Both the position numbers and the translations under genes were made by a program. This document shows, in pieces, positions 1 to 64,000 of a DNA stretch of 64,000 bases. The notes beneath the pieces are model-generated. The model saw only the letters and a program-made list of their open reading frames with translations. It made no database searches and was not told the DNA's origin. Location of the stretch: assembly GCA_018820765.1 (NCBI GenBank), contig JAHJNN010000017.1:62001-126000 (forward strand), read 5' to 3'. The DNA comes from Gammaproteobacteria bacterium (lineage in GTDB: Bacteria > Pseudomonadota > Gammaproteobacteria > Burkholderiales > Thiobacillaceae). Numbering within the stretch: position 1 is the first letter of the stretch; each line of letters opens with the position of its first letter.

Positions 1-2
1 TG

Positions 3-380
3 CGCGACCATGGCTACGTGTCACATCGGGAGGCGATTATCGCGCGGATGAACTCGGATCTGCAGCTATTCTCCCAGCCCGCCTACTTCAAACCCCATAT
101 CTATAGCGGCAAGATTTTTGAAATGCTGCGCGTTGGTGTGCCAATCCTGGCCATCACCCGCACAGACGGGGCAGTCGCGACACTTCTCGATAGGACGGGT
201 GCCGGTATTGCACAGTACCGGCACGAAGATGTGGCCGTCATATTGAAAGATTTTTTCGAAAAGTGGAAACGCGGAGAGCGCCTGACCACCCCAGACGGTG
301 CCGTGGTCAGCGCGTATTCCCGGGAGACATTGGCTAACCGGTTGGCATCCACCTTGGAAGAAACCCTCGTCTTGCCATGA
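3..380 (+). CDS. Glycosyltransferase, C-terminal part (5' end outside window)
   Basis: The reading frame is open from the first bases of the window to the TGA at 378-380, so only the last ~125 residues are present. They look like the nucleotide-sugar-binding half of a GT-B fold (family 4-like) glycosyltransferase: the stretch around residues 35-50 (YSGKIFEMLRVGVPILA) matches the 'GK-x-E-x5-G-x-P-I-L' loop that holds the donor sugar, followed by a region reading LLDRTGAGI that resembles the usual end of that domain. It lies directly before two WbsX-like genes and a series of glycosyltransferases, which supports a role in polysaccharide assembly. The acceptor and sugar cannot be inferred. A GTG at 18 is in frame but is probably internal. 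Confidence 0.7.
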   Translation, partial: RDHGYVSHREAIIARMNSDLQLFSQPAYFKPHIYSGKIFEMLRVGVPILAITRTDGAVATLLDRTGAGIAQYRHEDVAVILKDFFEKWKRGERLTTPDGAVVSAYSRETLANRLASTLEETLVLP

Positions 381-512
381 CCTCATCATTCTTCTTTGCT
401 GGGGTAATCATCCAGCAGGGACAACGGGACCACCGGCGGCTGACACCATGGTATGTCCAGCACATGCTTATGAATGCCGGTCGGTTTTACGCCCGCGGAG
501 GCCAATGCGCAT

Positions 513-1787
513 ATGACGGAAACCCCTAACACGAACGAATCGCTAGTGCGCGCCATCGCCTTCTACCTCCCCCAATTTCACCCCATTCCCGAAAACGACG
601 AGTGGTGGGGAAAAGGCTTTACCGAATGGCGCAACGTTGCCAAAGCCCAGCCGTTGTTTCCCGGGCATTATCAGCCTCATCTTCCAGCCGACCTGGGTTT
701 CTATGACCTGCGCCTGCCCGAGGTGCGCGAGGCGCAGGCCGAACTGGCACGTCAGTATGGCATCCATGGTTTCTGCTATTACCACTACTGGTTCAATGGT
801 CGCCGCATATTGGAGCGGCCTTTTGATGAAGTTCTGGAGAGCGGCAAACCCGACTTTCCTTTTTGCCTGTGCTGGGCAAACGAGAACTGGACCCGGGTGT
901 GGGATGGCGGCGAGAACGATGTTTTACTGGACCAGAATTACAGCCATGAGGATGATCGGGCACACATCCAGTCGCTCTTGCCTGCCTTCGCCGATGAACG
1001 CTATATCCGCGTGAATGGCAAACCCCTCTTTCTTGTATACCGTACTGGGCTGTTACCAGATCCGAAAAAAACGGCTGACATCTGGCGCGAGGAAGCACGC
1101 AAAGCCGGTTTCGATGACCTGTACCTCGTGCGCGTAGAAAGTCACGGAGATACGACGGGGCCTACCACCATCGGTTTCGATGCCTCAGTCGAATTCGCGC
1201 CTTTCAATGGACTGACTATGCACCCGGAGGGCAAGACCCGTACCGGGCGCCTGCTCGCAAGCATCCCCTTTTTGAAACCGGCGTTCGTGCTGCAAAACAT
1301 CTACGACTATCGACGTGTAGCGATGTCTATGTGGCAGAGAGCCGACTCAGCGTACAAGCTGTTTCACAGCGTCACGCCCGGGTGGGACAACACGGCACGC
1401 AGAAAAGTGAATGCCACGATCCTGGCGAACTCTAGCCCATCCATTTACAAGCAATGGCTCACGACCATGGTCGCGCGCACGCTCGGAAAATTCCAAGGCG
1501 ATGAACGTCTTGTTTTTATCAATGCCTGGAACGAGTGGGCCGAGGGTAACCACCTGGAACCATGCGCAAAGTGGGGGCACGCTTATCTGGAAGCAACTCG
1601 CACTGCCCTGGCAAGTGAAATGACAACGAAAACAGCACCCCCACTGGCGACCAGCGAAGCCGCGCCGCGCCAGCGAAATTTCTCTCCACGAAATATATAC
1701 TGGCGCTTGCTCACCCGCTTCAATGGCTTTAGGCGCTTGCTAGGGTATGTCCGCTTGCCCTGCACGACGTATTGGCGCCAGAAATAA
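513..1787 (+). CDS. WbsX/GH99-like glycan-biosynthesis protein (copy 1)
   Basis: About 424 residues. The N-terminal third carries the hallmarks of the WbsX family (Pfam Glyco_tran_WbsX, also called GH99-like): FYLPQFHPIPENDEWWGKGF, then HYQPHLPADLGFYDLR, FCYYHYWFNGRR and CWANENWTRVWDG; near the C-terminus comes NAWNEWAEGNHLEP. These proteins occur in O-antigen and capsule loci; whether they act as transferases or endo-mannosidase-like hydrolases is not settled. The ATG at 513 is preferred over one at 474 because the family starts shortly before 'AIAFYLPQ' and a GGAG lies at 497-500. A basic tail of ~45 residues (after residue ~375) is absent from the next copy. Cytoplasmic: no signal peptide is visible. 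Confidence 0.85.
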   Translation: MTETPNTNESLVRAIAFYLPQFHPIPENDEWWGKGFTEWRNVAKAQPLFPGHYQPHLPADLGFYDLRLPEVREAQAELARQYGIHGFCYYHYWFNGRRILERPFDEVLESGKPDFPFCLCWANENWTRVWDGGENDVLLDQNYSHEDDRAHIQSLLPAFADERYIRVNGKPLFLVYRTGLLPDPKKTADIWREEARKAGFDDLYLVRVESHGDTTGPTTIGFDASVEFAPFNGLTMHPEGKTRTGRLLASIPFLKPAFVLQNIYDYRRVAMSMWQRADSAYKLFHSVTPGWDNTARRKVNATILANSSPSIYKQWLTTMVARTLGKFQGDERLVFINAWNEWAEGNHLEPCAKWGHAYLEATRTALASEMTTKTAPPLATSEAAPRQRNFSPRNIYWRLLTRFNGFRRLLGYVRLPCTTYWRQK

Positions 1788-1866
1788 AGAACACAGGCTT
1801 CTTCCTTCGTCGTCATACAATCGAAATGATGTATCAGAGTAATAATTCCAGTATTGGCGGATAGAA

Positions 1867-2979
1867 ATGCAATCTTCACACTCATCGTCCAGTAAAGCCC
1901 GCGCAATCGCTTTTTACCTTCCCCAATACCATCCAATCCCTGAGAACGACGAGTGGTGGGGCAAGGGCTTTACAGAATGGACGAATACGGCGAAGGCCAA
2001 GCCGCTGTTCAAGGGGCACTATCAACCCCACGTTCCCGCGGATCTCGGGTTTTACGACTTGCGTCTTCCCGAGGTGCGTGCGGCCCAGGCAGACTTGGCG
2101 CAGGAGTATGGCATCGAGGCTTTTTGCTATTACCACTATTGGTTCGGCGGACGGCGCCTGCTGGAACGCCCTTTCGAGGAGGTGCTCGAATCGGGCCAGC
2201 CCGATTTCCCTTTTTGCCTGTGCTGGGCAAACCAGACCTGGACCGGCATCTGGCATGGCGCCCCCAACAAGGTGCTGATCGAGCAGACGTATCCTGGGGA
2301 AGATGACCACCGCCGGCATTTCGACTATCTACTGCGCGCTTTTACGGATAAGCGCTACCTTCGCGTCGATGGGAAACCGGTATTCGTCGTTTACAACCCG
2401 GACGAGTTGCCAGACTCCGTGCGAGTTACGGAACTGTGGAGAGAACTGGCGGTACGCGCAGGTTTGCCTGGATTGTTTCTGATCGCGGAGCATTGCGATC
2501 TGGATTGGGATCCAAAACAGGCGGGATTCGACGCCCGCGTCAGCGTGCGTCTGCCGCCACGCCGCAGAACAATGAAAGCATGGGTGACCTGGCGGGAGCC
2601 TATGCGCAAGTTGCGCAATTGGTATTCCGACTGGCGCGATCTACCGACGATTCATCAGTACAAGCATGTCTCTGAGCACGTGATCCGAAAGCCACCCAAT
2701 GGTATCGAGAGTTATCCCTGCGTGATCCCCAGCTGGGATAACACGCCGCGCAGTGGCAGCAATGGCATGGTCCTGCAGGGTTCAACGCCTGAGCTGTTCG
2801 GGCAACAATTGCGCAAAGCCCTGCAAAGCGTTGCAAGCCTCCCGGCCGAGCGCCGGTTCGTATTTGTGAAATCATGGAACGAGTGGGCCGAAGGCAATCA
2901 CTTGGAGCCGGATTTGCGTTTTGGTCGTCAATACCTGCAAGTGCTCAAGGAAGCGCTTATCGAGGGCAAGGAAAAGTGA
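1867..2979 (+). CDS. WbsX/GH99-like glycan-biosynthesis protein (copy 2)
   Basis: 370 residues, a tandem paralogue of the preceding gene with the same order of motifs: FYLPQYHPIPENDEWWGKGF near residue 17, FCYYHYWFGGRR, FPFCLCWANQTWTGIWHG, and SWNEWAEGNHLEP near residue 335. The middle third (residues ~190-300) diverges strongly from copy 1, so the two probably recognise different glycans. It starts with a short Ser-rich N-terminus and lacks the long basic tail of copy 1. It is separated from copy 1 by 79 bp with no obvious promoter and followed after 33 bp by a glycosyltransferase. The base composition here is less GC-rich than after ~4.2 kb. Confidence 0.85.
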   Translation: MQSSHSSSSKARAIAFYLPQYHPIPENDEWWGKGFTEWTNTAKAKPLFKGHYQPHVPADLGFYDLRLPEVRAAQADLAQEYGIEAFCYYHYWFGGRRLLERPFEEVLESGQPDFPFCLCWANQTWTGIWHGAPNKVLIEQTYPGEDDHRRHFDYLLRAFTDKRYLRVDGKPVFVVYNPDELPDSVRVTELWRELAVRAGLPGLFLIAEHCDLDWDPKQAGFDARVSVRLPPRRRTMKAWVTWREPMRKLRNWYSDWRDLPTIHQYKHVSEHVIRKPPNGIESYPCVIPSWDNTPRSGSNGMVLQGSTPELFGQQLRKALQSVASLPAERRFVFVKSWNEWAEGNHLEPDLRFGRQYLQVLKEALIEGKEK

Positions 2980-3012
2980 GCGTGCATTACCCTTTCAATC
3001 AGGCTGAAGTCA

Positions 3013-4203
3013 ATGCGTTATCTATTCGTTTCAGATAGCTATCCCGAATTCGACCGTAATTCAGCCGACTTTCGCCTTAGTCAGCTCATGGTTGCGATGA
3101 TGGCATATGGTGAAGTTGATTTCTGGGCCATTGGTGAGGGACGGCAAGCAGCCGCAATCGGCCAGGATGAAACGCGTCGCTACAAAAAAACGCTCACTGA
3201 ATCGGGTGTGCACATACCACCGGTTGGATTGTCTTCAGTTTTAAAGAAACAAGCTTACGAAGCAGTGTTCATTGAATGGTATTACAGCGCTGCGCCACAA
3301 ATCGATTTGATACGCTCGGTCAGACCGCAAACAAAAATCATCACGGATAGTGTGGATGTCGTGTTCAATCGCCTGCGTGCCAAAGCACAGGTTAGCGGCC
3401 TGCCCGAGGATCGCCGGAAGGCGGATGAGGTGCAAAACCTGGAACTCGATACCTACCGGAGGTCGGATCTGGTGCTGAGCGTGAGCGACCAGGACGCCCG
3501 GATTCTCGCGGACGAGGATGCATCAATCAGAACTTTCACGATTCCCAACATCCATCCCCTGCACGATTGCATCACCCTTTCGCCAGATGCTCCCGGGACG
3601 CTGGTCTTCGTGGGCAGCAAGAGCGAAGCTAATGACGATGCGATGCGGTATTTCTGTGGTCAGATTCTTCCTTTGATCCTCGACCAGGAGCCCGAAACAA
3701 TCTTCAGGGTGGTCGGAACCGTTGAACTCCCCAAACTCGACGAGACAATCAGCCGATCTGTCGAAAGATTGGGATTTGTTCCCGATACGCGGCCTTACCT
3801 TGAGTCGAGTCTGATCTCGGTCGCGCCCTTGCGTTTTGGCGGTGGAATGAAAGGGAAAGTCGGTGAAGCGATGTCCCTGGGCTTGCCCGTGGTATCGACC
3901 ACGACAGGGGCAGAAGGTTTTGGGGTCGAGTCCGGCCGGGAAGCGCTGGTCGCCGATGATCCACAGGCTTTTGCCGATGCGGTGGTGAAACTCATCCGCG
4001 AACCCGAGTTGAGGGAAAACCTACGCCTGGCCGGCTGGAATTTCATTCGGGACAACTATTCTGATAGGGCTGTCAGGAAGCGGGTACGCGAACTGGTGGA
4101 TTGCATCGCCAGGATCAACCCCAAGCGCCCTTCCTGGCCCAGGCGTGCCGCGTTAGGAGCAAAAAATCTCTGGGATCAACACATTTCCTGGCGTTTGCAA
4201 TAG
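3013..4203 (+). CDS. Glycosyltransferase family 4 protein
   Basis: 396 residues with a GT-B layout. The N-terminal half begins MRYLFVSDSYP and has the acceptor-side features of GT4 proteins (MRYLFVSDSYPEFDRNSADF). The C-terminal half starts near residue 195 (LVFVGSKSEANDD) and has the donor-binding loop FGGGMKGKVGEAMSLGLPVV at ~276-295, followed by TTTGAEGF. The organisation resembles the XrtA-associated sugar transferases (TIGR03087 type) but I cannot assign the donor. The ORF ends 15 bp before the next glycosyltransferase. Local GC is clearly lower than in the next gene, suggesting that the 5' end of this operon was assembled from a different source. Confidence 0.85.
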   Translation: MRYLFVSDSYPEFDRNSADFRLSQLMVAMMAYGEVDFWAIGEGRQAAAIGQDETRRYKKTLTESGVHIPPVGLSSVLKKQAYEAVFIEWYYSAAPQIDLIRSVRPQTKIITDSVDVVFNRLRAKAQVSGLPEDRRKADEVQNLELDTYRRSDLVLSVSDQDARILADEDASIRTFTIPNIHPLHDCITLSPDAPGTLVFVGSKSEANDDAMRYFCGQILPLILDQEPETIFRVVGTVELPKLDETISRSVERLGFVPDTRPYLESSLISVAPLRFGGGMKGKVGEAMSLGLPVVSTTTGAEGFGVESGREALVADDPQAFADAVVKLIREPELRENLRLAGWNFIRDNYSDRAVRKRVRELVDCIARINPKRPSWPRRAALGAKNLWDQHISWRLQ

Positions 4204-4218
4204 CGGCCGCTCCAACCC

Positions 4219-5388
4219 ATGCGCATCCTCTACGCCAGCGAACGTCCGCCTTATCCGTTCTTCCTCGGCGGCGCTGCGCGTGCTGCGCACATGCTGCTGG
4301 TGCGCATGGCGGCGATGCCGAACATGGTCTGCGAAGCGGTCGGCTCGCGCGATTACGCGGTCAGTCCATGGCGCTTTCCCGATACGGCCGATCACGCGAC
4401 GCTCGGCATTCGTTCCGTCGATCCGGCTCGCGATGAGCTCAATTGCGGCTATTCCGTCCGCCTGCTGCCCGACTTCTATCCCACGCTCGCCGCCGAAATC
4501 GAACGCACGCGCCCCGGTCTCGTATGGTCGCAACTGGAAGGCGCGTTGCCGGTGCTGCAAACCGCGCATCGGCTTGGCGTGACCGGCCTGTGTTACGTGC
4601 ATGATGCCGAATTCGCCCTGGCGGAGATGCGTGCGATCGCTGCGCTCGATTGCCATCTGATCGCAAGCAGCGGGTTTCTGGCCAACAAGGTGCAGCGCGC
4701 CACCGGTCGCCGCGCCGGGGTCGTCTACCCGCCCGCCGAACTGTATTTCGACACCCCGGGCGACCCCGAGGGCAGCGTGACGATGATCAACCCTCACCCG
4801 GTCAAGGGGCTGGACACGTTCCTGGAAATTGCGCGTCGCCTGCCGGCCGTCAACTTTCTGTTACAGGAATCGTGGAAGCTCGACGATGCGGCGCTCGATA
4901 CGCTGCACCGGCGCCTGGCGGAACTGCCCAACGTGCGCTTCGCGCATCGGGTGTCCGACATGCGCAGCGTGTATCGCCAAACCCGTCTGCTGATCGCACC
5001 CTCGCGCTGGGAGGAGGGCTTCGGCATGGTCGCGCTGGAAGCGCAGTCGTGCGGCATTCCGGTGATCGCGAGCCGGCGCGGCGGACTGCCCGAGGCGGTC
5101 GGCGATGGCGGGCTGCTGATCGACGATTATCTGAACGTGGACACCTGGGTGAAGGCCATCGACAGCGTGCTGAACGACGCGGTGCACTATAGAACCCTTG
5201 CCGAGCGCGCCCGCCGCCATGCCGCATCCGACACGTTTGCACCCGATGCGCTGGCACGCCGTTTGTATACCATTGCGCAAAGCCGGCCCGAACGCCCGGG
5301 CTGGCTGGCTCAGGGCGCGTTTGCCGCGCAGCAGCGCGCGCGCAACTGGCCGCTGTTTGGTCGCCTGCTCCGTCGCCTGGTTGGCTGA
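4219..5388 (+). CDS. Glycosyltransferase family 4 protein
   Basis: 389 residues. It starts MRILYASERPPYPFFLGGAA, the glycine-rich acceptor loop of GT4 enzymes, and holds the family's E-x7-E type motif as SRWEEGFGMVALEAQSCGIP at ~263-282, followed by RRGGLPEAVGDGG, typical of enzymes that use a nucleotide-activated sugar with retention of configuration. Cytoplasmic or membrane-associated. The donor is unknown. It sits between a GT4 and an FG-GAP lipoprotein; the start codon lacks a strong ribosome binding site and may be coupled to the upstream stop at 4201-4203. Confidence 0.87.
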   Translation: MRILYASERPPYPFFLGGAARAAHMLLVRMAAMPNMVCEAVGSRDYAVSPWRFPDTADHATLGIRSVDPARDELNCGYSVRLLPDFYPTLAAEIERTRPGLVWSQLEGALPVLQTAHRLGVTGLCYVHDAEFALAEMRAIAALDCHLIASSGFLANKVQRATGRRAGVVYPPAELYFDTPGDPEGSVTMINPHPVKGLDTFLEIARRLPAVNFLLQESWKLDDAALDTLHRRLAELPNVRFAHRVSDMRSVYRQTRLLIAPSRWEEGFGMVALEAQSCGIPVIASRRGGLPEAVGDGGLLIDDYLNVDTWVKAIDSVLNDAVHYRTLAERARRHAASDTFAPDALARRLYTIAQSRPERPGWLAQGAFAAQQRARNWPLFGRLLRRLVG

Positions 5389-5421
5389 CCGAAACCCATC
5401 AATGCTGTTGAGGAACCTTAG

Positions 5422-7365
5422 ATGATCGTGCGCTCGCACCTGTTCGTACTCTGTCTCGCCGCTGTGTTGGCAGGCTGCTCGCCAGCCGAAAAAGAGCTCA
5501 CCGTGTTCGAAGACATCACCGCCCAGTCCGGGCTCGGCGCTTACGAGGGCATGACCCACGGCGCGGCCTGGGGCGACTACGATGGCGACGGGCAGCCCGA
5601 TCTGTATGTCACGAACCACCTCAAACAGGCGATGCTGTTCCGCAATATGGGCGGCGGCCGTTTTGCCGACGTGACGGTAGAAGCCATCAACCCGAACAAT
5701 CTCGGCGGCGACAAGCACGGTGCCGCGTGGGCGGATTTCAACAACGACGGGAAGGTTGATCTGGCTCAACTGACCGGCGCGATCCAGGGTGTCGGCGTCG
5801 AACCCAAGCGCCTGTTCGTCAACGAAGGCGGCAAGCTGGTCGAGCGTGCAGCACTACTCGGCGTCGACAACCCGCCCGGGCGCACCCGCATGCCGCTATG
5901 GCTGGACATCGACCAAGATGGCAAGCTCGATCTGTTTCAGGGCGCAGAAGCACGCTTCGACGATCTGACCCCGCCATTTCTGTTCGCCCAGCAGGGCGGA
6001 CGCTTTGCCGATGCCACGTCGCGGTTCAAACCCGATTCGCGTTCGGCGCCATTTTGCGTGCTGACCGCTTTAAATGACGACCGCTATCCCGAGGTCGTCT
6101 GCCGCCTGATGGGCAAGGGCCGTCCGGTACAGGTGTTCGATACCGGTACCTCGCCTGCACGCACGCTCGACCTGTTGCCCAACACTGCGTTCGAGGATGT
6201 CGTTGCGGGGGACTTCGACAACGACGGCAGGATCGACCTGTTCCTGGCGCGCAAGAATTCCGGCGGACGCGTGGCGCTGGGGCGCGGCGGCGAAAGTGCG
6301 CTGACGGCCCAGATCGAACTGACTCCGCAAAATGCCAAGGAACCCGCGGCGTTCCGCTTCCGCACCGTGGGGACACTGGAAGTGAACCTGGCCGGACAGC
6401 ACGCAGGCGACCTTGTACCCGGCGACGTGAAAATCGGCGAGCAAGCCATGCACCCTGAGCGGCTCGATTTCGATTTGTCTGCTGACAGGGCGCGCGGCTT
6501 GCCCAGCCCGCACGTTGGGAACCGCCCTGCAGTGCTGATCGGTAGCCCCGAGCCGGAGCATTGGCAGATCGAATTTCACGCCCGGCCCGCAGTTTTCGGC
6601 GGCAAGGCCAGGCCGCGATATATCTCGATCCTCATTCATTCGACCGCCCCGATCGAAGACGTCGAGGCGCTGGCGGACGGCGCGAAGGACGAAACCGCGC
6701 CCGCGCGGATGTTCATGAATCGCGACGGCAAACTCGTCGAGGAAGGCGACAAGCGCGGCGTGAATGCAGTGCCGATTGCCGCGATGAATGCAGTCGCGGG
6801 CGATTTCGACAACGACATGGATTTGGACATTTTCATTCTCGGCTCGGGCGACGCCGGCAAGACCGCGAATCTCCTGTTGCTAAATAACGGCAAGGGCGAG
6901 TTTGACGTCGTGCGCCACGCAGGCGGCGCCTCAGGCTGGCTGGTAGGCGTGGGCGATTCGGTCACCACGGCGGACATCGATGTCGATGGTTTCCTCGACC
7001 TGCTGACCGCGAGCGGCGGCAGCATGGGACGCAGTTTGGGCCTGCCGTCCGACAATGGCCGCTACCAGCTCTTCCGCAACGTCGGCAACAGCAATCACTG
7101 GCTCATGATCGATCTCGAAGGCAGCCGTTCCAACCGAGATGGGATCGGAGCAGTGGTGCGCGTGACCGCCGGCGGCGTAACCCAGATACGGGTGCAGGAC
7201 GGCGGCATCCACGAACGCGGACAGAATCACGCGCGACTGCATTTCGGTCTGGCGAAGAACGCTCAGATTGAGAAAATCACGATACAGTGGCCGAGCGGGC
7301 TGGTACAGGAGTTGCGTGGGGAAAAGGCGAATCAGGTGCTGCGTATCAAGGAGCCCGATGCGTAG
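5422..7365 (+). CDS. CRTAC1-like FG-GAP/ASPIC repeat lipoprotein
   Basis: 647 residues. The N-terminus is a lipoprotein signal with lipobox LAGC (Cys near residue 19), so the protein is probably anchored in a membrane facing the periplasm or surface. FG-GAP/VCBS calcium-loop repeats are visible as DYDGDGQPD (~53), DFNNDGKVD (~107), DIDQDGKLD (~162), DFDNDGRID (~264), DFDNDMDLD (~461) and DIDVDGFLD (~518), indicating a beta-propeller. The last ~80 residues form an ASPIC/UnbV domain (GIGAVVRVTAGG, ending with IQWPSGLVQELRG). The family is common but mostly without assigned function; being inside a glycosyltransferase operon suggests polymer binding at the envelope. GAGGAA at 5410-5415 supports the ATG at 5422. 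Confidence 0.85.
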   Translation: MIVRSHLFVLCLAAVLAGCSPAEKELTVFEDITAQSGLGAYEGMTHGAAWGDYDGDGQPDLYVTNHLKQAMLFRNMGGGRFADVTVEAINPNNLGGDKHGAAWADFNNDGKVDLAQLTGAIQGVGVEPKRLFVNEGGKLVERAALLGVDNPPGRTRMPLWLDIDQDGKLDLFQGAEARFDDLTPPFLFAQQGGRFADATSRFKPDSRSAPFCVLTALNDDRYPEVVCRLMGKGRPVQVFDTGTSPARTLDLLPNTAFEDVVAGDFDNDGRIDLFLARKNSGGRVALGRGGESALTAQIELTPQNAKEPAAFRFRTVGTLEVNLAGQHAGDLVPGDVKIGEQAMHPERLDFDLSADRARGLPSPHVGNRPAVLIGSPEPEHWQIEFHARPAVFGGKARPRYISILIHSTAPIEDVEALADGAKDETAPARMFMNRDGKLVEEGDKRGVNAVPIAAMNAVAGDFDNDMDLDIFILGSGDAGKTANLLLLNNGKGEFDVVRHAGGASGWLVGVGDSVTTADIDVDGFLDLLTASGGSMGRSLGLPSDNGRYQLFRNVGNSNHWLMIDLEGSRSNRDGIGAVVRVTAGGVTQIRVQDGGIHERGQNHARLHFGLAKNAQIEKITIQWPSGLVQELRGEKANQVLRIKEPDA

Positions 7366-7393
7366 CCAAACCAGAAGTGGATAAACCGATGGG

Positions 7394-7440
7394 CCACGAA
7401 GACACAAAGGAATGTGGGTTCTCCTTGTGCCATTGCGGTT
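7394..7440. repeat. Degenerate inverted repeat
   Basis: Left arm CCACGAAGACACAAAGGAA (7394-7412) and right arm TTCTCCTTGTGCCATTGCGG (7419-7438) are imperfect reverse complements around a short loop. The arms resemble the dispersed 'CCACGAAG...' palindromes often seen between genes. It lies in the 107-bp gap between the lipoprotein gene and the toroid gene. The match is weak, so it may be chance. Confidence 0.35.
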
Positions 7441-7472
7441 CACAAGCAGCAGCAAGATAAGGGACAGAATCA

Positions 7473-8393
7473 ATGCATTTCTGGAAAAATAAAACGCCCA
7501 GCCACGAGCGGGCGGTGGACTGGTTCAAACAGAACATGGTGGCCGGCCAGGGCATCATCGTGCACTCGAAGCAGCCGGTGCCCTACCCCGAGGTGACGGG
7601 CTATTTCATTCCCACGCTATATAACTGGGGGGAGCAGGAACTGGCACGCACCTGCACGCGGTGGCTGATGTCGATCCAATTGCCGGATGGCGCCTTCCCG
7701 GCGCCCGACGGCGTGCCCTACACCTTCGATACCGCGCAAATCATGCGCGGGCTGTGCGCGGCGCTGGGAGATGTGGAAGGCGTGGAAGACTCGCTGCGCC
7801 GTGCCAGCGACTGGATGTTGACGCAGGTGGACGCAAGCGGCCGTCTGAAAACACCCTCGACCGAGCTGTGGAGCGACATTGCCAGCGACTTGATCCACAC
7901 CTACGCACTGCCACCGCTGGCCCAGGCGGGCAGGCTGCTGGGGGTGAAAGAATACGAAGACGCGGCGAATTTTGTGCTCGCGTACTACAAGCAGCAAGCT
8001 GGTCTGGTGCCCTTCAATCGCCTGTCGCACTTTCATGCCTACGCCATGGAAGCGCTTACCGAGATGGGTGAGTTCGATCTGGCACGCCGGGGCATGGCGG
8101 ACGTGGCACGCTGTCAGCGCCGAAACGGCAGCATTCCTGCCTATCCGGATGTCGACTGGGTATGTTCGACCGGCATGGCCCAGTATGCAATCGTCTGGTA
8201 CACGCTGGGCGAAAAGGATCGCGCCGATCGCGCGATTGCCTACCTGGAAAAAATCCAGAATGACTCCGGCGGCTTCTTCGGCAGCTACGGCAAGGGTGCG
8301 AAATACATCTCGGGCGGGGAGATCAGCTGGGGCGTGAAATATTTTCTCGATGCATGGCTGCTTAAACTCCGTGCGGAGGGCAAGCATGCTTAA
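7473..8393 (+). CDS. Alpha/alpha-toroid (prenyltransferase/squalene-cyclase-like fold) protein
   Basis: 306 residues with repeated helical-hairpin patterns typical of (alpha/alpha)6 toroid enzymes: PEVTGYFIPTLYNWGEQ (~34-50), RWLMSIQLPDGAFPAPDG (~62-79), FDTAQIMRGLCAALG (~84-98), RRASDWMLTQVDASGRL, and near the end KIQNDSGGFFGSYGKGAKY. The alternation of 'Q-x-x-DGAF' and 'DTAQIMRGL' strings is like that of the protein at 33612-34823. Proteins of this shape in EPS loci have no firm function; polysaccharide lyase/hydrolase or isoprenoid-binding roles are both possible. No signal peptide. The start is supported by AAGGGA about 8 bp upstream; the stop overlaps the next gene by 8 bp. Confidence 0.7.
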   Translation: MHFWKNKTPSHERAVDWFKQNMVAGQGIIVHSKQPVPYPEVTGYFIPTLYNWGEQELARTCTRWLMSIQLPDGAFPAPDGVPYTFDTAQIMRGLCAALGDVEGVEDSLRRASDWMLTQVDASGRLKTPSTELWSDIASDLIHTYALPPLAQAGRLLGVKEYEDAANFVLAYYKQQAGLVPFNRLSHFHAYAMEALTEMGEFDLARRGMADVARCQRRNGSIPAYPDVDWVCSTGMAQYAIVWYTLGEKDRADRAIAYLEKIQNDSGGFFGSYGKGAKYISGGEISWGVKYFLDAWLLKLRAEGKHA

Positions 8394-9513
8394 GGTGTTG
8401 ACTGTTTTCGGCACCCGACCGGAGGCCATCAAGATGGCGCCGCTGATCGCCGAACTGGAACGCCATCCCGGCGTCATCGACAACCGCAACTGTCTGACCG
8501 GCCAGCACAAGGACATGGTCGCACCGCTGATCGAGCTGTTCGGCATCCGCGCGGATTACGAACTCGACCTGATGCGTGAGAACCAGACGCTCGAACACAT
8601 CACGACCACTGTGCTTGCCGAAGTCGGCCGTATCCTGCGCGAAGAGAAGTTCGATCTGCTTCTGGTGCAGGGTGACACGACGACCTCGATGGCGGCGGCG
8701 CTTGCGGCCTTCTATGCCGGCGTGAAGATCGGCCATGTCGAAGCTGGCCTGCGCACCTTCGACAAGCACCACCCCTACCCCGAGGAAGCCAACCGCAAAA
8801 TGATCGATGCCGTGGCCGATCTCTTCTTTGCGCACAGCAGCAAGGCGAAACAGCATCTGCTGAATGAAGGCATCGCCGAGTCGGCGATCGCTGTCACCGG
8901 CAACACGGTGATCGACGCGCTGCTCGACGTTTCCTCCCGACCTTTCGAGGTTGCGGGCTCGCCGCTCGAAGCGATTCCGTTCGACACGAAGCGCGTCGTG
9001 CTGGTCACCGCGCATCGGCGCGAAAGCTTCGGAGGACCGTTCGAGTCGATCTGCAAGGGACTGGCCGAACTCGCCCGCAAATATGCCGACGACATCGAGC
9101 TGGTCTACCCGGTTCACCGCAACCCCAACGTGCGCGCAGTGGTCGGCAAATACCTTGCCGATCTGCCGAATGTTCGGCTTCTCGACCCGCTCGACTACCT
9201 GCCGCTGGTGCAACTGATGAAGCGCGCGCATCTGGTCCTGACCGATTCCGGCGGCTTGCAGGAGGAAGCACCCAGCCTCGGCAAGCCCGTTCTGGTGATG
9301 CGCAAGGTCACCGAACGCCAGGAAGGCGTCGAGGCGGGCACCCTGAAACTGGTCGGCATGGACGCCGACGACATCGTGCGCGAGGCAAGCCGCCTGCTCG
9401 ACGACCCCGCCGCATACCAGGCGATGGCGACGCGCGCCAACCCCTACGGCGACGGCACCGCGAGCATCAAGATCGTGCAGAAGATTCTTGCCGACCTGGA
9501 GCCTGCGGGGTGA
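8386..9513 (+). CDS. wecB: UDP-N-acetylglucosamine 2-epimerase (non-hydrolysing), copy 1
   Basis: 375 residues. Converts UDP-GlcNAc to UDP-ManNAc in the cytosol. Family signatures: FGTRPEAIKMAPLI (residues 7-20), TGQHKDM, VQGDTTTSMAA, HVEAGLRTFDKHHPYPEEAN, TAHRRESFGGPF and LTDSGGLQEEAPSLGKPVLVMR. The acidic and His residues used in catalysis in the E. coli enzyme (in GDTTT, VEAGLRT, PEE-x-NR and AHRRE) all appear to be present. The ATG at 8386 is chosen over an in-frame ATG at 8350 because it has GGAGGG at 8376-8381 and begins the family sequence MLKVLTVFGTRPE. It overlaps the upstream stop, implying translational coupling. A second wecB is at 47507-48622. Confidence 0.93.
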   Translation: MLKVLTVFGTRPEAIKMAPLIAELERHPGVIDNRNCLTGQHKDMVAPLIELFGIRADYELDLMRENQTLEHITTTVLAEVGRILREEKFDLLLVQGDTTTSMAAALAAFYAGVKIGHVEAGLRTFDKHHPYPEEANRKMIDAVADLFFAHSSKAKQHLLNEGIAESAIAVTGNTVIDALLDVSSRPFEVAGSPLEAIPFDTKRVVLVTAHRRESFGGPFESICKGLAELARKYADDIELVYPVHRNPNVRAVVGKYLADLPNVRLLDPLDYLPLVQLMKRAHLVLTDSGGLQEEAPSLGKPVLVMRKVTERQEGVEAGTLKLVGMDADDIVREASRLLDDPAAYQAMATRANPYGDGTASIKIVQKILADLEPAG

Positions 9514-10499
9514 GCCAGCCGCTGGTCAGTGTCGTTCTGCCCACCTACAGGAGGGCACATCTGCTTGCGCAGGCGATCCGCAGTGTGCTGGCGCAGACCT
9601 ACGCCAATCTGGAACTGATCGTTGTGGATGACAACTCGCCCGACGAAACCGCTGCCGTGGTGCAGTCCTTCGATGACCCGCGCATCCGCTATCTCAAGAA
9701 CAACCCGAACCTGAAGCTGCCGCGCGCCCTCAACCGGGGGTTCTCGGAAGCACGCGGCGACTACCTCACCTGGACCTCGGACGACAATCTGCTGGGCCCG
9801 CGAGCCATCGAAAAAATGGTCGGCATGCTGGCCACGCGCGACTGTGATTTTGTCTACGCCGACTGCTGGATGTTTTCCGAACAGGACGCCGATGGCCGTC
9901 CGCTCGCGCCGCACCACGACCGCTTGCCCGACACGCTGCAACTGAAACAGGGCAATCACATCGGTGCGTGTTTTCTTTACACCCGCAGGCTGTATGAAAG
10001 CGTTGGCGACTACGATCCCGAGTTGTTTCTGGTCGAGGATTACGACTACTTCCTGCGCGCGGCCCGCCAGTTCCGGTTTTGCCACCTGGGCGAGCCGCTG
10101 TATTACTTCCGCCGCGACGACGCGACGCTGTACTGCTCGCGCTTCCCCGAGGTCAAGGCCGCCGACGTTTTGGTCCGTTTCAAAAACGGCATGATCGATG
10201 CCGACGAGGCTGCCGGCATCCTCGCCGGCCTGCTGCTTCAGCACCCCGGCCAGCTTGCCGATGCCCGCCTGCGGCTAGCACTGACGATCCGCGAGCGCCT
10301 GTCGTACCGAATCGGCGCGTGGCTGGCGCGGCACGGCAATGTGCGGCTAAAACGAAAGCTCGCCGAAGATATTGCCCCGCTATTTGCCCGCTACCGGGCG
10401 GGTACCGCAACTTTCGGCGACACCCGAACCACGCTACTCGATCGTATCCAGCAACATGGCGTGCTCGCCTACGTCACCCCTGGAACCCGAGTCCCATGA
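9510..10499 (+). CDS. Glycosyltransferase family 2 protein
   Basis: 329 residues. The GTG start overlaps the wecB stop (GTGA). A GT-A domain fills the first ~230 residues: PLVSVVLPTYRRAHLLAQAI, VVDDNSPDETAAVVQSF, RYLKNNPNLKLPRALNRGF and TSDDNLLGPRAI, where the acidic pair takes the place of the metal-binding DXD motif; then FLVEDYDYFLRAARQF, the ED-x-D acceptor/base region. No membrane segments, so it is a soluble or peripheral transferase. The donor sugar is unknown. The last ~80 residues are Arg- and Leu-rich helices. Its stop overlaps the sulfotransferase start (ATGA). Confidence 0.88.
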   Translation: MSQPLVSVVLPTYRRAHLLAQAIRSVLAQTYANLELIVVDDNSPDETAAVVQSFDDPRIRYLKNNPNLKLPRALNRGFSEARGDYLTWTSDDNLLGPRAIEKMVGMLATRDCDFVYADCWMFSEQDADGRPLAPHHDRLPDTLQLKQGNHIGACFLYTRRLYESVGDYDPELFLVEDYDYFLRAARQFRFCHLGEPLYYFRRDDATLYCSRFPEVKAADVLVRFKNGMIDADEAAGILAGLLLQHPGQLADARLRLALTIRERLSYRIGAWLARHGNVRLKRKLAEDIAPLFARYRAGTATFGDTRTTLLDRIQQHGVLAYVTPGTRVP

Positions 10500-11416
10500 T
10501 CCGCACCATCCAGACCGCACTGAAAGGCCCCGCACAGGCGCGCGCCCAGCACCGCCACCTCACCAAAGACTACACGGGCATTGCCAGCGGACTTGCGGCG
10601 CTGGAAGCCAGCTATTCCCCACCTGAAGACGACACCGTCGCGCCGATTTTTCTGCTTTCGGCGGGATGGCGCTCGGGCTCGACGCTCCTCCAACGTCTTG
10701 TGATGTCGGACAAACGCGTACTGATCTGGGGGGAACCCTACGACGAATGCGGTCCGATCCAAGCGATGGCCGATACGCTCAAGGCCTTCCGCCCCGGCTG
10801 GCCACCCGCCGACTACTACTATGATGGCACTCCGCCGGGGCAGCTGACCGGCAGCTGGGTTGCCAACCTTTTTCCCCCAGTGGATGCGCTCTGGCGCGCA
10901 CACCGGGCCTTTCATGACACCCTGTTCGATGCGCCGGCAACCCAGGCCGGCGCCGCCCGCTGGGGCATCAAGGAGGTGCGCCTCGGAATCGAACATGCGC
11001 GTTACCTTCGCTGGCTTTACCCCCGGGCGCGTTTCGTCATGCTGTATCGCCATCCGCTCGACGCCTACCGCTCTTATTGCCGCTACGGACGCAGCTGGTA
11101 TGACGTCTTCCCAGACCGCCCGGTATTCACGCCAACCGCGTTCGGCACGCACTGGCGGAGGTTGATGGAAGGGTATCTGGAGGGCGCCGAAACGATCGGC
11201 GCGATGCTGCTGCGCTATGAGGACCTGATCGGCCCCACGCCGCCACTTGACGCGCTGGATGCCTACCTCGGCATTCAGACCGACCACGCCGTTCTGGCAA
11301 AGAAAGTCGGCAGTTCCGAGCGTGGCGGGGAAAAGGCTCATGTCAACGCGCTTGAACGCTGGCTGCTGAAGCGTGCTGCAGGCCCGATTGCTGCCAAACT
11401 TGGATACGATTGGTAA
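10496..11416 (+). CDS. PAPS-dependent sulfotransferase family protein (1 of 3)
   Basis: 306 residues. FLLSAGWRSGSTLLQRLV (~52-69) is the P-loop-like 5'-phosphosulfate binding loop of sulfotransferases, and RFVMLYRHPLDAYRSY (~174-189) is the 3'-phosphate binding strand with the conserved R-x-P-x-D/S-Y pattern. It would transfer sulfate from PAPS to a glycan or other carrier in the cytosol. I place the start at ATG 10496 because it overlaps the upstream stop (ATGA) and family homology begins soon after; the open frame extends back to 10079 inside the GT2 gene but that part is a shadow. It sits between two GT2 genes, supporting glycan sulfation. Confidence 0.83.
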   Translation: MIRTIQTALKGPAQARAQHRHLTKDYTGIASGLAALEASYSPPEDDTVAPIFLLSAGWRSGSTLLQRLVMSDKRVLIWGEPYDECGPIQAMADTLKAFRPGWPPADYYYDGTPPGQLTGSWVANLFPPVDALWRAHRAFHDTLFDAPATQAGAARWGIKEVRLGIEHARYLRWLYPRARFVMLYRHPLDAYRSYCRYGRSWYDVFPDRPVFTPTAFGTHWRRLMEGYLEGAETIGAMLLRYEDLIGPTPPLDALDAYLGIQTDHAVLAKKVGSSERGGEKAHVNALERWLLKRAAGPIAAKLGYDW

Positions 11417-11420
11417 CGCG

Positions 11421-12350
11421 ATGGACGCCAGCATCATTGTCTGCACATACAGCCGCGCCGAGTCACTGCGGGACACCTTGCGCGCGCTACGTGCGCTGGA
11501 GGCGCCGGCAAGCCTTCTTTGGGAAGTCATCGTTGTCGACAACAATTCCGGCGATCACACACGAGCAGTTGTTGAAGATGCACAACGCGACTGGCCTTTG
11601 TTGCGGTACGAGTTCGAAACCCAACAGGGCCTGTCCCATGCTCGCAATCACGGCATTGCCTGCGCGCGCGGCGAGGTGCTGCTGTTCACCGATGATGACG
11701 TTCTGCCCGAGCCGGACTGGCTGGAGGCCACGCTGGAAGGTTTGGCCAAGTATCAGGCCGATGCCTGCGGGGGCTATATCGCGCCGATTTGGGAATCGCC
11801 GCCGCCAGCATGGCTGACGGAGCGGTTCTACGGCTTTCTGGCAGTGCGCACCGATCGCAGCGATGATTACATGATTGCCAAACCGAGCCAGGCACCTTTC
11901 GGCGCAAACATGGCCTTCAGAAAAAGCGTGTTCGATCGGGTTGGGCCCTTTGATGCCCGCCGCGGCCGCAAGGGCAAGGTTCTTGCGGGCGGCGAAGACA
12001 TCGAGCTTTTCGAACGCGTCCTGGCAGCAGGGTTGCGGGCGGTATTTCTCGGCCAGACTCGCGTTCACCACAAAGTGGAAGCCTATCGATGTACCAAGCG
12101 TTACCTGCGGCGCTGGCGCTACCAGAGCAGCCGGAATCTTGCCATCACCAAGGGTATCACCGGAGATCGTCGACTCCTCAATATCCCCCTCTATCTCTTT
12201 CCGCAGTTGGCCCGCGCAACCGTTCGCACAGTGACAGGTCATTTCACCCTGCCGGCCGACGAGGCCTTTTTTCGTGAAATGCTGGTTTGTCACTTCCTGG
12301 GAACGATGCAGGGGCTGTTCACCGCTCGGGGCAAGGCCGGGCATGGCTAA
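11421..12350 (+). CDS. Glycosyltransferase family 2 protein
   Basis: 309 residues. GT-A motifs: MDASIIVCTYSRAESLRDTL (1-20), VIVVDNNSGDHTRAVV, TQQGLSHARNHGIACARGEV, FTDDDVLPEPDWL (the D-D-D metal site) and CGGYIAPIWE. Further on, GGEDIELFERVLAAGLR is the acceptor-side ED motif. No transmembrane helices. The ATG at 11421 begins the family sequence directly and lies 4 bp after the upstream stop; an in-frame ATG at 11373 would add a stretch overlapping the sulfotransferase. The 3' end overlaps the fusion gene by 8 bp. Confidence 0.88.
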   Translation: MDASIIVCTYSRAESLRDTLRALRALEAPASLLWEVIVVDNNSGDHTRAVVEDAQRDWPLLRYEFETQQGLSHARNHGIACARGEVLLFTDDDVLPEPDWLEATLEGLAKYQADACGGYIAPIWESPPPAWLTERFYGFLAVRTDRSDDYMIAKPSQAPFGANMAFRKSVFDRVGPFDARRGRKGKVLAGGEDIELFERVLAAGLRAVFLGQTRVHHKVEAYRCTKRYLRRWRYQSSRNLAITKGITGDRRLLNIPLYLFPQLARATVRTVTGHFTLPADEAFFREMLVCHFLGTMQGLFTARGKAGHG

Positions 12351-15300
12351 ACCGCGTTTCACCCTCATAGCCACCGTCCGCAACGAAGTCGGCACGATTC
12401 GTGATTTCGTTGAATCTCTGTTGTTACAGATTCGGCCACCTGACGAAATCCTCATCGTCGACGGCGCCAGCAACGACGGCACCCTCGAAGTTCTCGAAAA
12501 CTACGCGGAACGTGGTGTTCTCCGCGTGATCTCACAGCCCTGCAACATTGCGGAAGGACGCAACCTGGGCATTGCCGCTGCGACCGGAACCCACCTTGCC
12601 GTGACTGATGCGGGTTGTCGGGTGGAGCCGGATTGGCTGGCACAGATCGAACGCTGCTTTGAAGCCGACTGCCAACCCGACGTGGTTGCAGGCAACTTTA
12701 GTTTCGACACGCACGCCCCATTTGAAGAGGCGGTGGTTTACGCCACCTTCCAGCCCAATCGAGATCAGACCGAAACCGCGCGTTATTACCCTTCAAGCCG
12801 TTCGGTCGCCTTCACCAAGATCGCCTGGGAAAAAGCCGGAGGCTATCCGGAGTGGCTATATGCCGCGGAAGACACCTTGTTCAATATCCGCATGCGACAG
12901 CTGGGGATGCGTTTCGTGTTCTGCCGAGACGCCATCGTGCGCTGGCGCCCGCGAGAAACTTGGCGCGCGCTCGCCAAACAACGGATCAACTTTTCACGAG
13001 GCAACTCGCGGGTGGGCATCGGCACGACCGGCTACCTGACTAATCTCCAGGTGCATGGCCTGTTCCTGTCGTTGCTTCTGGGCAGCCTGTGGTTCATGCC
13101 CTTGCTGGCCATCGCACTTTCCGTGGCCCTCTGGCACGTTTACCGGCACTTGTGGGCGCAGGCCCGCAGAACCACCGCCGCCAAGGGCTGGGGGATGCGC
13201 CTGCGCGTCCTGGCAGTGATGGAGTTCGTACGCATCGTCAATCTATACGGCTTTTTGCGTGGACGCTGGGATCGTTTGTCCGACCCGTCCTACCTCACCC
13301 GTCAGATCGACTATATGGGGGTGGCGTCGGTAGATGACCTCGATCCGACCGATGCACCTAGCACCTATCGCAGAAAGCAGCTGCAACTCCCCCCGGACCG
13401 CGGCATGCTAGGCGTTGAGGCCCTGGCCTTGCTCACCGGTTCCTGCGGTCTCATCGCCTGGTTCGCCGCCGGTGATGCACGATGGGCCGGCATCCTGCCC
13501 GCGATGGGCGTGGCAGGCTTGGGGGCAGCAGCCCTGCTCACCAAATCGCTGCTCGATTTTTCCCAGACCGGGCCGCGCATGCGCGATGAAGTACTCACCC
13601 ATTACCGGCGCTACACCTTGTTTGCGCTGGCACGCCTGACAGCCTGGGCGTTCGCGCTGATGCTGTTCACTGGCGGCGCGGGGGTATTGCTGTACTTCAT
13701 GCTCAACACGGTGCTCGGTGCGACGTGGTCGGCAGGTCTGGCCTTCATCGCCGCCATCCTGGGCGTGCTGGGCGCGTTCTCACTGCAATTCATCCGCCAA
13801 TTGCGCTTCAATCCCGGCTTGCTGGTGGCATCGATGCATTACCGCATGAGCCGGCTGTACCGGCTGTGGCAATGGATGACCCCAGCCCGAATTGAGGGCC
13901 TACAGTGGGGGGCAATGGGCCTGGCTGGGTTGCTGTTTGCGACCGCCACTTGGCAACTGGCCGTAGAAAACCGTGTCGGCGACCTGATGGCGCTGTGGGC
14001 AGCCACGCTATTTCTTGCCGGAACGATCGTCTGGACGGGCTGGCAGCCGCAGCCACGCGCGCCGCGCAAACAGCCGACGCGCGCAGCCGATGCGCCGCCC
14101 AACATCCTGATGATCGGCTCCGACACGCTACGCGCCGACCGCCTCGGCGCGCTGGGCTACCACCGCGCGCTGACGCCGAACATCGATGTGCTGGGCGCGG
14201 CCGGCGCCCTGTTTGCCAACTGTTATGTACCGTGCGCGCGTACCGCGCCCAGCCTGATTTCGATGTTGACCGGCACCTGGCCGCACACCCATGGCATCCG
14301 CGACAACTTTGTTGCCGACGAGGATACGCGCCTGAAAGTCGATGCCCTGCCCACGCTGCTGAAACAGGCGGGCTATCGCACAGCCGCGCTCTCGGACTGG
14401 TGCGGTGGCGACATGGGCAAGTTTTCCTTCGGTTTTGATTACACCGACCTGCCGGAAGACCAGTGGAACCTGAAATATCTGATCCGCCAGGGCCCCAAGG
14501 ACCTGCGCCTGTATGTGTCTCTGTTCACCCACAACCGGCTGGGACGGCTGATGCTGCCCGAGCTGTACTATCTGGGCGGAGTGCCGCTGACGCAGCCCTT
14601 GGGCAAGCGCGCGCGGCGGCTGGTGTCGCGCCTGGCGGAAAGCCCGCAACCATTCTTTCTCAACGTGTTTTATTCCACCACCCACCCGCCGTTTGCTTCG
14701 GAATGGCCCTGGTACACACGTTTTGCCGACCCAGCCTATGCGGGTGAATCCAAGTTCGCGATGGCACGCCTGACCGACCCGTTCGACATCATCCGACGCC
14801 AGGGCGCACCCAAAGAGGAATTCGACCTCGACCAGATCATCGATCTGTACGACGGCTGCGTAGCGGAGTTCGACGATGAAGTGGGGAAGATGCTGGCACA
14901 CCTTGAAATCTGCGGGCTGGCGGACAACACGGTCATCGTCGTCTATTCGGACCATGGCATGGAGTTTTTCGAACACGACACATGGGGCCAGGGCAATTCG
15001 GCTGTCGGCGAAGCCAGTCCGCGCATTCCGCTGGTGATCCGCGATCCGCGCCTGCCTGCCAGAGGAAAAATCGATGATGTCGTCCGCACAATCGATCTGG
15101 CCCCGACGCTTCTGGAACTATGCGGCCATCCCACAAGCAATATGGACGGCGTCTCGCTTGTCAGTTGCATGGGGCCCGACCGTGCCTGCCCGGAACTCGA
15201 TGCTTTCAACGAAACCGGCATCTGGATAGCCGATATTCCGGGACTGCCGGAAACGCATCTTCGCTATCCCAACCTGCTGGAACTGATCGAGGTCCCGAAT

Positions 15301-15561
15301 CGTGGCAGTGGCACGCTCGCCATCAAGCCCGAATACTGCGAAACCATCCTCACCGCCAAGGATCGTATGATCCGGCGTGGACGGTGGAAGCTGGTATATC
15401 AGCCGCTGAAGAGTGGTTACGTCCTGCGGTTATACGATCTGGAGGCCGATTCCGCCTGTCAGCGGGATGTGGCCTCTGACAATCCAGGAATCCAGGCTGC
15501 ACTTTGGCAACAACTTCAGCGTTTCATTGATCCTCCCCAAGCGCATCATTCAAATGCATAA
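12343..15561 (+). CDS. Fusion: GT2 + polytopic membrane region + sulfatase-like (alkaline phosphatase superfamily) domain
   Basis: 1072 residues with three parts. Residues 1-~230: a GT2 domain (FTLIATVRNEVGTIRDFV, LIVDGASNDGTLEVLENYA, VTDAGCRVEPDWLAQIE, AAEDTLFNIRMRQLG). Residues ~235-565: about seven or eight hydrophobic segments in two groups (~235-265 and ~355-565). Residues ~587-1060: a sulfatase-fold domain with metal ligands in IGSDTLRADRLGALGY (Asp594) and VYSDHGMEFFEH (Asp870, His871), and the active-site loop CARTAPSLISMLTG. In that loop Thr634 falls at the position where sulfatases have the Cys or Ser that becomes formylglycine, and the C-x-P-S-R pattern is missing, so this may be a phospho- or phosphoglycerol-type transferase or phosphodiesterase. 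Start: ATG 12343 overlaps the upstream stop; the longer frame from 12274 is less likely. Confidence 0.85.
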   Translation: MAKPRFTLIATVRNEVGTIRDFVESLLLQIRPPDEILIVDGASNDGTLEVLENYAERGVLRVISQPCNIAEGRNLGIAAATGTHLAVTDAGCRVEPDWLAQIERCFEADCQPDVVAGNFSFDTHAPFEEAVVYATFQPNRDQTETARYYPSSRSVAFTKIAWEKAGGYPEWLYAAEDTLFNIRMRQLGMRFVFCRDAIVRWRPRETWRALAKQRINFSRGNSRVGIGTTGYLTNLQVHGLFLSLLLGSLWFMPLLAIALSVALWHVYRHLWAQARRTTAAKGWGMRLRVLAVMEFVRIVNLYGFLRGRWDRLSDPSYLTRQIDYMGVASVDDLDPTDAPSTYRRKQLQLPPDRGMLGVEALALLTGSCGLIAWFAAGDARWAGILPAMGVAGLGAAALLTKSLLDFSQTGPRMRDEVLTHYRRYTLFALARLTAWAFALMLFTGGAGVLLYFMLNTVLGATWSAGLAFIAAILGVLGAFSLQFIRQLRFNPGLLVASMHYRMSRLYRLWQWMTPARIEGLQWGAMGLAGLLFATATWQLAVENRVGDLMALWAATLFLAGTIVWTGWQPQPRAPRKQPTRAADAPPNILMIGSDTLRADRLGALGYHRALTPNIDVLGAAGALFANCYVPCARTAPSLISMLTGTWPHTHGIRDNFVADEDTRLKVDALPTLLKQAGYRTAALSDWCGGDMGKFSFGFDYTDLPEDQWNLKYLIRQGPKDLRLYVSLFTHNRLGRLMLPELYYLGGVPLTQPLGKRARRLVSRLAESPQPFFLNVFYSTTHPPFASEWPWYTRFADPAYAGESKFAMARLTDPFDIIRRQGAPKEEFDLDQIIDLYDGCVAEFDDEVGKMLAHLEICGLADNTVIVVYSDHGMEFFEHDTWGQGNSAVGEASPRIPLVIRDPRLPARGKIDDVVRTIDLAPTLLELCGHPTSNMDGVSLVSCMGPDRACPELDAFNETGIWIADIPGLPETHLRYPNLLELIEVPNRGSGTLAIKPEYCETILTAKDRMIRRGRWKLVYQPLKSGYVLRLYDLEADSACQRDVASDNPGIQAALWQQLQRFIDPPQAHHSNA

Positions 15562-16648
15562 AACGAAAGTCTGCTTTTTCACCAACAGCGCGGGGGACTG
15601 GGGCGGAGCCAGTCGCGTTCTCTATACTAATCTATGGCAGTTGGACACCACCAAGCTCGACCCTGTCTTGATACTGCCCGGCGAAGGGCCCATCGAGGCC
15701 GAGTTGGATGCGCGCGGGTTCCGTTACGAAGTGTGGTCGCCTTTTACCGAACCCGGATCTCCTGGCGCCTATCTGCGCGCTTTCTGGAAAGCATGGCGCT
15801 TTTTCCGGCGAGAACGCGTAGACGTGGTCCATGTCAATGGATCGAACTTCTGGCGCCCGGCTGAACTGCTCGCTGCGAAACTCGCTGGCATTCCTATCCT
15901 CGCGCACTATCACGTCATCAATCACCATCCTTCGCCAGCAATGCGCTGGTGCCGCGCGGCGATCGCAGTATCACGTTACACCGCCGAACAGTCTGGACCG
16001 CAAGGGCTATCCAAGCCGGTAATCTATAACCCGATCAATCTTGCGCGCTTCGATGCGGGCCATAGCCTGCGTGATGAGTTGGCTATCGCCGAGTCTGACC
16101 TGGTTGTGGCCTTCCTGGGCCAGGTCCGGGAGATCAAGGGTGTGGCCGATTTCATTGCCATGGCGCGCACCATCGAGGCACCCCACGCGCGTTTTCTGAT
16201 TGCCGGAGAATGCCGCGATCCCGCTAGATTCCCCGGTAGCTATAGCGCGAGCGATTTGACACGATTGGCAGGCGGCGACACCCGTATCCGCTACATCGGC
16301 TATAGAAAGGACGTCGAAAATGTCTACCATACGGCGGATGTCATCGTCGTGCCTTCGCGCTGGCAGGAACCATTGGGGCTTATCAATCTGGAAGCCGGGG
16401 CCTGCCGCAAACCGGTGGTAGCGACGCGAGTGGGCGGCATCCCCGAGGTGATGGAAGACGGTGTAAATGGCTTTTTGGTAGAACCTGGCGACGTGGGTGG
16501 ACTTGCGGCGCGAGTGACACAACTCTTCGCCGATCCCGCGCTGCGCGCCCGCCTCGGTGAAGCGGGGCGCGCCAGGATTGAACAGAACTTTGCTACGCGC
16601 CCTGTACGCGAATTTGAGACGCTGTTATTGGGTTTTAAAAATCATTAA
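15554..16648 (+). CDS. Glycosyltransferase family 4 protein
   Basis: 364 residues. N-terminal half starts KTKVCFFTNSAGDWGGASRV with the GT-B acceptor glycine loop; the C-terminal donor half has AFLGQVREIKGVADFI (~180), SRWQEPLGLINLEAGACRKP (~269-288) with the E-x7-E pattern, then GGIPEVMEDGVNGFLVEPGD. The ATG at 15554 overlaps the stop of the fusion gene by 8 bp. It is the last plus-strand gene of this operon; the next gene is convergent, 48 bp away. Sugar specificity is unknown. Confidence 0.88.
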   Translation: MHKTKVCFFTNSAGDWGGASRVLYTNLWQLDTTKLDPVLILPGEGPIEAELDARGFRYEVWSPFTEPGSPGAYLRAFWKAWRFFRRERVDVVHVNGSNFWRPAELLAAKLAGIPILAHYHVINHHPSPAMRWCRAAIAVSRYTAEQSGPQGLSKPVIYNPINLARFDAGHSLRDELAIAESDLVVAFLGQVREIKGVADFIAMARTIEAPHARFLIAGECRDPARFPGSYSASDLTRLAGGDTRIRYIGYRKDVENVYHTADVIVVPSRWQEPLGLINLEAGACRKPVVATRVGGIPEVMEDGVNGFLVEPGDVGGLAARVTQLFADPALRARLGEAGRARIEQNFATRPVREFETLLLGFKNH

Positions 16649-16696
16649 GGAACGTTTGATTGATGTTCCCCCTCGCAGGTCAGCGCCAGCGAAGGC

Positions 16697-17440
16697 TCAA
16701 TCCGGGCAGAACCGGCAGTAAGGATTCTTCGGCGTGCCGATTTTGGCTGGCTCGGCCGGAGGCGTCGGCGCCATTGGCTCATCGGCATCCTTGGCCTGGC
16801 CCGATATCTCCCCCGTAACGGCTTCAGGTTTCACTTCTGGATTGATCTCTTCCTTGGATTCCTCGGCGAGCATGGTTTTGTCAACCGCCTCCGGATAGGG
16901 CAACTTGCCTCCAAACTCGGTGTAGCGGCGCTTGAGTCCCTTTGAATTCGGATTGTGCTTCAAACCTTCAGTCGCCATTTCCAAGGCCCTCTGCCGATCC
17001 CCGGTATCGCGATAATGGTCCGCCAACGCCAGGAAAACGTCGGGAGAATCGAACTTGTAGCGCAAGGCGTTGTTAAACTCAACGACTGCTTCCGCCTTTC
17101 TGTCCATCAGCTTGAGCGCGCGTGCTTTGCCCACATGGACTTCGCCGCGCATCGAAAAACTCTCCTGGGTCGCTCTTAAAACGTAATCAAAACCAGCAAT
17201 AGACCTTTCCAAATAGTATTGCCTCTCCCTCTTGTTGCCGATGGCAGCGAAGGCACGATCAATGAACCGCAATCCATCGCAATAGTGGTGCATATGCATA
17301 GCATTTGGATTGCTGCGGTCCAGCCTGGAATAGATCCGCGCATTACACATAGCCTGCTCTGCAGGTGTGGCCGTGAAAGGCAGAATGGCCCACACCGGCA
17401 TGGATATCAGCATTAAAGAAACCAACCAGTATCTCTTCAT
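16697..17440 (-). CDS. Secreted TPR-containing protein with NPYCRFCPD C-terminus
   Basis: 247 residues. A cleavable Sec signal (MKRYWLVSLMLISMPVWA) precedes a mature protein that begins with a Cys/His-containing region (AMCNARIYSRLDRSNPNAM). Residues ~85-165 show TPR-like helices (GKARALKLMDRKAEAVVEFN, FLALADHYRDTGDRQRALEMA). Then comes an acidic Pro/Glu-rich linker and a distinctive last segment ending NPYCRFCPD with a C-x2-C pair. It should be periplasmic. The function is unknown; it could be an assembly or docking factor. It is read after the GT4 gene at 17437-18600, overlapping it by 4 bp. Confidence 0.72.
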   Translation of the reverse strand: MKRYWLVSLMLISMPVWAILPFTATPAEQAMCNARIYSRLDRSNPNAMHMHHYCDGLRFIDRAFAAIGNKRERQYYLERSIAGFDYVLRATQESFSMRGEVHVGKARALKLMDRKAEAVVEFNNALRYKFDSPDVFLALADHYRDTGDRQRALEMATEGLKHNPNSKGLKRRYTEFGGKLPYPEAVDKTMLAEESKEEINPEVKPEAVTGEISGQAKDADEPMAPTPPAEPAKIGTPKNPYCRFCPD

Positions 17441-18600
17441 AATTTGTCACTCCTTGTCATTTCTCGGGATAGGGCAAGCGTCTTTTCCGCGACTCTTTCC
17501 CAAGCGAAGTGCGTAAGCACGCGCGACCATCCGCTTGCTCCCATCTTAATGGCATCCTCTTTCACGGACAGAAGCCGAATCAAGCCTTTTGCCACTGCCT
17601 CAACCGATTTTCCGTCAACCCGCAAGCCCGTTACACCATCGAGCACCGCAGCGCCGGTTCCGCCGGCATTCCCTGCAAGCACGGGTTTGGAGCACGCTGC
17701 AGCTTCGATGAACACCATTCCGAAACCTTCATTGTCACCGCCGATCTCCCGGTTGGGCATGGCAAAGACATCGCAAGCATTCATCCATCGAGGCAGGTCG
17801 GCCTCGCTTACTGCACCGATTCTATGTGCAACATTATGCAAATCATGTTCCCGGATCAAACCGTCAAGGTAGTCAGCATCTTCCCCGACCCCCCCAATAA
17901 TGTAACGCACCGGGATACCCTCTCCGTGCAGCTGGGCCACCACGCGAATCATCTGATCAAAACCCTTGCGGCGTGACAGACGCCCGACCGAGAAAACCAG
18001 CTTTTCGTCAGGGTGGATACCGAGGCTTTCGCGCAAACCAATGGTGTCTAGGCCCGGCCTGAATACCGATACGTCAACGCCGGGATAAATGATCGTAATC
18101 CGTGACGCATCGATGTCCATTTCCAGCAAGGTATCCCGCGTGTGCTCGCTATTGGCAATTACCCTATCTGCGTGACGCAAGGCAAAACGCATGGCCTTGT
18201 ATTTGCCGCCTTCCCCCCAACTGGTGAGCTCCTCCCCGTGAGCATAGATCACAACCGGACGCGATGTCACCCGCGCCACCACCCATGCCACCAGCCCTTC
18301 GGGCAGGGCGCGGAAGGCATGAATCGCATCGAAGCGATGCGTGATTGCCAGCCACAGGGATTTGAAAAAGAAGCGCGCATACATCGTCAGCGATTCAGGG
18401 CGCAGCCAGGGCACACGCTTGAGGTCGAGGCGGTGGATGGTGTTCGGATGCGCGGCGTCGACCGCGTCCGCACCCGGCACGTCGGCGGTCACGATGTGGA
18501 TTTCCTTGCCGCCGAGGCGCTTGTACACCTCGGCGGCCCACACGGCGGTACCGCCCTTGGTGGGGAGGAAGAGTTCGGTCAGAACGAGCAGACGGTTCAA
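17437..18600 (-). CDS. Glycosyltransferase family 4 protein
   Basis: 387 residues. Starts MNRLLVLTELFLPTKGGTAV (acceptor-side glycine loop), then AHGEELTSWGEGGKYKAM, VIANSEHTRDTLLEM, IIYPGVDVSVFRPG, VFSVGRLSRRKGFDQMIRVV and GGDNEGFGMVFIEAAACSKP with the E-x7-E catalytic pattern, followed by GNAGGTGAAVLDGVTGLRVD. This is a textbook GT4 arrangement for a retaining cytosolic transferase. The donor is unknown. It lies 4 bp after the GT2 gene that precedes it in the minus-strand operon. Confidence 0.9.
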   Translation of the reverse strand: MNRLLVLTELFLPTKGGTAVWAAEVYKRLGGKEIHIVTADVPGADAVDAAHPNTIHRLDLKRVPWLRPESLTMYARFFFKSLWLAITHRFDAIHAFRALPEGLVAWVVARVTSRPVVIYAHGEELTSWGEGGKYKAMRFALRHADRVIANSEHTRDTLLEMDIDASRITIIYPGVDVSVFRPGLDTIGLRESLGIHPDEKLVFSVGRLSRRKGFDQMIRVVAQLHGEGIPVRYIIGGVGEDADYLDGLIREHDLHNVAHRIGAVSEADLPRWMNACDVFAMPNREIGGDNEGFGMVFIEAAACSKPVLAGNAGGTGAAVLDGVTGLRVDGKSVEAVAKGLIRLLSVKEDAIKMGASGWSRVLTHFAWERVAEKTLALSREMTRSDKL

Positions 18601-18604
18601 GCCA

Positions 18605-19534
18605 TCATCCTTTCAGCATCGACAGCACATCGCGCAGGCTGCGCCAGCCGGGGCAAGCGGCCAGCGTGGGCAGCACGGCGCCGACAGCCGCGATGCGCCG
18701 GCCGCTTTTGCTCAATGCGCAGCCCAGGTTGTAGCGGGCGCTCTGCATCCGCGCCCTCACTCCCTGCCGCACCGGTTCCGGAAAATTCTCCGCCAGCCGT
18801 ACAAGATCGGTCAGGGTGCGCACGTTCTCCCGCTGCGCGGCCACCGGATTGCGGCGCGTCGCGCTGCCGCTGTGAATCACGTACACCCCGAGGCTTTGGC
18901 AGACCACGCCGACGCGATGGCTCTTCGCCATCAAGCGGGTCAGGAAATGCACGTCCTCGCACACCTTGAATCCGGTCGGATAGCCGCCCAGTTCGATGAA
19001 GCGCGCGCGGGGAACGGACAGCGTGTGGGTATCGCCGAAATGGTCGGCGATGAAGGCGGCCATTTCGGCTGGAGTTTCCATCACCACCCGCGCCTCGCCC
19101 GCAGCCTTCGCCAGCATCAACCGCCCCGATTTGTGCTGCGCCATCGAGGTGCCGAGCAGCGTGCCGGCCTCGTCGCGATATTCGTAATCGCCGGTCAGGC
19201 AGTCCAGCGCGGCGTCCTCCGCTATCCACTCGGCGTGCAGTTTCAGCCGATCCGGCGCATACCAGTCGTCGGCATCGAGAAACGCCAGCCAGTCGCCGGT
19301 CGCTGCCGCAGCACCCGCGTTGCGCGCCACCGACACGCCGCTGTTGTTTTGCTGGATCAGGCGCACGGCACCGCCGAACTGGCGCGCAACCCCGGCGGTG
19401 TCATCAGTCGAGCCGTCGTCGACCACGACGATCTCGTGCGCCGGCCAGCTTTGCGCACGCACCGATTCGATCGCGCGCACCAGCGTCGCGGCGGAATTGA
19501 AGGAGGGAATGACGACCGAGAAACGCGGCGTCAT
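18605..19534 (-). CDS. Glycosyltransferase family 2 protein
   Basis: 309 residues. GT-A motifs are MTPRFSVVIPSFNSAATLVR (1-20), VVVDDGSTDDTAGVARQFGG, NSGVSVARNAGAAAATGDW and LAFLDADDWYAPDRL (DxDD metal site). The C-terminal third is Arg-rich and helical without clear membrane segments. The chosen ATG (complement of 19532-19534) begins the family sequence and overlaps the stop of the upstream deacetylase-like gene by 4 bp; the longer open frame to 19648 adds non-homologous sequence. Confidence 0.88.
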   Translation of the reverse strand: MTPRFSVVIPSFNSAATLVRAIESVRAQSWPAHEIVVVDDGSTDDTAGVARQFGGAVRLIQQNNSGVSVARNAGAAAATGDWLAFLDADDWYAPDRLKLHAEWIAEDAALDCLTGDYEYRDEAGTLLGTSMAQHKSGRLMLAKAAGEARVVMETPAEMAAFIADHFGDTHTLSVPRARFIELGGYPTGFKVCEDVHFLTRLMAKSHRVGVVCQSLGVYVIHSGSATRRNPVAAQRENVRTLTDLVRLAENFPEPVRQGVRARMQSARYNLGCALSKSGRRIAAVGAVLPTLAACPGWRSLRDVLSMLKG

Positions 19535-20724
19535 GCGCGGCCTCCCAGCAGGCTGAGCGGCAGTGCCAGTCCGCTCAGCCGGGACAGGCGGCGAAAGCGC
19601 GGAATGTCGTCCAGCCGCGCACGCCATGCAGCGAGGCGCGGCATCCACCGGCTTTCGATCCAGGCCGGATCGCGGTCTTGGATCGCGCGTGCCAGTTCAA
19701 GCGGGGTAAGAAAACGTACCGCCGTGCATGCGCTAAGCGCTGCGTTCAAGCCCGCCTCGAGTGTGGCGAGGCTCGCGTCCAGCGCGTGCAGAAAATTGAA
19801 GCGATGGGTTTCCACCAGGCAGGCACGCCCCTGTCGGCTGCGCGCCAGCAGGCCGTCCACCAGGCGCTGCGGGCCATGGCCCAGCGCCGGCTCGAAATAG
19901 ACATCGCGCACCAGATAGGTCTGCCCGGCGCGTGAACGCTCACCCGTCAACATCATGGCATCCACACAACCGGGCCGGCCTGCGGCATTGCGGCAGGTGG
20001 CACGCCGGCCCGGAGTGATGATGGCCCCGACCCCGGCCTGCACCCAGGCGGCTTCGACCGCGTCGTCCCAGACAAAGGTGGTGGCCACCGCCACCTGCGG
20101 TGCGCTGCCGAAAACAGCGTGATACGCCGCCGCCTCGGCAGCAACGGCATGTCGGATGGACTCGGGCGCCAGCGCATGCGACGGCAGGCTGGATGCATCG
20201 ACCCAGCGGCTTTGCAGATGCGAGGGCAGGTCCTCGGTCGCGGCGGGCTCGGGCGCGGTGAGCCAGCCGCGCACTTTGATCTCGACCTGCGCGGCGGCCA
20301 GCACCGCGGGCGGCCAGTAGTGGCACTGGCCATGCAGCTGCGGCGCGAACACGTTTGCGGCGATGCCGTCCTGCATGGCCGCTCGCACGGAACCGAAACG
20401 GGGATCCGTCAGCGGCAGCGCGTGGTATTCGGTGCAGTCGGATGCGTCGATGCGCGCACCGTCCGGCACTTCCAGCACCGTGCCCAGCGTCATCACCGCG
20501 GCCCGGCCGCTGCGATCGCGGACGCGCTGCAGCAGCGCCGACAGGTGGCGCAAAGCATCGGCCTGCGCCAGCGGACCTGCGCCCCAGTCGTCGCTTTCGA
20601 TGATGAGGACGGGGTGACACAGGACGGGTTCGCGCCAGCGCGCGACGAGCGGGCCTGCGAAGGCGAGCAGGACGGCTGTCCATAGAAGCAAGATTGCTGC
20701 GAGAGCGAGCGCTATCACCGTCAC
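19531..20724 (-). CDS. Membrane-anchored NodB-like (polysaccharide deacetylase fold) protein, divergent
   Basis: 397 residues. One N-terminal hydrophobic helix (~residues 3-27) is followed by HPVLIIESDDWGAGPLAQAD near residue 37, where the ESDDW acidic pair matches the first motif of carbohydrate esterase family 4, and by QLHGQCHYWP (~135), which fits the H-x3-H metal motif. Later AVATTFVWDDAVE and CLVETHRFNFLH may supply the remaining catalytic pieces. The overall sequence is far from standard NodB proteins, so I treat deacetylase activity as an inference; a non-catalytic glycan-binding version is possible. Predicted topology: anchored in the inner membrane with the domain outside. Its start is 112 bp from the upstream sulfotransferase gene, with a palindromic repeat between them. 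Confidence 0.6.
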   Translation of the reverse strand: MTVIALALAAILLLWTAVLLAFAGPLVARWREPVLCHPVLIIESDDWGAGPLAQADALRHLSALLQRVRDRSGRAAVMTLGTVLEVPDGARIDASDCTEYHALPLTDPRFGSVRAAMQDGIAANVFAPQLHGQCHYWPPAVLAAAQVEIKVRGWLTAPEPAATEDLPSHLQSRWVDASSLPSHALAPESIRHAVAAEAAAYHAVFGSAPQVAVATTFVWDDAVEAAWVQAGVGAIITPGRRATCRNAAGRPGCVDAMMLTGERSRAGQTYLVRDVYFEPALGHGPQRLVDGLLARSRQGRACLVETHRFNFLHALDASLATLEAGLNAALSACTAVRFLTPLELARAIQDRDPAWIESRWMPRLAAWRARLDDIPRFRRLSRLSGLALPLSLLGGRA

Positions 20725-20744
20725 TGGGAGGCTTCCATGGTTTT

Positions 20745-20811
20745 GTCATTCCGGCGCAGGCCGGAATCCAGTTTAATCAAGGCGCTGGATCCCGGCTTTT
20801 GCCGGGATGAC
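20745..20811. repeat. Palindromic intergenic repeat (two hairpin arms)
   Basis: Left arm 20745-20771 (starting GTCATTCCGGCGCAGG, ending GGAATCCAG) and right arm 20785-20811 (starting CTGGATCCCGGC, ending GGGATGAC) are near reverse complements, and each arm is itself a hairpin (ATTCCGGC..GCCGGAAT and ATCCCGGC..GCCGGGAT). This is the shape of REP/BIME-type dispersed repeats. It fills most of the gap between the minus-strand sulfotransferase and deacetylase-like genes and could end or attenuate transcription. A related half copy is at 23738-23765. Confidence 0.75.
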
Positions 20812-20836
20812 GGGCCAAAGGAATGCGGTGTTTGCA

Positions 20837-21754
20837 TCAATACCCCATTCTCGCCGCCACGCCCGCCACCTGCGGCAGCACGCGTTCGATCTTGTCCCGG
20901 TTGCGGCCATCCTTCCACTTGTCCAGGCGGATTTCGGAAAAGGCGTTATAGGGGATGTCGAGCACGTCGGCGCAGTGCGCCTGCAGGCGGCCGTCGAAGG
21001 CCAGCCCGCAGCCTTCGAACACCTGGCGGAACGTGGCGACCGGGTCGCGCAGGAAGTCTTCGTAGAACACCTCGACCCATTGCCCGGCGGGCACGCGGGT
21101 CTTCGCGTCGAGGATGGCCTGGTTGATGGCGGTGTACTGGAACGCGGCGACGTCCTCGACCGGCGCATTCACATACTTGCGCCACCCCTCGGCAAGGAAG
21201 AAGCACCACTGATGCAGCTGACCGTTTTCCACCGCCACCTTCGCCGGCAGGTCGTTCGACCATGTGGCGAATTCGTCCGGCTTCTTCCAGCCCTCGATCA
21301 ACGAATTGAGGTTGTCGCCCGGGCTGCGCTTGACAAAAACGAACACGGCATCGGGAAACAGCGCCTGCAGATAGGGCACGCACAAGCCGTTCTGGTTGTT
21401 CTTGTCGACCCAGCGACGGCGGCCGGTCCAGCTGAAAAAATAGCGGCTGACGGTGTCACGGTCCCGCTCGCTGGCGTCGGCCGCGTCCAGCGCGTGGGTG
21501 TCCCAGTTCTTGGCGACCGGCGGATGCAGATCGGTCCAGTAATCGTGGGTTTCACGCTGCAGGCTGCCGATTTCGCGCGACTCGGACAGGGTCTTGTAGA
21601 CCAGCGTGGTGCCGGCGCGCGAGCAGCCAACGACGATGATCGGGCGCAGCGCGCCTGGACGCGTGAGTGACCAGCCTGCGCAGCGCAGGCCGCGCTGAAT
21701 ACGCCGTGCGTGCCAGGTCAGTGTTTTGCCGACTTTTTCGAGAAATTCGCTCAA
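20837..21754 (-). CDS. Sulfotransferase family protein (2 of 3)
   Basis: 305 residues. IIVVGCSRAGTTLVYKTLSE (~39-58) is the PAPS 5'-phosphosulfate binding loop; AVFVFVKRSPGDNLNSLIEG (~136-155) contains the 3'-phosphate binding R-S-P-x-D/N-N-S pattern; VFYEDFLRDPVATFRQVFEG near residue 225 is the 'YEDL-x-x-P' helix common to bacterial glycan sulfotransferases. No transmembrane helix. First gene of the minus-strand run 21754 to 16697, with a 119-bp divergent intergenic region upstream that should hold its promoter. The acceptor is unknown. Confidence 0.83.
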   Translation of the reverse strand: MSEFLEKVGKTLTWHARRIQRGLRCAGWSLTRPGALRPIIVVGCSRAGTTLVYKTLSESREIGSLQRETHDYWTDLHPPVAKNWDTHALDAADASERDRDTVSRYFFSWTGRRRWVDKNNQNGLCVPYLQALFPDAVFVFVKRSPGDNLNSLIEGWKKPDEFATWSNDLPAKVAVENGQLHQWCFFLAEGWRKYVNAPVEDVAAFQYTAINQAILDAKTRVPAGQWVEVFYEDFLRDPVATFRQVFEGCGLAFDGRLQAHCADVLDIPYNAFSEIRLDKWKDGRNRDKIERVLPQVAGVAARMGY

Positions 21755-21797
21755 TTAAAGGTCTTTCTGAGAATATGGAAGTGAGCGGACTCAAATA

Positions 21798-21813
21798 AAC
21801 AGGATTCGTGCCA
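21798..21813 (-). promoter_or_regulatory. Possible sigma-54 promoter (-24/-12)
   Basis: On the minus strand, TGGCACG is followed by four bases and CTGTT, close to the sigma-54 consensus TGGCACG-N4-TTGCW: the -24 element is exact, while the -12 element has T where C is invariant in most promoters. It lies about 44 bp before the ATG of the sulfotransferase gene, a plausible distance. Sigma-54-dependent control through PrsR is known for PEP-CTERM systems, but no PrsK/PrsR gene is in the window. Confidence 0.3.
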
Positions 21814-21873
21814 AATCGGCAAGCCCGTTAATATCGAGCCTTGATTATCCCGCATCACTCTGACAACGACACC

Positions 21874-23700
21874 ATGGATGGCATTTTTGGCTGGCTGGGC
21901 GAGCACGGCGCCCATCAGGATTTGATCAAGCACATGGGGGGCGCCGCCTCCCTGTCACCTGAAGGCGCGCTGCACGCGCACAGCAGCCAGATGCTCGGGG
22001 TGGCGGCCTGCTCGCGCTTCGGCAAAGCCGGCATACACATTGAAAACGGGCTGGCTGCCGCGCTGTATGGGCGCCCGCGTTTTCTGGATAACGAACTGGC
22101 CTTCATCGCCCGCGACCAGAATCCCGCCGTGGCGGTGGCGCACGGCTGGGTGCGTTTTGGTGAAAAACTGCCGACCCTGATGCAAGGCAATTTCGCTTTT
22201 GCCGTGCTGGAACCGATCAAGAAAAAAGCCTTCATGGCGCTCGACCGCGTCGGTGCCGAACGCCTGTGCTACAGCAAACACGGCAGCCAGCTGGTGTTCG
22301 GCAGCAGCGCACAAAGCGTGGCCGCCCACCCTGCCGTGGGCCGTAGCATCGACCCGCAGGCGATCTACGACTACCTCTACTTCCACACCATTCCCGCACC
22401 GCGCAGCCTGTATCAGGGCGTGCACAAGCTGCTGCCCGGGCAATACCTCACCCTGAAAAACGGCCAGGTCGGCACCGGCTTTTACTGGCAAGCCGACTAC
22501 ACCCCGGTCGACACCGGTTTCGACAGCCAGCGCCACGAATTCCGCAGCGTGCTGGATCGGGCGGTACGCGATGCCGATGCGCCGGCCACCGCGGCGTTTC
22601 TTTCCGGCGGCACGGACAGCTCGACCATCGTCGGCGCCCTCACTGCCGCGCGCGGCGCGCCGGTCGACACCTTTTCCATCGGCTTCGACGCCGACGGTTT
22701 CGATGAAATGGAATACGCGCGCTGCGCCGCCGAACGCTACGGCAGCCGCAGCCACGAGTATTACCTGAAGCCGGCCGACATCGTGACCGCGATTCCCCTC
22801 ATCGCGCGCGAATACGACGAGCCGTTCGGCAACAATTCGGCGGTGCCGACCTATTTCTGCGCCAGGGCCGCACGCGAGGCGGGATTCGAGAACATGTTCG
22901 CCGGCGACGGCGGCGATGAAATCTTCGGCGGCAACGCGCGCTACGCCAAGCAGGGCCTGTTCGAAACCTATGCCCGCCTGCCCGCCGCGCTGCGACGCGG
23001 CCTGATCGAGCCGATCGCCCGGTTGCCGGGGTTGTCGGACCGGTTTCCGCTCACCAAGCTGAAAAGCTACGTCGCCCAGGCCCGGGTCGGCCTGCCGCTG
23101 CGCCTGGAAAGCTACAACTTCCTGCACCGCACCCCGCTCGACCAGATTTTTTCTGCCGGTTTCATCCAGGCCGTCGACCCTTCGGCAACGGATGCCGCGC
23201 TCAGCGAAGTCTACAACCGCACCGCGTCGGACCATTACATCAACCGCATGATGCATCTGGATCTGAAGTTCACCCTGGCCGACAACGACCTGCGCAAGGT
23301 GGGCACCATGACCGAAGCCGCGGGGATCGAGGTGCGCTACCCCCTGCTCGACGACCGCATGGTGGCGTTTGCCAATCATCTGCCGGTGGATTACAAGGTG
23401 CGTGGGCAAAAGCTGCGCTGGTTCTTCAAGGAGGCGCTGACCGACCTGCTGCCGGAAAAGATCATCAACAAGACCAAGCACGGCTTCGGTCTGCCGTTCG
23501 GCGTGTGGAGCAACCAGTACGCGCCGCTCGGCGACATCGTCGGCGACAGCCTGTCGGACTTCAAGCAGCGCGGCTGGATCCAGCCGGCGTATCTCGATCA
23601 TATGCTGGCGATGCAGCGCGGCCCGCATGCCAGCTACTACGGGGTAATGATCTGGGTGACGATGATGCTGGAGCGGTGGCTGCAGGCCAACAATCACTAG
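21874..23700 (+). CDS. AsnB-like asparagine synthase family amidotransferase lacking catalytic Cys2
   Basis: About 608 residues. N-terminal class-II glutamine amidotransferase-like domain (1-~200) followed by the ATP-pyrophosphatase synthetase domain with FLSGGTDSSTIVGAL (~245), the PP-loop that adenylates the substrate, and AGDGGDEIFGGNARYA (~345) and EAAGIEVRYPLLDDRMVAFA. The mature N-terminus reads MDGIFGW where active enzymes have MCGI, so the nucleophile Cys needed to release ammonia from glutamine is replaced by Asp. It may use free ammonia, another protein's ammonia, or amidate nothing. I chose ATG 21874 to align with MCGI; the frame is also open from a TTG at 21841, which would not restore a Cys. 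Single plus-strand gene between two minus-strand blocks. Confidence 0.85.
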   Translation: MDGIFGWLGEHGAHQDLIKHMGGAASLSPEGALHAHSSQMLGVAACSRFGKAGIHIENGLAAALYGRPRFLDNELAFIARDQNPAVAVAHGWVRFGEKLPTLMQGNFAFAVLEPIKKKAFMALDRVGAERLCYSKHGSQLVFGSSAQSVAAHPAVGRSIDPQAIYDYLYFHTIPAPRSLYQGVHKLLPGQYLTLKNGQVGTGFYWQADYTPVDTGFDSQRHEFRSVLDRAVRDADAPATAAFLSGGTDSSTIVGALTAARGAPVDTFSIGFDADGFDEMEYARCAAERYGSRSHEYYLKPADIVTAIPLIAREYDEPFGNNSAVPTYFCARAAREAGFENMFAGDGGDEIFGGNARYAKQGLFETYARLPAALRRGLIEPIARLPGLSDRFPLTKLKSYVAQARVGLPLRLESYNFLHRTPLDQIFSAGFIQAVDPSATDAALSEVYNRTASDHYINRMMHLDLKFTLADNDLRKVGTMTEAAGIEVRYPLLDDRMVAFANHLPVDYKVRGQKLRWFFKEALTDLLPEKIINKTKHGFGLPFGVWSNQYAPLGDIVGDSLSDFKQRGWIQPAYLDHMLAMQRGPHASYYGVMIWVTMMLERWLQANNH

Positions 23701-23737
23701 GGCCGCCCAAGGCGTCACCCCGGTAAAAAGCCGTCAA

Positions 23738-23765
23738 CTGGATTCCGCCGTGCGCGGAAATGACG
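23738..23765. repeat. Half copy of the 20745-20811 repeat
   Basis: CTGGATTCCGCCGTGCGCGG followed by AAATGACG matches one arm of the palindromic repeat at 20745-20811 and can form a TTCCGC/GCGGAA hairpin (23743-23759). It lies between the convergent AsnB-like and lyase-like genes, so it might also act as a transcription stop for either side, although there is no run of T. Confidence 0.6.
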
Positions 23766-23788
23766 ATGGTGGACTTGTTCAGCGCAGC

Positions 23789-26700
23789 CTATTTGCCCAG
23801 CTGCAGCTTGACGACATTGGACAGACGGCTCAGGTTGCGGTCTTCGTCCCATGAGCAGATGGCCACATAGTAGGTGCCCGCAGGCAGGATCTCCAGCCCG
23901 GGTTGCCGGGGGGCGCCAAACCAGTTATGCGGGCGCAGTTCGCGGATGACGAAGGTTTCGGCGCTGCCCGCCGGCGCCGGCACCGGCTCTCCTGCCACAT
24001 GCTCGGCCATCCAGAATGCGTTGATGCGGTGCCATTCCGGATGGGCGCGCTGCACGTCCTTCGCCTCGGTGCCTGCCTCGCCGGGGCGGATGTTGGTGTT
24101 CAAGCGCTTGCCCGTGGAGCGGGACAGGACCATTTCCTCGGTCTTCTGCACGATGCGTGCCCTGTCCCCGTCGCGCGCGGGATGGTCGGTCGGCGCGAAT
24201 TCGACGATGGGCTTGGTGCTGTACTTCACGAAATAGCGATCGGCCCGGCCTGCGGGGCCGTCGTCGGGTGGGCTGGTCCAGGTCAAGGCGATACCGGAAC
24301 GGTTGGCGCGGGCGACGCGCAGGTCGGTAATGGGATCCGGCGGGCGGGACGAACGCTTGGCGACGTTCTGCTGTTCCCAATGGACCGTCTGCAGGAACAC
24401 GTCCTGTGTCCAGGTGTCCTTGCGCGCCCGCTCGAAATTCCGGTAGCGCTCGGCCACCTCCGGCCAGCCGGTGTAATGGTACAAAACGGGCCACGCCTGG
24501 ATCACCCAGTCGTGGCGCTGCGGGGTCAGCGAAGCGTCCCTGCCCTCACCGTAGCCCAGAGGCTTGTTGGGCATGCCAGTTCGGTTGTTGATCATGCCCA
24601 GCCGCGGGTAGTAGAGCACGTGGTGGCTGAAGTAGTCGGCCTGTCCCCAGATTCCGTCGAGTATGCGTTCGTCGTCATAGGTCTTGTACGCCTCGTGCAG
24701 CGCGATGGTGCCCATCGCCTCCATCCAGCTCTGCGATTCGGACTCCTGCACCGCCGTCGCACGCCCGAAAATGAGTCTGGCAACACTGGCGACGGTAACG
24801 CTCCAGCTGGTCAGCTGGCCATGACGGTGGCGCAGCAGGGCGAGCGCGCGGCGGACCTGCCAGCGGGCAAATTCGTCGTACACCGGGCTGCCGGTGGCAT
24901 GGTAGCCGGCGAGGTTGGTGAACAGCATCCAGGCATAGACCCGGCTGTAGTGGCCGCGCCGCAGCGCCTCGGGGTCGCGCTCGAACAGGTCGGTGACGGC
25001 AAGCGGCTGCATCCTGCCCTGAAACAGGTGGCGGTGCTGGAAGTTGATGTCCCAGTTGACGAAGCCGTGGATGGCGTCCAGCGCGCGCACGTCGCCGGTC
25101 AGGTAGTAGTACTCGAACAGGCGAAAAAAGGCATAGTGCTCCATGTCCGGCAGCACCTTGTAGCCGTTCAGGTAGCTGCGGCCGCCCGCGTGCCTGAGCA
25201 CCTCGCCCGCCGGCGTCTGCTCCGTGTAGGTCTGGTCGCTGCGCCACAGGGTGAAGTCCTTGGGACCGAAAGCGGTGAGCCGGTTCCAGTCGTCCAGGGC
25301 GCGGTCGACGGCGCGGTAGCGATCCGCCCCGCTGCCGAAACCGATGACGTTGTCGCGGTAGGCCCAGCCCGGATTGTGGGCGATGCTCCAGCGGCTGATC
25401 GCAAGGTTGCGCTCCAGGTCTGCGAGCTTGCCGCTTCGGAGGAAGCTCAGCCAGCCGGAGCTCTGGCTGTCATGGTGGCCGCCGGAATTGTAGCTGCGGC
25501 TTTCGCCGTGCTTGCCGACGCCAACGCTCTCCGGAATCCAGTGTTTATCCGAGTCAGCCCACCGTGCGGGCGTGCCCGGCCCTCGGGCAATTTCGAAGTA
25601 CCAGTTGCCGACATCGGAATACCAGGCAGGCGGGGCGCGGGCGAACAGCGGGTATTCGAAGGCCTCGGCCATGTCCGCGACCCGGGCCTCGCGCGCGTCG
25701 CCCGTGTGAAAGTAGTACAGGATGTCGTGCAGGCTGCGCTCGCCCAGATCCAGATCGTAGCCGGGGCGATCCGTATCGGCGCGATGGCCGGGACTGTCGG
25801 CCTGCACCACGACCCTGAGCCGCTTGGGCGACAGGCCGATCGCGCGCGGCGCCTGCTCCCACAAATAGCGCATGGCAACCGCGACGCCCTTTTCATTGTC
25901 GGAGACATCGAGGAAACGCCCCCGTTTTCCCGTCGCTCGCGGGCTGTCGATGGTTCCTTCGGTGCCCGGTCCAAGCTGATACCTCCCTTCGTCAACCACC
26001 GGACGGCCATATTTTGTTTCGCTGCGGCCGGCGCGCTGGACCAGCCAGCTCTCCTGTTGCGCCGTCACCGGAAAGGAGGCCAGGGCTGGGGCGCCCTGCT
26101 GCGCCATGAGCCCGCCGCCCGTGACGACGGCCCGGGAGCCCAGGGTCAGCGTGTGGTTCAAGCTGGCCTCGCGGAACACATGGCTCGACTGCGGTTGGGC
26201 GCGGTCGGCGTTTTCCAGCGCGTACTCGACTTTGATATAGCTCTGGCCGCGGTAGAAATGCAAACGCACCGCATAGTCGTACAGCCCCGACTTGAGTATG
26301 CCGGCGCCGCGTTCGGTCGGCAGGTGGCGTCCACGGATCACCACCACGCTGCGCAGCGGTGCGGCCATCTCGACCGCCACTTCGCGCGGCGGCCCGCCAC
26401 GATAGATGGATTCTGCAATGTCGATGTTTTCCAGGCTGCGCGACTTTTCCCAGCCGTGGGTGTTCCACTCCGGGCCGCGGAAGCGCTCCATCTTCCGCAC
26501 CTCTCCGGAACGCACCGCCGGCCCGTCGTTGCCGCCGGCCTTCAATACCGTCTTGCCGCCGACACTGACCGATTGCAGCAGGCTGCCGTCGCGCCGGGAA
26601 ATCGTGGCGACCACGCCGCCCGTGTCCACGGTGATCGACTCGCCGGTTTCGGTGATGCGGATCGGCGTCGCCACCGCCCGGGTGGGGCGGTCGTTGCGCA

Positions 26701-27055
26701 ACTGCAGCGTCACCTCGCCATTGGCCGGCACGTCAATCTGAAAATCCAGCAGCACCCAGCGCAGCGAGTTGTCGCGCGCGCCGTATCGACTGAGGACGGT
26801 GAACTGGGTCGGAATCTCGCGTCCCGCCGCGTCCGTCAGGCGTAGTTGCCCGGCATCCTGCACCACCCCGAGGGGCAACGGCACGCCTGTGGTGACGGGC
26901 CAGTCGCGGCGCTCGACGCCTGAATTGTCGCGCACCTGCAGCGGCACGTTGAAAATCCCCTTGCGCCAGCCATAGGCACCGCTGTTCTGGTCCAACGCAG
27001 CCGCCACCGGGGCTGCGCAAAACACGGTCAGGAGCAGCAGCAGGACACAGCGCAT
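23789..27055 (-). CDS. Large secreted polysaccharide lyase-like protein (exo-rhamnogalacturonan lyase/YetA-like)
   Basis: 1088 residues. A Sec signal peptide (first ~20 residues, ending VAAA) precedes an N-terminal beta-rich region whose opening (GIFNVPLQVRDNSGVERRDW, PVTTGVPLPLGVV) is typical of the RIFT-barrel start of PcRGLX/YetA-like exo-lyases. The middle (~450-850) is a helical (alpha/alpha) catalytic-like region rich in aromatic and His residues (WYSDVGNWYFEIARG, NSGGHHDSQSSGW, PDMEHYAFFRLFEYYYLTGD). The last ~200 residues include a fibronectin-III-like module (PPDPITDLRVARANRSGIAL, LPAGTYYVAICSWDEDRN). I assign the family with moderate confidence. An EPS locus often carries a periplasmic or surface lyase that trims or releases the polymer. 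The catalytic residues are not identified. Confidence 0.6.
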   Translation of the reverse strand: MRCVLLLLLTVFCAAPVAAALDQNSGAYGWRKGIFNVPLQVRDNSGVERRDWPVTTGVPLPLGVVQDAGQLRLTDAAGREIPTQFTVLSRYGARDNSLRWVLLDFQIDVPANGEVTLQLRNDRPTRAVATPIRITETGESITVDTGGVVATISRRDGSLLQSVSVGGKTVLKAGGNDGPAVRSGEVRKMERFRGPEWNTHGWEKSRSLENIDIAESIYRGGPPREVAVEMAAPLRSVVVIRGRHLPTERGAGILKSGLYDYAVRLHFYRGQSYIKVEYALENADRAQPQSSHVFREASLNHTLTLGSRAVVTGGGLMAQQGAPALASFPVTAQQESWLVQRAGRSETKYGRPVVDEGRYQLGPGTEGTIDSPRATGKRGRFLDVSDNEKGVAVAMRYLWEQAPRAIGLSPKRLRVVVQADSPGHRADTDRPGYDLDLGERSLHDILYYFHTGDAREARVADMAEAFEYPLFARAPPAWYSDVGNWYFEIARGPGTPARWADSDKHWIPESVGVGKHGESRSYNSGGHHDSQSSGWLSFLRSGKLADLERNLAISRWSIAHNPGWAYRDNVIGFGSGADRYRAVDRALDDWNRLTAFGPKDFTLWRSDQTYTEQTPAGEVLRHAGGRSYLNGYKVLPDMEHYAFFRLFEYYYLTGDVRALDAIHGFVNWDINFQHRHLFQGRMQPLAVTDLFERDPEALRRGHYSRVYAWMLFTNLAGYHATGSPVYDEFARWQVRRALALLRHRHGQLTSWSVTVASVARLIFGRATAVQESESQSWMEAMGTIALHEAYKTYDDERILDGIWGQADYFSHHVLYYPRLGMINNRTGMPNKPLGYGEGRDASLTPQRHDWVIQAWPVLYHYTGWPEVAERYRNFERARKDTWTQDVFLQTVHWEQQNVAKRSSRPPDPITDLRVARANRSGIALTWTSPPDDGPAGRADRYFVKYSTKPIVEFAPTDHPARDGDRARIVQKTEEMVLSRSTGKRLNTNIRPGEAGTEAKDVQRAHPEWHRINAFWMAEHVAGEPVPAPAGSAETFVIRELRPHNWFGAPRQPGLEILPAGTYYVAICSWDEDRNLSRLSNVVKLQLGK

Positions 27056-27145
27056 TTTTCATGCTTTCAGGATGTTGGCCCGGATGGGTGTGGCCGCGAG
27101 AATGCTCACAGCATAGGTCAATTCACAGGCGGCACGGCAATGCCC

Positions 27146-28348
27146 TTACTCCGGCCAGTCCAGCCTGAGCGCCCACACGGCAGCCGGCTTGACGTGATTC
27201 CCTGTGACCAGCAGAAAGACCTTGTGGAAGGGGTCGTAAGCCATCATGTAGTTCATTCCTAGCGGCTCCAGGTCGGCGTCGGGCAGGCGAACGCAGCGGT
27301 TGCGTCCGAGGTCATAGACGAAGGTACTGCTCGACTGCGCGTGCCCCGTTCGCTTACGCCGCCCCGTCTCGTCCTCTGCGTAGGGGACATTATCGACCAC
27401 CAGCAGGAACACCTCGTGATCTCGGTCATAGGCAACGGGGAAGTGCGTGCCGGGAGGACAGGACGCCCCTTGTGGCGTTTTCTTTTCCCACCTCCCCTTG
27501 CCGCCGGCCCGCGCCCCCGGTGCATAAACCCACACCGCATTGCTGGGGTGGTAGTCGCCGAAAACCACGAATTTCTTGTGCTTGAAATCGTAGTCCATGG
27601 TGTGGTGCATGTTGTGATGGCTTTCCCCGGTGGCCTTCTTCCACTGGTCGCGCTCGGGGCCGATCTCCCAGATACCCTGATAGTAGGCTGCGATGACATC
27701 CCGATCGGGATCGTAGGCAGAAGCAGCGGCGAAGAACTTTGGATAGGGCTTGCCGTCATTGGCGAAGATCCGCCACTGGCGGGTTCTCAGATCGTATAGC
27801 CAAGTGGGGTGGATTTTCGCAGCAGGCACTCGTTTCCGGACTGGATTGTGCTCTGGCAGGGCGCTGACCAGGATGGCGTCGAGGCTGGGGTCGTAGACGA
27901 TGTTGTCGTAGGTGTGCATGGCCCAGGGGAGCAGGCGGCCGGTCCCGGCGATGGCGTGCCCGGCGGCATCCGCCCGGTAACTTTCCTGCGGCGCGCGCGG
28001 ATAGTGGGTTTCCCAGCGCCCGGTCGCGGGGTCGAATTCATGGACCTCGTTGTCCCAGTCTAGGCCGTGCGTATTGGAACCGAATATCAGCAGCCTGCCG
28101 CGCCTCGAGTCGTAGGCGATCCCGGCGTGGGCCTGGCGCCGCCAACCAGCTTGGGCAGGCTGGGCGAACAGGCTCCACGCATTGGGTTTGAGTGCGAGCA
28201 GGCGCGGATTCAGAAGCCGCCCCTGCATGTCCTTTGGCCCGCCGCCTTGCGTCGCCGCCCATGTCGAGCCCGCCAGCAACCCGGCGACGGCTAGCGTGAG
28301 AAGAAGGGCCAGCCGGGAGTAACCGTGCCATGAAGTGCACAAAGGCAT
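27146..28348 (-). CDS. Secreted kelch/beta-propeller-like protein
   Basis: 400 residues. The chosen start (complement of 28346-28348) has AAGGAA directly upstream and gives a clear signal peptide (LALLLTLAVAGLLAGSTWA). Repeated blades follow the kelch pattern 'hydrophobic-YD-x-(R/D)-x-G-x-h-x-h-F/Y-G-...-W' (AYDSRRGRLLIFGSNTHGLD, YDPSLDAILVSALPE, AYDPDRDVIAAYYQG, YDFKHKKFVVFGDYHPSN, AYDRDHEVFLLVVDN, AYDPFHKVFLLVTGNH), giving at least six blades. Probably periplasmic or extracellular, with a glycan- or protein-binding role. It sits 90 bp upstream of the large lyase-like gene in the same direction, so the two may act together. An open frame to 28396 is less likely. Confidence 0.65.
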   Translation of the reverse strand: MPLCTSWHGYSRLALLLTLAVAGLLAGSTWAATQGGGPKDMQGRLLNPRLLALKPNAWSLFAQPAQAGWRRQAHAGIAYDSRRGRLLIFGSNTHGLDWDNEVHEFDPATGRWETHYPRAPQESYRADAAGHAIAGTGRLLPWAMHTYDNIVYDPSLDAILVSALPEHNPVRKRVPAAKIHPTWLYDLRTRQWRIFANDGKPYPKFFAAASAYDPDRDVIAAYYQGIWEIGPERDQWKKATGESHHNMHHTMDYDFKHKKFVVFGDYHPSNAVWVYAPGARAGGKGRWEKKTPQGASCPPGTHFPVAYDRDHEVFLLVVDNVPYAEDETGRRKRTGHAQSSSTFVYDLGRNRCVRLPDADLEPLGMNYMMAYDPFHKVFLLVTGNHVKPAAVWALRLDWPE

Positions 28349-28507
28349 TTCCTTTCTGTCTGCGTCAACCCGGTCAAACAGACCTGGCCACGTCACAGGC
28401 GCCCTCTACCAACAGCCACGAACGATCCCGACGCACGTAAGGCTCTGTGACCTGCTGCTAAGAGCTTAGGTCAAATGCAGGAATCCCGCTGGCGGAACAG
28501 CCGTGGC

Positions 28508-29752
28508 TCAGGGGGCTCGCGCACCCAGCCGATAAACGGTGTTTGGATGTTCCTGAATGAACCGGTGCAAGTCAGATCTCAACCCATTCAAGTGGGATTC
28601 CAATGAGGTCGGCGTAACCCTGACGCCAAATGGAGGATGTAAGTCAGCGACACAGGGCCGCGCAAGCATGTTGGCAAGCATTACATCACCCAGTTCCTGA
28701 CGATAGTGTGCGGGCTCCCAAAACCAATGCAGGATGCTTAGCTTGTCGTTCCGTGCAGGGGGGGGTTCCGTGGAATACCGGTCAAAAGTGTTGAAATCCC
28801 ACAATGCCACGCCATATTCAGAAGCGACGCCTGCCAACTGTCGTTTCCACTCTTCCAGTAACCGCCAGTTTCCGCTCTCTTCGATTTGAACCAGATAGTC
28901 AGCATGGTAGGGATTGATGAAGAGGACAACCTCGGTCCCCTCAGTCTCCGCCCAATCCAACATTCGCCGCAATGCAAGAATGTGTTTTGATGGTTGACCG
29001 TTTACATCCACGATACCGAGATTCATTCGATGCAAGCGCTTCCTGAGTTCGGCATTCTTTTGCATGAAGAGCACAGACTGCCCCTCGCCACGAATGATCT
29101 GCAGGTAATCCTGTGCAGGATTGAACCCATTCTCGTGCCGGGTGGGGGAATGGATGTTGCGTTGTGAGGCGACAGTCAGGAACGAATCTTCCACGGCACC
29201 CAGCGAGAAAAGACCGCTAAAAACATCCGCTGCCTGTTGGCCGCCAATCGGGATGAATCCGGTTTCTGCTCGCGACATCAGGCGACTATTCCTGTCCAAA
29301 CGGTTCCAGTCGATGTGGCCTGTTGACTTCGATGGGTCGACCAGAAAATCAAGGAAATCGACGCCGAAAAATATGCGGCGCGTTTCGCCGCTTTCGGCAG
29401 CATGCTGCACATAACGCACTTGCATAAAGACATCGGCGCCTGGAATGGCGGTATTGAAAACGGACTGCTCTCCGTCTTCCCAACAGGCACTTCGCGGATT
29501 CAGCCCCATCTCAGGACGCGAGTTGCCTCCAATGACCGACCTGGGCTTCACTCTCGATGCCATGTAGGGCTTGGCTACGCGCACCCTTTCAGCGGCCGCT
29601 GGCTTCAATTCATTGAAGCCAGCCACCCGGCGGCTGCCAAAGAGGCCGTAGGGGTCCACCAGATAGTTAAAGGCGGCAGCACTCAGGCAAGCCAGCAGAA
29701 ACGTCATCGACAGTGCCAGTAGAAAGCGCTTGTGCAATTCGGTGTCGGCCAT
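28508..29752 (-). CDS. SGNH/AlgJ-like membrane-anchored protein partnering MBOAT acyltransferase
   Basis: 414 residues. One N-terminal transmembrane helix (~10-32) and then VIGGNSRPEMGLNP (~73-86), a G-x-S-R type block I with candidate nucleophile Ser, as in AlgJ/AlgX/DltD-like SGNH proteins. Near the C-terminus LHWFWEPAHYRQELGDVML holds the likely 'E/D-x2-H' dyad. Such proteins receive acyl groups passed through an MBOAT and acetylate the growing polysaccharide in the periplasm. The MBOAT gene ends 3 bp before this gene's ATG, so the pair is cotranscribed. The local GC is lower than in the flanking genes. Confidence 0.72.
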   Translation of the reverse strand: MADTELHKRFLLALSMTFLLACLSAAAFNYLVDPYGLFGSRRVAGFNELKPAAAERVRVAKPYMASRVKPRSVIGGNSRPEMGLNPRSACWEDGEQSVFNTAIPGADVFMQVRYVQHAAESGETRRIFFGVDFLDFLVDPSKSTGHIDWNRLDRNSRLMSRAETGFIPIGGQQAADVFSGLFSLGAVEDSFLTVASQRNIHSPTRHENGFNPAQDYLQIIRGEGQSVLFMQKNAELRKRLHRMNLGIVDVNGQPSKHILALRRMLDWAETEGTEVVLFINPYHADYLVQIEESGNWRLLEEWKRQLAGVASEYGVALWDFNTFDRYSTEPPPARNDKLSILHWFWEPAHYRQELGDVMLANMLARPCVADLHPPFGVRVTPTSLESHLNGLRSDLHRFIQEHPNTVYRLGARAP

Positions 29753-29755
29753 GGC

Positions 29756-31342
29756 TCAGAACTGGAAATAGAGGAATTCGGAGACGCGGTTCATGGCAAG
29801 CACGCCCACGGCAGCAGTCACTCCCCCGGCTACCGCCCACCTCAGGCTGGGCTTCCAGCTGAGAGCAGGATAAAGCCGGTGCATCGCCCGAATTTCGCTC
29901 TTCGCTTCTCCATGACGAGGGCTTATCCCGGGTTCCATTCCGTGCATGATCTGCTGGGTATTCGGCATGGCCAACACGGCCACCATCAATAGAAGAATCC
30001 ATAGCCATGTGAAAATGAACTGGCTCCCTCCGCCCAGATAGCTCGTGAAGCCAAGATCGACCAGGATGGGCCACGTGCTCCCCAGCCTTGCTGCGACGGC
30101 ATTCGGGAGGGCGATTCCGTTCCACCCTGCCATGCTGTGCAGCATCGCAAGCGCCGCGTCGAAACTGGCGGCGCGAAAGAATACCCAGCCGATCACGACC
30201 GCGGCGAACGTCATTGACCACGCGAGCAGTTTCGCCAGACGCCTTGGCAGGAGTGGCCCGCGCCAGAACCTGTTTACAAAATATATCCAGGCGTGATTGA
30301 TGCACAGGTAAAGACCGTGCAAACCTCCCCAAACAAGAAAAGTCCAGCCGGCCCCATGCCACAGCCCGCCGAGCAGCATGGTAACCATCAGGTTGATGTA
30401 TCGTCGAACCGTTCCTTTGCGATTGCCGCCCAAGGCGAAATAAAGGTAATCACGCAAAAAACGCGAGAGCGTCATGTGCCAGCGGCGCCAGAACTCGACA
30501 ATGTTGGTTGCCTTGTAGGGCGAGTGAAAATTGAGCGGCAGCTTCACTCCGAACATGCGCGAAAGCCCGATTGCCATGTCGGAATAACCCGAGAAGTCGA
30601 AATAGAGTTGGAAGGTGTAGGCCAGTGCACCGCCCCATGCCTCAAATAAAGTCAGGGTCTGCCCGACAGCAGCAGCGTCAAATACGGGGGTTGAGTATTG
30701 TGCAACGCCATCAGCAAGGACTGTCTTTTTGAAAAGCCCAATGATAAAGATCGTCAGGCCGACGGAAACATTCTCCCAGTGCGGGCGGTAGGTCTGTGCC
30801 TGCGCGAACTGCGGCATCATCTCTTTGTGATGCAGCACCGGCCCCGCGATGAGATGGGGGAAATAGGTCACGAAGAGTCCGTAATGGATGAAGTTGCGTT
30901 CCTTCACCTCGCCCCGGTATGCATCGACCAGGAAGGCGATCTGCGTGAAGGTGAAAAAAGAAATTCCGAGTGGCAGGATGACATCTTCCAGATGCCACCC
31001 TGCCCCTAACAATTCATTGGTGTTGGTCAGGAAGAAGTTTGCATATTTGTAATAGGCCAGGAGGGCAAGATTTCCGCTGACAGCGGCAATCAGCATGTAC
31101 TTTGCCCGGGCCAGCCTGCCACGATGATGTTCCCGGGAAATGGCCGAACCCATCGCAAAGTTGAACAGGATGGAACCGATCAGCAGGCTGACGTAAGCGG
31201 GATTCCACCAGCCATAGAAAAACAGTGATGCGGAAAACAGCCAGAGCGCGGCGAGGGAACGGCTGTAACGGCCGATGACGAAGAAGGCCGCGAAGGTGAC
31301 CGGAAAGTAGAAGAAAAGAAACTCGTATGAATTGAACAGCAT
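29756..31342 (-). CDS. MBOAT family O-acyltransferase (AlgI-like)
   Basis: 528 residues, polytopic with about ten to twelve hydrophobic segments from the first residues (MLFNSYEFLFFYFPVTFAAF). The MBOAT core is evident: GLSRMFGVKLPLNFHSPYKA, FWRRWHMTLSRFLRDYLYFA, and LLGGLWHGAGWTFLVWGGLH with the conserved His. It moves an acyl (commonly acetyl) group across the inner membrane for O-acylation of a secreted glycan. The downstream SGNH-like gene would complete the reaction. The start ATG is well placed before the first helix. Confidence 0.93.
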   Translation of the reverse strand: MLFNSYEFLFFYFPVTFAAFFVIGRYSRSLAALWLFSASLFFYGWWNPAYVSLLIGSILFNFAMGSAISREHHRGRLARAKYMLIAAVSGNLALLAYYKYANFFLTNTNELLGAGWHLEDVILPLGISFFTFTQIAFLVDAYRGEVKERNFIHYGLFVTYFPHLIAGPVLHHKEMMPQFAQAQTYRPHWENVSVGLTIFIIGLFKKTVLADGVAQYSTPVFDAAAVGQTLTLFEAWGGALAYTFQLYFDFSGYSDMAIGLSRMFGVKLPLNFHSPYKATNIVEFWRRWHMTLSRFLRDYLYFALGGNRKGTVRRYINLMVTMLLGGLWHGAGWTFLVWGGLHGLYLCINHAWIYFVNRFWRGPLLPRRLAKLLAWSMTFAAVVIGWVFFRAASFDAALAMLHSMAGWNGIALPNAVAARLGSTWPILVDLGFTSYLGGGSQFIFTWLWILLLMVAVLAMPNTQQIMHGMEPGISPRHGEAKSEIRAMHRLYPALSWKPSLRWAVAGGVTAAVGVLAMNRVSEFLYFQF

Positions 31343-31462
31343 GGCGTTACTTGGGGAGCAACATATCTAGCGCCTGAAACATGACAGGGAAGTCATACGA
31401 TGCACGCCTCACGGAAGATTGCTAGTTCAATCCAGCCGCCGACTGACACAATCGCCTCATTG

Positions 31463-32785
31463 TCATTTACGCTGCCACGCGGGTGTTTTATCCCAGCGCG
31501 TCGAGCGGTGAACGGGCGGCTTGTCCGGACCGTTCACCACACCCAGCGGCACTCTGTCCAGCACACCGGCAAACTTGGCCGTCAGCACCAGAACAATCAT
31601 CAGATGATAGGTGAGGTCAAAATAAGCCAGGCCGAGGAACGCCCCTCCGGCCCCGTAACCGATCAGGCTGACCTGGATCATCGCGGCCAGATCGGCTGCC
31701 CACTTTCGCTGAGGATCGTTCTTGCATTCGCGTATGACCTGGTTGGCACGCAGCCAAGCGAATACTGCCAACAGGACGAACATTCCAAAGCCGATGAAAC
31801 CATGCTCACCCATCACTTCAAAGTAGATACTATGCACGTCATGGACTCTGAACGGCTCGGGGGCGTATTGCCGGAAGGTGGGTGGTCTGAATGCGTCGTA
31901 GCCGCCCCCTGTCACCCTGTCTTTCGCCACGTTGAATGCGGTGTGCCACGCATTGATGCGGCCCAGTGCTGAATCATCCTGCTGGTAATTCTGGATGGAG
32001 TGCATCCGGTCATACCATTCCTGCGGCATCACCGCGCCTATGATCGCGATCGCGATCACCATATAGAAGCCCATGACAAACTTGTGGCGGCTCTTGAACC
32101 AGAGGAACAGGCCCATGGCGGCCATTGCCAGCAACCCCCCGCGTGACTGGCTCCCGATGGCGGCGACGCCGGACAAGACCATGGCCGACGCCAGCCCGAA
32201 ACGAACCCATTGCTGGGTGGCCTGCAAATGCAGATAGCGGATAAGTGGAATGAGCATGGCCAGCACCAAGGCCATTTCATTGTTGCCGCCGAAGAACGTG
32301 CCCGCCGGCCCCTGAACCCGGAACTGCCCGCCGTGGACGATAGTGAATATGCCGCCTTTGACTCCGTAGTAGCCCAGCGACAGGGCGATGATCCAGATCA
32401 TCCAGTGCAGATGCTGCCGCTCCTTGATGATCATGGCGGTGAGAAAAACCATGAGCTGGATTTTCCAGACCTTGTTCCACTGGACCCATGCAAGCTCTGG
32501 ATAAAATGAAAACATCGTAGTGACGAGCATCCAGCCGATGAACATCAGCAGCAGGATCGTCTCGCGCGTCCAGACCATTTCCTTTTTCTCTTTTGAGAAC
32601 AGGAAAGCCGTGATGGTGACGATGGCGCAGATGGAAGCGAAAGGAAAATCGTAAGCAAAACCCCAGGTCTGACGATGCGGATTCATATAGCCAAGCCAGC
32701 ACCACAGCAGGATGCCGATCCAGGGCCGCTTGAAGATGAACGGCAGAACGCCGAACACAATGGCGGTAACCAGTATGTCTCTCAT
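31463..32785 (-). CDS. O-ligase/Wzy-like membrane protein, exosortase A associated (TIGR03097 type)
   Basis: 440 residues, about ten to eleven transmembrane helices. Marker strings: WCWLGYMNPHRQTWGFAYD (~28-46), GTFFGGNNEMALVLAMLIP (~165-183), IGSQSRGGLLAMAAMGLFLW (~215-234) and a large periplasmic loop near residues 265-320 with VHDVHSIYFEVMGEHGFIGF (His-rich loop typical of O-antigen ligase/polymerase proteins). The family is described as a putative O-glycosylation ligase found with exosortase A, likely polymerising the repeat unit or transferring glycan to protein. The start overlaps the stop of the formyltransferase gene (ATGA). Confidence 0.88.
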   Translation of the reverse strand: MRDILVTAIVFGVLPFIFKRPWIGILLWCWLGYMNPHRQTWGFAYDFPFASICAIVTITAFLFSKEKKEMVWTRETILLLMFIGWMLVTTMFSFYPELAWVQWNKVWKIQLMVFLTAMIIKERQHLHWMIWIIALSLGYYGVKGGIFTIVHGGQFRVQGPAGTFFGGNNEMALVLAMLIPLIRYLHLQATQQWVRFGLASAMVLSGVAAIGSQSRGGLLAMAAMGLFLWFKSRHKFVMGFYMVIAIAIIGAVMPQEWYDRMHSIQNYQQDDSALGRINAWHTAFNVAKDRVTGGGYDAFRPPTFRQYAPEPFRVHDVHSIYFEVMGEHGFIGFGMFVLLAVFAWLRANQVIRECKNDPQRKWAADLAAMIQVSLIGYGAGGAFLGLAYFDLTYHLMIVLVLTAKFAGVLDRVPLGVVNGPDKPPVHRSTRWDKTPAWQRK

Positions 32786-33615
32786 GTGTTCTGTTCCTTG
32801 ACTGTTCCATTGGCAAACCAGTTGACTCTTCGCGGCAAGGCCATGCCCTTGAGCATGCCGGCAGCAAGCTGGGCGGCCAGCGCACGTTCATGAAGCAGGC
32901 CGCGGTCCTTGACCTGGTACAGGTGGCCCCTGCCCGGCTGCACCCTGCCAAGCTGTTCGCCCTGTGCAAGCCGTGCAACGGCTTCAGCGTAGACCTCGGC
33001 GCTATCCTGCACCGCACGCCAGAACAACACCAATTCGCTATCACCCTCGCACACTTCCGGACTAATGTGCGCGATCAGGCGGCCGGTGTCGATGCCGGCA
33101 TCGATGTAATGCAGGGTACAGCCGATTTTTTCCGGTTCGCCGTTGTAGAGCGCCCAGAAAGTGCAGTCGGCGCCACGGTATTCGGGCGACAGCCCGCCGT
33201 GCAGGTTGACGATGCCGAGGCGGCCTTCCTGCAGCAGTTCTCCGCGGATCAGCGAGGTACCGAACACGCAAATCAGGTCGGGCTGAAGGTCGCGCGCCAG
33301 CTTCACCACTTCGGGGTGATTGATGTGCGTGACTTCGCGCACCAGTTCGGGACGATCGAGCCGGGGTTCGCCATCCGGAAAAAAGAACTTCGCCTCGGGG
33401 TTGCCGGTGTAGCGGCGGCGGTCGCGCAGCCAGCGCCAGGCCTTGCGAAACAGATTGTCGGGGCGCAGTTTTTTCAGGGTCTTTTTCAGGTTCCACTCGC
33501 CGCCGGTTTCCTGCACGATGGCCAGCGCCTCGCCGGCGCGGCACAGGGCGTTGGCGACGTGCAGGTGGCGGGCGCTGCGCCCGCACAGGATCATGATCCG
33601 CAACCGGGTCATCAC
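32782..33615 (-). CDS. Formyltransferase family protein (sugar/EPS modifying)
   Basis: 277 residues. The formyl transfer core reads IVNLHGGLSPEYRGADCTFW at ~135-154 and GCTLHYIDAGIDTGRLI at ~165-181, supplying the conserved Asn137, His139 and Asp176 used with 10-formyl-tetrahydrofolate. In polysaccharide loci such enzymes formylate amino sugars (for example 4-amino-4,6-dideoxyhexoses); here the substrate is not known, and a related tRNA-Met formyltransferase role is unlikely because the tRNA-binding C-terminal domain is missing and the N-terminus is unusual. Both ends overlap neighbours by 4 bp, so translation is coupled. Confidence 0.87.
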   Translation of the reverse strand: MMTRLRIMILCGRSARHLHVANALCRAGEALAIVQETGGEWNLKKTLKKLRPDNLFRKAWRWLRDRRRYTGNPEAKFFFPDGEPRLDRPELVREVTHINHPEVVKLARDLQPDLICVFGTSLIRGELLQEGRLGIVNLHGGLSPEYRGADCTFWALYNGEPEKIGCTLHYIDAGIDTGRLIAHISPEVCEGDSELVLFWRAVQDSAEVYAEAVARLAQGEQLGRVQPGRGHLYQVKDRGLLHERALAAQLAAGMLKGMALPRRVNWFANGTVKEQNT

Positions 33616-34823
33616 GGCAACCCTTTGGCTACCGCCGGGATGGGCGGCACGGCCACATTGGCCATGTCCATGATCAGCGCATCGGCAAAGAATTTTGCCG
33701 CCCAGTTGGGGAATTCGAAGCGCGAATACGCACCCCAGATCGGCGCCGATCCGGGGATGGCGCCGCGCACGACGGGATCATTCTCTTCCAGCTGCTGGGT
33801 GCGCTTGACGTAGGCGATCGCCCGCCAGGCGGCATCGCGGTAGCTTTTGTCCCCGCTGATCTGCGCCAGCCGCAGCCAGCACAGTGCCATTTGCGCGACA
33901 CCCGTGACGCAGGCGTAGCTTGCCGTCGGCGTCCAGCCGTCGTCGTAGGTTCCGGCGAGCCAGCCATCGCTGCGCTGTTTTTCCATCAGACCACGGGCGG
34001 CGATTTCGGCAGCCCGGAGATAACGCTCCTCACCCAGCAGCACGGCCACTTCGATGAAGCCGCGGATGGCGTAGGCGATGGTGTGGGTGAAGGGATGCCT
34101 GCCCGGCACAAAGGCATTGGTGGCGAACCAGCCGCTTGGCGTCTGCTGGCTGAGCGCCCAGTCGAGGTTGCGCCGCGCCGCCGCGATGAATTCGGGTTCG
34201 TTGGCCACCACGCCCGTGGCCGCGAGCGCCCAGATGGCCCGCGTGTTGTAGACGTGCGGCACGCCGTTGTGCTCGAACTTGCGATAGCAGCCGTCTTCAT
34301 CCTGCTGCGCCACCAGCCAGCGGCCGGCGCGCACGCCTGCTACGAGGCAGTCCTGTCGATCAAGCGACGTGTAGCCCGCCACCAGGCCATGCATGATCTG
34401 GCCCTGGTTGAAGATCACCGGGTGGCTGCCCGTCTCGCCAAAGTGCCCGGGAAATGCGCCATCTGCGGTTTGCAGCGAGAGTTCCCAGTCGATCATTTTC
34501 TGGGCGCGCTCGATGAGTTCTGGGCGGTCGAGGTATTCCGCAGCGGCAATGAAGGTCTCGATGATGTAGCCGGTGGTCTCGGGGTAGCCGGGCAGCCAGC
34601 CGTCCTCGAAGCTCCAGCCGGCGGCGACCCCGCCCGCATCTGGCTTGTGCTTGCGTACGTCCTGCGCGCGGCACAGCCAGTCGATGGCGCCTCGCAAGTG
34701 AGTGCGGTTGTCCTGCTCGGGCTGGCGGGCCGTTCCGGCGATGTCCTGCATCACCAGGCGCAGATGGCGCCCTTGCCAGGGCTTGTATCGCAGAGGGAGC
34801 TGGATGAGGGATGACGGTTTCAT
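33612..34823 (-). CDS. Alpha/alpha-toroid (prenyltransferase/squalene-cyclase-like fold) protein, second copy
   Basis: 403 residues. Repeated hairpins include GWLPGYPETTGYIIETFIAA (~75-94), WELSLQTADGAFPGHFGETG, IFNQGQIMHGLVAGYTSLD, VYNTRAIWALAATGVV, LDWALSQQTPSGWFATNAF and YDDGWTPTASYACVTGVAQM. These repeat a 'Q-x-x-DG-x-F ... GQ-x-x-x-GL' unit seen also in the protein at 7473-8393. The fold is that of glycoside lyases, terpene cyclases and prenyltransferases. No signal peptide. Its place between a CapK-like ligase and a formyltransferase inside the XrtA operon suggests a polymer-tailoring role. The exact activity is unknown. Confidence 0.72.
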   Translation of the reverse strand: MKPSSLIQLPLRYKPWQGRHLRLVMQDIAGTARQPEQDNRTHLRGAIDWLCRAQDVRKHKPDAGGVAAGWSFEDGWLPGYPETTGYIIETFIAAAEYLDRPELIERAQKMIDWELSLQTADGAFPGHFGETGSHPVIFNQGQIMHGLVAGYTSLDRQDCLVAGVRAGRWLVAQQDEDGCYRKFEHNGVPHVYNTRAIWALAATGVVANEPEFIAAARRNLDWALSQQTPSGWFATNAFVPGRHPFTHTIAYAIRGFIEVAVLLGEERYLRAAEIAARGLMEKQRSDGWLAGTYDDGWTPTASYACVTGVAQMALCWLRLAQISGDKSYRDAAWRAIAYVKRTQQLEENDPVVRGAIPGSAPIWGAYSRFEFPNWAAKFFADALIMDMANVAVPPIPAVAKGLP

Positions 34824-34847
34824 GATTTAGTTCAGGTCGGTTCGCGT

Positions 34848-36236
34848 TCAGGCAGCAGCCTGCTTCAAGGTGTCGGCAAGGGGCACATGGCTCACCACGT
34901 AGCGATGCTTGCCGGATGCTTCGGGCGGAATGTCGTCCAGCAGGCGCAACTCCACTTCAAGCGCTTCGCCCAGACGTGCGTGCAGCCCGGCTACCACGGC
35001 ATGGCGGGCTGCCTCGTTCCAGTTGGCATCCGGCACGATCTGCACTTCCATGCGGTCGAGCGCGTGCTGAATGCACTTGAACTGGGCAATGCCGGGCACC
35101 GCGCGTAGCACATAAATCACGGCCAGCGCATGCATGACACGGCCATCGGCGGCGACGACAAAATCGGTCTGTCGCCCCGTCACTTCGGCAATGACATGCA
35201 AACCCTGCCCGCCGGCGGCGGGCTCGCTGGAAAGCCGCAGTACATCGCCGGTTCGATAACGGATGAAGGGCTGGGCCGCTGAAGTCAGGCCGGTGATCAC
35301 GGCCTCGCCCGCTTCGCCTGGCGCCACCGGCTGGCCGGCCTCGTCCAGCACCTCGACGATGTGGCTCTCGCTCATCAGCAGCATCTGTCCGCCCGGCGCC
35401 TCATGCGCGGTGAAACCGATGTCGCGGCTGCCGAATTCGTTCGCTACCGGCGCGCCGAATACTCGAGCGATGAGTTCGCGCTGGTGTGGGTAGAGCGGTT
35501 CGCCGGTCGTGCACACCACGCGCAGCTGCGGCAAACGCAGCGTGCGTTGCCGCGCCTCGGCATGCGCCGCCAGCAAAGCGGCACTGGAGGCGTATCCATA
35601 CAGGCATTGGGGCTGCCAAGCCTGCAACGCGTCAAGATAATCATCCATGCGCTCAGGCGACATGGCGAAGGCATTCAGCACCAGCTGGTTCACCAACCGG
35701 TCACGCAGGACCTTGACGCGGTCGGTCTTGTTCAGTTCAACCGGCGCGCCCCACAGATAAGCCTCGCGCTCGCCCGGCTCCACCCCCCACCAGCGCCGTG
35801 CGCGCATGCGGCCTGCTGCATCGGAGGCCTGGCGCTCGCGGCCGAAATAGAAGATGAGCGGCTCACCGCTGGACCCCCCCGTGGTGTACTGGAAGACCCG
35901 TCCCGGCACCCCGCGCCAGACGAGTTGCTCGACGTTGTCGCGGGCATCGCGCTTGTTCATCGTCGGCATGCGAGTCAGATCGGCCAGTGTCAACGCACCG
36001 GCCTTGGCAGCTTCATCCAATCCCGCAGTGCGCAACCGGTCTGCGTGCCAGGGGCTGTGCGCCAAGGCACTGGCCAGCAGCGTGTTCAGGCGCTGCGCCT
36101 GATAGGCCTCGATACCTTCCCGCGACAGCCACTGCGTACGCTCGAGTTCAGCGAGCATCGCAAAGGTTGGGCGTTGCATTGCCGCTTCCTGTGCACGATA
36201 GACGCTGCGGGCGAACCAGGCGGGGATCGTCATCAT
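34848..36236 (-). CDS. PaaK/CapK-like AMP-forming ligase (adenylate-forming)
   Basis: 462 residues. The ATP/AMP motif FQYTTGGSSGEPLIFYFGRE lies near residue 115; further motifs VCTTGEPLYPHQRELIARVF, NEFGSRDIGFTAHE and YRTGDVLRLSSEPA (A5-A7-like) are as in phenylacetate-CoA ligases and the CapK proteins of capsule loci, and the C-terminal small domain ends LDDIPPEASGKHRYVVSH with a likely Lys. It should adenylate a carboxylic acid, to make an acyl-CoA or transfer an acyl group onto a sugar. The usual XrtA-associated acyl-CoA ligase is not seen in the window, so this may fill that slot or act on its own. Start overlaps the upstream sulfotransferase by 4 bp. Confidence 0.83.
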   Translation of the reverse strand: MMTIPAWFARSVYRAQEAAMQRPTFAMLAELERTQWLSREGIEAYQAQRLNTLLASALAHSPWHADRLRTAGLDEAAKAGALTLADLTRMPTMNKRDARDNVEQLVWRGVPGRVFQYTTGGSSGEPLIFYFGRERQASDAAGRMRARRWWGVEPGEREAYLWGAPVELNKTDRVKVLRDRLVNQLVLNAFAMSPERMDDYLDALQAWQPQCLYGYASSAALLAAHAEARQRTLRLPQLRVVCTTGEPLYPHQRELIARVFGAPVANEFGSRDIGFTAHEAPGGQMLLMSESHIVEVLDEAGQPVAPGEAGEAVITGLTSAAQPFIRYRTGDVLRLSSEPAAGGQGLHVIAEVTGRQTDFVVAADGRVMHALAVIYVLRAVPGIAQFKCIQHALDRMEVQIVPDANWNEAARHAVVAGLHARLGEALEVELRLLDDIPPEASGKHRYVVSHVPLADTLKQAAA

Positions 36237-37078
36237 GACGCTATCCCCCGCTGCAAAGCTCTGAAGCGCGCCAGCAGTTCATCACACAGTGCTGAAACGG
36301 CAGGTGCGATGTCAGGCGGGCTGCGATGCTTGACTGAACGCGTGTGAATACGCCCGGCAACCCGTTGATTGAAACCCTGCAACCCGAGGAAGCCATATAC
36401 CGCTTCCACCTCGCGCTCGGGATGCTGCACCAGATCCTCATAGAACACGACGCGCACGCGGGAATCGGCAGCCAGCTGCTGCTCGAAAAACAGGGCATTG
36501 CGATAGAACCACATGACCGCCGCGCCCTCGGCCTCGCTGGCGTCCGGGTGGTACAGCGCAGCGAGCAACTCGCGCGTGGCTTCCGACATGCCGCGGCCGC
36601 GCCAGTCGCCTGCATCGCCCCGCGCCAGCCTGCTCCATTGCGGAACGAAATTGCCGAAGGACTTGATCGCAGAACTGGCGCTGTCGCGCCAGTCGCGCAC
36701 GACCCACACGGTTTTTGCTGGTCTGAAGGCATCCATCAGGTTCTTGATACGGTCGAGCTCGCACAGCGCCTTGATCACGAACACCGGCGCCGGGCAGTGC
36801 TGCGCCAGCTGCCGGATCACGGCCGAATCACGCATTTCATAGCGCTCGAACGCCCGCGGATCGGTTTCGTGGAACACCTGGGTCGCCGCACTGGCGTCCA
36901 GCACATCCATCAGCAGGTTGGTGCCGGAACGCTGCATGCCGGCAACGAATACATACTGCGCGACGGGACGCGGCCGCAAGCGCTGGCGCAAGGCTTTTCC
37001 CTGGCGCCAAATGGCATGGCGTATGCGCACCGGCAGGCTGCGCGCATCGTGGCCGGTAGCGGGCTTGGCGGGGCTCAT
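36233..37078 (-). CDS. Sulfotransferase family protein (3 of 3)
   Basis: 281 residues. YVFVAGMQRSGTNLLMDVLD (~42-61) is the PAPS-binding loop; KTVWVVRDWRDSASSAIKSF (~126-145) contains the 3'-phosphate binding R-D-x-R-D-x-A-S motif; VFYEDLVQHPEREVEAVYGF near residue 215 is the conserved 'YEDL-x-x-P' helix. The ATG at 37078 overlaps the stop of the GT4 gene (ATGA), and family homology starts after it; the open frame extends to 38179, but that part is a shadow of the GT4 gene. The acceptor is unknown. Confidence 0.82.
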   Translation of the reverse strand: MSPAKPATGHDARSLPVRIRHAIWRQGKALRQRLRPRPVAQYVFVAGMQRSGTNLLMDVLDASAATQVFHETDPRAFERYEMRDSAVIRQLAQHCPAPVFVIKALCELDRIKNLMDAFRPAKTVWVVRDWRDSASSAIKSFGNFVPQWSRLARGDAGDWRGRGMSEATRELLAALYHPDASEAEGAAVMWFYRNALFFEQQLAADSRVRVVFYEDLVQHPEREVEAVYGFLGLQGFNQRVAGRIHTRSVKHRSPPDIAPAVSALCDELLARFRALQRGIAS

Positions 37079-38337
37079 CGTTCGGCTGCTGCCGCAGCAG
37101 GCTGTTCCGGGTGGGGGGCGTTGTCGAGCAAGGGAGTCAACGCGCACAGCAATTGCGTCACGCGCGTGTCCCACTGGTTGGCCCGGGCGTAATCGAAGAT
37201 CGCGGCGCGGTCCCAATCCTTGTCGAGTGCGGCATCGAGCGCCTGATGCAGGGCCGCCCCATCGCCGAACGGGACGATGCTGCCGAGTTCGGCGCGGCAG
37301 ACCACTTCGGCGTTGCCGCCGACGTCGGTGGTGACCACCGGCAGGCCGCAGGCCATGGCTTCGAGAAAGACGTTGGCCCAGCCTTCGTTGCGAGTGGCGA
37401 GCACGAAGACGTCGGCTGCCGACAGCGGCCATTTGAGTTCGTCCGGCGGCAGCGCGCCGAGAAAATGCACGCGCCCGGCGAGCCCCAGCCGCGCGACCTG
37501 AGCGGTGAGTTCGGCGCGGTTGTCGCCTTCGGGGCTTGCACCGCCGACGATCAGATAATGCAAATCGGGATGTTGCCCGATCAGCGCCGGCATCACCTCG
37601 ATGACGCGGTGCATGCCCTTGCGCGGAACCAATGCGCCAACCGAGACGAGCACTTTGGCATCCTGCGGCAGGCCGTATTTCTGGCGCGCTGCAACACGAT
37701 CGACGGGATGAAAGCGTGCTGTGTCGACACCATTGCCGACGACTTCGGTTTTCTCGGCGGCGGCGCCCAGCTCGATCGCCAGCCGGCGCAGCGAATCGGA
37801 CACGGAAAACACCCGGGCGGCGGCTTTGAGGGTGCGCGCGAGACGCGGACGCAGCACCGGGTTCCTGCTGTGCGGCACTTCGGTGCCGCGCAGGGTGACG
37901 GTGACCGGAAGCTGGAGCCAGCGCCCTAGCCGGGTGGCGGCTTCGCCGTCGGGGTAGGCGAAGTGGGCGTCGATCAGGCGCGCGCCCTGCCGCTTCAGTT
38001 TCCGCATCAGGCCGAAACTCGCCAGCGCCATCGACCAGCCGTCGAACCGGCGCAGGACGCCGGGCACGGCGAAGTAACGCGGATGGTAGACGCGAATGCC
38101 CTGCTGGATTTCCAGCGCCGGCGCCTGCGGGCGGTAACCGGGGCGCAGCAGGCGGATCAGCGACTGCCCGGGAAACCACGGCTGCGGCGAAACGACGGCG
38201 AGCGGCCGGTGCCGGGCGACGCGGAACATGCGTTCGCGGATGAACGGCCCGGCGCCGGGGCGCACCGCGCTGGGGAAGAGCGCGCTGAACACGACCAGGT
38301 CGATGCGGTCGGTTGCGGCGGTGCGCGGTTCAGGCAC
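37075..38337 (-). CDS. Glycosyltransferase family 4 protein
   Basis: 420 residues. Opening IDLVVFSALFPSAVRPGAGP, then DAHFAYPDGEAATRLGRWL, TLRGTEVPHSRNPVLRP, VVGNGVDTARFHPVDRV, VLVSVGALVPRKGMHRVIEV and ATRNEGWANVFLEAMACGLP with the E-x7-E pattern at ~325-340, then TTDVGGNAEVV. It is a retaining GT-B enzyme of the kind that follows the Daro_2409-type glycosyltransferase in many XrtA loci. Its start overlaps the upstream gene by 8 bp, its end the sulfotransferase by 4 bp. Confidence 0.9.
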   Translation of the reverse strand: MPEPRTAATDRIDLVVFSALFPSAVRPGAGPFIRERMFRVARHRPLAVVSPQPWFPGQSLIRLLRPGYRPQAPALEIQQGIRVYHPRYFAVPGVLRRFDGWSMALASFGLMRKLKRQGARLIDAHFAYPDGEAATRLGRWLQLPVTVTLRGTEVPHSRNPVLRPRLARTLKAAARVFSVSDSLRRLAIELGAAAEKTEVVGNGVDTARFHPVDRVAARQKYGLPQDAKVLVSVGALVPRKGMHRVIEVMPALIGQHPDLHYLIVGGASPEGDNRAELTAQVARLGLAGRVHFLGALPPDELKWPLSAADVFVLATRNEGWANVFLEAMACGLPVVTTDVGGNAEVVCRAELGSIVPFGDGAALHQALDAALDKDWDRAAIFDYARANQWDTRVTQLLCALTPLLDNAPHPEQPAAAAAER

Positions 38338-39556
38338 GCGCGGCCTCCATCGCCGGTTTGACGAGGCTGCCGTAGACGCCGCGGTAGCGCGCGACGCTGG
38401 CGGCCCAGTTGCGCTCGGTCTCGACGAACTGGCGGCCGTTTTGCTTCAGGCCGTCCCAGCCCTGCTCGTTCTTCATGAGCGCCACCACCTTGCCGGCGAG
38501 GTCGCCCGCATCGCCCGCGCGAAACAGCACGCCGGTCTTGCCGTCCTGGATCAGTTCCTTGTGGCCGCCGACGTCGGACGCGACCATCAACCGTCCCTGC
38601 GCCATCGCTTCCAGCGGCTTCAGCGGGGTGACGAGCTCGGTCAGACGCATCGGATGACGCGCATAGACCAGCACGTCGATCAGGTCGTAATAGCGGTTCA
38701 CCTCGGCGTGCGGCACGCGCCCGGTGAACACCACGCGGTCCTTCAGGTCGAGCGCCATCACCTGCTGCTTCAGCGCGGCATCCTGCGGCCCGCCGCCGAC
38801 CAGCAGCACCTTGACGTCGGGCATCTGCTGCAGAATCGCCGGCAGCGCGGCGAGCAGCAAGTCCAGACCTTCATAGGCGTAGAACGAGCCGATGAAACCG
38901 AGCACGCGGCTGGTGCCGAGGCCGAGCTTCATTTTCAGCGCGGAATCGGGCTTGCCGCCCATCTCGAACTTGTCGATGTCGACCGCGTTGGGGATGACGG
39001 TAATCTTGTTTGCCGGTATGCCGCGCGCGACCAGGTCGCTGCGCAGGCCTTCGCAGATCACGGTGACGGCGTCGGCGTGCTTTACGGCCCAGGTTTCCAG
39101 TCCGCGGGTCAACCGATAGCGCAGGCTGCCTTCCTTGGTGCTGCCGTGGTCGACCGCGGCATCTTCCCAGAAGGCGCGGATTTCATACACGACCGGGATA
39201 CCGAGTTTGCGGCCGACGCGGATCGCCGGCACCGCATCGAGCACCGGCGAATGGGCGTGAATGACATCGGGGCGCAGGGTCTTTGCCAAAGCCAGCAGGC
39301 GCTTTTCGATTGCGCCCATCACCGCGAACGGGTCGCCTCCGGGCAGCTTGGCGAGCAGGCCGGAGGGTTTCGGCGTGCGGTAGAAATGCAGGCCGTCGGC
39401 GTCCTCTTCCATCACCGTGCAATCGATCTGCTTGGGCCCGGACAGGTGGTAGGTCTCCCAGCCCATTTTCCGCTGGTTGCGCAGGATCGCCGCGCTGCGG
39501 AAGGTGTAGCCGGAATGCAGCGGCAGGGTGTGGTCGAAGACGTGGAGAATCTTCAT
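38330..39556 (-). CDS. Exosortase A-associated glycosyltransferase (TIGR04063, Daro_2409 type)
   Basis: 408 residues. Starts MKILHVFDHTLPLHSGYTFR, the hallmark opening of this XrtA-specific family. Further motifs: AHSPVLDAVPAIRVGRKLG, EIRAFWEDAAVDHGSTKEG, NKITVIPNAVDIDKFEMGG, GFIGSFYAYEGLDLLLAALP and RHPMRLTELVTPLKPLEAMA (the LTELVTPLKPLEAMA loop binds the donor nucleotide). The length matches the family. It sits between the XrtA amidotransferase, whose stop overlaps it by 4 bp, and a GT4. The long frame up to 39628 is a shadow; family sequence begins at the chosen ATG. Confidence 0.93.
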   Translation of the reverse strand: MKILHVFDHTLPLHSGYTFRSAAILRNQRKMGWETYHLSGPKQIDCTVMEEDADGLHFYRTPKPSGLLAKLPGGDPFAVMGAIEKRLLALAKTLRPDVIHAHSPVLDAVPAIRVGRKLGIPVVYEIRAFWEDAAVDHGSTKEGSLRYRLTRGLETWAVKHADAVTVICEGLRSDLVARGIPANKITVIPNAVDIDKFEMGGKPDSALKMKLGLGTSRVLGFIGSFYAYEGLDLLLAALPAILQQMPDVKVLLVGGGPQDAALKQQVMALDLKDRVVFTGRVPHAEVNRYYDLIDVLVYARHPMRLTELVTPLKPLEAMAQGRLMVASDVGGHKELIQDGKTGVLFRAGDAGDLAGKVVALMKNEQGWDGLKQNGRQFVETERNWAASVARYRGVYGSLVKPAMEAARA

Positions 39557-41472
39557 GCCGCCTGCCTTTCCGATTCGTCCATGCCCAGCACCTGGCCGAG
39601 GAAGGCGTCGAACATCAGAACGGTCCACAGGATCACCGAATAATCGCGGCGGCCGGACTGGTGCGCCTCGACCACGTCGCGCAGGAAATCCTGGTTGAAC
39701 ATGCCGGTGGAGGCCAGCCGCTCGCCCAGCACCACGCTGCGAATGGTGGCGGCGAGCGGGCCGCGGAACCAGGCGGCGAGCGGGACGGAAAAGCCCATCT
39801 TCTTGCGGTACAACACGTCGTTCGGCAGATAGGGCTCCATCGCCTTTTTCAGCAGGTATTTGCCTTCGGTGCCGCGCAGCTTGAGATCGACCGGCAAGCC
39901 GGAGACCCAGCCCATCAGTTCGTGGTCGAGCAGCGGCTCGCGCACTTCGAGCGCATGCGCCATGCTGGCGCGGTCGACCTTGGTGAGGATGTCGCCGACG
40001 AGGTAGGTTTTCATGTCGAGATACTGCACCAGCGACAGCGGGTCGTCGGTGGGGGCGACCGCGGCGTGGCGGCGCAGCACTTCCACCGCCTGGTAGCCCT
40101 GCAGCTCACGCTTGAAGGCGGGCGAGAACAGCTGAATGCGCTGCGCATCGGACAACAGCGAGACGCCGTGGAAATAGCCCTCGACGGTGTCGCGCGCCAG
40201 CGCCTCGAAGGTGGTCTTGGCGCGGAACACTTTCGGCGCCCAGTCGGCCTTGGGGTAGAGTTTGCCGAGCGCGCCGAACAGCGGGCGGCGCAGGCCGAGC
40301 GGAATGACCGAGCGCATGCGCTCCTCGTAGCGGAACCAGCGGTAGCGCCGATAGCCGGCGAAATGCTCGTCGCCGCCGTCGCCGGACAACGCGACTTTCA
40401 CGTGCTTGCGCGCCAGTTCGCAAACGCGGTAAGTGGGCAGCGCGGATGAGTCGGCGTAGGGCTCGTCGTAGACCTGGGCGAGCTGGCCGACCAGGCTGAA
40501 ATCGCCGGCGGCGACGGTCTCGACGTGATGCCGCGTGTGGTAGCGGTCGGCCACCTGTTGGGCGAATTCTATCTCGTTGAAAGCCGGGTCGTCGAAGCCG
40601 ATCGAGCAGGTATTCACCGGAGCCGTCGACTGCGTGGCCATCATCGCCACCACCGCGCTGGAATCGACGCCGCCCGACAGGAAGGCACCGAGCGGCACGT
40701 CGGCAATCATGCGCAGGCGGATCGATTCCTGCATGCGTGCGACCAACTCGTCCATTGCGCTGGCCTCGTCCTTCACCGCCACCGGCGTGAACGGCATGTC
40801 CCAGTACTGCTTCGGCAGCGCGCGCGCTTCGCCACGCTTGAGGGTGAGCGTGAAGCCGGGCGGCAGCTTGCAGACGCGCTTGAAAATGGTGCGCGGCTCG
40901 GGCACATAGCCGTAGGCGAAATAGTCCTCGACCGCCAGGGGGTCGATGTCGCGCGTGAGGCAGGGATGCACCATCAGCGACTTCAGTTCGGAGCCGAAAA
41001 TGAATTCGCCGGTGTCGAGGAAGGCGTAATACAGCGGCTTGACGCCGAAACGGTCGCGCACCACGAACAGGGTTTCCTGCTTGCGGTCCCACAGCGCAAA
41101 CGCGAACATGCCGCGGAAGCGCTCGACGCAGGCTTCGCCCCAGGCTTCCCAGGCGTGGACGATGACTTCGGTGTCGGAGTGGGTGCGGAAGTGATGGCCG
41201 AGCGCCACCAGTTCGGGCACCAGCTCCTGGAAATTGTAGATCTCGCCGTTGAACACGACGACGACCGAGCCGTCCTCGTTGAACAAGGGCTGCTGACCGG
41301 TGGAGAGGTCGATGATGGACAAACGCCGGTGCCCCAGACCCACGCCCGGCTCCAGGTGCAGGCCACCTTCGTCGGGTCCGCGGTGAAACTGGGTTTCGTT
41401 CATCCGGTGCAGCAGCTCGCGTGAAATCTCACTGAGGTCTCGGGTATCGAAGATGCCGGTGATGCCGCACAT
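39553..41472 (-). CDS. Exosortase A system amidotransferase (AsnB-like, class II)
   Basis: 639 residues. N-terminal Cys2 glutaminase domain (MCGITGIFDTRDLSEI, RGPDEGGLHLEPGVGLGHRR, NGEIYNFQELVPELVALGHH) and ATP-pyrophosphatase domain (FLSGGVDSSAVVAMMATQS at ~260, LSGDGGDEHFAGYRRYRWFR, ALEVREPLLDHELMGWVSGL). All glutamine amidotransferase elements are present, unlike the AsnB-like gene at 21874-23700. This matches the XrtA/PEP-CTERM amidotransferase 1 family (TIGR03108), which likely amidates a sugar acid or peptide in EPS maturation. It follows the TIGR03088-type GT after 59 bp and precedes the Daro_2409 GT. Confidence 0.94.
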   Translation of the reverse strand: MCGITGIFDTRDLSEISRELLHRMNETQFHRGPDEGGLHLEPGVGLGHRRLSIIDLSTGQQPLFNEDGSVVVVFNGEIYNFQELVPELVALGHHFRTHSDTEVIVHAWEAWGEACVERFRGMFAFALWDRKQETLFVVRDRFGVKPLYYAFLDTGEFIFGSELKSLMVHPCLTRDIDPLAVEDYFAYGYVPEPRTIFKRVCKLPPGFTLTLKRGEARALPKQYWDMPFTPVAVKDEASAMDELVARMQESIRLRMIADVPLGAFLSGGVDSSAVVAMMATQSTAPVNTCSIGFDDPAFNEIEFAQQVADRYHTRHHVETVAAGDFSLVGQLAQVYDEPYADSSALPTYRVCELARKHVKVALSGDGGDEHFAGYRRYRWFRYEERMRSVIPLGLRRPLFGALGKLYPKADWAPKVFRAKTTFEALARDTVEGYFHGVSLLSDAQRIQLFSPAFKRELQGYQAVEVLRRHAAVAPTDDPLSLVQYLDMKTYLVGDILTKVDRASMAHALEVREPLLDHELMGWVSGLPVDLKLRGTEGKYLLKKAMEPYLPNDVLYRKKMGFSVPLAAWFRGPLAATIRSVVLGERLASTGMFNQDFLRDVVEAHQSGRRDYSVILWTVLMFDAFLGQVLGMDESERQAA

Positions 41473-41531
41473 AGTGGTTGTCTCGTTCCTGTTTGTGTCG
41501 ATTTCCCGCGCTGCCTGACGGCGCCTCGGCG

Positions 41532-42650
41532 CTATCGTCCCAGCGTTTTTTCGTATACCCCAGCATAGGCCGCGGCCATGGCCGGTATGCTGAAGCGCTG
41601 CACCGCCTGCCGCCGTGCGGTTTCACCATGCTCGGCAATGCGCGCCGGCGTATCCAGGTAGAAAAGCAAGGCCTGTACCATCTCGGCCACATCGCCGGGC
41701 GTCACCAGCAGGCCGTTAACGCCGTCCTCCACCAGTTCGAGATTGCCGCCCACGGCGGTGGCGATCACCGGTAGCCCGCTCGCCAGCGCTTCGAGGATGG
41801 TATTGGAAATGCCCTCGTTTTTGGAGGGCAGGACGAATACGTCGAGCGCCTGCATGATCTCGGCAATGTCGTCGCGCGCGCCCGGAAACCAGGCCAGATG
41901 GGCGAGGCCGGCACCCTGCAGCAGTTCGAGGCAGGCCTCGCGCACGGGCCCGTCGCCGACGATGACCAACCGTGCGCGCTCGGCCCGCTCGGGCTGCTGC
42001 CGCATCAGTTGGATGAAGGCGCGCGTGAGCAGGGGGTAATCCTTGACCTCGACCATGCGCCCGACCGAACCGAACACGATGCTCTCGGGATGGGCGAACT
42101 CCGGCCGCGCCCCCGCGCGCGGCCGAAATTTCGTGCTGTCAACGCCGTTGTAGATCTGGTTCAGCTTGTGCGGCGGCACATGGATGACCTGGCGCAGCCA
42201 GGTTTCGAGATCGCGGCTCACGGCAATGTAGTTCGACACCAGGGGCCGCGCGGCGCGGCGCAGCAGGTTGTATTTCCAGTTGCGGCCGTAAAGATCGAAC
42301 ACGTCGCGCCCATGCTCGCCGTGCACGGTGGCGCGAATGCCGGCAGCGGCGGCCACGAACTGCGCTTCCAGCGCAGCCAGGTTGCGGGTGTGCACCAGAT
42401 CGGGCTTGAGACTGCGCAGCAGCTTCCATAGCCGCACCGCCCAGCCAAGGCCGTGCCCGGGCGCCCGGTGCAGCGCGTGGAAATCGACCCGCTGCGCGGT
42501 GATCCGGTGGCGGAAACCGCTGTAGTCGGTGAGCGCCACCACGGTGTGGCGATAGCGCTCCGGCGGCAGAGTGTTGAACAGGTTGACCATGCCGTTTTCC
42601 ATGCCGCCGGTGTCGAAGCGGTGGACGATGTGCACGATGTGCGCGGTCAC
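41532..42650 (-). CDS. Exosortase A-associated sugar transferase (TIGR03088 type GT4)
   Basis: 372 residues from a GTG start that overlaps the exosortase stop (GTGA on the minus strand at 42650-42647). Motifs: AHIVHIVHRFDTGGMENGMV (the G-G-M-E-N glycine loop), ATVHGEHGRDVFDLYGRNW, IYNGVDSTKFRPRAGARPEF, VFGSVGRMVEVKDYPLLTRA, LPSKNEGISNTILEALASGL and TAVGGNLELVEDGVNGLLV. The length and opening match the XrtA-associated family. The frame is open further upstream to 43841 inside the exosortase gene, but that is a shadow. Confidence 0.92.
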   Translation of the reverse strand: MTAHIVHIVHRFDTGGMENGMVNLFNTLPPERYRHTVVALTDYSGFRHRITAQRVDFHALHRAPGHGLGWAVRLWKLLRSLKPDLVHTRNLAALEAQFVAAAAGIRATVHGEHGRDVFDLYGRNWKYNLLRRAARPLVSNYIAVSRDLETWLRQVIHVPPHKLNQIYNGVDSTKFRPRAGARPEFAHPESIVFGSVGRMVEVKDYPLLTRAFIQLMRQQPERAERARLVIVGDGPVREACLELLQGAGLAHLAWFPGARDDIAEIMQALDVFVLPSKNEGISNTILEALASGLPVIATAVGGNLELVEDGVNGLLVTPGDVAEMVQALLFYLDTPARIAEHGETARRQAVQRFSIPAMAAAYAGVYEKTLGR

Positions 42651-44194
42651 TTCCCGTCGACCTGGTCGAGCGTGCGCCCGATTGCGGGCTCCATGTCGGC
42701 GGCGAAACGCGCCAGGGTCGCAGCAGCCGCCTCGATCGCCGTTTCCTCGTAGGGGGTGGCGATCAGCACCGACAAGCCATCGTCGCGCTTCAGCCGCACG
42801 CGGTCGAGCGCAAGCTTCAGCTTGGCCGTGTGATCGTTCACCGTGGGCTGCTGGTTGATCAGGTTCCACTGCCACACCAGCAGGCGCTGGCCGTCGCTGC
42901 CGCGCATCTTGGCCTGCCGCACCTGCCGCTGCTGATCGCCGATGCGGACGCTGGCGATGCGTTCGCCGACGTTCGACCACAGCGGATCCTTCTGCCGGAT
43001 CATGAAATTCTGCGAGTTGATGAGTTCGGCATCCTGCCGCTGGGTCACGTAGTAATTCAGCTCCAGCAGCACGTTGCGCCCGGCCTGCGCATAGGGCTGG
43101 CGCAACTGGCGGTCGGCGCCGATCCAGTGCGGCGTCCAGGTGGTGAAGGCCGCGGCGGGCTGCCAGCCGCCCTGCGCCTCGACCTGCAGGGCAGGCATGT
43201 CCGGCAGCGGGCGCGCCTTGAGCCAGCCGACATAGGCCGGCCACAGGGCGGCGACCAGCAGCGCGGCCACGGCCATCGGCAGGATCGGCCGCGCCGCGGC
43301 GCGGCCGGACGGCACGGCAACCGATTCGGGCTGGCTGGGTGCCGGCTGGTCGTCTTCGCGCCAGAAGCTGCCGATCCAGAACAGCAGCAGCATGACCAGA
43401 CCGAAAAATGCCCAGCCGTAGATGTAATGGTCGACGCCTAGCGCCAGCTTCATATCGGACAGGTGGGCGATCATCACGATCATGTAGGCGCGCCCGCTGT
43501 TGGCGAACACCGGCACGATGATCGCGGCAATCGAAAACAGCAGGCGGCGTTTCCACGAGCGATAGGTGAGGTAGGCGTACAGCACGCCGAGCGTGACCGA
43601 GGCGATCAGATAGCGCAGCCCGGAACAGCCTTCGACCACCGACCAGTCGCCGCTGGGAATGCTGAAGAACATGCCTTCGCGGAATACCGGGATGCCGGTG
43701 GCCTGTAGCATGGCCACGGTGAAATCGGCGGTCACGCCCATCAGCGGCTGGATCAGGAATTCGCCCACCGGCACCGCAAACAGCAGGAACATCAGGGGGA
43801 AAAACGCGGCCCGCACGAAGGCCGAGCCCAGCAGCGTCCACACCGCCGCAATCAGCATAAATATGAAGGCATATTGCGCCACCACGTTGACGCTGCCGGC
43901 GTCGGCCAGCAGCCAGCCGGCACCGGCGGCGGCCAGCAGGATCAGGCCGCGCCGGTCGGGGCGCGGCTGCAGCTGTGCCAGTTCATGGCGCTGGCGCCAG
44001 ATCAGCCAGACGCTGATGGGGAAAATCAGATAGCCGTGGGCGAAGGTTTCCGAGCGCTCCCATACTTCGATCATCGAGTGCAAGGTCGGCCAGAACAGGC
44101 CGGCCAGAATCAGCAACACGCCTACGGTCAGTGCACCCGGCAGCCGCCATGCGCTGCGCGGGGAGGTGGGTAAGGCGTCGGGCAAGGCACTCAT
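42647..44194 (-). CDS. xrtA: Exosortase A fused to EpsI-type C-terminal domain
   Basis: 515 residues. Residues ~20-280 form eight or so membrane helices with the exosortase active site: Cys190 in VVEGCSGLRY, Arg235 in ANSGRAYMIV and His256 in GVDHYIYGW. The family is a transpeptidase-like enzyme that recognises C-terminal PEP-CTERM signals of exported proteins. From residue ~310 a further helix and a periplasmic domain of EpsI type (DUF3485) follow: LPDMPALQVEAQGGWQPAA, WTPHWIGADRQLRQPYAQAG, LINSQNFMIRQKDPLWSNVG, LLVWQWNLINQQPTVNDHTA. This fusion is normal for exosortase A. The start overlaps the upstream GT gene (ATGA at 44194-44191); a longer open frame to 44335 exists but adds no homology. 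Confidence 0.95.
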   Translation of the reverse strand: MSALPDALPTSPRSAWRLPGALTVGVLLILAGLFWPTLHSMIEVWERSETFAHGYLIFPISVWLIWRQRHELAQLQPRPDRRGLILLAAAGAGWLLADAGSVNVVAQYAFIFMLIAAVWTLLGSAFVRAAFFPLMFLLFAVPVGEFLIQPLMGVTADFTVAMLQATGIPVFREGMFFSIPSGDWSVVEGCSGLRYLIASVTLGVLYAYLTYRSWKRRLLFSIAAIIVPVFANSGRAYMIVMIAHLSDMKLALGVDHYIYGWAFFGLVMLLLFWIGSFWREDDQPAPSQPESVAVPSGRAAARPILPMAVAALLVAALWPAYVGWLKARPLPDMPALQVEAQGGWQPAAAFTTWTPHWIGADRQLRQPYAQAGRNVLLELNYYVTQRQDAELINSQNFMIRQKDPLWSNVGERIASVRIGDQQRQVRQAKMRGSDGQRLLVWQWNLINQQPTVNDHTAKLKLALDRVRLKRDDGLSVLIATPYEETAIEAAAATLARFAADMEPAIGRTLDQVDGK

Positions 44195-45417
44195 GCGGGG
44201 CAAGCCTCCAGAATAGATTGGGCGGGCGGCGCCGCTTCGAACAGGAAATCGATCGCGCCCAGATTGCGGGCCCAGTCGTAATTCGCCAGGATGCAGTCGC
44301 GCGCCTGCGCGGCGCTTGCGGCGGTCTGCAGGCAACCCACCACGGCGCGGGCGAAATCGGCTTCGCCCTGCGCCAGCAGATAGTCGCGCCCGGCTTCGGC
44401 ACGCAGACCCTCGGCAGCCTGTGCGCTGGCGACGACGGGACGCGCCATCGCCATCGCTTCGAGCACCTTGTTCTGCACCCCGCGCGCGATGCGCAGGGGC
44501 GCTACGGCACAGGCGGCGTGGGCGAGCCAGGGCCGCACGTCGGGCACGCCGCCGGTGACGACGACGCCTGGCTGGCGCGCCAGCGCGAGGACGGCTTCCG
44601 TGGGCCGGCTACCGACGATGGTGAACTGCGCGCCCGGCACGGCCGCGCGCACCGCCGGGAAGATGCGTTCGGCAAACCAGGTGACGGCATCGACGTTGGG
44701 CCAGTAGTCCATGGCGCCGGTGAACACCACGCCGCGGACATCGGACGGATAGGGGTCCGGGTAATCGCGCGCGGGCGAGAAATAATCGGCGTCGACGCCG
44801 TTCTCGAATGCGCCGATTTTGTTTCTGGCCTGCGGCACGCGTTGCTGCAGCAGCGCCGCCTCATCCTCCGACACCAGCAGGGTGGCGTCGAAATCCTGCG
44901 CCGCCCGCGCTTCCCATTCAGCCAGCTTGCGGCCTTCGCGCGCATACACCCACGACAGCGGCCAGCGCTGCGTCGGCGCGTACTGGGTCCATTTGTCGGA
45001 ATCGACGTCGACCATGTCGAGCACGCGGCGGGCCAGGCCGGACGGCATGAACTGCGCCATCGCCGAGGAAAACGCCAGGCCGCGCGTCACCGTGCCGGCC
45101 GCCGCCAGCCCCGCGGCCCAGCGGGCGAACGTGCGGCTGCGGTAATACGGCAGCGTCAGCGCCTCGCCGCTCAGCAGGCCGGAAAGGCTCGCCAGCTTGG
45201 CGCGGCGCGGGTGAAGCGGCAGCAGCTTGATCGACGCGCAATAGGGCTTCAATGCATCCCGGTACTGCCAGTCGTCCGGGTCGTCGACGAAGGCGCCGAG
45301 GTGGATTTCATAGCGCGCGGCGAGGTGCCGCAGCAGATGGAACGAGCGGATTTTGTCGCCCTTGTTGGGCGGAAACGGAATGCGATGCGCGAGAAACAGC
45401 AGCCCGTCCATGGTCAA
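44191..45417 (-). CDS. Exosortase A-associated sugar transferase (TIGR03087 type)
   Basis: 408 residues. It starts TMDGLLFLAHRIPFPPNKGD, the diagnostic opening of this XrtA family, followed by KIRSFHLLRHLAARYEIHLG, VDSDKWTQYAPTQRWPLSW, VSEDEAALLQQRVP, NGVDADYFSPARDYPDPYP, VFTGAMDYWPNVDAVTWFAE and PLRIARGVQNKVLEAMAMAR, the donor-binding loop. Transfers a sugar (identity unknown) in EPS repeat assembly. It is separated from the FemAB gene by 121 bp that contains a palindromic repeat, so it may have weaker coupling to upstream genes. Confidence 0.93.
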   Translation of the reverse strand: MTMDGLLFLAHRIPFPPNKGDKIRSFHLLRHLAARYEIHLGAFVDDPDDWQYRDALKPYCASIKLLPLHPRRAKLASLSGLLSGEALTLPYYRSRTFARWAAGLAAAGTVTRGLAFSSAMAQFMPSGLARRVLDMVDVDSDKWTQYAPTQRWPLSWVYAREGRKLAEWEARAAQDFDATLLVSEDEAALLQQRVPQARNKIGAFENGVDADYFSPARDYPDPYPSDVRGVVFTGAMDYWPNVDAVTWFAERIFPAVRAAVPGAQFTIVGSRPTEAVLALARQPGVVVTGGVPDVRPWLAHAACAVAPLRIARGVQNKVLEAMAMARPVVASAQAAEGLRAEAGRDYLLAQGEADFARAVVGCLQTAASAAQARDCILANYDWARNLGAIDFLFEAAPPAQSILEACPA

Positions 45418-45434
45418 GCTGAAAGAAAAAAGCT

Positions 45435-45524
45435 ACCACAGAGACACAGAGGCACGGAGAAGATCACATTCGCTGTCCCGCCAAAAGGAAACAGCTTTTC
45501 TCTGTGTCTCTGTGCCTCTGTGGT
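45435..45524. repeat. Inverted repeat with ACCACAGAGACACAGAG arms
   Basis: The left arm at 45435-45460 (ACCACAGAGACACAGAGGCA..) is the reverse complement, with three differences in 26 bases, of the right arm at 45499-45524 (..TGCCTCTGTGGT). Between them is a 38-bp spacer. This is one of the dispersed palindromes found in intergenic DNA of environmental bacteria. It fills the gap between the FemAB and TIGR03087-type GT genes and may lower read-through between operon halves. Confidence 0.78.
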
Positions 45525-45538
45525 GAAAAGCATTTGAT

Positions 45539-46672
45539 TCATCCCAGGTTCTTCACAATATGCGGCCCGATGACGTTGGCGAGCGCCCGCGGCATTTTTT
45601 TCCAGGCCTGGATGAAGAGCCGGTATTTTGGATTGAGCGGATTGATTTCGGGAACGTCCGCATCCGTCACCAGACAATATTCGTAGTGCAGCGGCGTCGG
45701 CTCGAAGCCCCAGTTTTTCTTGAAGTCGAACGAGCCGGTGCCGCGCTTGCTGCGGCCGAAGTCGAACACTTTCAGGCCGCGCTCGCAAGCGCGCCGCATC
45801 AGGTCCCAGTACATGAAGTCGTTGCCGGCCACCGCGCGCGCGGCATCGACGCCGCCGCCGTAATACGGCAGCACCTCGTCGCGGAAATAGAACGACATCA
45901 CGCTGGAGATCACCTTGCCGTCCAGGGTGATGGTCAGGACTTCGCAGTCGTCGCCGAATTCGTCCTTCAGCAGACGAAAAAACGTGCGCGAGAAAACCGG
46001 GGTGCCGAGGCGATGCACGCTCGTCGAATAGGCTTCGAAGAAACGCGTGGTGTCGGCGTCGATTTCGCCGACAAGCCCGGCCTTGATGCCCTTCCTCACC
46101 ATCGCGCGCTGCTTGCGCGGGATGGCGTTCATGTTGGCTTCGATTTCGGGTTCGATGGCCTTCTTGAAGGTGACATAGAGGTCCTTGGTCGGCCAGTGCG
46201 CATGCTGCGCGGCCTGGTTGCGGTATTCGAGCGCGCCGACCCGGCGCTTTCGGGCGAGCGCCTGCGCCGCCTCGTCGAGCGCACGATACGCGGCGTCGTG
46301 ATCGGCGAGGATGCCGCCATAGGCGCAGAACGGCAGCGAGCCGAGGCTGTGGCCGAACAGCCGGCTTTTGATTTCGGCCAGCGGCAGCACGCCGACGACT
46401 TCGCCGCCGCGCTCGGCCAGCAGAAAATGCGTGCGGTGGCCGAACGCGTCCTCGATCACCCGCTTCCAGCCGGCGCGGTGAAAGAAGGTCGCATCCGGAT
46501 GCACGTTGACGTAGGCATCCCAGCGCGCGAGATCATTCGCCTGCAGCATGCGCACGGCGACATTCGCTTCCGTAGGAGCGGCGTCCTCGCCGCGATTCGC
46601 ACCTCCGCTCCGATTGGTGCCCGCATTCGCGGCGAGGACATCGCTCCTACAAGAGTGTTCGGCCAGATTCAT
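45539..46672 (-). CDS. FemAB family XrtA/PEP-CTERM-associated protein (TIGR03019 type)
   Basis: 377 residues, GNAT-fold FemAB-like. Conserved strings: WDAYVNVHPDATFFHRAGW, GVLPLAEIKSRLFGHSLGS, SLPFCAYGGILADHDAAYRA, AIPRKQRAMVRKGIKAG, YYGGGVDAARAVAGNDFMYW and FDFGRSKRGTGSFDFKKNWG. FemAB proteins add amino acids from aminoacyl-tRNA to a peptide or glycan; the target here is unknown. The ATG overlaps the deacetylase stop (ATGA), but residues ~8-34 are encoded by an inverted repeat (46572-46650), and normal family sequence starts at about residue 38 (VAVRMLQAND). The repeat has therefore added ~30 residues in frame, or translation starts later at a GTG at residue 40. Confidence 0.92.
   Translation of the reverse strand: MNLAEHSCRSDVLAANAGTNRSGGANRGEDAAPTEANVAVRMLQANDLARWDAYVNVHPDATFFHRAGWKRVIEDAFGHRTHFLLAERGGEVVGVLPLAEIKSRLFGHSLGSLPFCAYGGILADHDAAYRALDEAAQALARKRRVGALEYRNQAAQHAHWPTKDLYVTFKKAIEPEIEANMNAIPRKQRAMVRKGIKAGLVGEIDADTTRFFEAYSTSVHRLGTPVFSRTFFRLLKDEFGDDCEVLTITLDGKVISSVMSFYFRDEVLPYYGGGVDAARAVAGNDFMYWDLMRRACERGLKVFDFGRSKRGTGSFDFKKNWGFEPTPLHYEYCLVTDADVPEINPLNPKYRLFIQAWKKMPRALANVIGPHIVKNLG
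46572..46650. repeat. Palindromic repeat inside FemAB 5' coding region
   Basis: Plus-strand left arm GTAGGAGCGGCGTCCTCGCC (46572-46591, continuing GCGATTCG) and right arm ending GGCGAGGACATCGCTCCTAC (46631-46650) are reverse complements apart from a few bases near the tips. GTAGGAGCG...CGCTCCTAC is a common dispersed palindrome, normally intergenic. Here it lies between codons 8 and 34 of the FemAB gene without breaking the frame. Confidence 0.82.
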
Positions 46673-47514
46673 TGGTCAGCCAGGAACACGCGGTCGACGC
46701 GGTCCCATTCAAAGTCGTTCAGCAATTTTCGCAGTCTGCCGGGCATGCGTTGCAGATTGACGTAATGGCGGAAGCGCGTTTTCGCGGAAAGCCCAGACTG
46801 GCGCGGCTGGCCGGCGTCGAGTTCCCAGGGATGGAAATAGAACATGCAGGGCGCCTGGTCCCGCGCATTGACGCGGCGCAACATCCAGCGCGACATCTCG
46901 TAGGGCAGCAGGCGGAACCAGCCGCCGCCCGCGGCGGGCAGGTTGCGTCCCATCAAGGGAAACGTGGTCGGCGGCAGTTCGAGGATGCCGGCCTCGCCGT
47001 TGGGACGGTGCGGAAAGCGCGGCGCGTCGGGCATGCCGTAATGGTCGTGTTTGACCGGATAAATGCTGGAGCTGTACACATAGCCGGCGTTTTCCAGTTC
47101 CTCGACCGCCCACCAGTTGTTCCGGTTGATGGAGAAACTCGGCGCGCGATAGCCGCGCACGGTGACGCCACCGAGGTCCTCAAGGATCGTCTTGGCACGG
47201 GTGATGTCGTCGCGGAATTCGGCCGGCGTGAGATCCGACGCGCGCTGGTGCCCATAGCCGTGGCTGGCGAGTTCGTGGCCGTTGTCGACGATGCGGCGCA
47301 CCACCTGCGGGTAGCGCTCGGCGATCCAGCCGAGGGTGAAGAAGGTGGCCTTGGAATGGGCGTCGTCGAGCAGGCCCAGAATCACGTCGACGTTGCGCTC
47401 GACCCGGCACGGCAGGCCGTCCCAGTCCTCGCGCCGGATATGCGGGGCGAACGCCGAGACCTGGAAGTAGTCCTCGACATCAACCGACATGGCATTCCGG
47501 ATCCGCTCAGCCAT
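46669..47514 (-). CDS. XrtA system polysaccharide deacetylase (TIGR03006 type)
   Basis: 281 residues. NodB/CE4 fold: AMSVDVEDYFQVSAFAP near residue 8 (VDVED, the first metal/base Asp motif), KATFFTLGWIAERYPQVVRR, GHELASHGYGHQRASDLTP (H-x3-H as SHGYGH at ~86), YRAPSFSINRNNWWAVEEL, IYPVKHDHYGMPDAPRFPHR and FYFHPWELD near residue 230. Removes N-acetyl groups from the EPS backbone. Cytosolic by sequence, as there is no signal peptide. The ATG at 47514 overlaps the wecB end by 8 bp; an in-frame ATG at 47490 is also possible. Confidence 0.93.
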   Translation of the reverse strand: MAERIRNAMSVDVEDYFQVSAFAPHIRREDWDGLPCRVERNVDVILGLLDDAHSKATFFTLGWIAERYPQVVRRIVDNGHELASHGYGHQRASDLTPAEFRDDITRAKTILEDLGGVTVRGYRAPSFSINRNNWWAVEELENAGYVYSSSIYPVKHDHYGMPDAPRFPHRPNGEAGILELPPTTFPLMGRNLPAAGGGWFRLLPYEMSRWMLRRVNARDQAPCMFYFHPWELDAGQPRQSGLSAKTRFRHYVNLQRMPGRLRKLLNDFEWDRVDRVFLADQ

Positions 47515-48622
47515 GTGCGATCCGCTGCCCCTTCTGCGGCGGCAGCCAGCCTTTCAGCGTGTGCGCGATGCGCATGGCGGCACGGCCATCCCAGTATTCG
47601 GGAATGCGCCCGGCCTTGCCGCCGCCCGCCATCACTTCGCTGAACGCCGCCCGGATGGCATCGGGATCGGGACCGACCAGGGTGTTGGTGCCTTCGGTGA
47701 TCGTGATCGGGCGTTCGGTGTTTTCGCGCAGGGTGAGGCAGGGCACGCCGAGCGCGGTGGTCTCTTCCTGGATGCCGCCGGAATCGGTGAGCACCAGCCT
47801 GGCATCGCGCATCAGGCCGAGCATTTCCAGATAGCCGACCGGGGGCAGGATGCGCAGGCCGTCGAGCTTGGCGGTAAAACCAAACTTCTCGATGTTGCTG
47901 CGCGTGCGCGGGTGCAGCGGCATCACCACCGGCAGGCTGCGGTTGATTTCGCCAATCACGTCGAGCAGCGCGGCGAGCGTGTCGCGATCGTCGACGTTGG
48001 ACGGCCGGTGCAAGGTCAGCACCGCGTACTGCGGCAGCGCGGCGCCGAGGGTGCGGCTCGCCGGCACCGCGTGCTGAAGATTGCGGTACAGGGTGTCGAT
48101 CATCACGTTGCCGACGAACTCGACCCGGGCGGGGTCGATGCCTTCGCGCTCAAGGTTGGCCAACGCGCTCTTTTCGGTGATGAACAGCAAATCGGAAATC
48201 TGGTCGGTCAGCACGCGGTTGATTTCTTCCGGCATGCCGCGGTCGTAGCTGCGCAGGCCGGCCTCGACGTGGATCACGCGCACGCCGCGCTTGGCCGCCA
48301 CCAGCGCGCAGGCGATGGTGGAATTGACGTCGCCCACCACCAGCACGGCCTGCGGCTGAACGCTTTCGAGCACCGGCTCGAAGCGTTTCATCACCTCGGC
48401 CGTCTGCACCGCGTGGCTGCCGGAGCCGACTTCAAGATGATGGTCGGGACGCGGAATGCCCAGATCGGCAAAGAAACTGTCGCTCATCGCCGCGTCGTAG
48501 TGCTGGCCGGTGTGCAGCAGTTGCGCGGCGATGCCGGTCTCGGCGAACGCGGCCATCACCGGGGCGATTTTCATGAAATTGGGGCGGGCGCCTGCGACGC
48601 ATAAAACCTGGGTCATGGCCAA
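47507..48622 (-). CDS. wecB: UDP-N-acetylglucosamine 2-epimerase (non-hydrolysing), copy 2
   Basis: 371 residues. Signatures CVAGARPNFMKIAPVMAAF, LLHTGQHYDAAMSDSFFADL, VVGDVNSTIACALVAAKRGV, IHVEAGLRSYDRGMPEEINR, TLHRPSNVDDRDTL and LTDSGGIQEETTALGVPCLT. It produces UDP-ManNAc, a typical XrtA locus member between ATPase and deacetylase genes. The opening CVAGARPNFMK differs from copy 1 (FGTRPEAIKM); the two are from different branches, so they did not arise by recent duplication. Confidence 0.93.
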   Translation of the reverse strand: MAMTQVLCVAGARPNFMKIAPVMAAFAETGIAAQLLHTGQHYDAAMSDSFFADLGIPRPDHHLEVGSGSHAVQTAEVMKRFEPVLESVQPQAVLVVGDVNSTIACALVAAKRGVRVIHVEAGLRSYDRGMPEEINRVLTDQISDLLFITEKSALANLEREGIDPARVEFVGNVMIDTLYRNLQHAVPASRTLGAALPQYAVLTLHRPSNVDDRDTLAALLDVIGEINRSLPVVMPLHPRTRSNIEKFGFTAKLDGLRILPPVGYLEMLGLMRDARLVLTDSGGIQEETTALGVPCLTLRENTERPITITEGTNTLVGPDPDAIRAAFSEVMAGGGKAGRIPEYWDGRAAMRIAHTLKGWLPPQKGQRIAHG

Positions 48623-48624
48623 CC

Positions 48625-49659
48625 TTAATACGTGCTGTCGTGTTTGTCGGTCGACGCGGCTTCGTCTGCTGCCGCGTTGCGCTCGCTGACGGTGTAGAGA
48701 ATCTTGCGCACGATGGGCAGGATGCGGTTGACCGAGCGTTCCAGCTGGTCGATGCGCTGCCCTAGCCGCAGGCCGTCTTCGTTGTGCAGCATGCCGCCTT
48801 CGGGCAGATGATTGTTGACGCCGGTGGGGCCGTGGTAGTCCTGGTGCGCCACCTCGTTCTTCAGATCGGCGATCACCTCGTCGACCTCGGCCTCGCCGAA
48901 ATGGCTTTTCTCTTCCAGAAATCCGAAAAGCAGCAGGCGGTCGCAGGTGGTGTTCAGCCGCCGCGGAATGCCAGCGGTAAAGCGATGCAGCGCCGCAAAC
49001 GCCGCGTCGTCGAATCCCGGCGTGCCCACCCAGCCGACGGTGCGCAGGCGGTGCTCGATGTAGCCGCGCGTCTCGTCGGCATCGAGCGGCCCCAGGTGGT
49101 AGGAAGCGACCACGCGCTGGCGCAGCTGCTGCATGTCGGGGCTTTGCAGGATGCCGCGGAATTCGGGCTGCCCGAGCAGAAAGGTCTGGATCAGCGAGCG
49201 TTCGCTGTTCTGGAAGTTGGACAGCATGCGCAGCTCTTCCACTGCGCGCGGCGTCAGGTTCTGCGCCTCGTCCACCACCAGCAGCGTGCGCTTGCCCTGG
49301 CGGGCAGCCGCCGCCAGAAAATCCTCCAGGTTCTTCAGCAGGGCCGACTTGGTCAGGCCCTCATGCTCCAGACCGAACGAGGCGGCGACGCTGCGCAGCG
49401 TATCCTCGGCGTCGAGCTGGGTCGACACCAGCTGGGCCGCGAGCAGATTGCTCGAATCGAGCTGGCGGAACAGGTTGCGCACCAGCGTGGTCTTGCCGGC
49501 GCCGACCTCGCCGGTGATGACGATGAAGCCTTCGCCGAGCGACAGGCCGTAATCCAGATACGCCATCGCCCGCCGGTGCCCCTTGGAGCCGTAGAAAAAA
49601 CGCGGATCGGGGTTGAGCTGGAACGGCTTGGCGCTAAAGCGGTAATAGTCTTCGTACAT
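48625..49659 (-). CDS. XrtA/PEP-CTERM-associated ATPase (TIGR03015; ExeA/GspA-like AAA)
   Basis: 344 residues. MYEDYYRFSAKPFQLNPDPR and the Walker A GEVGAGKT at 50-57, then TLLVVDEAQNLTPRAVEELR (Walker B with the sensor region) near 123 and IPRRLNTTCDRLLLFGFLEE. Residues ~280-344 form a coiled-coil-like acidic tail. It resembles the N-terminal ATPase of ExeA but lacks the peptidoglycan-binding part. In XrtA loci it probably energises export assembly; the precise role is unknown. It precedes wecB with 2 bp between. Confidence 0.93.
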   Translation of the reverse strand: MYEDYYRFSAKPFQLNPDPRFFYGSKGHRRAMAYLDYGLSLGEGFIVITGEVGAGKTTLVRNLFRQLDSSNLLAAQLVSTQLDAEDTLRSVAASFGLEHEGLTKSALLKNLEDFLAAAARQGKRTLLVVDEAQNLTPRAVEELRMLSNFQNSERSLIQTFLLGQPEFRGILQSPDMQQLRQRVVASYHLGPLDADETRGYIEHRLRTVGWVGTPGFDDAAFAALHRFTAGIPRRLNTTCDRLLLFGFLEEKSHFGEAEVDEVIADLKNEVAHQDYHGPTGVNNHLPEGGMLHNEDGLRLGQRIDQLERSVNRILPIVRKILYTVSERNAAADEAASTDKHDSTY

Positions 49660-49742
49660 GGACGATCCGTTATCTCTGGGTGGAGCACAGCCAGTGTGCG
49701 CACAAAATGCGAAGCAACGGCCATGCCATGCCGGCAGATCGG

Positions 49743-51353
49743 TCAGAAGCGCATGTTGGCCGACGCTGTAATACTGTTTTCTTTGTAGTCGGCATTCGCG
49801 GCGTTCGAATCACGTTCGGTGTGGCGGAAAGTCAGCGCGCCGCTGAGCTTGTCGGTGAAGCGGTGGTTGAGGCCGAGGCTCAAGCTGATGAGATCGTCCT
49901 CTCGGGCCGTACCGCCTGCCAGCAAGGCATCCGCGCTGGTGCGGGTTAGTGACAGGCTGCTGCTGGCGGTGGTTTGGGGAGACATCCGATAGCTGACGGA
50001 ACCGGTCAGTCCCTGGACATGGTCCTCTGCGTCGCCGAACAGCTGATAGAGGCGCCTGGTGTCTTGCGCCGACAGCCCAAATCCCAGGCGGCCAAGGTCC
50101 CATGACACGCCCGCAGTAAAGCTCTTGATAATGTAAACGCCATTGGCGATTCCAATATTGAGCAGGTTGAGCGCAACCAGATCATTGAGCGAGACCCCCA
50201 AAAATTGATTGAGTTGCGCGGCCAGCTGGCCTGAACTAACCGGCCCAATGCAGCTCGCGGAATCGGGATTCGTAAAGTCCAGGGTCTCCCTAATAGGTAT
50301 TCCGGTGTTACATATCCAGAAAATACGGCTGGTTTGATCCAGGAACTGCTGCGTGATGTCGCTGACAGCTTCCGAATAGCGCACCGTCCATCGTGACAAG
50401 CGGGTGCGATGACTGCCGGAGACGCTGTAGGTGCTGCCGAAATAGCGTTCGCCCACCGAGGCCTCGACGCTGGTGCGGCGCGTGGGCGCCCAGCCAAAGC
50501 CGACGCTGTAGGACGAGCCGTCGATGTCACTGGCGCTGAGGTAATCGTTCCAGTCCTGCCCCACGGTGCCGAACACCCGGAACTTGCGGGTCAGCGCATA
50601 GCCCGCGGTGGCGCTGGCATGCTCGAAGGTGGTGTCGCCATTGGCGGCGGCGGTGGCCGCATTGCGGTTTCCCGCCTTGCGGATGGAGTAATTGAGGCCC
50701 CAGCTCAAATCGTCGAAACGGGTGCCGCTGGTTAGCGCCGCGGAAAAGGAATTCACGCTGGAATCGGCACCAGCCTGATTCTCGAAAATCGCGCCGCTGG
50801 TGGTGTAGCGCGCCTGCGCATTGGCAAAGGTGCCAAAACGTTTCTGGATGTAGGGGCTGATCGAATAGGTACCGACGGTGGCGCGGTTGCTGTCGTTGAT
50901 GTCGGCGTCGGCCGGGGAACCGAACAGCGAAATCAGTTCCTGCGAGATGCGTGCAGAGCCGTCGATGAACAGGAAATCCTCGATCAGCTCGGCGTTTCCG
51001 ACAGCGCCCAGATTGTGATTGAGATCGGTGCTGTTGTCTTCGCTGAAGCGCGCTACCCCGCTCAGGCCATAGTGCAGGGAAGCCCGCACTCGACGCGATC
51101 CTTGGGAGGTCAGGGTAAAGCCCGGCGTCACGCTCAGGATCAGCGCATCTTCCGGGTCGGTTTCACTCTGGTTGGCATTGTCGGTGTAGGTGGCCGACGC
51201 GCCGACGCTGGGTTCGATATCCCAGTCGAGGGCATGCGCAGTCGATGCGAACGCCATTGCCATGAATACAGAAAAAGCGCCCGCCAGGGACGCTCGACTG
51301 TGCGGCGCCGCCTCGGCGCCGCGTATGTGTAGCTTATTTGCCGTAACTGCCAT
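49743..51353 (-). CDS. XrtA-associated outer-membrane beta-barrel protein (TIGR03016 type)
   Basis: About 536 residues with a long signal peptide (hydrophobic AGAFSVFMAMAFASTAHA, ~24-41) and then alternating hydrophobic strands of an outer-membrane barrel: VGASATYTDNANQSETDPED, LILSVTPGFTLTSQGSRRVR, LHYGLSGVARFSEDNSTDLN, ending with aromatic Phe (TASANMRF), a common barrel C-terminus. This family likely forms the export channel or porin-like scaffold for the polymer. Possible starts are ATG at 51377, 51362 and 51353; I prefer 51353, giving a short overlap with the kinase gene. The signal peptide is intact for all three. Confidence 0.88.
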   Translation of the reverse strand: MAVTANKLHIRGAEAAPHSRASLAGAFSVFMAMAFASTAHALDWDIEPSVGASATYTDNANQSETDPEDALILSVTPGFTLTSQGSRRVRASLHYGLSGVARFSEDNSTDLNHNLGAVGNAELIEDFLFIDGSARISQELISLFGSPADADINDSNRATVGTYSISPYIQKRFGTFANAQARYTTSGAIFENQAGADSSVNSFSAALTSGTRFDDLSWGLNYSIRKAGNRNAATAAANGDTTFEHASATAGYALTRKFRVFGTVGQDWNDYLSASDIDGSSYSVGFGWAPTRRTSVEASVGERYFGSTYSVSGSHRTRLSRWTVRYSEAVSDITQQFLDQTSRIFWICNTGIPIRETLDFTNPDSASCIGPVSSGQLAAQLNQFLGVSLNDLVALNLLNIGIANGVYIIKSFTAGVSWDLGRLGFGLSAQDTRRLYQLFGDAEDHVQGLTGSVSYRMSPQTTASSSLSLTRTSADALLAGGTAREDDLISLSLGLNHRFTDKLSGALTFRHTERDSNAANADYKENSITASANMRF

Positions 51354-52272
51354 AGTAGCCATAGTAGTAATCTGCACCCGGGGTCGGTGTGGTCTTGTTC
51401 AGCAACATGCCCACGACTTCGCATGAATGGATGTGACTGAGGGCTTCTCGCACAGCCTCCTGCGAGGTTCTCTCGGCTTCCACCACCATGACGATCTGCC
51501 CCATGTGGGTGGCCAGCACGCTCGATTCGCTGGTCGCCAGCAAGGGCGGGGAGTCGAACAGGATGATGCGATCCGGGTAGCGATTGCCGATGTCCTCGAC
51601 CAGACGGGTCATGGCGGCGCTCGCCAGCAGTTCGGTGGCGCGTTTGTAGGTGCGGCCGGCGGGCAGCACGGTCAGCTTGGCGATATCGGTCTTGATAAGT
51701 ACGTCGGACAGCTTCAGATCCTTGTCCTGCAACACATCGAGCAGTCCCTTGTCGGCATGGATGCCGAGGTATTCTGGGATGCGCGGCTTGGCGACGTCGG
51801 CGTCGATCAGCAGCACGGTGCGATCCATTTCCATTGCCATCGAAATCGCGAGGTTGATGGCAGTGAAACTCTTGCCTTCACCCGGCAGCGAACTCGTAAC
51901 CATAATGAGGTTACCGTTTTTCACCCGCGTGGTGCCCTGGCCGAAGGCATTGGCGATCAGCGGTCGTTTGATGATGCGGAACTCTTCAGCAATCTGGCTT
52001 TTTTCGGCGTCCGGCGACACCACGCCCATGCGGTGTAGCCGCGCCAGATTGATCGACTGCACCTGGCTGCCGCCTTCCATCGCGAGCGTGTCCGGATCGT
52101 TGAACATCGGTTCGACCGGCGTGGCGACAAAGGGAGCGGCGTGGCCGCTGCGCTGCCTGTTGAGCGCATTTTCGATCAGGCTGTCCTGGCCGGGATGGCT
52201 GTCGGCATCCCGGGACGTCGGCTGAGACGTGCCTGCGCCGATTTTGCCGGCCGCTTTTTCAATAATGCTCAT
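51334..52272 (-). CDS. XrtA-associated tyrosine autokinase (BY-kinase; TIGR03018 type)
   Basis: 312 residues. P-loop MVTSSLPGEGKSFTAINLA (~128-146), Walker A' VLLIDADVAKPRIPEYL (~158-174), Walker B RIILFDSPPLLATSESSVL (~238-256), and a C-terminal tyrosine cluster ADYYYGYYGSYGK at ~300-312. Autophosphorylation of the tail cycles with polymerisation in Wzc-like kinases; here the kinase is separate and the transmembrane adaptor is the next protein (52278-53813). The final codons (51334-51353) overlap the start region of the outer-membrane protein gene. N-terminal ~100 residues are a linker with no clear domain. Confidence 0.94.
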   Translation of the reverse strand: MSIIEKAAGKIGAGTSQPTSRDADSHPGQDSLIENALNRQRSGHAAPFVATPVEPMFNDPDTLAMEGGSQVQSINLARLHRMGVVSPDAEKSQIAEEFRIIKRPLIANAFGQGTTRVKNGNLIMVTSSLPGEGKSFTAINLAISMAMEMDRTVLLIDADVAKPRIPEYLGIHADKGLLDVLQDKDLKLSDVLIKTDIAKLTVLPAGRTYKRATELLASAAMTRLVEDIGNRYPDRIILFDSPPLLATSESSVLATHMGQIVMVVEAERTSQEAVREALSHIHSCEVVGMLLNKTTPTPGADYYYGYYGSYGK

Positions 52273-52277
52273 GGTTT

Positions 52278-53813
52278 CTACCCCGCACGCGATACGACAA
52301 GTTGCAGAAGCATCACCGCGCCATAGGCGGCAATCAGGCTGCCCAACGCGGCCGCATAAGTCATCAGGCCCTTGCGCTTGCGACGCTGGGATTCAGGGGT
52401 TTCCACCCGCGACACCGCGCCCAGCAGCGGCAGTCCGGTCAGTTCGCGCAGGACGCGGCGGTCGGTAACGGTGCGGCGCAACTGGCTCAGCAGGAAAGCC
52501 ACCGCGATACCGGCTGCCAGTCCGCCCAGGGTCACCAGCGACAGGAACAGCGGGCGGTTCGGCCATGCCGGCTTGCTTGGCACGAAAGGCGGATCGATTA
52601 CGCGAAAGTCGACGGTATCGGTCTTGCTTTCGACCTCGCCCGACATGGTGACCGATTCGCGGCGCGTGAGCAGCGCATCGTAATTTTTACGATAGACACC
52701 GTAGTCGCGCATCAACTGGGTGTATTCCTGTTCCACCTGCGGAATCATGTTGGAGGCATTGCGCAGCTCTCCGTAACGGCGCTGGTATTCGGCCACCCGC
52801 GCACCCAGCGAGGACACGTTTGCGTCCGCCTCGGCGATGGCGATGGTGAGCTGCTGATAGACCGGATTCTGGATTCGCGCACCCGCCGGATCGGCCTTGC
52901 GCTCGGCGAGGTCGACTTTCTTCTGCGCTTCCAGCTTTTCGATCAGTCGTTTGGTCGACTGGATGTCGGGATGCAGGTCGGTGTATTGAAGGCGCAGCTG
53001 ATCCATCTGCTTTTCCAGCGCCCGGATGCGGCCATCGATTTCGCTATGGGTGGATACCGCTGCAGCAGCTGCCGTCAGCTCCGGCTCTTCGTCTGCCAAT
53101 TGGCGCTTAAGCTGGTTGCGGCGGTTGACCGCTTCCTTCTGATCCAATTGCGCTTGCCGCAGTTGCCCCGAAGTTTCGGCGAGCTTGGCGTAATAGTCGC
53201 CCCCCTGCCCCGGCATCATGCCGATGTGCTTGCGCTTGAACTCGGTCAGGGCATTCTCTGCATCAACCAGTTTTTGCTGGTATTGCTGCAACTGCTCTTC
53301 GATGAAACGCGCCGAGCTGGATATATCCTGGCGGGTCTTGCCAAGGCTGGTCTCGACAAAAATGGTCAGCAACGACTGCACCACTTTCTTCGCCAGGTCG
53401 CCATTGGCGTCCTGATAACTGATGGTGTAGAGGTTTTCACGCCCGGCGTCGGCAATCGATATCTTGCTCGCCAGTCCGTTCAGCATCGCCTCGGTCTGCT
53501 CAGGGGTTTTGGCCTTGACGTCCAGGTCGGTCATGCGCGCGACTTTTTCCAAAGTCGGGCGGCTGACCAACTGGCGCGTCATCAGCTTGATCTGTTGTTC
53601 GATGTTAGGCTGCGCCGCAAGCCCGGACAGCAGCGGCTTCAATAGCGTCTGGGTGTCCACATAAACGCGCGCCGACGCCTGGTAGCGATCGGGGATCATC
53701 ATCACCCAGGTCCAGCCGACGATGCACACCAGCCAGGCAACCGCCACACCCCACCAGCGCCGCTGCCAAGAAGCCTTGGCATAACCCAGTATTTGTTGCA
53801 GCACTTGATCCAT
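52278..53813 (-). CDS. XrtA system chain-length determinant protein (TIGR03007; Wzz-like)
   Basis: 511 residues. N-terminal TM helix (WWGVAVAWLVCIVGWTWVMM, ~20-39), the Wzz domain RYQASARVYVDTQTLLKPLL, then long coiled-coil segments (~190-320; LQQYQQKLVDAENALTEFKR and many Gln/Glu/Lys heptads), a second TM helix around residues 430-455 and an additional C-terminal TM helix (GSLIAAYGAVMLLQLVV). It sets polymer length and partners the cytoplasmic tyrosine kinase 5 bp downstream. Start follows the export lipoprotein gene after 45 bp. Confidence 0.94.
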   Translation of the reverse strand: MDQVLQQILGYAKASWQRRWWGVAVAWLVCIVGWTWVMMIPDRYQASARVYVDTQTLLKPLLSGLAAQPNIEQQIKLMTRQLVSRPTLEKVARMTDLDVKAKTPEQTEAMLNGLASKISIADAGRENLYTISYQDANGDLAKKVVQSLLTIFVETSLGKTRQDISSSARFIEEQLQQYQQKLVDAENALTEFKRKHIGMMPGQGGDYYAKLAETSGQLRQAQLDQKEAVNRRNQLKRQLADEEPELTAAAAAVSTHSEIDGRIRALEKQMDQLRLQYTDLHPDIQSTKRLIEKLEAQKKVDLAERKADPAGARIQNPVYQQLTIAIAEADANVSSLGARVAEYQRRYGELRNASNMIPQVEQEYTQLMRDYGVYRKNYDALLTRRESVTMSGEVESKTDTVDFRVIDPPFVPSKPAWPNRPLFLSLVTLGGLAAGIAVAFLLSQLRRTVTDRRVLRELTGLPLLGAVSRVETPESQRRKRKGLMTYAAALGSLIAAYGAVMLLQLVVSRAG

Positions 53814-53858
53814 TTGGACGTTCCATCAAAAAGCGCCGCGAAAGCGGCGCAGATACAC

Positions 53859-54482
53859 TTAGAACAGGCTTTCAGGCACCACCAGCACATCGCCCGGCTT
53901 CATGTCGACGTTTGCGGAGATGTCGCCGTCTTTCAACAGGTCTTCCAGGCGCACACCGAGGCGTTCCTGCTTGCCGTCCACAGCGCGCAGGATGTAGGCC
54001 TTGTTGCCCGCGGCGAAATCGGTGATGCCGCCGACCGCAATCATCAGATCGATCAGACTCATTTTTTCGCGGAAGCTCAGCGCCTGCGGTTTGGCCGCTT
54101 CGCCGATCACGCGGATCTGCTGATCGAACGGACCGATGCCGCCACCCATGATCACGGTAACGATCGGTTCCTGGATGTATTTGCCCAGCGCCTTTTCGAT
54201 GTCGCGCGCCAGTTGGGTGGGCGTCTTGCCGGACGCCTGCATATCCTCGATCAGGTTCATGGTCATCTTGCCGTCGGGGCGGATCGGGAAACTGCCCGAC
54301 ACCTCTGGATTGCGCCAGACGAAGACTTGGACCGAGTCACCCGGGCCGATCAGATAATTCCAGTCGAACTGCCCAGTACGCTCGGGAGCGGGCGGATAGG
54401 TCGGCGTGCTGGAGCAGCCTGCGAGTGCAGCCACGGCCAAGACCACGCCCATGCGTGCGATATGTTGCTTGATGGTAAACAT
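53859..54482 (-). CDS. XrtA system exopolysaccharide export lipoprotein (TIGR03027; Wza-like)
   Basis: 207 residues. Lipoprotein signal ending LAGC (Cys near residue 22), then the polysaccharide export domain YLIGPGDSVQVFVWRNPEVS with PIRPDGKMTMNLIEDMQASG, TPTQLARDIEKALGKYIQEP, followed by an SLBB-like region IRVIGEAAKPQALSFREKMS. Localises to the outer membrane as the Wza-type ring. It is the first gene of the XrtA operon. The ATG at 54482 is preferred over the GTG at 54488 because AGGGAGG lies 6 bp upstream of it. The 222-bp upstream region is divergent and should carry the promoter; no strong -35/-10 was found. Confidence 0.94.
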   Translation of the reverse strand: MFTIKQHIARMGVVLAVAALAGCSSTPTYPPAPERTGQFDWNYLIGPGDSVQVFVWRNPEVSGSFPIRPDGKMTMNLIEDMQASGKTPTQLARDIEKALGKYIQEPIVTVIMGGGIGPFDQQIRVIGEAAKPQALSFREKMSLIDLMIAVGGITDFAAGNKAYILRAVDGKQERLGVRLEDLLKDGDISANVDMKPGDVLVVPESLF

Positions 54483-54704
54483 GTCCACCCTCCCTTTAAT
54501 ATGCAGTTAATTCGTCAGCATTATGCCAGAGCGTGTTTAAAAACTAGTCCTATCTTCAAAGACTGCAAGCAACCCCCGGGCCAGACCATCCGGCGGCCCG
54601 CAACCCCGCACATCAAGGCTGCCGCCCTGCCGGGCAAGGATGTGGCGTTGGCGGGCCGGCGGGAATGTCGTAAGTCCGACGCCTGCCGCGGTATCATGTT
54701 GCCG

Positions 54705-55076
54705 ATGAGCCCGCATGCAATCGACAGCCTCGACACCCTGCGCCTGCGCATACGCGAGTTCGCCCTGGCACGCGCATGGGAACGCTACCACACCCCGAAG
54801 AACCTGGTGATGGCCCTCTCCGTGGAAGCGGCGGAACTGCTGGAACCTTTCCAGTGGCTGACCGCGGAGCAAAGCCAGCACCTGAGCGCCGAACAGCACG
54901 AGGCGGTGCGCCAGGAAATCGCCGACGTGCTGATTTACCTGACCCGGCTGGCCGACCTGCTGGACATCGATCTGCTCGGCGCCGCTGCCGACAAGCTGGC
55001 GCTCAATGCGCGCAAGTACCCGATCGACAAGGCGCACGGCAACGCCATCAAATACACGGATTTTCAGAATGACTGA
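54705..55076 (+). CDS. MazG-like nucleotide pyrophosphohydrolase (RS21-C6/dCTPase type)
   Basis: 123 residues. The helical core shows LVMALSVEAAELLEPFQWLT (~34-53), the E-x2-E-like metal motif, and QEIADVLIYLTRLADLLDID (~70-89) with the E-x2-D motif used for Mg2+ binding; this is the minimal all-alpha NTP-PPase fold that hydrolyses non-canonical or excess dNTPs. Start choices are ATG 54705 (used) and ATG 54696. It begins the plus-strand block, divergent to the XrtA operon, and overlaps the ferredoxin gene by 8 bp. Confidence 0.88.
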   Translation: MSPHAIDSLDTLRLRIREFALARAWERYHTPKNLVMALSVEAAELLEPFQWLTAEQSQHLSAEQHEAVRQEIADVLIYLTRLADLLDIDLLGAAADKLALNARKYPIDKAHGNAIKYTDFQND

Positions 55077-55386
55077 CCAGTACTACAAGCACCACGTATT
55101 TTTCTGTACCAACCGGCGCGAGGACGGCGCCAAATGCTGCGGCGCCGCCGGCGGCCAGCACATGCGCGATTACCTGAAGAAAAAGGTGAAAGACGCCAAC
55201 CTCAACGGCGAAGGCAAATACCGCATCAACAGTGCCGGCTGCCTCGACCGCTGCGACGAAGGCCCGCTGCTGGTCGTGTATCCCGAGGGCGTCTGGTACA
55301 CCTATGTGGACGAAACCGACATCGATGAAATCTTCGAGGTTCACCTCAAGCAGGGGCGTATCGTCGAACGCTTGCAGCTGAAGTAA
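55069..55386 (+). CDS. Thioredoxin-like [2Fe-2S] ferredoxin
   Basis: 105 residues. Cys residues lie in [20 protein letters not shown] and [20 protein letters not shown], matching the C-x~9-C...C-x3-C pattern of the thioredoxin-like [2Fe-2S] family (NuoE C-terminal fold). A small electron carrier; the partner is unknown. Start ATG 55069 overlaps the MazG-like stop; the longer frame from 55006 is a shadow. The same gene pair with MazG-like and alpha/beta hydrolase genes recurs in betaproteobacteria (from general knowledge). Confidence 0.9.
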
Positions 55387-55395
55387 GGCCGCCAA

Positions 55396-55998
55396 ATGAA
55401 ACGCTTCAAACTGCGCATCCCGGTGCCGGCCGGCAAGCTGGAAACCGTGATCGACGACCCCGAGACCGAGCGCCGCGGCCTTTTGCTGGTCGCCCACCCG
55501 CATCCGCTGCACGGCGGCAGCCTCGACAACAAGGTGGTGACGACGCTCGCCAAGGCGGCCAACGAAGCCGGCTGGGTCAGCGTGCGGCCGAATTTCCGCG
55601 GCGTCGGCATGAGCGACGGCGAATTCGACGCCGGCGTGGGCGAAACCGAGGATCTGCTCGCCGTCGCCCGTTTCGTCGAGGCGAGCTATCCCGGCCTACC
55701 TTGGGCGCTCGCCGGCTTTTCCTTCGGCGCGTTCGTGCAGCACCGCCTGCGCCAGGAACTCCACGCCAAGCGCCTGATCCTGGTCGCCCCCGCGGTCACC
55801 ATGTACGAGTTCGACCCGGTGCCGGAAGACACGGTGGTGATCTACGGCGACGCCGACGAACTCATTCCGCCCGCCGCGATCCGCCTGTGGGCCGAGCAGC
55901 AGCGGCTGGCGGTGAAAACCATCCCCGACGCCGGACACTTTTTTCACGGCAAGCTGAAGGAATTGAAACAGGCATTTCTGGAGGCCTGCCCGTGCTGA
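55396..55998 (+). CDS. Alpha/beta hydrolase
   Basis: 200 residues. Compact alpha/beta hydrolase with oxyanion region [20 protein letters not shown], nucleophile elbow [15 protein letters not shown] (Ser in G-F-S-F-G near residue 109), acid [11 protein letters not shown] (Asp near 150) and [12 protein letters not shown] (His near 177). No cap domain or signal peptide, so it is a soluble cytosolic esterase/hydrolase of unknown substrate (dienelactone-hydrolase-like family). The end overlaps the NodI-like gene by 7 bp. Confidence 0.87.
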
Positions 55999-56897
55999 CC
56001 GTGCGCGGCCTGACGAAGCGCTACGGCGATACTGAGGTGGTGCGCGGCCTCGACCTCGACGTCCGGCGCGGCGAATGCTTCGGCCTGCTGGGCCCCAACG
56101 GCGCCGGCAAAACCACCACGTTGCGCCTGCTGCTGGGCCTGATCGAACCCGACGGCGGCAGCATCGAACTGGCCGGCATCGCGGTGCCGCAGCACGCGCG
56201 CGAAGCGCGCATGAAAGTGGGCGTGGTGCCGCAAATGGACAACCTCGACCCGGATTTTTCGGTGCGCGAGAACCTCTTCGCCTACGGCCGCTATTTCGGC
56301 ATGGAGAAAGCCGCGATTGCCGCGCGCGTGCCCGAGCTGCTGGAGTTTGCCGGCCTCGCCAGCAAGGCCGACGCACAAATCAGCCAGCTGTCGGGCGGCA
56401 TGAAGCGGCGCCTCACGCTGGCGCGCGCGCTGGTGCACGACCCCGATATCCTGTTTCTCGACGAGCCCACCACCGGCCTCGACCCGCAGGCGCGCCACCT
56501 CATCTGGCAGGGCCTGCGGCGGCTGATTGCGGACGGCAAGACCATCGTGCTGACCACGCATTTCATGGACGAGGCCGAGCGCCTCACCGACCGGCTGGCC
56601 ATCCTCGACCACGGCCGTGTCGTCGCCGAAGGCGCGCCGCGGGCACTGATCGAATCGCACATCGAACCCGTCGTGGTCGAAGTCTACGGAGAAGGCCTGG
56701 AGAACTGGACGCGCGCCCATGCCAGCCAGGTCTGCCAGCGCTTCGAGACCGTCGGCGAAACCCTGTTCTGCTACACCGACAATGCAGACACCGTGATCGC
56801 TGCCTTGAAGCACGCGCCTGCGCTGCGCTACCTGCACCGTCCGTCGAGTCTGGAGGATGTGTTCCTCAAGCTCACCGGGCGCGATTTGAGAGATTGA
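55992..56897 (+). CDS. ABC transporter ATP-binding protein (NodI/ABC-2 export type)
   Basis: 301 residues from a GTG start at 55992 with GGAGG-like bases just upstream and the preceding stop overlapping. Walker [21 protein letters not shown] (~30-49), Q-loop [19 protein letters not shown], signature [17 protein letters not shown] (~130), Walker [20 protein letters not shown], then the H-loop [20 protein letters not shown]. The tail (~215-301) is the NodI-type C-terminal domain. It powers export of an unidentified lipid- or oligosaccharide-like substrate together with the permease that follows. An upstream open frame to 55701 is a shadow. Confidence 0.92.
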
Positions 56898-56901
56898 GCG
56901 C

Positions 56902-57687
56902 ATGACGCACTTTTTCCGCCTCCCCCGACTGTCGTGGCGCTTCGTTCCGGTCTGGCAGCGCAATTACCTGGTATGGAAGAAGCTCGCCATTCCATCCATC
57001 CTCGGCAACCTGGCCGACCCGATGCTCTACATGCTGGGCCTGGGTTACGGCCTCGGCAGCCTGCTGCCGGACGTCGGCGGCATGCCCTACCTCACCTTCC
57101 TCGCCGCCGGCACCGTGGCCTACAGCACGATGAACGCCGCCACCTTCGAGGTGCTGTATTCGAGCTTCTCGCGCATGCACGTGCAGCGCACCTGGGACGC
57201 CATCATGAACGCGCCGCTCACGCTCGACGACGTGATGCTAGGCGAGCTCTCCTGGGCGGTGTCGAAGAGCCTGCTCTCGGGGCTGGCGATCCTGGCGGTG
57301 ATCTGGGGGCTGGGGCTGTACGGCCATTTCTGGATGACGCTGTGGATCATCCCGGTGGTCGCGCTGGTCGGCTTCTGCTTCGGCGGCATGGGGCTGGTGA
57401 TGAACGCGTTGTCGCCGAGCTACGACTTTTTCCTCTACTACTTCACGCTGGTGATCACGCCGATGGTGCTGCTGTGCGGCGTGTTCTTCCCGGTATCGCA
57501 ACTGCCGCTGCCGGTGCAGGCCGTATCGGCCTGGCTGCCGCTCACCCACGCCATCGACCTGGCACGTCCTCTGGTCGTCGGCAACGTGCCCGACAACGTC
57601 GTGCTGCATGTCGTCGCGTTGCTGATTTACGGCAGCCTGGGCTACGTCATCGCGCTGGCACTGACGCGGCGGCGGCTGCTGAAATAG
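56902..57687 (+). CDS. ABC-2 type permease (NodJ-like)
   Basis: 261 residues with six predicted membrane helices, matching the NodJ/ABC-2 permease length. It begins with a cytosolic amphipathic region (FVPVWQRNYLVWKKLAIPSI), then GNLADPMLYMLGLGYGLGSL and FLAAGTVAYSTMNAATFEVL, and the EAA-like helix NAPLTLDDVMLGELSWAVSK; the C-terminal helices follow ITPMVLLCGVFFPVSQLPLP. Pairs with the preceding ATPase (4 bp gap) as an export system for a small amphipathic substrate. The two genes are the last of the plus-strand block. Confidence 0.92.
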   Translation: MTHFFRLPRLSWRFVPVWQRNYLVWKKLAIPSILGNLADPMLYMLGLGYGLGSLLPDVGGMPYLTFLAAGTVAYSTMNAATFEVLYSSFSRMHVQRTWDAIMNAPLTLDDVMLGELSWAVSKSLLSGLAILAVIWGLGLYGHFWMTLWIIPVVALVGFCFGGMGLVMNALSPSYDFFLYYFTLVITPMVLLCGVFFPVSQLPLPVQAVSAWLPLTHAIDLARPLVVGNVPDNVVLHVVALLIYGSLGYVIALALTRRRLLK

Positions 57688-57693
57688 GCGCCA

Positions 57694-57709
57694 GTATCCG
57701 GCAGGATAC
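57694..57709. terminator. Weak hairpin between convergent genes
   Basis: GTATCC-GGCA-GGATAC (57694-57709) is a perfect six-base stem with a four-base loop, lying 7 bp after the NodJ-like stop and between convergent genes. There is no T run on either side, so Rho-independent termination is doubtful; it may only slow readthrough. Confidence 0.25.
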
Positions 57710-57758
57710 AGAGCGAGGACAGGCGCGAAATTCGTTCATGCCGCCCCAGCCAGGCGCT

Positions 57759-59951
57759 TCACGCCTCGAACCTGAACCCCTTCTCGGTGAACAGACTGAG
57801 GCAGGCATCGACCACCTTTTTGCAATACAACCGGCCACGGTTCGCCTTGATCTCCGCCAGCGCCGCCTCGAACCCGATCGCTGAACGATAGGGACGGTGG
57901 CTCCCCATCGCCTCGACCACATCGGCCACCATCACGATCCGGGCTTCGAGGATGATCTCCTCGGCGGGCAGCCCCTGCGGGTAACCCGATCCATCGAGCC
58001 GCTCGTGGTGCTGCAGCACGGCCTGCGCAACCGGCCACGGGAATTCCAGGTTCTTCAGGATGTCGTAGCCGGACTGCGGGTGCGCCTTGACCATGGCAAA
58101 CTCGATATCCGTCAGCCGGGTCGGCTTGCTCAGAATCTCCGCCGGTACGGCAATCTTGCCGATGTCGTGCAGGTAGCCGATGACGCGCAAGCCTTCGACC
58201 TGGCGCTCGGGCAGCCCCATTTCCTTGCCGATGGCACAGGCCAGCTGCGACACGCGTCGCTCGTGGCCTGCGGTATAGGGGTCGCGCAGCTCGACCATGC
58301 TGGCAATGGCCTCGACCGTGCTGTTCATGGAACTTCTCAGGTGGCCGAGCGTAGCGTGCAGATTCTGGTCCAGACGCAACGCATGCACGCCGATCGCGAT
58401 ATCGCCGGCGACCTCGGTCAGGAAATGGATGGCCTGCTCGTCAAAGGCATGGCGCGCTCCCGAATAGATGGACAGCACGCCATTCACCTCGCCCTCGAAA
58501 ACCAGAGGGACGGCTGCCGCGGACTTCAGGCCCCAGGTCTGCACGATCTCCCTCCATGGCTCATAGCGCGGATCGTTCTCGATATCATCGGCCACGACGG
58601 ACCGCCCTTCGCGGGCGGCCGTGCCCATCACCCCGCCGCCAAGCGGGGAATCATCCCAGCGGACGCTCAGGGAAGAAGCCATCTCCACGCTGAATCCCGC
58701 CCAGCCGACGGATTTCAGGACATGGTCCGGCAGCCTGATGCCGACAATCACCCCGACGATGCCTTCGAGCCCTTTCAGCGCTTCGCATACAAAGCGGTAC
58801 AATGCCTCCTCGTTCTCGGCGACGAGCAAATACTCATTGATGCCGCGGATGGTCTGCAGCAACTGGTTGAGCCGGCCCAGCTTGATCTCGTGGTCTTTGC
58901 GCGCGGTGATGTTGTCAAACAAAGCAACAAAATACCCTTTCTGCGGGCTGTAAACGGACAATGAAAACCATATGTCCAGAGCCGGCACATACGTTTCAAG
59001 CTTCTCCGGCACGCCGCTTGCGGCCACCCTGCCGTAAACCTCGAACAATTCCGGATTGGTTTCTCGAATGCCCGGGATGACATCGCTGACCTTTTTCCCG
59101 ATCACATCTTTAAGTCCCGTCAGGGTTTCAAATGCGGGATTCACGTCCAGGTAAACAAAATCACACGGCAAGTTATCCTCGTAAACCATGCGGCAATATG
59201 CAAGGCCGCCAAGCATATTTTCAAACAGCGACCGGTATCGCTCTTCGCTTTCCCGTATCGCTGCTTCCGAGCGCACACGCTCGGTGATATCCATCATGTA
59301 GACACGGGCCAGGTCGCTCCCGGGAACCGGATAAAGATGCTGTTCGAACGTGGCCTGTCCAATATGGAGCTCGCGCACCACTTCCCTGCGTTCGCCGTTC
59401 CCCAGCGCTTCCGACAGATCCCCCAGCGCATCACGCACGGGCTGCGCCACCACCAGATCGGGAAAAACCTTTGCGGCAGCCGGATTGATGTAGGTCAATT
59501 CTCCGACGGCATTGATCTCGAGCACCGGATAGGGATTCATCCTGGGGAAAAATGCCAGCCGCGTGATCTCCTGCTGGGTTTGCTGCCGCTCCAGCGCGCG
59601 CTGGATATGCCGCAGCAGTTTCTCGACATCATAGGGTTTCAGCAGGTACGAGAACGCCCCCTTGTTAGTCGCCTCGACTGCTGTATCGAGCGAGGCATGG
59701 CCGGTCAGGATGATGGCCTCGGTCAGCGGCGCTGCCGCCTTGATCTTTTCCATCACCTCGATGCCCGACATATCCGGCAGCATGAGATCGATCAACACCA
59801 CGCCGGCGGAAACCCGCAACGCTTCAGCTATCCCTGCTGCGCCGCTCCCCGCACTCACCACCTCGTAGCCCTTGTTGCGCAGGATGTCGGAGAGCGTCTT
59901 GCGGAGGTTGGGATCGTCGTCGACCACCAAGATGGTGGGGGCATTTTTCAT
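57759..59951 (-). CDS. Response regulator REC-PAS-PAS-GAF-HD-GYP (c-di-GMP phosphodiesterase)
   Basis: 730 residues. REC at ~1-125 (ILVVDDDPNLRKTLSDILRN, phospho-acceptor Asp in VVLIDLMLPDMSG, Thr in IILTGHAS, Lys in LLKPYD). PAS at ~130-230 (PVLEINAVGELTYINPAAAK), a second PAS at ~235-355 (FENMLGGLAYCRMVYED, VYLDVNPAFETLTGLKDVIG), GAF at ~370-525, and HD-GYP at ~545-725: GHERRVSQLACAIGKEMG, VIGYLHDIGKIAVPAEIL, VLQHHERLDGSGYPQGLPAE, with HD, HHE and DGSGYP all intact. It should degrade c-di-GMP (or cGAMP) when phosphorylated. Starts 9 bp from the GGDEF gene; the two share a duplicated REC-PAS front end. Confidence 0.93.
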   Translation of the reverse strand: MKNAPTILVVDDDPNLRKTLSDILRNKGYEVVSAGSGAAGIAEALRVSAGVVLIDLMLPDMSGIEVMEKIKAAAPLTEAIILTGHASLDTAVEATNKGAFSYLLKPYDVEKLLRHIQRALERQQTQQEITRLAFFPRMNPYPVLEINAVGELTYINPAAAKVFPDLVVAQPVRDALGDLSEALGNGERREVVRELHIGQATFEQHLYPVPGSDLARVYMMDITERVRSEAAIRESEERYRSLFENMLGGLAYCRMVYEDNLPCDFVYLDVNPAFETLTGLKDVIGKKVSDVIPGIRETNPELFEVYGRVAASGVPEKLETYVPALDIWFSLSVYSPQKGYFVALFDNITARKDHEIKLGRLNQLLQTIRGINEYLLVAENEEALYRFVCEALKGLEGIVGVIVGIRLPDHVLKSVGWAGFSVEMASSLSVRWDDSPLGGGVMGTAAREGRSVVADDIENDPRYEPWREIVQTWGLKSAAAVPLVFEGEVNGVLSIYSGARHAFDEQAIHFLTEVAGDIAIGVHALRLDQNLHATLGHLRSSMNSTVEAIASMVELRDPYTAGHERRVSQLACAIGKEMGLPERQVEGLRVIGYLHDIGKIAVPAEILSKPTRLTDIEFAMVKAHPQSGYDILKNLEFPWPVAQAVLQHHERLDGSGYPQGLPAEEIILEARIVMVADVVEAMGSHRPYRSAIGFEAALAEIKANRGRLYCKKVVDACLSLFTEKGFRFEA

Positions 59952-59960
59952 CTTGAGCGC

Positions 59961-61178
59961 TCAGATTCCTGCGGCAGCTTCCGCCGTCAGGGTTTCGACA
60001 CGGTTTCGACCGTTCGCTTTTGCCAGATAGAGCGCGTCATCCACCCGTTTCAGCAGCGTGTTGAAATCATCTTGCGGCACAAACTCCGTCACCCCGAAGC
60101 TCACCGTGATGGTGTTCACCTTGTCGAACCGGTGTTCCGCGATAGCCTGCCGCAGCTTTTCCGCCGCACTCTTTGCAGAGGTCAGGTCCGACTGCGGCAT
60201 CAGCACCATGAATTCCTCGCCGCCCCAGCGTGCCACCACGTCAACGGCACGGGTGTTTCCCTTCACCACATCGGTGACGGCCCGCAACACCTCGTCACCC
60301 GCATCATGGCCGAAGCTGTCGTTCACGCGCTTGAAGTAATCGAGGTCGTACATGATCAGCGACAGGGGCGTGCCATATCTTTTTGCGCGGTCCATTTCAG
60401 ATGCCAGCATTCGCGAGAACTCCGAGCGGTTTGAAATTCCGGTGAGGCTGTCGGTCGTGGCGAGAAGATGGATTTCCGTTTCATTGCGTTTGCGCTGCGT
60501 GATGTCCGTGACATAGATGCGGATGAGACCGGCATCCCGAACATCGTAGATATGCAGTTCGTAAGTCGCCTCGCCCACCTCGGCCTCGTAGCATATTTCG
60601 TCCAGCCGTCCGCTCCGGAGATCGGGAATCGGCCCCGTCAACCCATTCAGCAAAGGGTGCGACATCCCCATCTCGCCCAGATCGGGAAACAACTTTTCGG
60701 CTGCCGGGTTGGCATAGGTCACCGCTCCGGCAGAATCGAGTTCGATCACCGGGCTGGGATGCAATCGCGGGAAGGACGCCAGGCGGAGGATCTCTTCCTG
60801 TGCCTGCTGGCGCTCGACCCCGTGCCGGATGTTCCGCAGCAGGTCATCCATCTGGTAAGGCTTCAGCAGATACGAATACGCCCCCTGCCGGGTGGCCTCG
60901 ATGGCGGTATCCATCGACGCGTGGCCGGTCAGGATGATCGCCTCGGTCAGCGGCGAAATCGCCTTGATGCGCGCCATGACCTCGATGCCCTGCATGTCCG
61001 GCAGCATCAGATCGATCAGCGCCAGGCTGAACGCGCCCCGCTCCACCTCTGCGATCGCCTCGGCTCCGGTTGCGGCAGCGGCCGTGTCATAGCCCTTGAT
61101 TCTCAGAATATCGGCCAGGGTCTTCCTGAGATTCGGATCATCGTCCACCACCAGGATTTTTGCTTTTGCCTTCACCAT
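59961..61178 (-). CDS. Response regulator REC-PAS-GGDEF (diguanylate cyclase)
   Basis: 405 residues. REC at ~1-125 (ILVVDDDPNLRKTLADILRI, Asp in LALIDLMLPDMQG, TGHAS, KPYQ), PAS at ~130-235 (PVIELDSAGAVTYANPAAEK) and GGDEF at ~240-400. Catalytic elements DLDYFKRVNDSFGHDAGDEV and RWGGEEFMVLMP are intact, and the I-site RxxD is present as RAVD five residues before GGEEF, so product inhibition is likely. Makes c-di-GMP. Its REC-PAS half is closely related to that of the HD-GYP protein downstream, with the same linker VERQQAQEEILRLASFPRL. Gene start is 10 bp from the double-receiver gene. Confidence 0.94.
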   Translation of the reverse strand: MVKAKAKILVVDDDPNLRKTLADILRIKGYDTAAAATGAEAIAEVERGAFSLALIDLMLPDMQGIEVMARIKAISPLTEAIILTGHASMDTAIEATRQGAYSYLLKPYQMDDLLRNIRHGVERQQAQEEILRLASFPRLHPSPVIELDSAGAVTYANPAAEKLFPDLGEMGMSHPLLNGLTGPIPDLRSGRLDEICYEAEVGEATYELHIYDVRDAGLIRIYVTDITQRKRNETEIHLLATTDSLTGISNRSEFSRMLASEMDRAKRYGTPLSLIMYDLDYFKRVNDSFGHDAGDEVLRAVTDVVKGNTRAVDVVARWGGEEFMVLMPQSDLTSAKSAAEKLRQAIAEHRFDKVNTITVSFGVTEFVPQDDFNTLLKRVDDALYLAKANGRNRVETLTAEAAAGI

Positions 61179-61188
61179 GACTCTCCGG

Positions 61189-61932
61189 CTATGACGAGGC
61201 CAGCAGGTTTTGCAGCTTCTTGAGCCGGATGCCCTCGATCATCTGCAATAAGGCATCGACTTCCAGCGGCTTGTATAGGCAAGTGTAGGCCCCGATCCGG
61301 CGCGCTTTCTCGATGGAATTCGCCATCTCCTCGCGGTAACCGGTCACCAGCACCACCGGCTTGGTGGGGTACTTGGCCCGGACCTCCTTCAGCACGTCCG
61401 TGCCATCCGCCGCCCCCAGCTTGAGGTCGAGGACGACAGCGAGCTTGTAGTCCTTCTCCAGATGGTCCAGCACCTTCTGCGGCTCGCTTTCCGTTTCCAC
61501 CCGGTAGCCCCTCAGGGTCAGGATGTCCTTCAGTGTTTTGCAGAAGCCGGGGTCGTCGTCCACCACCAGAATGCTTTCCTCCTTGCGCAACAGGGAAAGG
61601 AAAGAAAGGATCACCTGGAAGTCGAGGGGCTTGCTCATGACGGCGTAGGCGCCGGCACGCTCCGCCTCGGTGACGGTGTCCTCGGTCGCATAGGCGCTGA
61701 CCAGAACAATGGGTAGATCGGGAATGACCGACCGCATTTGTTTCATTGCCTCGACCCCGCTGATACCGGGCATCTTGATGTCCATCAGCACGCAATCCGG
61801 ACGCTCGCGCTTGACCGTATCCACGCCCTCTTCGCCGGTATAAGCCGCGATCGCCTCGTGGCCCTTGATCTTCAGAATGTCGCAGGTCGTTTTGACGATC
61901 CGCCGGTCATCGTCCACCACCAGAATTTTCAT
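61189..61932 (-). CDS. Double receiver-domain response regulator
   Basis: 247 residues, two REC domains in tandem with no output domain. REC1 ~1-122: MKILVVDDDRRIVKTTCDIL, CVLMDIKMPGISGVEAMKQM (Asp), LVSAYATED, VMSKPLDFQ (Lys). REC2 ~125-240: SILVVDDDPGFCKTLKDILT, VVLDLKLGAADGTDVLKEV (Asp), LVTGYREE, LYKPLEVDALL (Lys). It could be a phosphate shuttle or sink between the histidine kinases and the REC-containing cyclase and phosphodiesterase. The 130-bp gap upstream of its ATG separates it from the second kinase gene and ends with GGGAGA before the ATG. Confidence 0.92.
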   Translation of the reverse strand: MKILVVDDDRRIVKTTCDILKIKGHEAIAAYTGEEGVDTVKRERPDCVLMDIKMPGISGVEAMKQMRSVIPDLPIVLVSAYATEDTVTEAERAGAYAVMSKPLDFQVILSFLSLLRKEESILVVDDDPGFCKTLKDILTLRGYRVETESEPQKVLDHLEKDYKLAVVLDLKLGAADGTDVLKEVRAKYPTKPVVLVTGYREEMANSIEKARRIGAYTCLYKPLEVDALLQMIEGIRLKKLQNLLASS

Positions 61933-62062
61933 TGCCGTCTCCCGTTAACATAGATGGGAAGAGCCCTTCGGCTTCGCCCGGGATAAATTCCGCAATGTTC
62001 ATCCGCGTATTGTTTTAATTTCGATCGGGGCTGTGGCCTGTCGCCCCCTACCAGCTTTCCCA

Positions 62063-63058
62063 TCATGGCACCGCCGGGTTGTTGCATGGCAGCGACACGG
62101 TAAACGTACTTCCTCTGCCCGGCTCGCTTTCCACGCCCACGCTGCCGCCGTTGGCCTGCGTCAGGTTCTTCACCACCACCAGCCCCAGGCCGACCCGGCG
62201 CGCCTTGGTGGTGAACATCGGCTGGAACAATCTGGCCTGGTGTTCCGGCGTAATGCCGCTGCCGCTGTCCTGGATGCTGACCATCACGGTTTTCGCCGCC
62301 CGATCTTCGGCCGCCTTGATTTCCAGCGTACCGCCGTCCGGCATCGCTTCCACGCCGTTGGTGATCAGGTTCCACAACACCTGGCGTATTTGCGACGGAT
62401 CAACCCGAATGATGGGGAGAGTTTCAGGAATGTCCAGACGGACTGTGACGGAAGGCGGCACGTCGCACTTGTCCAGAACTTTCCCGATCAATGCTCCGAC
62501 CCTCAGCGCCTCCGGGTGTGGGGGCTTGGTGCGCACGGCATCCAGCAGGTCGGACACGATGCGTTCCGCATCCGCGACCTCGTCCTTGATGATGCCGAGA
62601 TATTCCCGGGTGGTTTCGTCCGCGTCGGTCAGCACGGCCTGAAGGAAATACACGGCGTTGTTTATCACCCCTAGCGGGTTGCGCAACTCGTGTCCCACCG
62701 TATCCGCCACCTGGCCAAGCAGGGCCAGCTTCTCCTGGTGCACCAGCTCATCCTCCATTCGCCGTAGTTCCGCAGCGGTTTGCAGCGAAAGCTCTACCGT
62801 CAGCCACACAAACAGGGCACCGAACAGAAGCACACCGGAAACGAGGGGTTCGTGCCACTCGGTTGGTTGAGTCCAAAGCACCGCGATGTAGCCCAGATAA
62901 CCCGCGATGAAGATAAAAATCAATCCGCTGACGGCAAACCATTTCTTGCGAATCGATCCGGCCGGGAGCATCGCCAGCAGCTTGCGCAGCGAGGCAAGCG
63001 TGGCCAATTGAATAACCAGTCCGATCAGGGCGAAGGATAGGGAAAGGGAGAAAATCAT
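62063..63058 (-). CDS. Membrane sensor histidine kinase (HisKA/HATPase)
   Basis: 331 residues. Three hydrophobic segments in the first ~95 residues (FSLSLSFALIGLVIQLATLA, FAVSGLIFIFIAGYLGYIAV, LVSGVLLFGALFVWLTVELS), no large periplasmic sensor domain, then a coiled-coil linker and the H-box LLGQVADTVGHELRNPLGVI (His near residue 122). HATPase N-box NLITNGVEAMPDGG, G1 box DSGSGITPEHQARLF and G2 GLGLVVVKNLTQANGG are complete. The phospho-acceptor domain is paralogous to that of the next kinase. It is the second of two kinases in the operon, overlapping the first by 4 bp. Confidence 0.92.
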   Translation of the reverse strand: MIFSLSLSFALIGLVIQLATLASLRKLLAMLPAGSIRKKWFAVSGLIFIFIAGYLGYIAVLWTQPTEWHEPLVSGVLLFGALFVWLTVELSLQTAAELRRMEDELVHQEKLALLGQVADTVGHELRNPLGVINNAVYFLQAVLTDADETTREYLGIIKDEVADAERIVSDLLDAVRTKPPHPEALRVGALIGKVLDKCDVPPSVTVRLDIPETLPIIRVDPSQIRQVLWNLITNGVEAMPDGGTLEIKAAEDRAAKTVMVSIQDSGSGITPEHQARLFQPMFTTKARRVGLGLVVVKNLTQANGGSVGVESEPGRGSTFTVSLPCNNPAVP

Positions 63059-64000
63059 GATGTCGGCACCTCCATAGCCGGAAGCGTGACGGTCACCCAG
63101 GTTCCATGGCCCGCTTCGCTTTCCACTTTCACCGTGCCTCCATTGGCCTCGATCAGATTTTTCGCCACCACCAGTCCCAGGCCGATGCCCCGCGCCTTGG
63201 TGGTGAACAAGGGCTGGAACAGCCTGGCCATGTTTTCCGGCGCGATACCGCTGCCGCTATCGCGCACGCTGATGACGATCTCCCCGGCCTGCGCATCCTC
63301 GCGCGCCCGTATTTCCAGCGTGCCGCCCTCCGACATGGCGTCGATGGCGTTGCTGACCAGGTTCCCGAACACCTGTTGCATCTGGGCGGCATCGGCCCGG
63401 ATGGCAGGAAGAGCGTCGGGAAGATCCATGGCAACGGCCACGCTGGCGGGCATGGCGCGTTTGCCCATCACCTCATCGAGCATTTCCGGCAGCCTGAACG
63501 TGGCTCGGTCGGGAGGCCGGGTGCGCACCGCATCCATCAGCGAGGCAACGATAAGCTCCGAGCGGGCGATTTCGGCCCGGATGATTCCCAGGTATTCCTT
63601 GACGCTGGCATCGGCCCCATCGAGCATCGTCTGCAGGAAATACACCGCGTTGCTCATCACTCCCAGGGGATTGCGCAGCTCGTGGCCCACACTGCCCGCC
63701 ACCTGTCCCAGCATCGCCAGCTTCTCCTTGCGTACCAGTTCGTCGCGGGTTTCCCGCAAGGTGTCGACCATGGCGTTGAAGCTGTTTGCCAGCTCGCCGA
63801 ACTCGTCCTTGCTGCGCACCGTCACCTTCTGGTCAAAGCGGCCCTGCTCCACCTGCCGCACGCCCTCGACCAGCGCGCCCAGCGGCCGTAGAAACAATCG
63901 ACCCAACACAACCAGCATCGCGGTCTGCAACAGCAGGATGGCCAACACAATGAACGCCGTCTTCCGCGCCATTTTCGTGATGGGTTCAAAAGCAATATCG
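63055..64000 (-). CDS. Sensor histidine kinase with HAMP (5' end outside window)
   Basis: The frame is open to the right edge of the window (about 315 residues visible), so the N-terminal sensor part is missing. The visible part begins with the second membrane helix (TAFIVLAILLLQTAMLVVLG), then a HAMP domain (RPLGALVEGVRQVEQGRFDQ, DEFGELANSFNAMVDTLRET), H-box LLGQ-like MLGQVAGSVGHELRNPLGVM, N-box NLVSNAIDAMSEGG, G1 DSGSGIAPENMARLF and G2 GLGLVVAKNLIEANGG. Two-thirds of the kinase core is similar in detail to the neighbouring kinase, indicating gene duplication. An ATG at 63972 lies within the frame but is probably internal, since codons upstream of it remain open. Confidence 0.9.
   Translation of the reverse strand, partial: DIAFEPITKMARKTAFIVLAILLLQTAMLVVLGRLFLRPLGALVEGVRQVEQGRFDQKVTVRSKDEFGELANSFNAMVDTLRETRDELVRKEKLAMLGQVAGSVGHELRNPLGVMSNAVYFLQTMLDGADASVKEYLGIIRAEIARSELIVASLMDAVRTRPPDRATFRLPEMLDEVMGKRAMPASVAVAMDLPDALPAIRADAAQMQQVFGNLVSNAIDAMSEGGTLEIRAREDAQAGEIVISVRDSGSGIAPENMARLFQPLFTTKARGIGLGLVVAKNLIEANGGTVKVESEAGHGTWVTVTLPAMEVPTS

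Follow-up and report, generated by a model that had tools for sequence, protein, structure and literature searches.

A glycosyltransferase-membrane-alkaline phosphatase superfamily fusion with a conserved threonine at the formylglycine position and exchangeable glycosyltransferase heads

Agl30 and Agl31 (VNG1056C and VNG1057C) of Halobacterium salinarum are sulfatase-fold proteins required for sulfating an N-linked tetrasaccharide; the pair brings sulfation to Hfx. volcanii, and Agl31 is cytosolic (PMC11980604). Here we describe a bacterial protein that resembles them by description: in both cases sulfatase-fold proteins of the alkaline phosphatase (AP) superfamily belong to a glycan-assembly cluster, with the glycan, presumably also in our case, on a lipid carrier (PMC11980604).

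The window, a stretch of 64,000 nucleotides from a Thiobacillaceae genome (GCA_018820765.1), encodes this protein in a run of overlapping genes (Table 1). The ORF is open and gives the 1072 residues that a first-pass annotation of the DNA had assigned to it.

Table 1. Positions in the window of the fusion gene, its neighbours, its domains and its presumed catalytic codons.
Feature	Coordinates	Strand	Basis or remark
GT2 - membrane - AP-superfamily fusion gene, 1072 aa	12343..15561	+	open ORF, ATG 12343 to stop 15561
GT2 gene 5' of the fusion gene	11373..12350	+	8-nt overlap with the fusion gene
GT4 gene 3' of the fusion gene	15554..16648	+	8-nt overlap with the fusion gene
WecB-type epimerase, GT2 and Sulfotransfer_3 family gene, same run of overlapping genes	8350..11416	+	
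GT2 head "GT2a", residues 1-230; GT-associated helices on to about residue 313	12343..13032	+	Pfam PF00535/PF13641; alignment A4
Junction, residue 349: differently headed relatives match at the DNA level from here on	13387..13389	+	
Membrane domain, residues 353-566, six helices	13399..14040	+	
AP-superfamily (sulfatase/PMH-type) domain, residues 586-1072	14098..15558	+	
Asp594 codon, presumed metal ligand	14122..14124	+	65/65 homologues
Thr634 codon, presumed nucleophile	14242..14244	+	65/65 homologues; aligned to the formylglycine Cys
Asp870-His871 codons, presumed metal ligands	14950..14955	+	65/65 homologues

Pfam domains and predicted helices agree on the annotated architecture, a family 2 glycosyltransferase (GT2) followed by a membrane domain and an AP-superfamily domain. 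Glycos_transf_2 was found at residues 8-122 (E 1.6e-18, 67.6 bits against a cut-off of 23.3) and Sulfatase (PF00884) at residues 586-928 (E 1.7e-43, 149.5 bits). An AlphaFold2 model of the full protein, made from 67 family rows (mean pLDDT 90.2, pTM 0.79), placed helices behind the GT domain at residues 228-247, 253-278, and 283-313 and six more in the membrane module (353-375, 379-404, 415-458, 464-489, 514-541, and 545-566). These six, together with a hydrophobic stretch around residues 240-258 in the GT part, bear out the "seven or eight" helices counted in the annotation. Asp89, Glu176, and Asp177 of the GT2 head are invariant in the nine homologues of alignment A4; Glu176-Asp177 forms the ED motif in 9/9, and Asp89 of the candidate DXD site is likewise kept in all nine, yet the motif reads DAG or DGG.

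The fusion is real. Since the same GT-module fusion occurs at four other loci (L036-L039) and both neighboring genes overlap the fusion gene by 8 nt, as read from the sequence, origin as an assembly artefact is ruled out. The annotation had known of no description of such a protein, and a literature search covering titles and abstract openings returned no paper on this fusion among the matches listed. However, the fusion itself recurs: of the 75 uncut loci found in a family search, 65 join the membrane/AP module, which starts at about residue 349, to a GT2.

The fusion partner of the module has been exchanged between lineages. In 61 of the 65 fused loci the GT2 differs from that of the window, whose head is present in the other 4. 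Relatives carrying another head match in DNA from about the junction on: L040 is 89.1% identical between positions 13387 and 15407, blastn gave no match in the head, and similarity also starts at 13387 in L042, L046, and L064 and at 13375 in L068. A separate GT2 encoded upstream in L068 and others corresponds to the gene at 11373, not to the window-type head. On a quick tree with SH-aLRT support only and several long branches, in which changes may be gains or losses, the window-type head requires at least 3 changes; short module matches had been left out of its input (95 kept) and near-identical ones dropped (88). Among 300 genomes of the order, drawn evenly, GT2a matched at E ≤ 1e-40 in its own genome only. 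The whole membrane-AP module was absent from a plasmid collection, where 539 records had matches, none reaching 80% coverage of the query.

The module is associated with exosortase-A/PEP-CTERM exopolysaccharide clusters. The TIGR03097 marker was present in 19 of 21 genomes with the module and in 44 of 348 others (Fisher p 3e-14, a value that ignores relatedness among the genomes). As with Agl30 and Agl31, a sulfatase-fold protein is thus encoded inside a glycan-assembly cluster.

To characterize the AP domain, we aligned it with its homologues. Removal of near-duplicates reduced 93 candidate references to 73; most of these, picked by hand, together with L037 and two GT-only stretches made up 67 rows, of which 65 contain the AP domain. 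Thr634, Asp594, Asp870, His871, His781, and Glu877 are invariant in all 65, and Thr634 was also found in 78/78 rows of a second, separate alignment. In alignments to solved sulfatases, Thr634, which lies in RTAPSL (residues 633-638), falls on the formylglycine Cys. The Cys or Ser that S1 sulfatases convert to formylglycine is therefore Thr throughout, and the replacement of the CxPSR-type signature noted in the first-pass annotation holds across the family: its Arg is Leu in 60 rows, Met in 3, and Ile in 2. The Lys and His of GKWH correspond by alignment to Asp685 and Cys/Ala687, and the Lys after DHG to Gln883 in one alignment. In contrast, the presumed metal-binding residues are intact, as annotated, and the Thr nucleophile and Asp/Asp-His metal set of the LtaS/EptA type is matched by sequence in 65/65 rows. 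Cys627 and Cys631 had been raised as alternative catalytic residues; since each is missing in some rows (present in 62/65 and 58/65, respectively) and Thr634 in none, we rejected them. Thr634 is thus likely the nucleophile, acting with conserved presumed metal ligands.

Fold matches of the modeled AP domain included 6hr5 (Z 38.1, rmsd 2.5, 354 residues aligned) and 4uph (Z 35.5, rmsd 3.5, 400 aligned), with Z from 38.1 to 32.4 across the 50 matches listed; as modeled, its fold is of the sulfatase/phosphonate-hydrolase type. A haloarchaeal relative from a glycan cluster has the same Thr site, and the domain scored higher against this protein (119 bits) than against the LtaS-like protein encoded in the window's genome (37 bits). 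LtaS, which the annotation had taken as a model, agrees in Thr and metal set but is less apt, since both sequence and fold group the AP domain with S1 sulfatases and phosphonate monoester hydrolases (PMH). As names, arylsulfatase, choline sulfatase, and PehA were rejected, all scoring far under curated NCBIfam cut-offs. A search of the membrane domain against the PDB gave 117 matches at E ≤ 10 and 0 at E ≤ 0.001, and its best structural match (VIA Z 6.4) was at chance level for helical folds. LtaS, EptA, and YejM were absent among the structure matches listed for the AP and membrane domains, which excludes nothing.

The annotation had placed the AP domain across the membrane from the GT. This is doubtful, since six predicted module helices separate it from the cytoplasmic GT and since in L069 a Glyphos_transf domain (PF04464, E 6.8e-13) follows the AP domain, and hydropathy there does not exceed 1.2 over any 19-residue stretch. 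Glyphos_transf domains are cytoplasmic in known members. The AP domain may thus share the cytoplasmic side with the GT. By blastp among the loci examined, Glyphos_transf accompanies the module only in L069 (fused) and L097 (adjacent gene); none of six genomes around G444 had a further match, but their choice rested on guessed kinship and the result is uninformative. If the stretch at residues 240-258 crossed the membrane once, seven helices would put the AP domain outside; the GT2b head of L055, the one examined, has no further hydrophobic stretch.

Charge is weak evidence on orientation. K+R density per whole loop was greater on the two long loops in 48/65 rows, and K+R was in excess there in 61/65, but the latter sets 64 loop columns against 18. 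Over length-matched helix ends, the inside had more K+R in 34 rows, equal numbers in 12, and fewer in 19, while the same count gave a clear bias for the expected orientation in all five membrane AP-family controls. By a home-made topology score, the AP domain was inside in 8/10 unfused and 5/5 fused rows; since this score ranked outside first for only one of five controls assumed to be outside, we give it no weight. Of 13 nearly invariant membrane-domain residues, 10 fall on the two long loops (65 columns) and none on the three short loops (18 columns), which is little evidence given the loop lengths.

A model that we favor tentatively, at somewhat less than even confidence, is that the protein is a cytoplasm-facing bifunctional sulfo- or phosphotransferase that decorates the lipid-linked glycan its GT head extends. 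The GT2 head would extend the lipid-linked glycan with a sugar donated by a nucleotide sugar, and the membrane domain would keep this product at the inner leaflet. The AP domain, with metal bound by Asp594, Asp870, and His871, would use Thr634 to accept a donor's sulfo or phospho group and would hand this group on to the glycan. Both active domains would face the cytoplasm, within the exosortase-A/PEP-CTERM exopolysaccharide pathway. Since the GT head is exchangeable, the sugar would vary from lineage to lineage and the decorating module would be retained. That two linked activities serve glycan synthesis, as the annotation suggested, is supported. The domains, their conservation, the exchange of the fusion partner, and the association with the cluster are observed here, whereas we infer which side of the membrane the AP domain faces, that it is catalytic and transfers a group instead of hydrolyzing its substrate, and what that substrate is.

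Two other readings strike us as unlikely, though worth weighing. The AP domain could be periplasmic and, like LtaS or EptA, decorate the exported glycan with phosphoethanolamine or phosphoglycerol drawn from a phospholipid. Its Thr and presumed metal residues are as in LtaS, EptA, and YejM (PMC7576196), and the weak charge bias and the 240-258 stretch of the window's head would also fit. So would paired cysteine losses: of the rows lacking Cys839 or Cys1039, 3/4 lack both, as do 3/7 for Cys627 and Cys631, and these joint losses could reflect disulfides and a periplasmic domain. While Glyphos_transf in L069 and L097 hints at a glycerol-phosphate theme, its position behind the AP domain in L069 counts against a periplasmic location, as does the even number of module helices, and the NCBIfam models for LtaS (25.2 against a cut-off of 970) and CptA (19.2 against 404) argue against membership. 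Alternatively, and with as little likelihood, the domain could be a hydrolase that acts once the GT has done its step, either trimming the glycan or recycling the lipid carrier as a phosphodiesterase or phosphatase. The nearest named families and folds are hydrolytic (choline sulfatase, phosphonate monoester hydrolase), and the NPP family provides Thr-type hydrolases in the superfamily. However, the module is partnered with GTs in synthesis clusters, the catalytic sulfatase Lys and His are replaced, and those sulfatase-fold proteins of a glycan cluster that were tested have been reported to be transferases (PMC11980604).

Most improbable, in our judgment, is that the AP domain is not catalytic, or is regulatory, and does no more than tether or gate the GT. 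Although the sulfatase signature is gone and YejM is judged by some authors to be no enzyme (PMC7576196), the presumed metal and nucleophile positions are invariant in 65/65 rows.

Going beyond our favored model of a cytoplasmic transferase, and with a little less confidence, the family could form a new bacterial enzyme class: membrane-embedded, cytoplasm-facing AP-superfamily sulfo- or phosphotransferases with a Thr nucleophile that decorate lipid-linked glycans and, through interchangeable GT heads, provide one engine for many polysaccharides. If the favored model is right, some "sulfatases" encoded in the exopolysaccharide clusters of bacteria would in fact be transferases of biosynthesis that work at the inner face of the membrane, as has been reported for the two archaeal proteins. 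Slime polysaccharides would then have a direct, testable route to diversification, in which different GT heads are fitted to one conserved module, and the model would offer a concrete way into how exosortase-A/PEP-CTERM clusters make their polysaccharides.

Among known systems, S1 sulfatases and PMH (PF00884) share the fold of the AP domain, which differs in having Thr for Cys/Ser, lacking the CxPSR Arg, and replacing the GKWH Lys and His; unlike them, the window protein is membrane-embedded and fused to a GT2. LtaS, EptA, and YejM, like the window protein, combine membrane helices with an AP domain carrying a Thr nucleophile, whereas the window protein has a sulfatase-type sequence, a GT2 head, and possibly the opposite orientation. 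GT2s of exopolysaccharide clusters have, as the head does, a GT2 domain above the Pfam cut-off, but the head is fused to an AP module and exchanged between lineages. Agl30 and Agl31 differ from the window protein in being archaeal, with at most one predicted membrane helix and no GT fusion described (PMC11980604); one of them is membrane-associated and the other cytosolic. By analogy, these two proteins are the closest functional precedent.

The fusion gene encodes 1072 residues in one open reading frame, with a family 2 glycosyltransferase (GT2) domain and a PF00884 domain in Pfam, bearing out the fusion protein described in the first-pass annotation. The AlphaFold2 model is confident (mean pLDDT 90.2, pTM 0.79; input alignment of 67 family rows) and has three glycosyltransferase-associated helices (residues 228-313) and six further helices (353-566) between the N-terminal GT2 (the head) and the alkaline phosphatase (AP)-superfamily domain, which together with the six helices we call the module. 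The gene overlaps both its upstream and its downstream neighbor by 8 nt.

The fusion is a family trait, and its heads are exchangeable. Among the best 80 of 126 relatives in our genome collection, 61 were fused to a GT2 of a second type (the head close to the reference head in 48, distant in 13), 4 had the window's head type, 10 were unfused modules, and 5 were cut by contig ends. The fusion, for which the first-pass annotation had proposed a family search, recurs, mostly with the second GT2 type. Twenty further loci from the class sample, some repeating genomes of the first set, comprised 13 unfused modules, 6 with the second head type and 1 with the window's. By identity, the closest module among the best 80 of 126 relatives is that of Thiobacillus denitrificans RG (locus L040; 89%); its DNA matches the window at 89% over 13387-15407, and the head region has no match. 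At three other loci (L068, L046 and L064), the upstream gene and the downstream module match the window, with the head between them unmatched. A tree of 88 modules requires four changes for the window-type head, of which starred branches force at least three, and also four (at least three) for the unfused state. Within the stretch around each of 23 unfused loci (flanks short for 13), a free gene for the second head type was found in 12, a free window-type head gene in 3 and neither in 8. In one genome (G019), an unfused module (L146) is immediately preceded by a gene with 39% identity to the window's head.

The window's cluster contains exosortase-A/PEP-CTERM markers above their cut-offs. Of 369 genomes of the class, 21 carried the module (E<=1e-60) and 63 carried TIGR03097 (E<=1e-50). 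Both occurred in 19 of the 21 module genomes (all except G186 and G412), and TIGR03097 occurred in 44 of the 348 others. Where they co-occurred, they lay 1 to 21 kb apart on the same contig in 11 of 19 genomes, 50 and 158 kb apart on the same contig in two more, and on separate contigs in six. An MBOAT gene also lies directly 3′ of one unfused module (L106).

Features of the window and of related loci
Feature	Location	Strand	Description
Fusion gene	window:12343-15561	+	GT2-membrane-AP fusion
TIGR03097	window cluster		O-ligase; score over cut-off
TIGR03108	window cluster		amidotransferase; score over cut-off
TIGR03088	window cluster		glycosyltransferase; score over cut-off
TIGR04063	window cluster		glycosyltransferase; score over cut-off
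769-aa protein	window:41535-43841	-	XrtA-type GT4 (TIGR03088) at residues 400-767; all Pfam matches at E<=0.001 beyond residue 411
648-aa protein	window:36236-38179	-	best sulfotransferase matches at 410-605, PF13469 in two stretches; no other family in Pfam search
Cyclase-like	window:7473-8393	+	weak likeness to squalene-hopene cyclase C-terminal domain, 31.7 bits
Cyclase-like	window:33615-34823	-	same domain, 24.2 bits, below cut-off; also GH127, 31.4 bits
O-acyltransferase	window:29756-31342	-	MBOAT/DltB-like, within cluster
Triple fusion	L069:8904-13268		Candidatus Nitrotoga sp. 1052; GT2 - membrane/AP - Glyphos_transf, 1455 aa stop to stop
Second family	L139:1542-3719	+	about 710-726 aa, membrane helices; same-genus genome
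Second family	L142:834-2960	-	as L139

Alignments place Thr634 at the formylglycine Cys of solved sulfatases. Thr634, Asp594, Asp870, His871, His781, and Glu877 are each present in 65 of 65 module homologues, Cys627 and Cys631 in 62 and 58 in the same alignment; in a second alignment, Thr634 is present in 78 of 78. The earlier assignment of Thr634 to this position, with Asp594, Asp870 and His871 intact, is therefore supported at the sequence level, as is the loss of the C/S-x-P-S-R signature: where solved sulfatases have the CxPSR Arg, all 65 homologues have Leu, Met or Ile. The GKWH Lys and His correspond to Asp685 and Cys/Ala687, and one alignment puts Gln883 at the Lys after the DHG motif. 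Since these signature residues are replaced, the AP domain is, by its residues, not a sulfatase; its fold is nevertheless sulfatase-like, matching 6hr5 with Z 38.1 over 354 aligned positions (rmsd 2.5) and the phosphonate monoester hydrolase 4uph with Z 35.5 over 400 (rmsd 3.5). The second family in the table has an ARTFPAW motif, with Thr at a position similar to Thr634, and a charge pattern in favor of an inside N terminus.

The first-pass annotation considered it plausible that the AP domain acts on the far side of the membrane; helix count and the Nitrotoga triple fusion make the cytoplasmic side the more probable. Nucleotide sugars are the donors for GT2 enzymes of this type, so the head is expected in the cytoplasm, and six helices would then return the AP domain to the head's own side. 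A fusion with the second head type (L055) has no hydrophobic stretch ahead of the six. In the triple fusion, no hydrophobic helix separates the AP domain from the C-terminal Glyphos_transf domain, known members of which use cytoplasmic CDP-activated donors; at L097, a Glyphos_transf gene lies 353 bp downstream. Of 17 unfused rows in the alignment, 10 start no more than 15 residues from the second helix (start codons by our choice), as would fit five helices with the N terminus outside; the others have longer tails. A single crossing by a hydrophobic stretch in the window's own head (240-258) would instead place the AP domain outside. Because modules whose heads lack such a stretch reach 89% identity to the window's module, we interpret the stretch as paired or interfacial. 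Also counting against the cytoplasmic side, four conserved Cys vary partly in pairs.

As evidence for the cytoplasmic side, the charge pattern is weak. For 61 of 65 rows, a first count showed an excess of Lys and Arg on loops 402-429 and 485-520, but it set 64 loop columns against 18; per residue, the values were 0.145 and 0.107, with the inside denser in 48 of 65. At length-matched helix ends, the inside was ahead in 34, equal in 12 and behind in 19 of 65. All five membrane AP-family controls had a clear bias, unlike the module. A home-made topology score was dropped as its own controls failed.

The component parts of the fusion are already known. Among the matches listed, judged by titles and abstract openings, no publication concerned a GT2-membrane-AP fusion or head exchange. 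The main text of the 2006 PEP-CTERM/EpsH paper (PMC1569441) uses the word "sulfatase" 0 times. For membrane AP proteins of the Thr type, the reference point is YejM (PMC7576196).

In the mechanism that we propose, the head would extend a lipid-linked glycan, to which the module would then add a group through Thr634 and metal. Phospho transfer from Thr is chemically easier, and the Glyphos_transf partner hints at it. Sulfo transfer has a precedent in two archaeal sulfatase-fold proteins, Agl30/Agl31, one membrane-associated and one cytosolic: they are reported to be required for sulfating an N-linked tetrasaccharide and to confer sulfation on Hfx. volcanii, and the authors reason that the assembled glycan is their substrate (PMC11980604). 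A haloarchaeal relative of the AP domain, encoded amid glycosyltransferase genes with aglF, has Asp594, Arg597, Asp599, Thr634, His781, Asp870, His871, and Glu877 in common with it. This relative scores 119 bits against the window's AP domain, compared with 37 bits for the LtaS-like protein from the same genome as the window.
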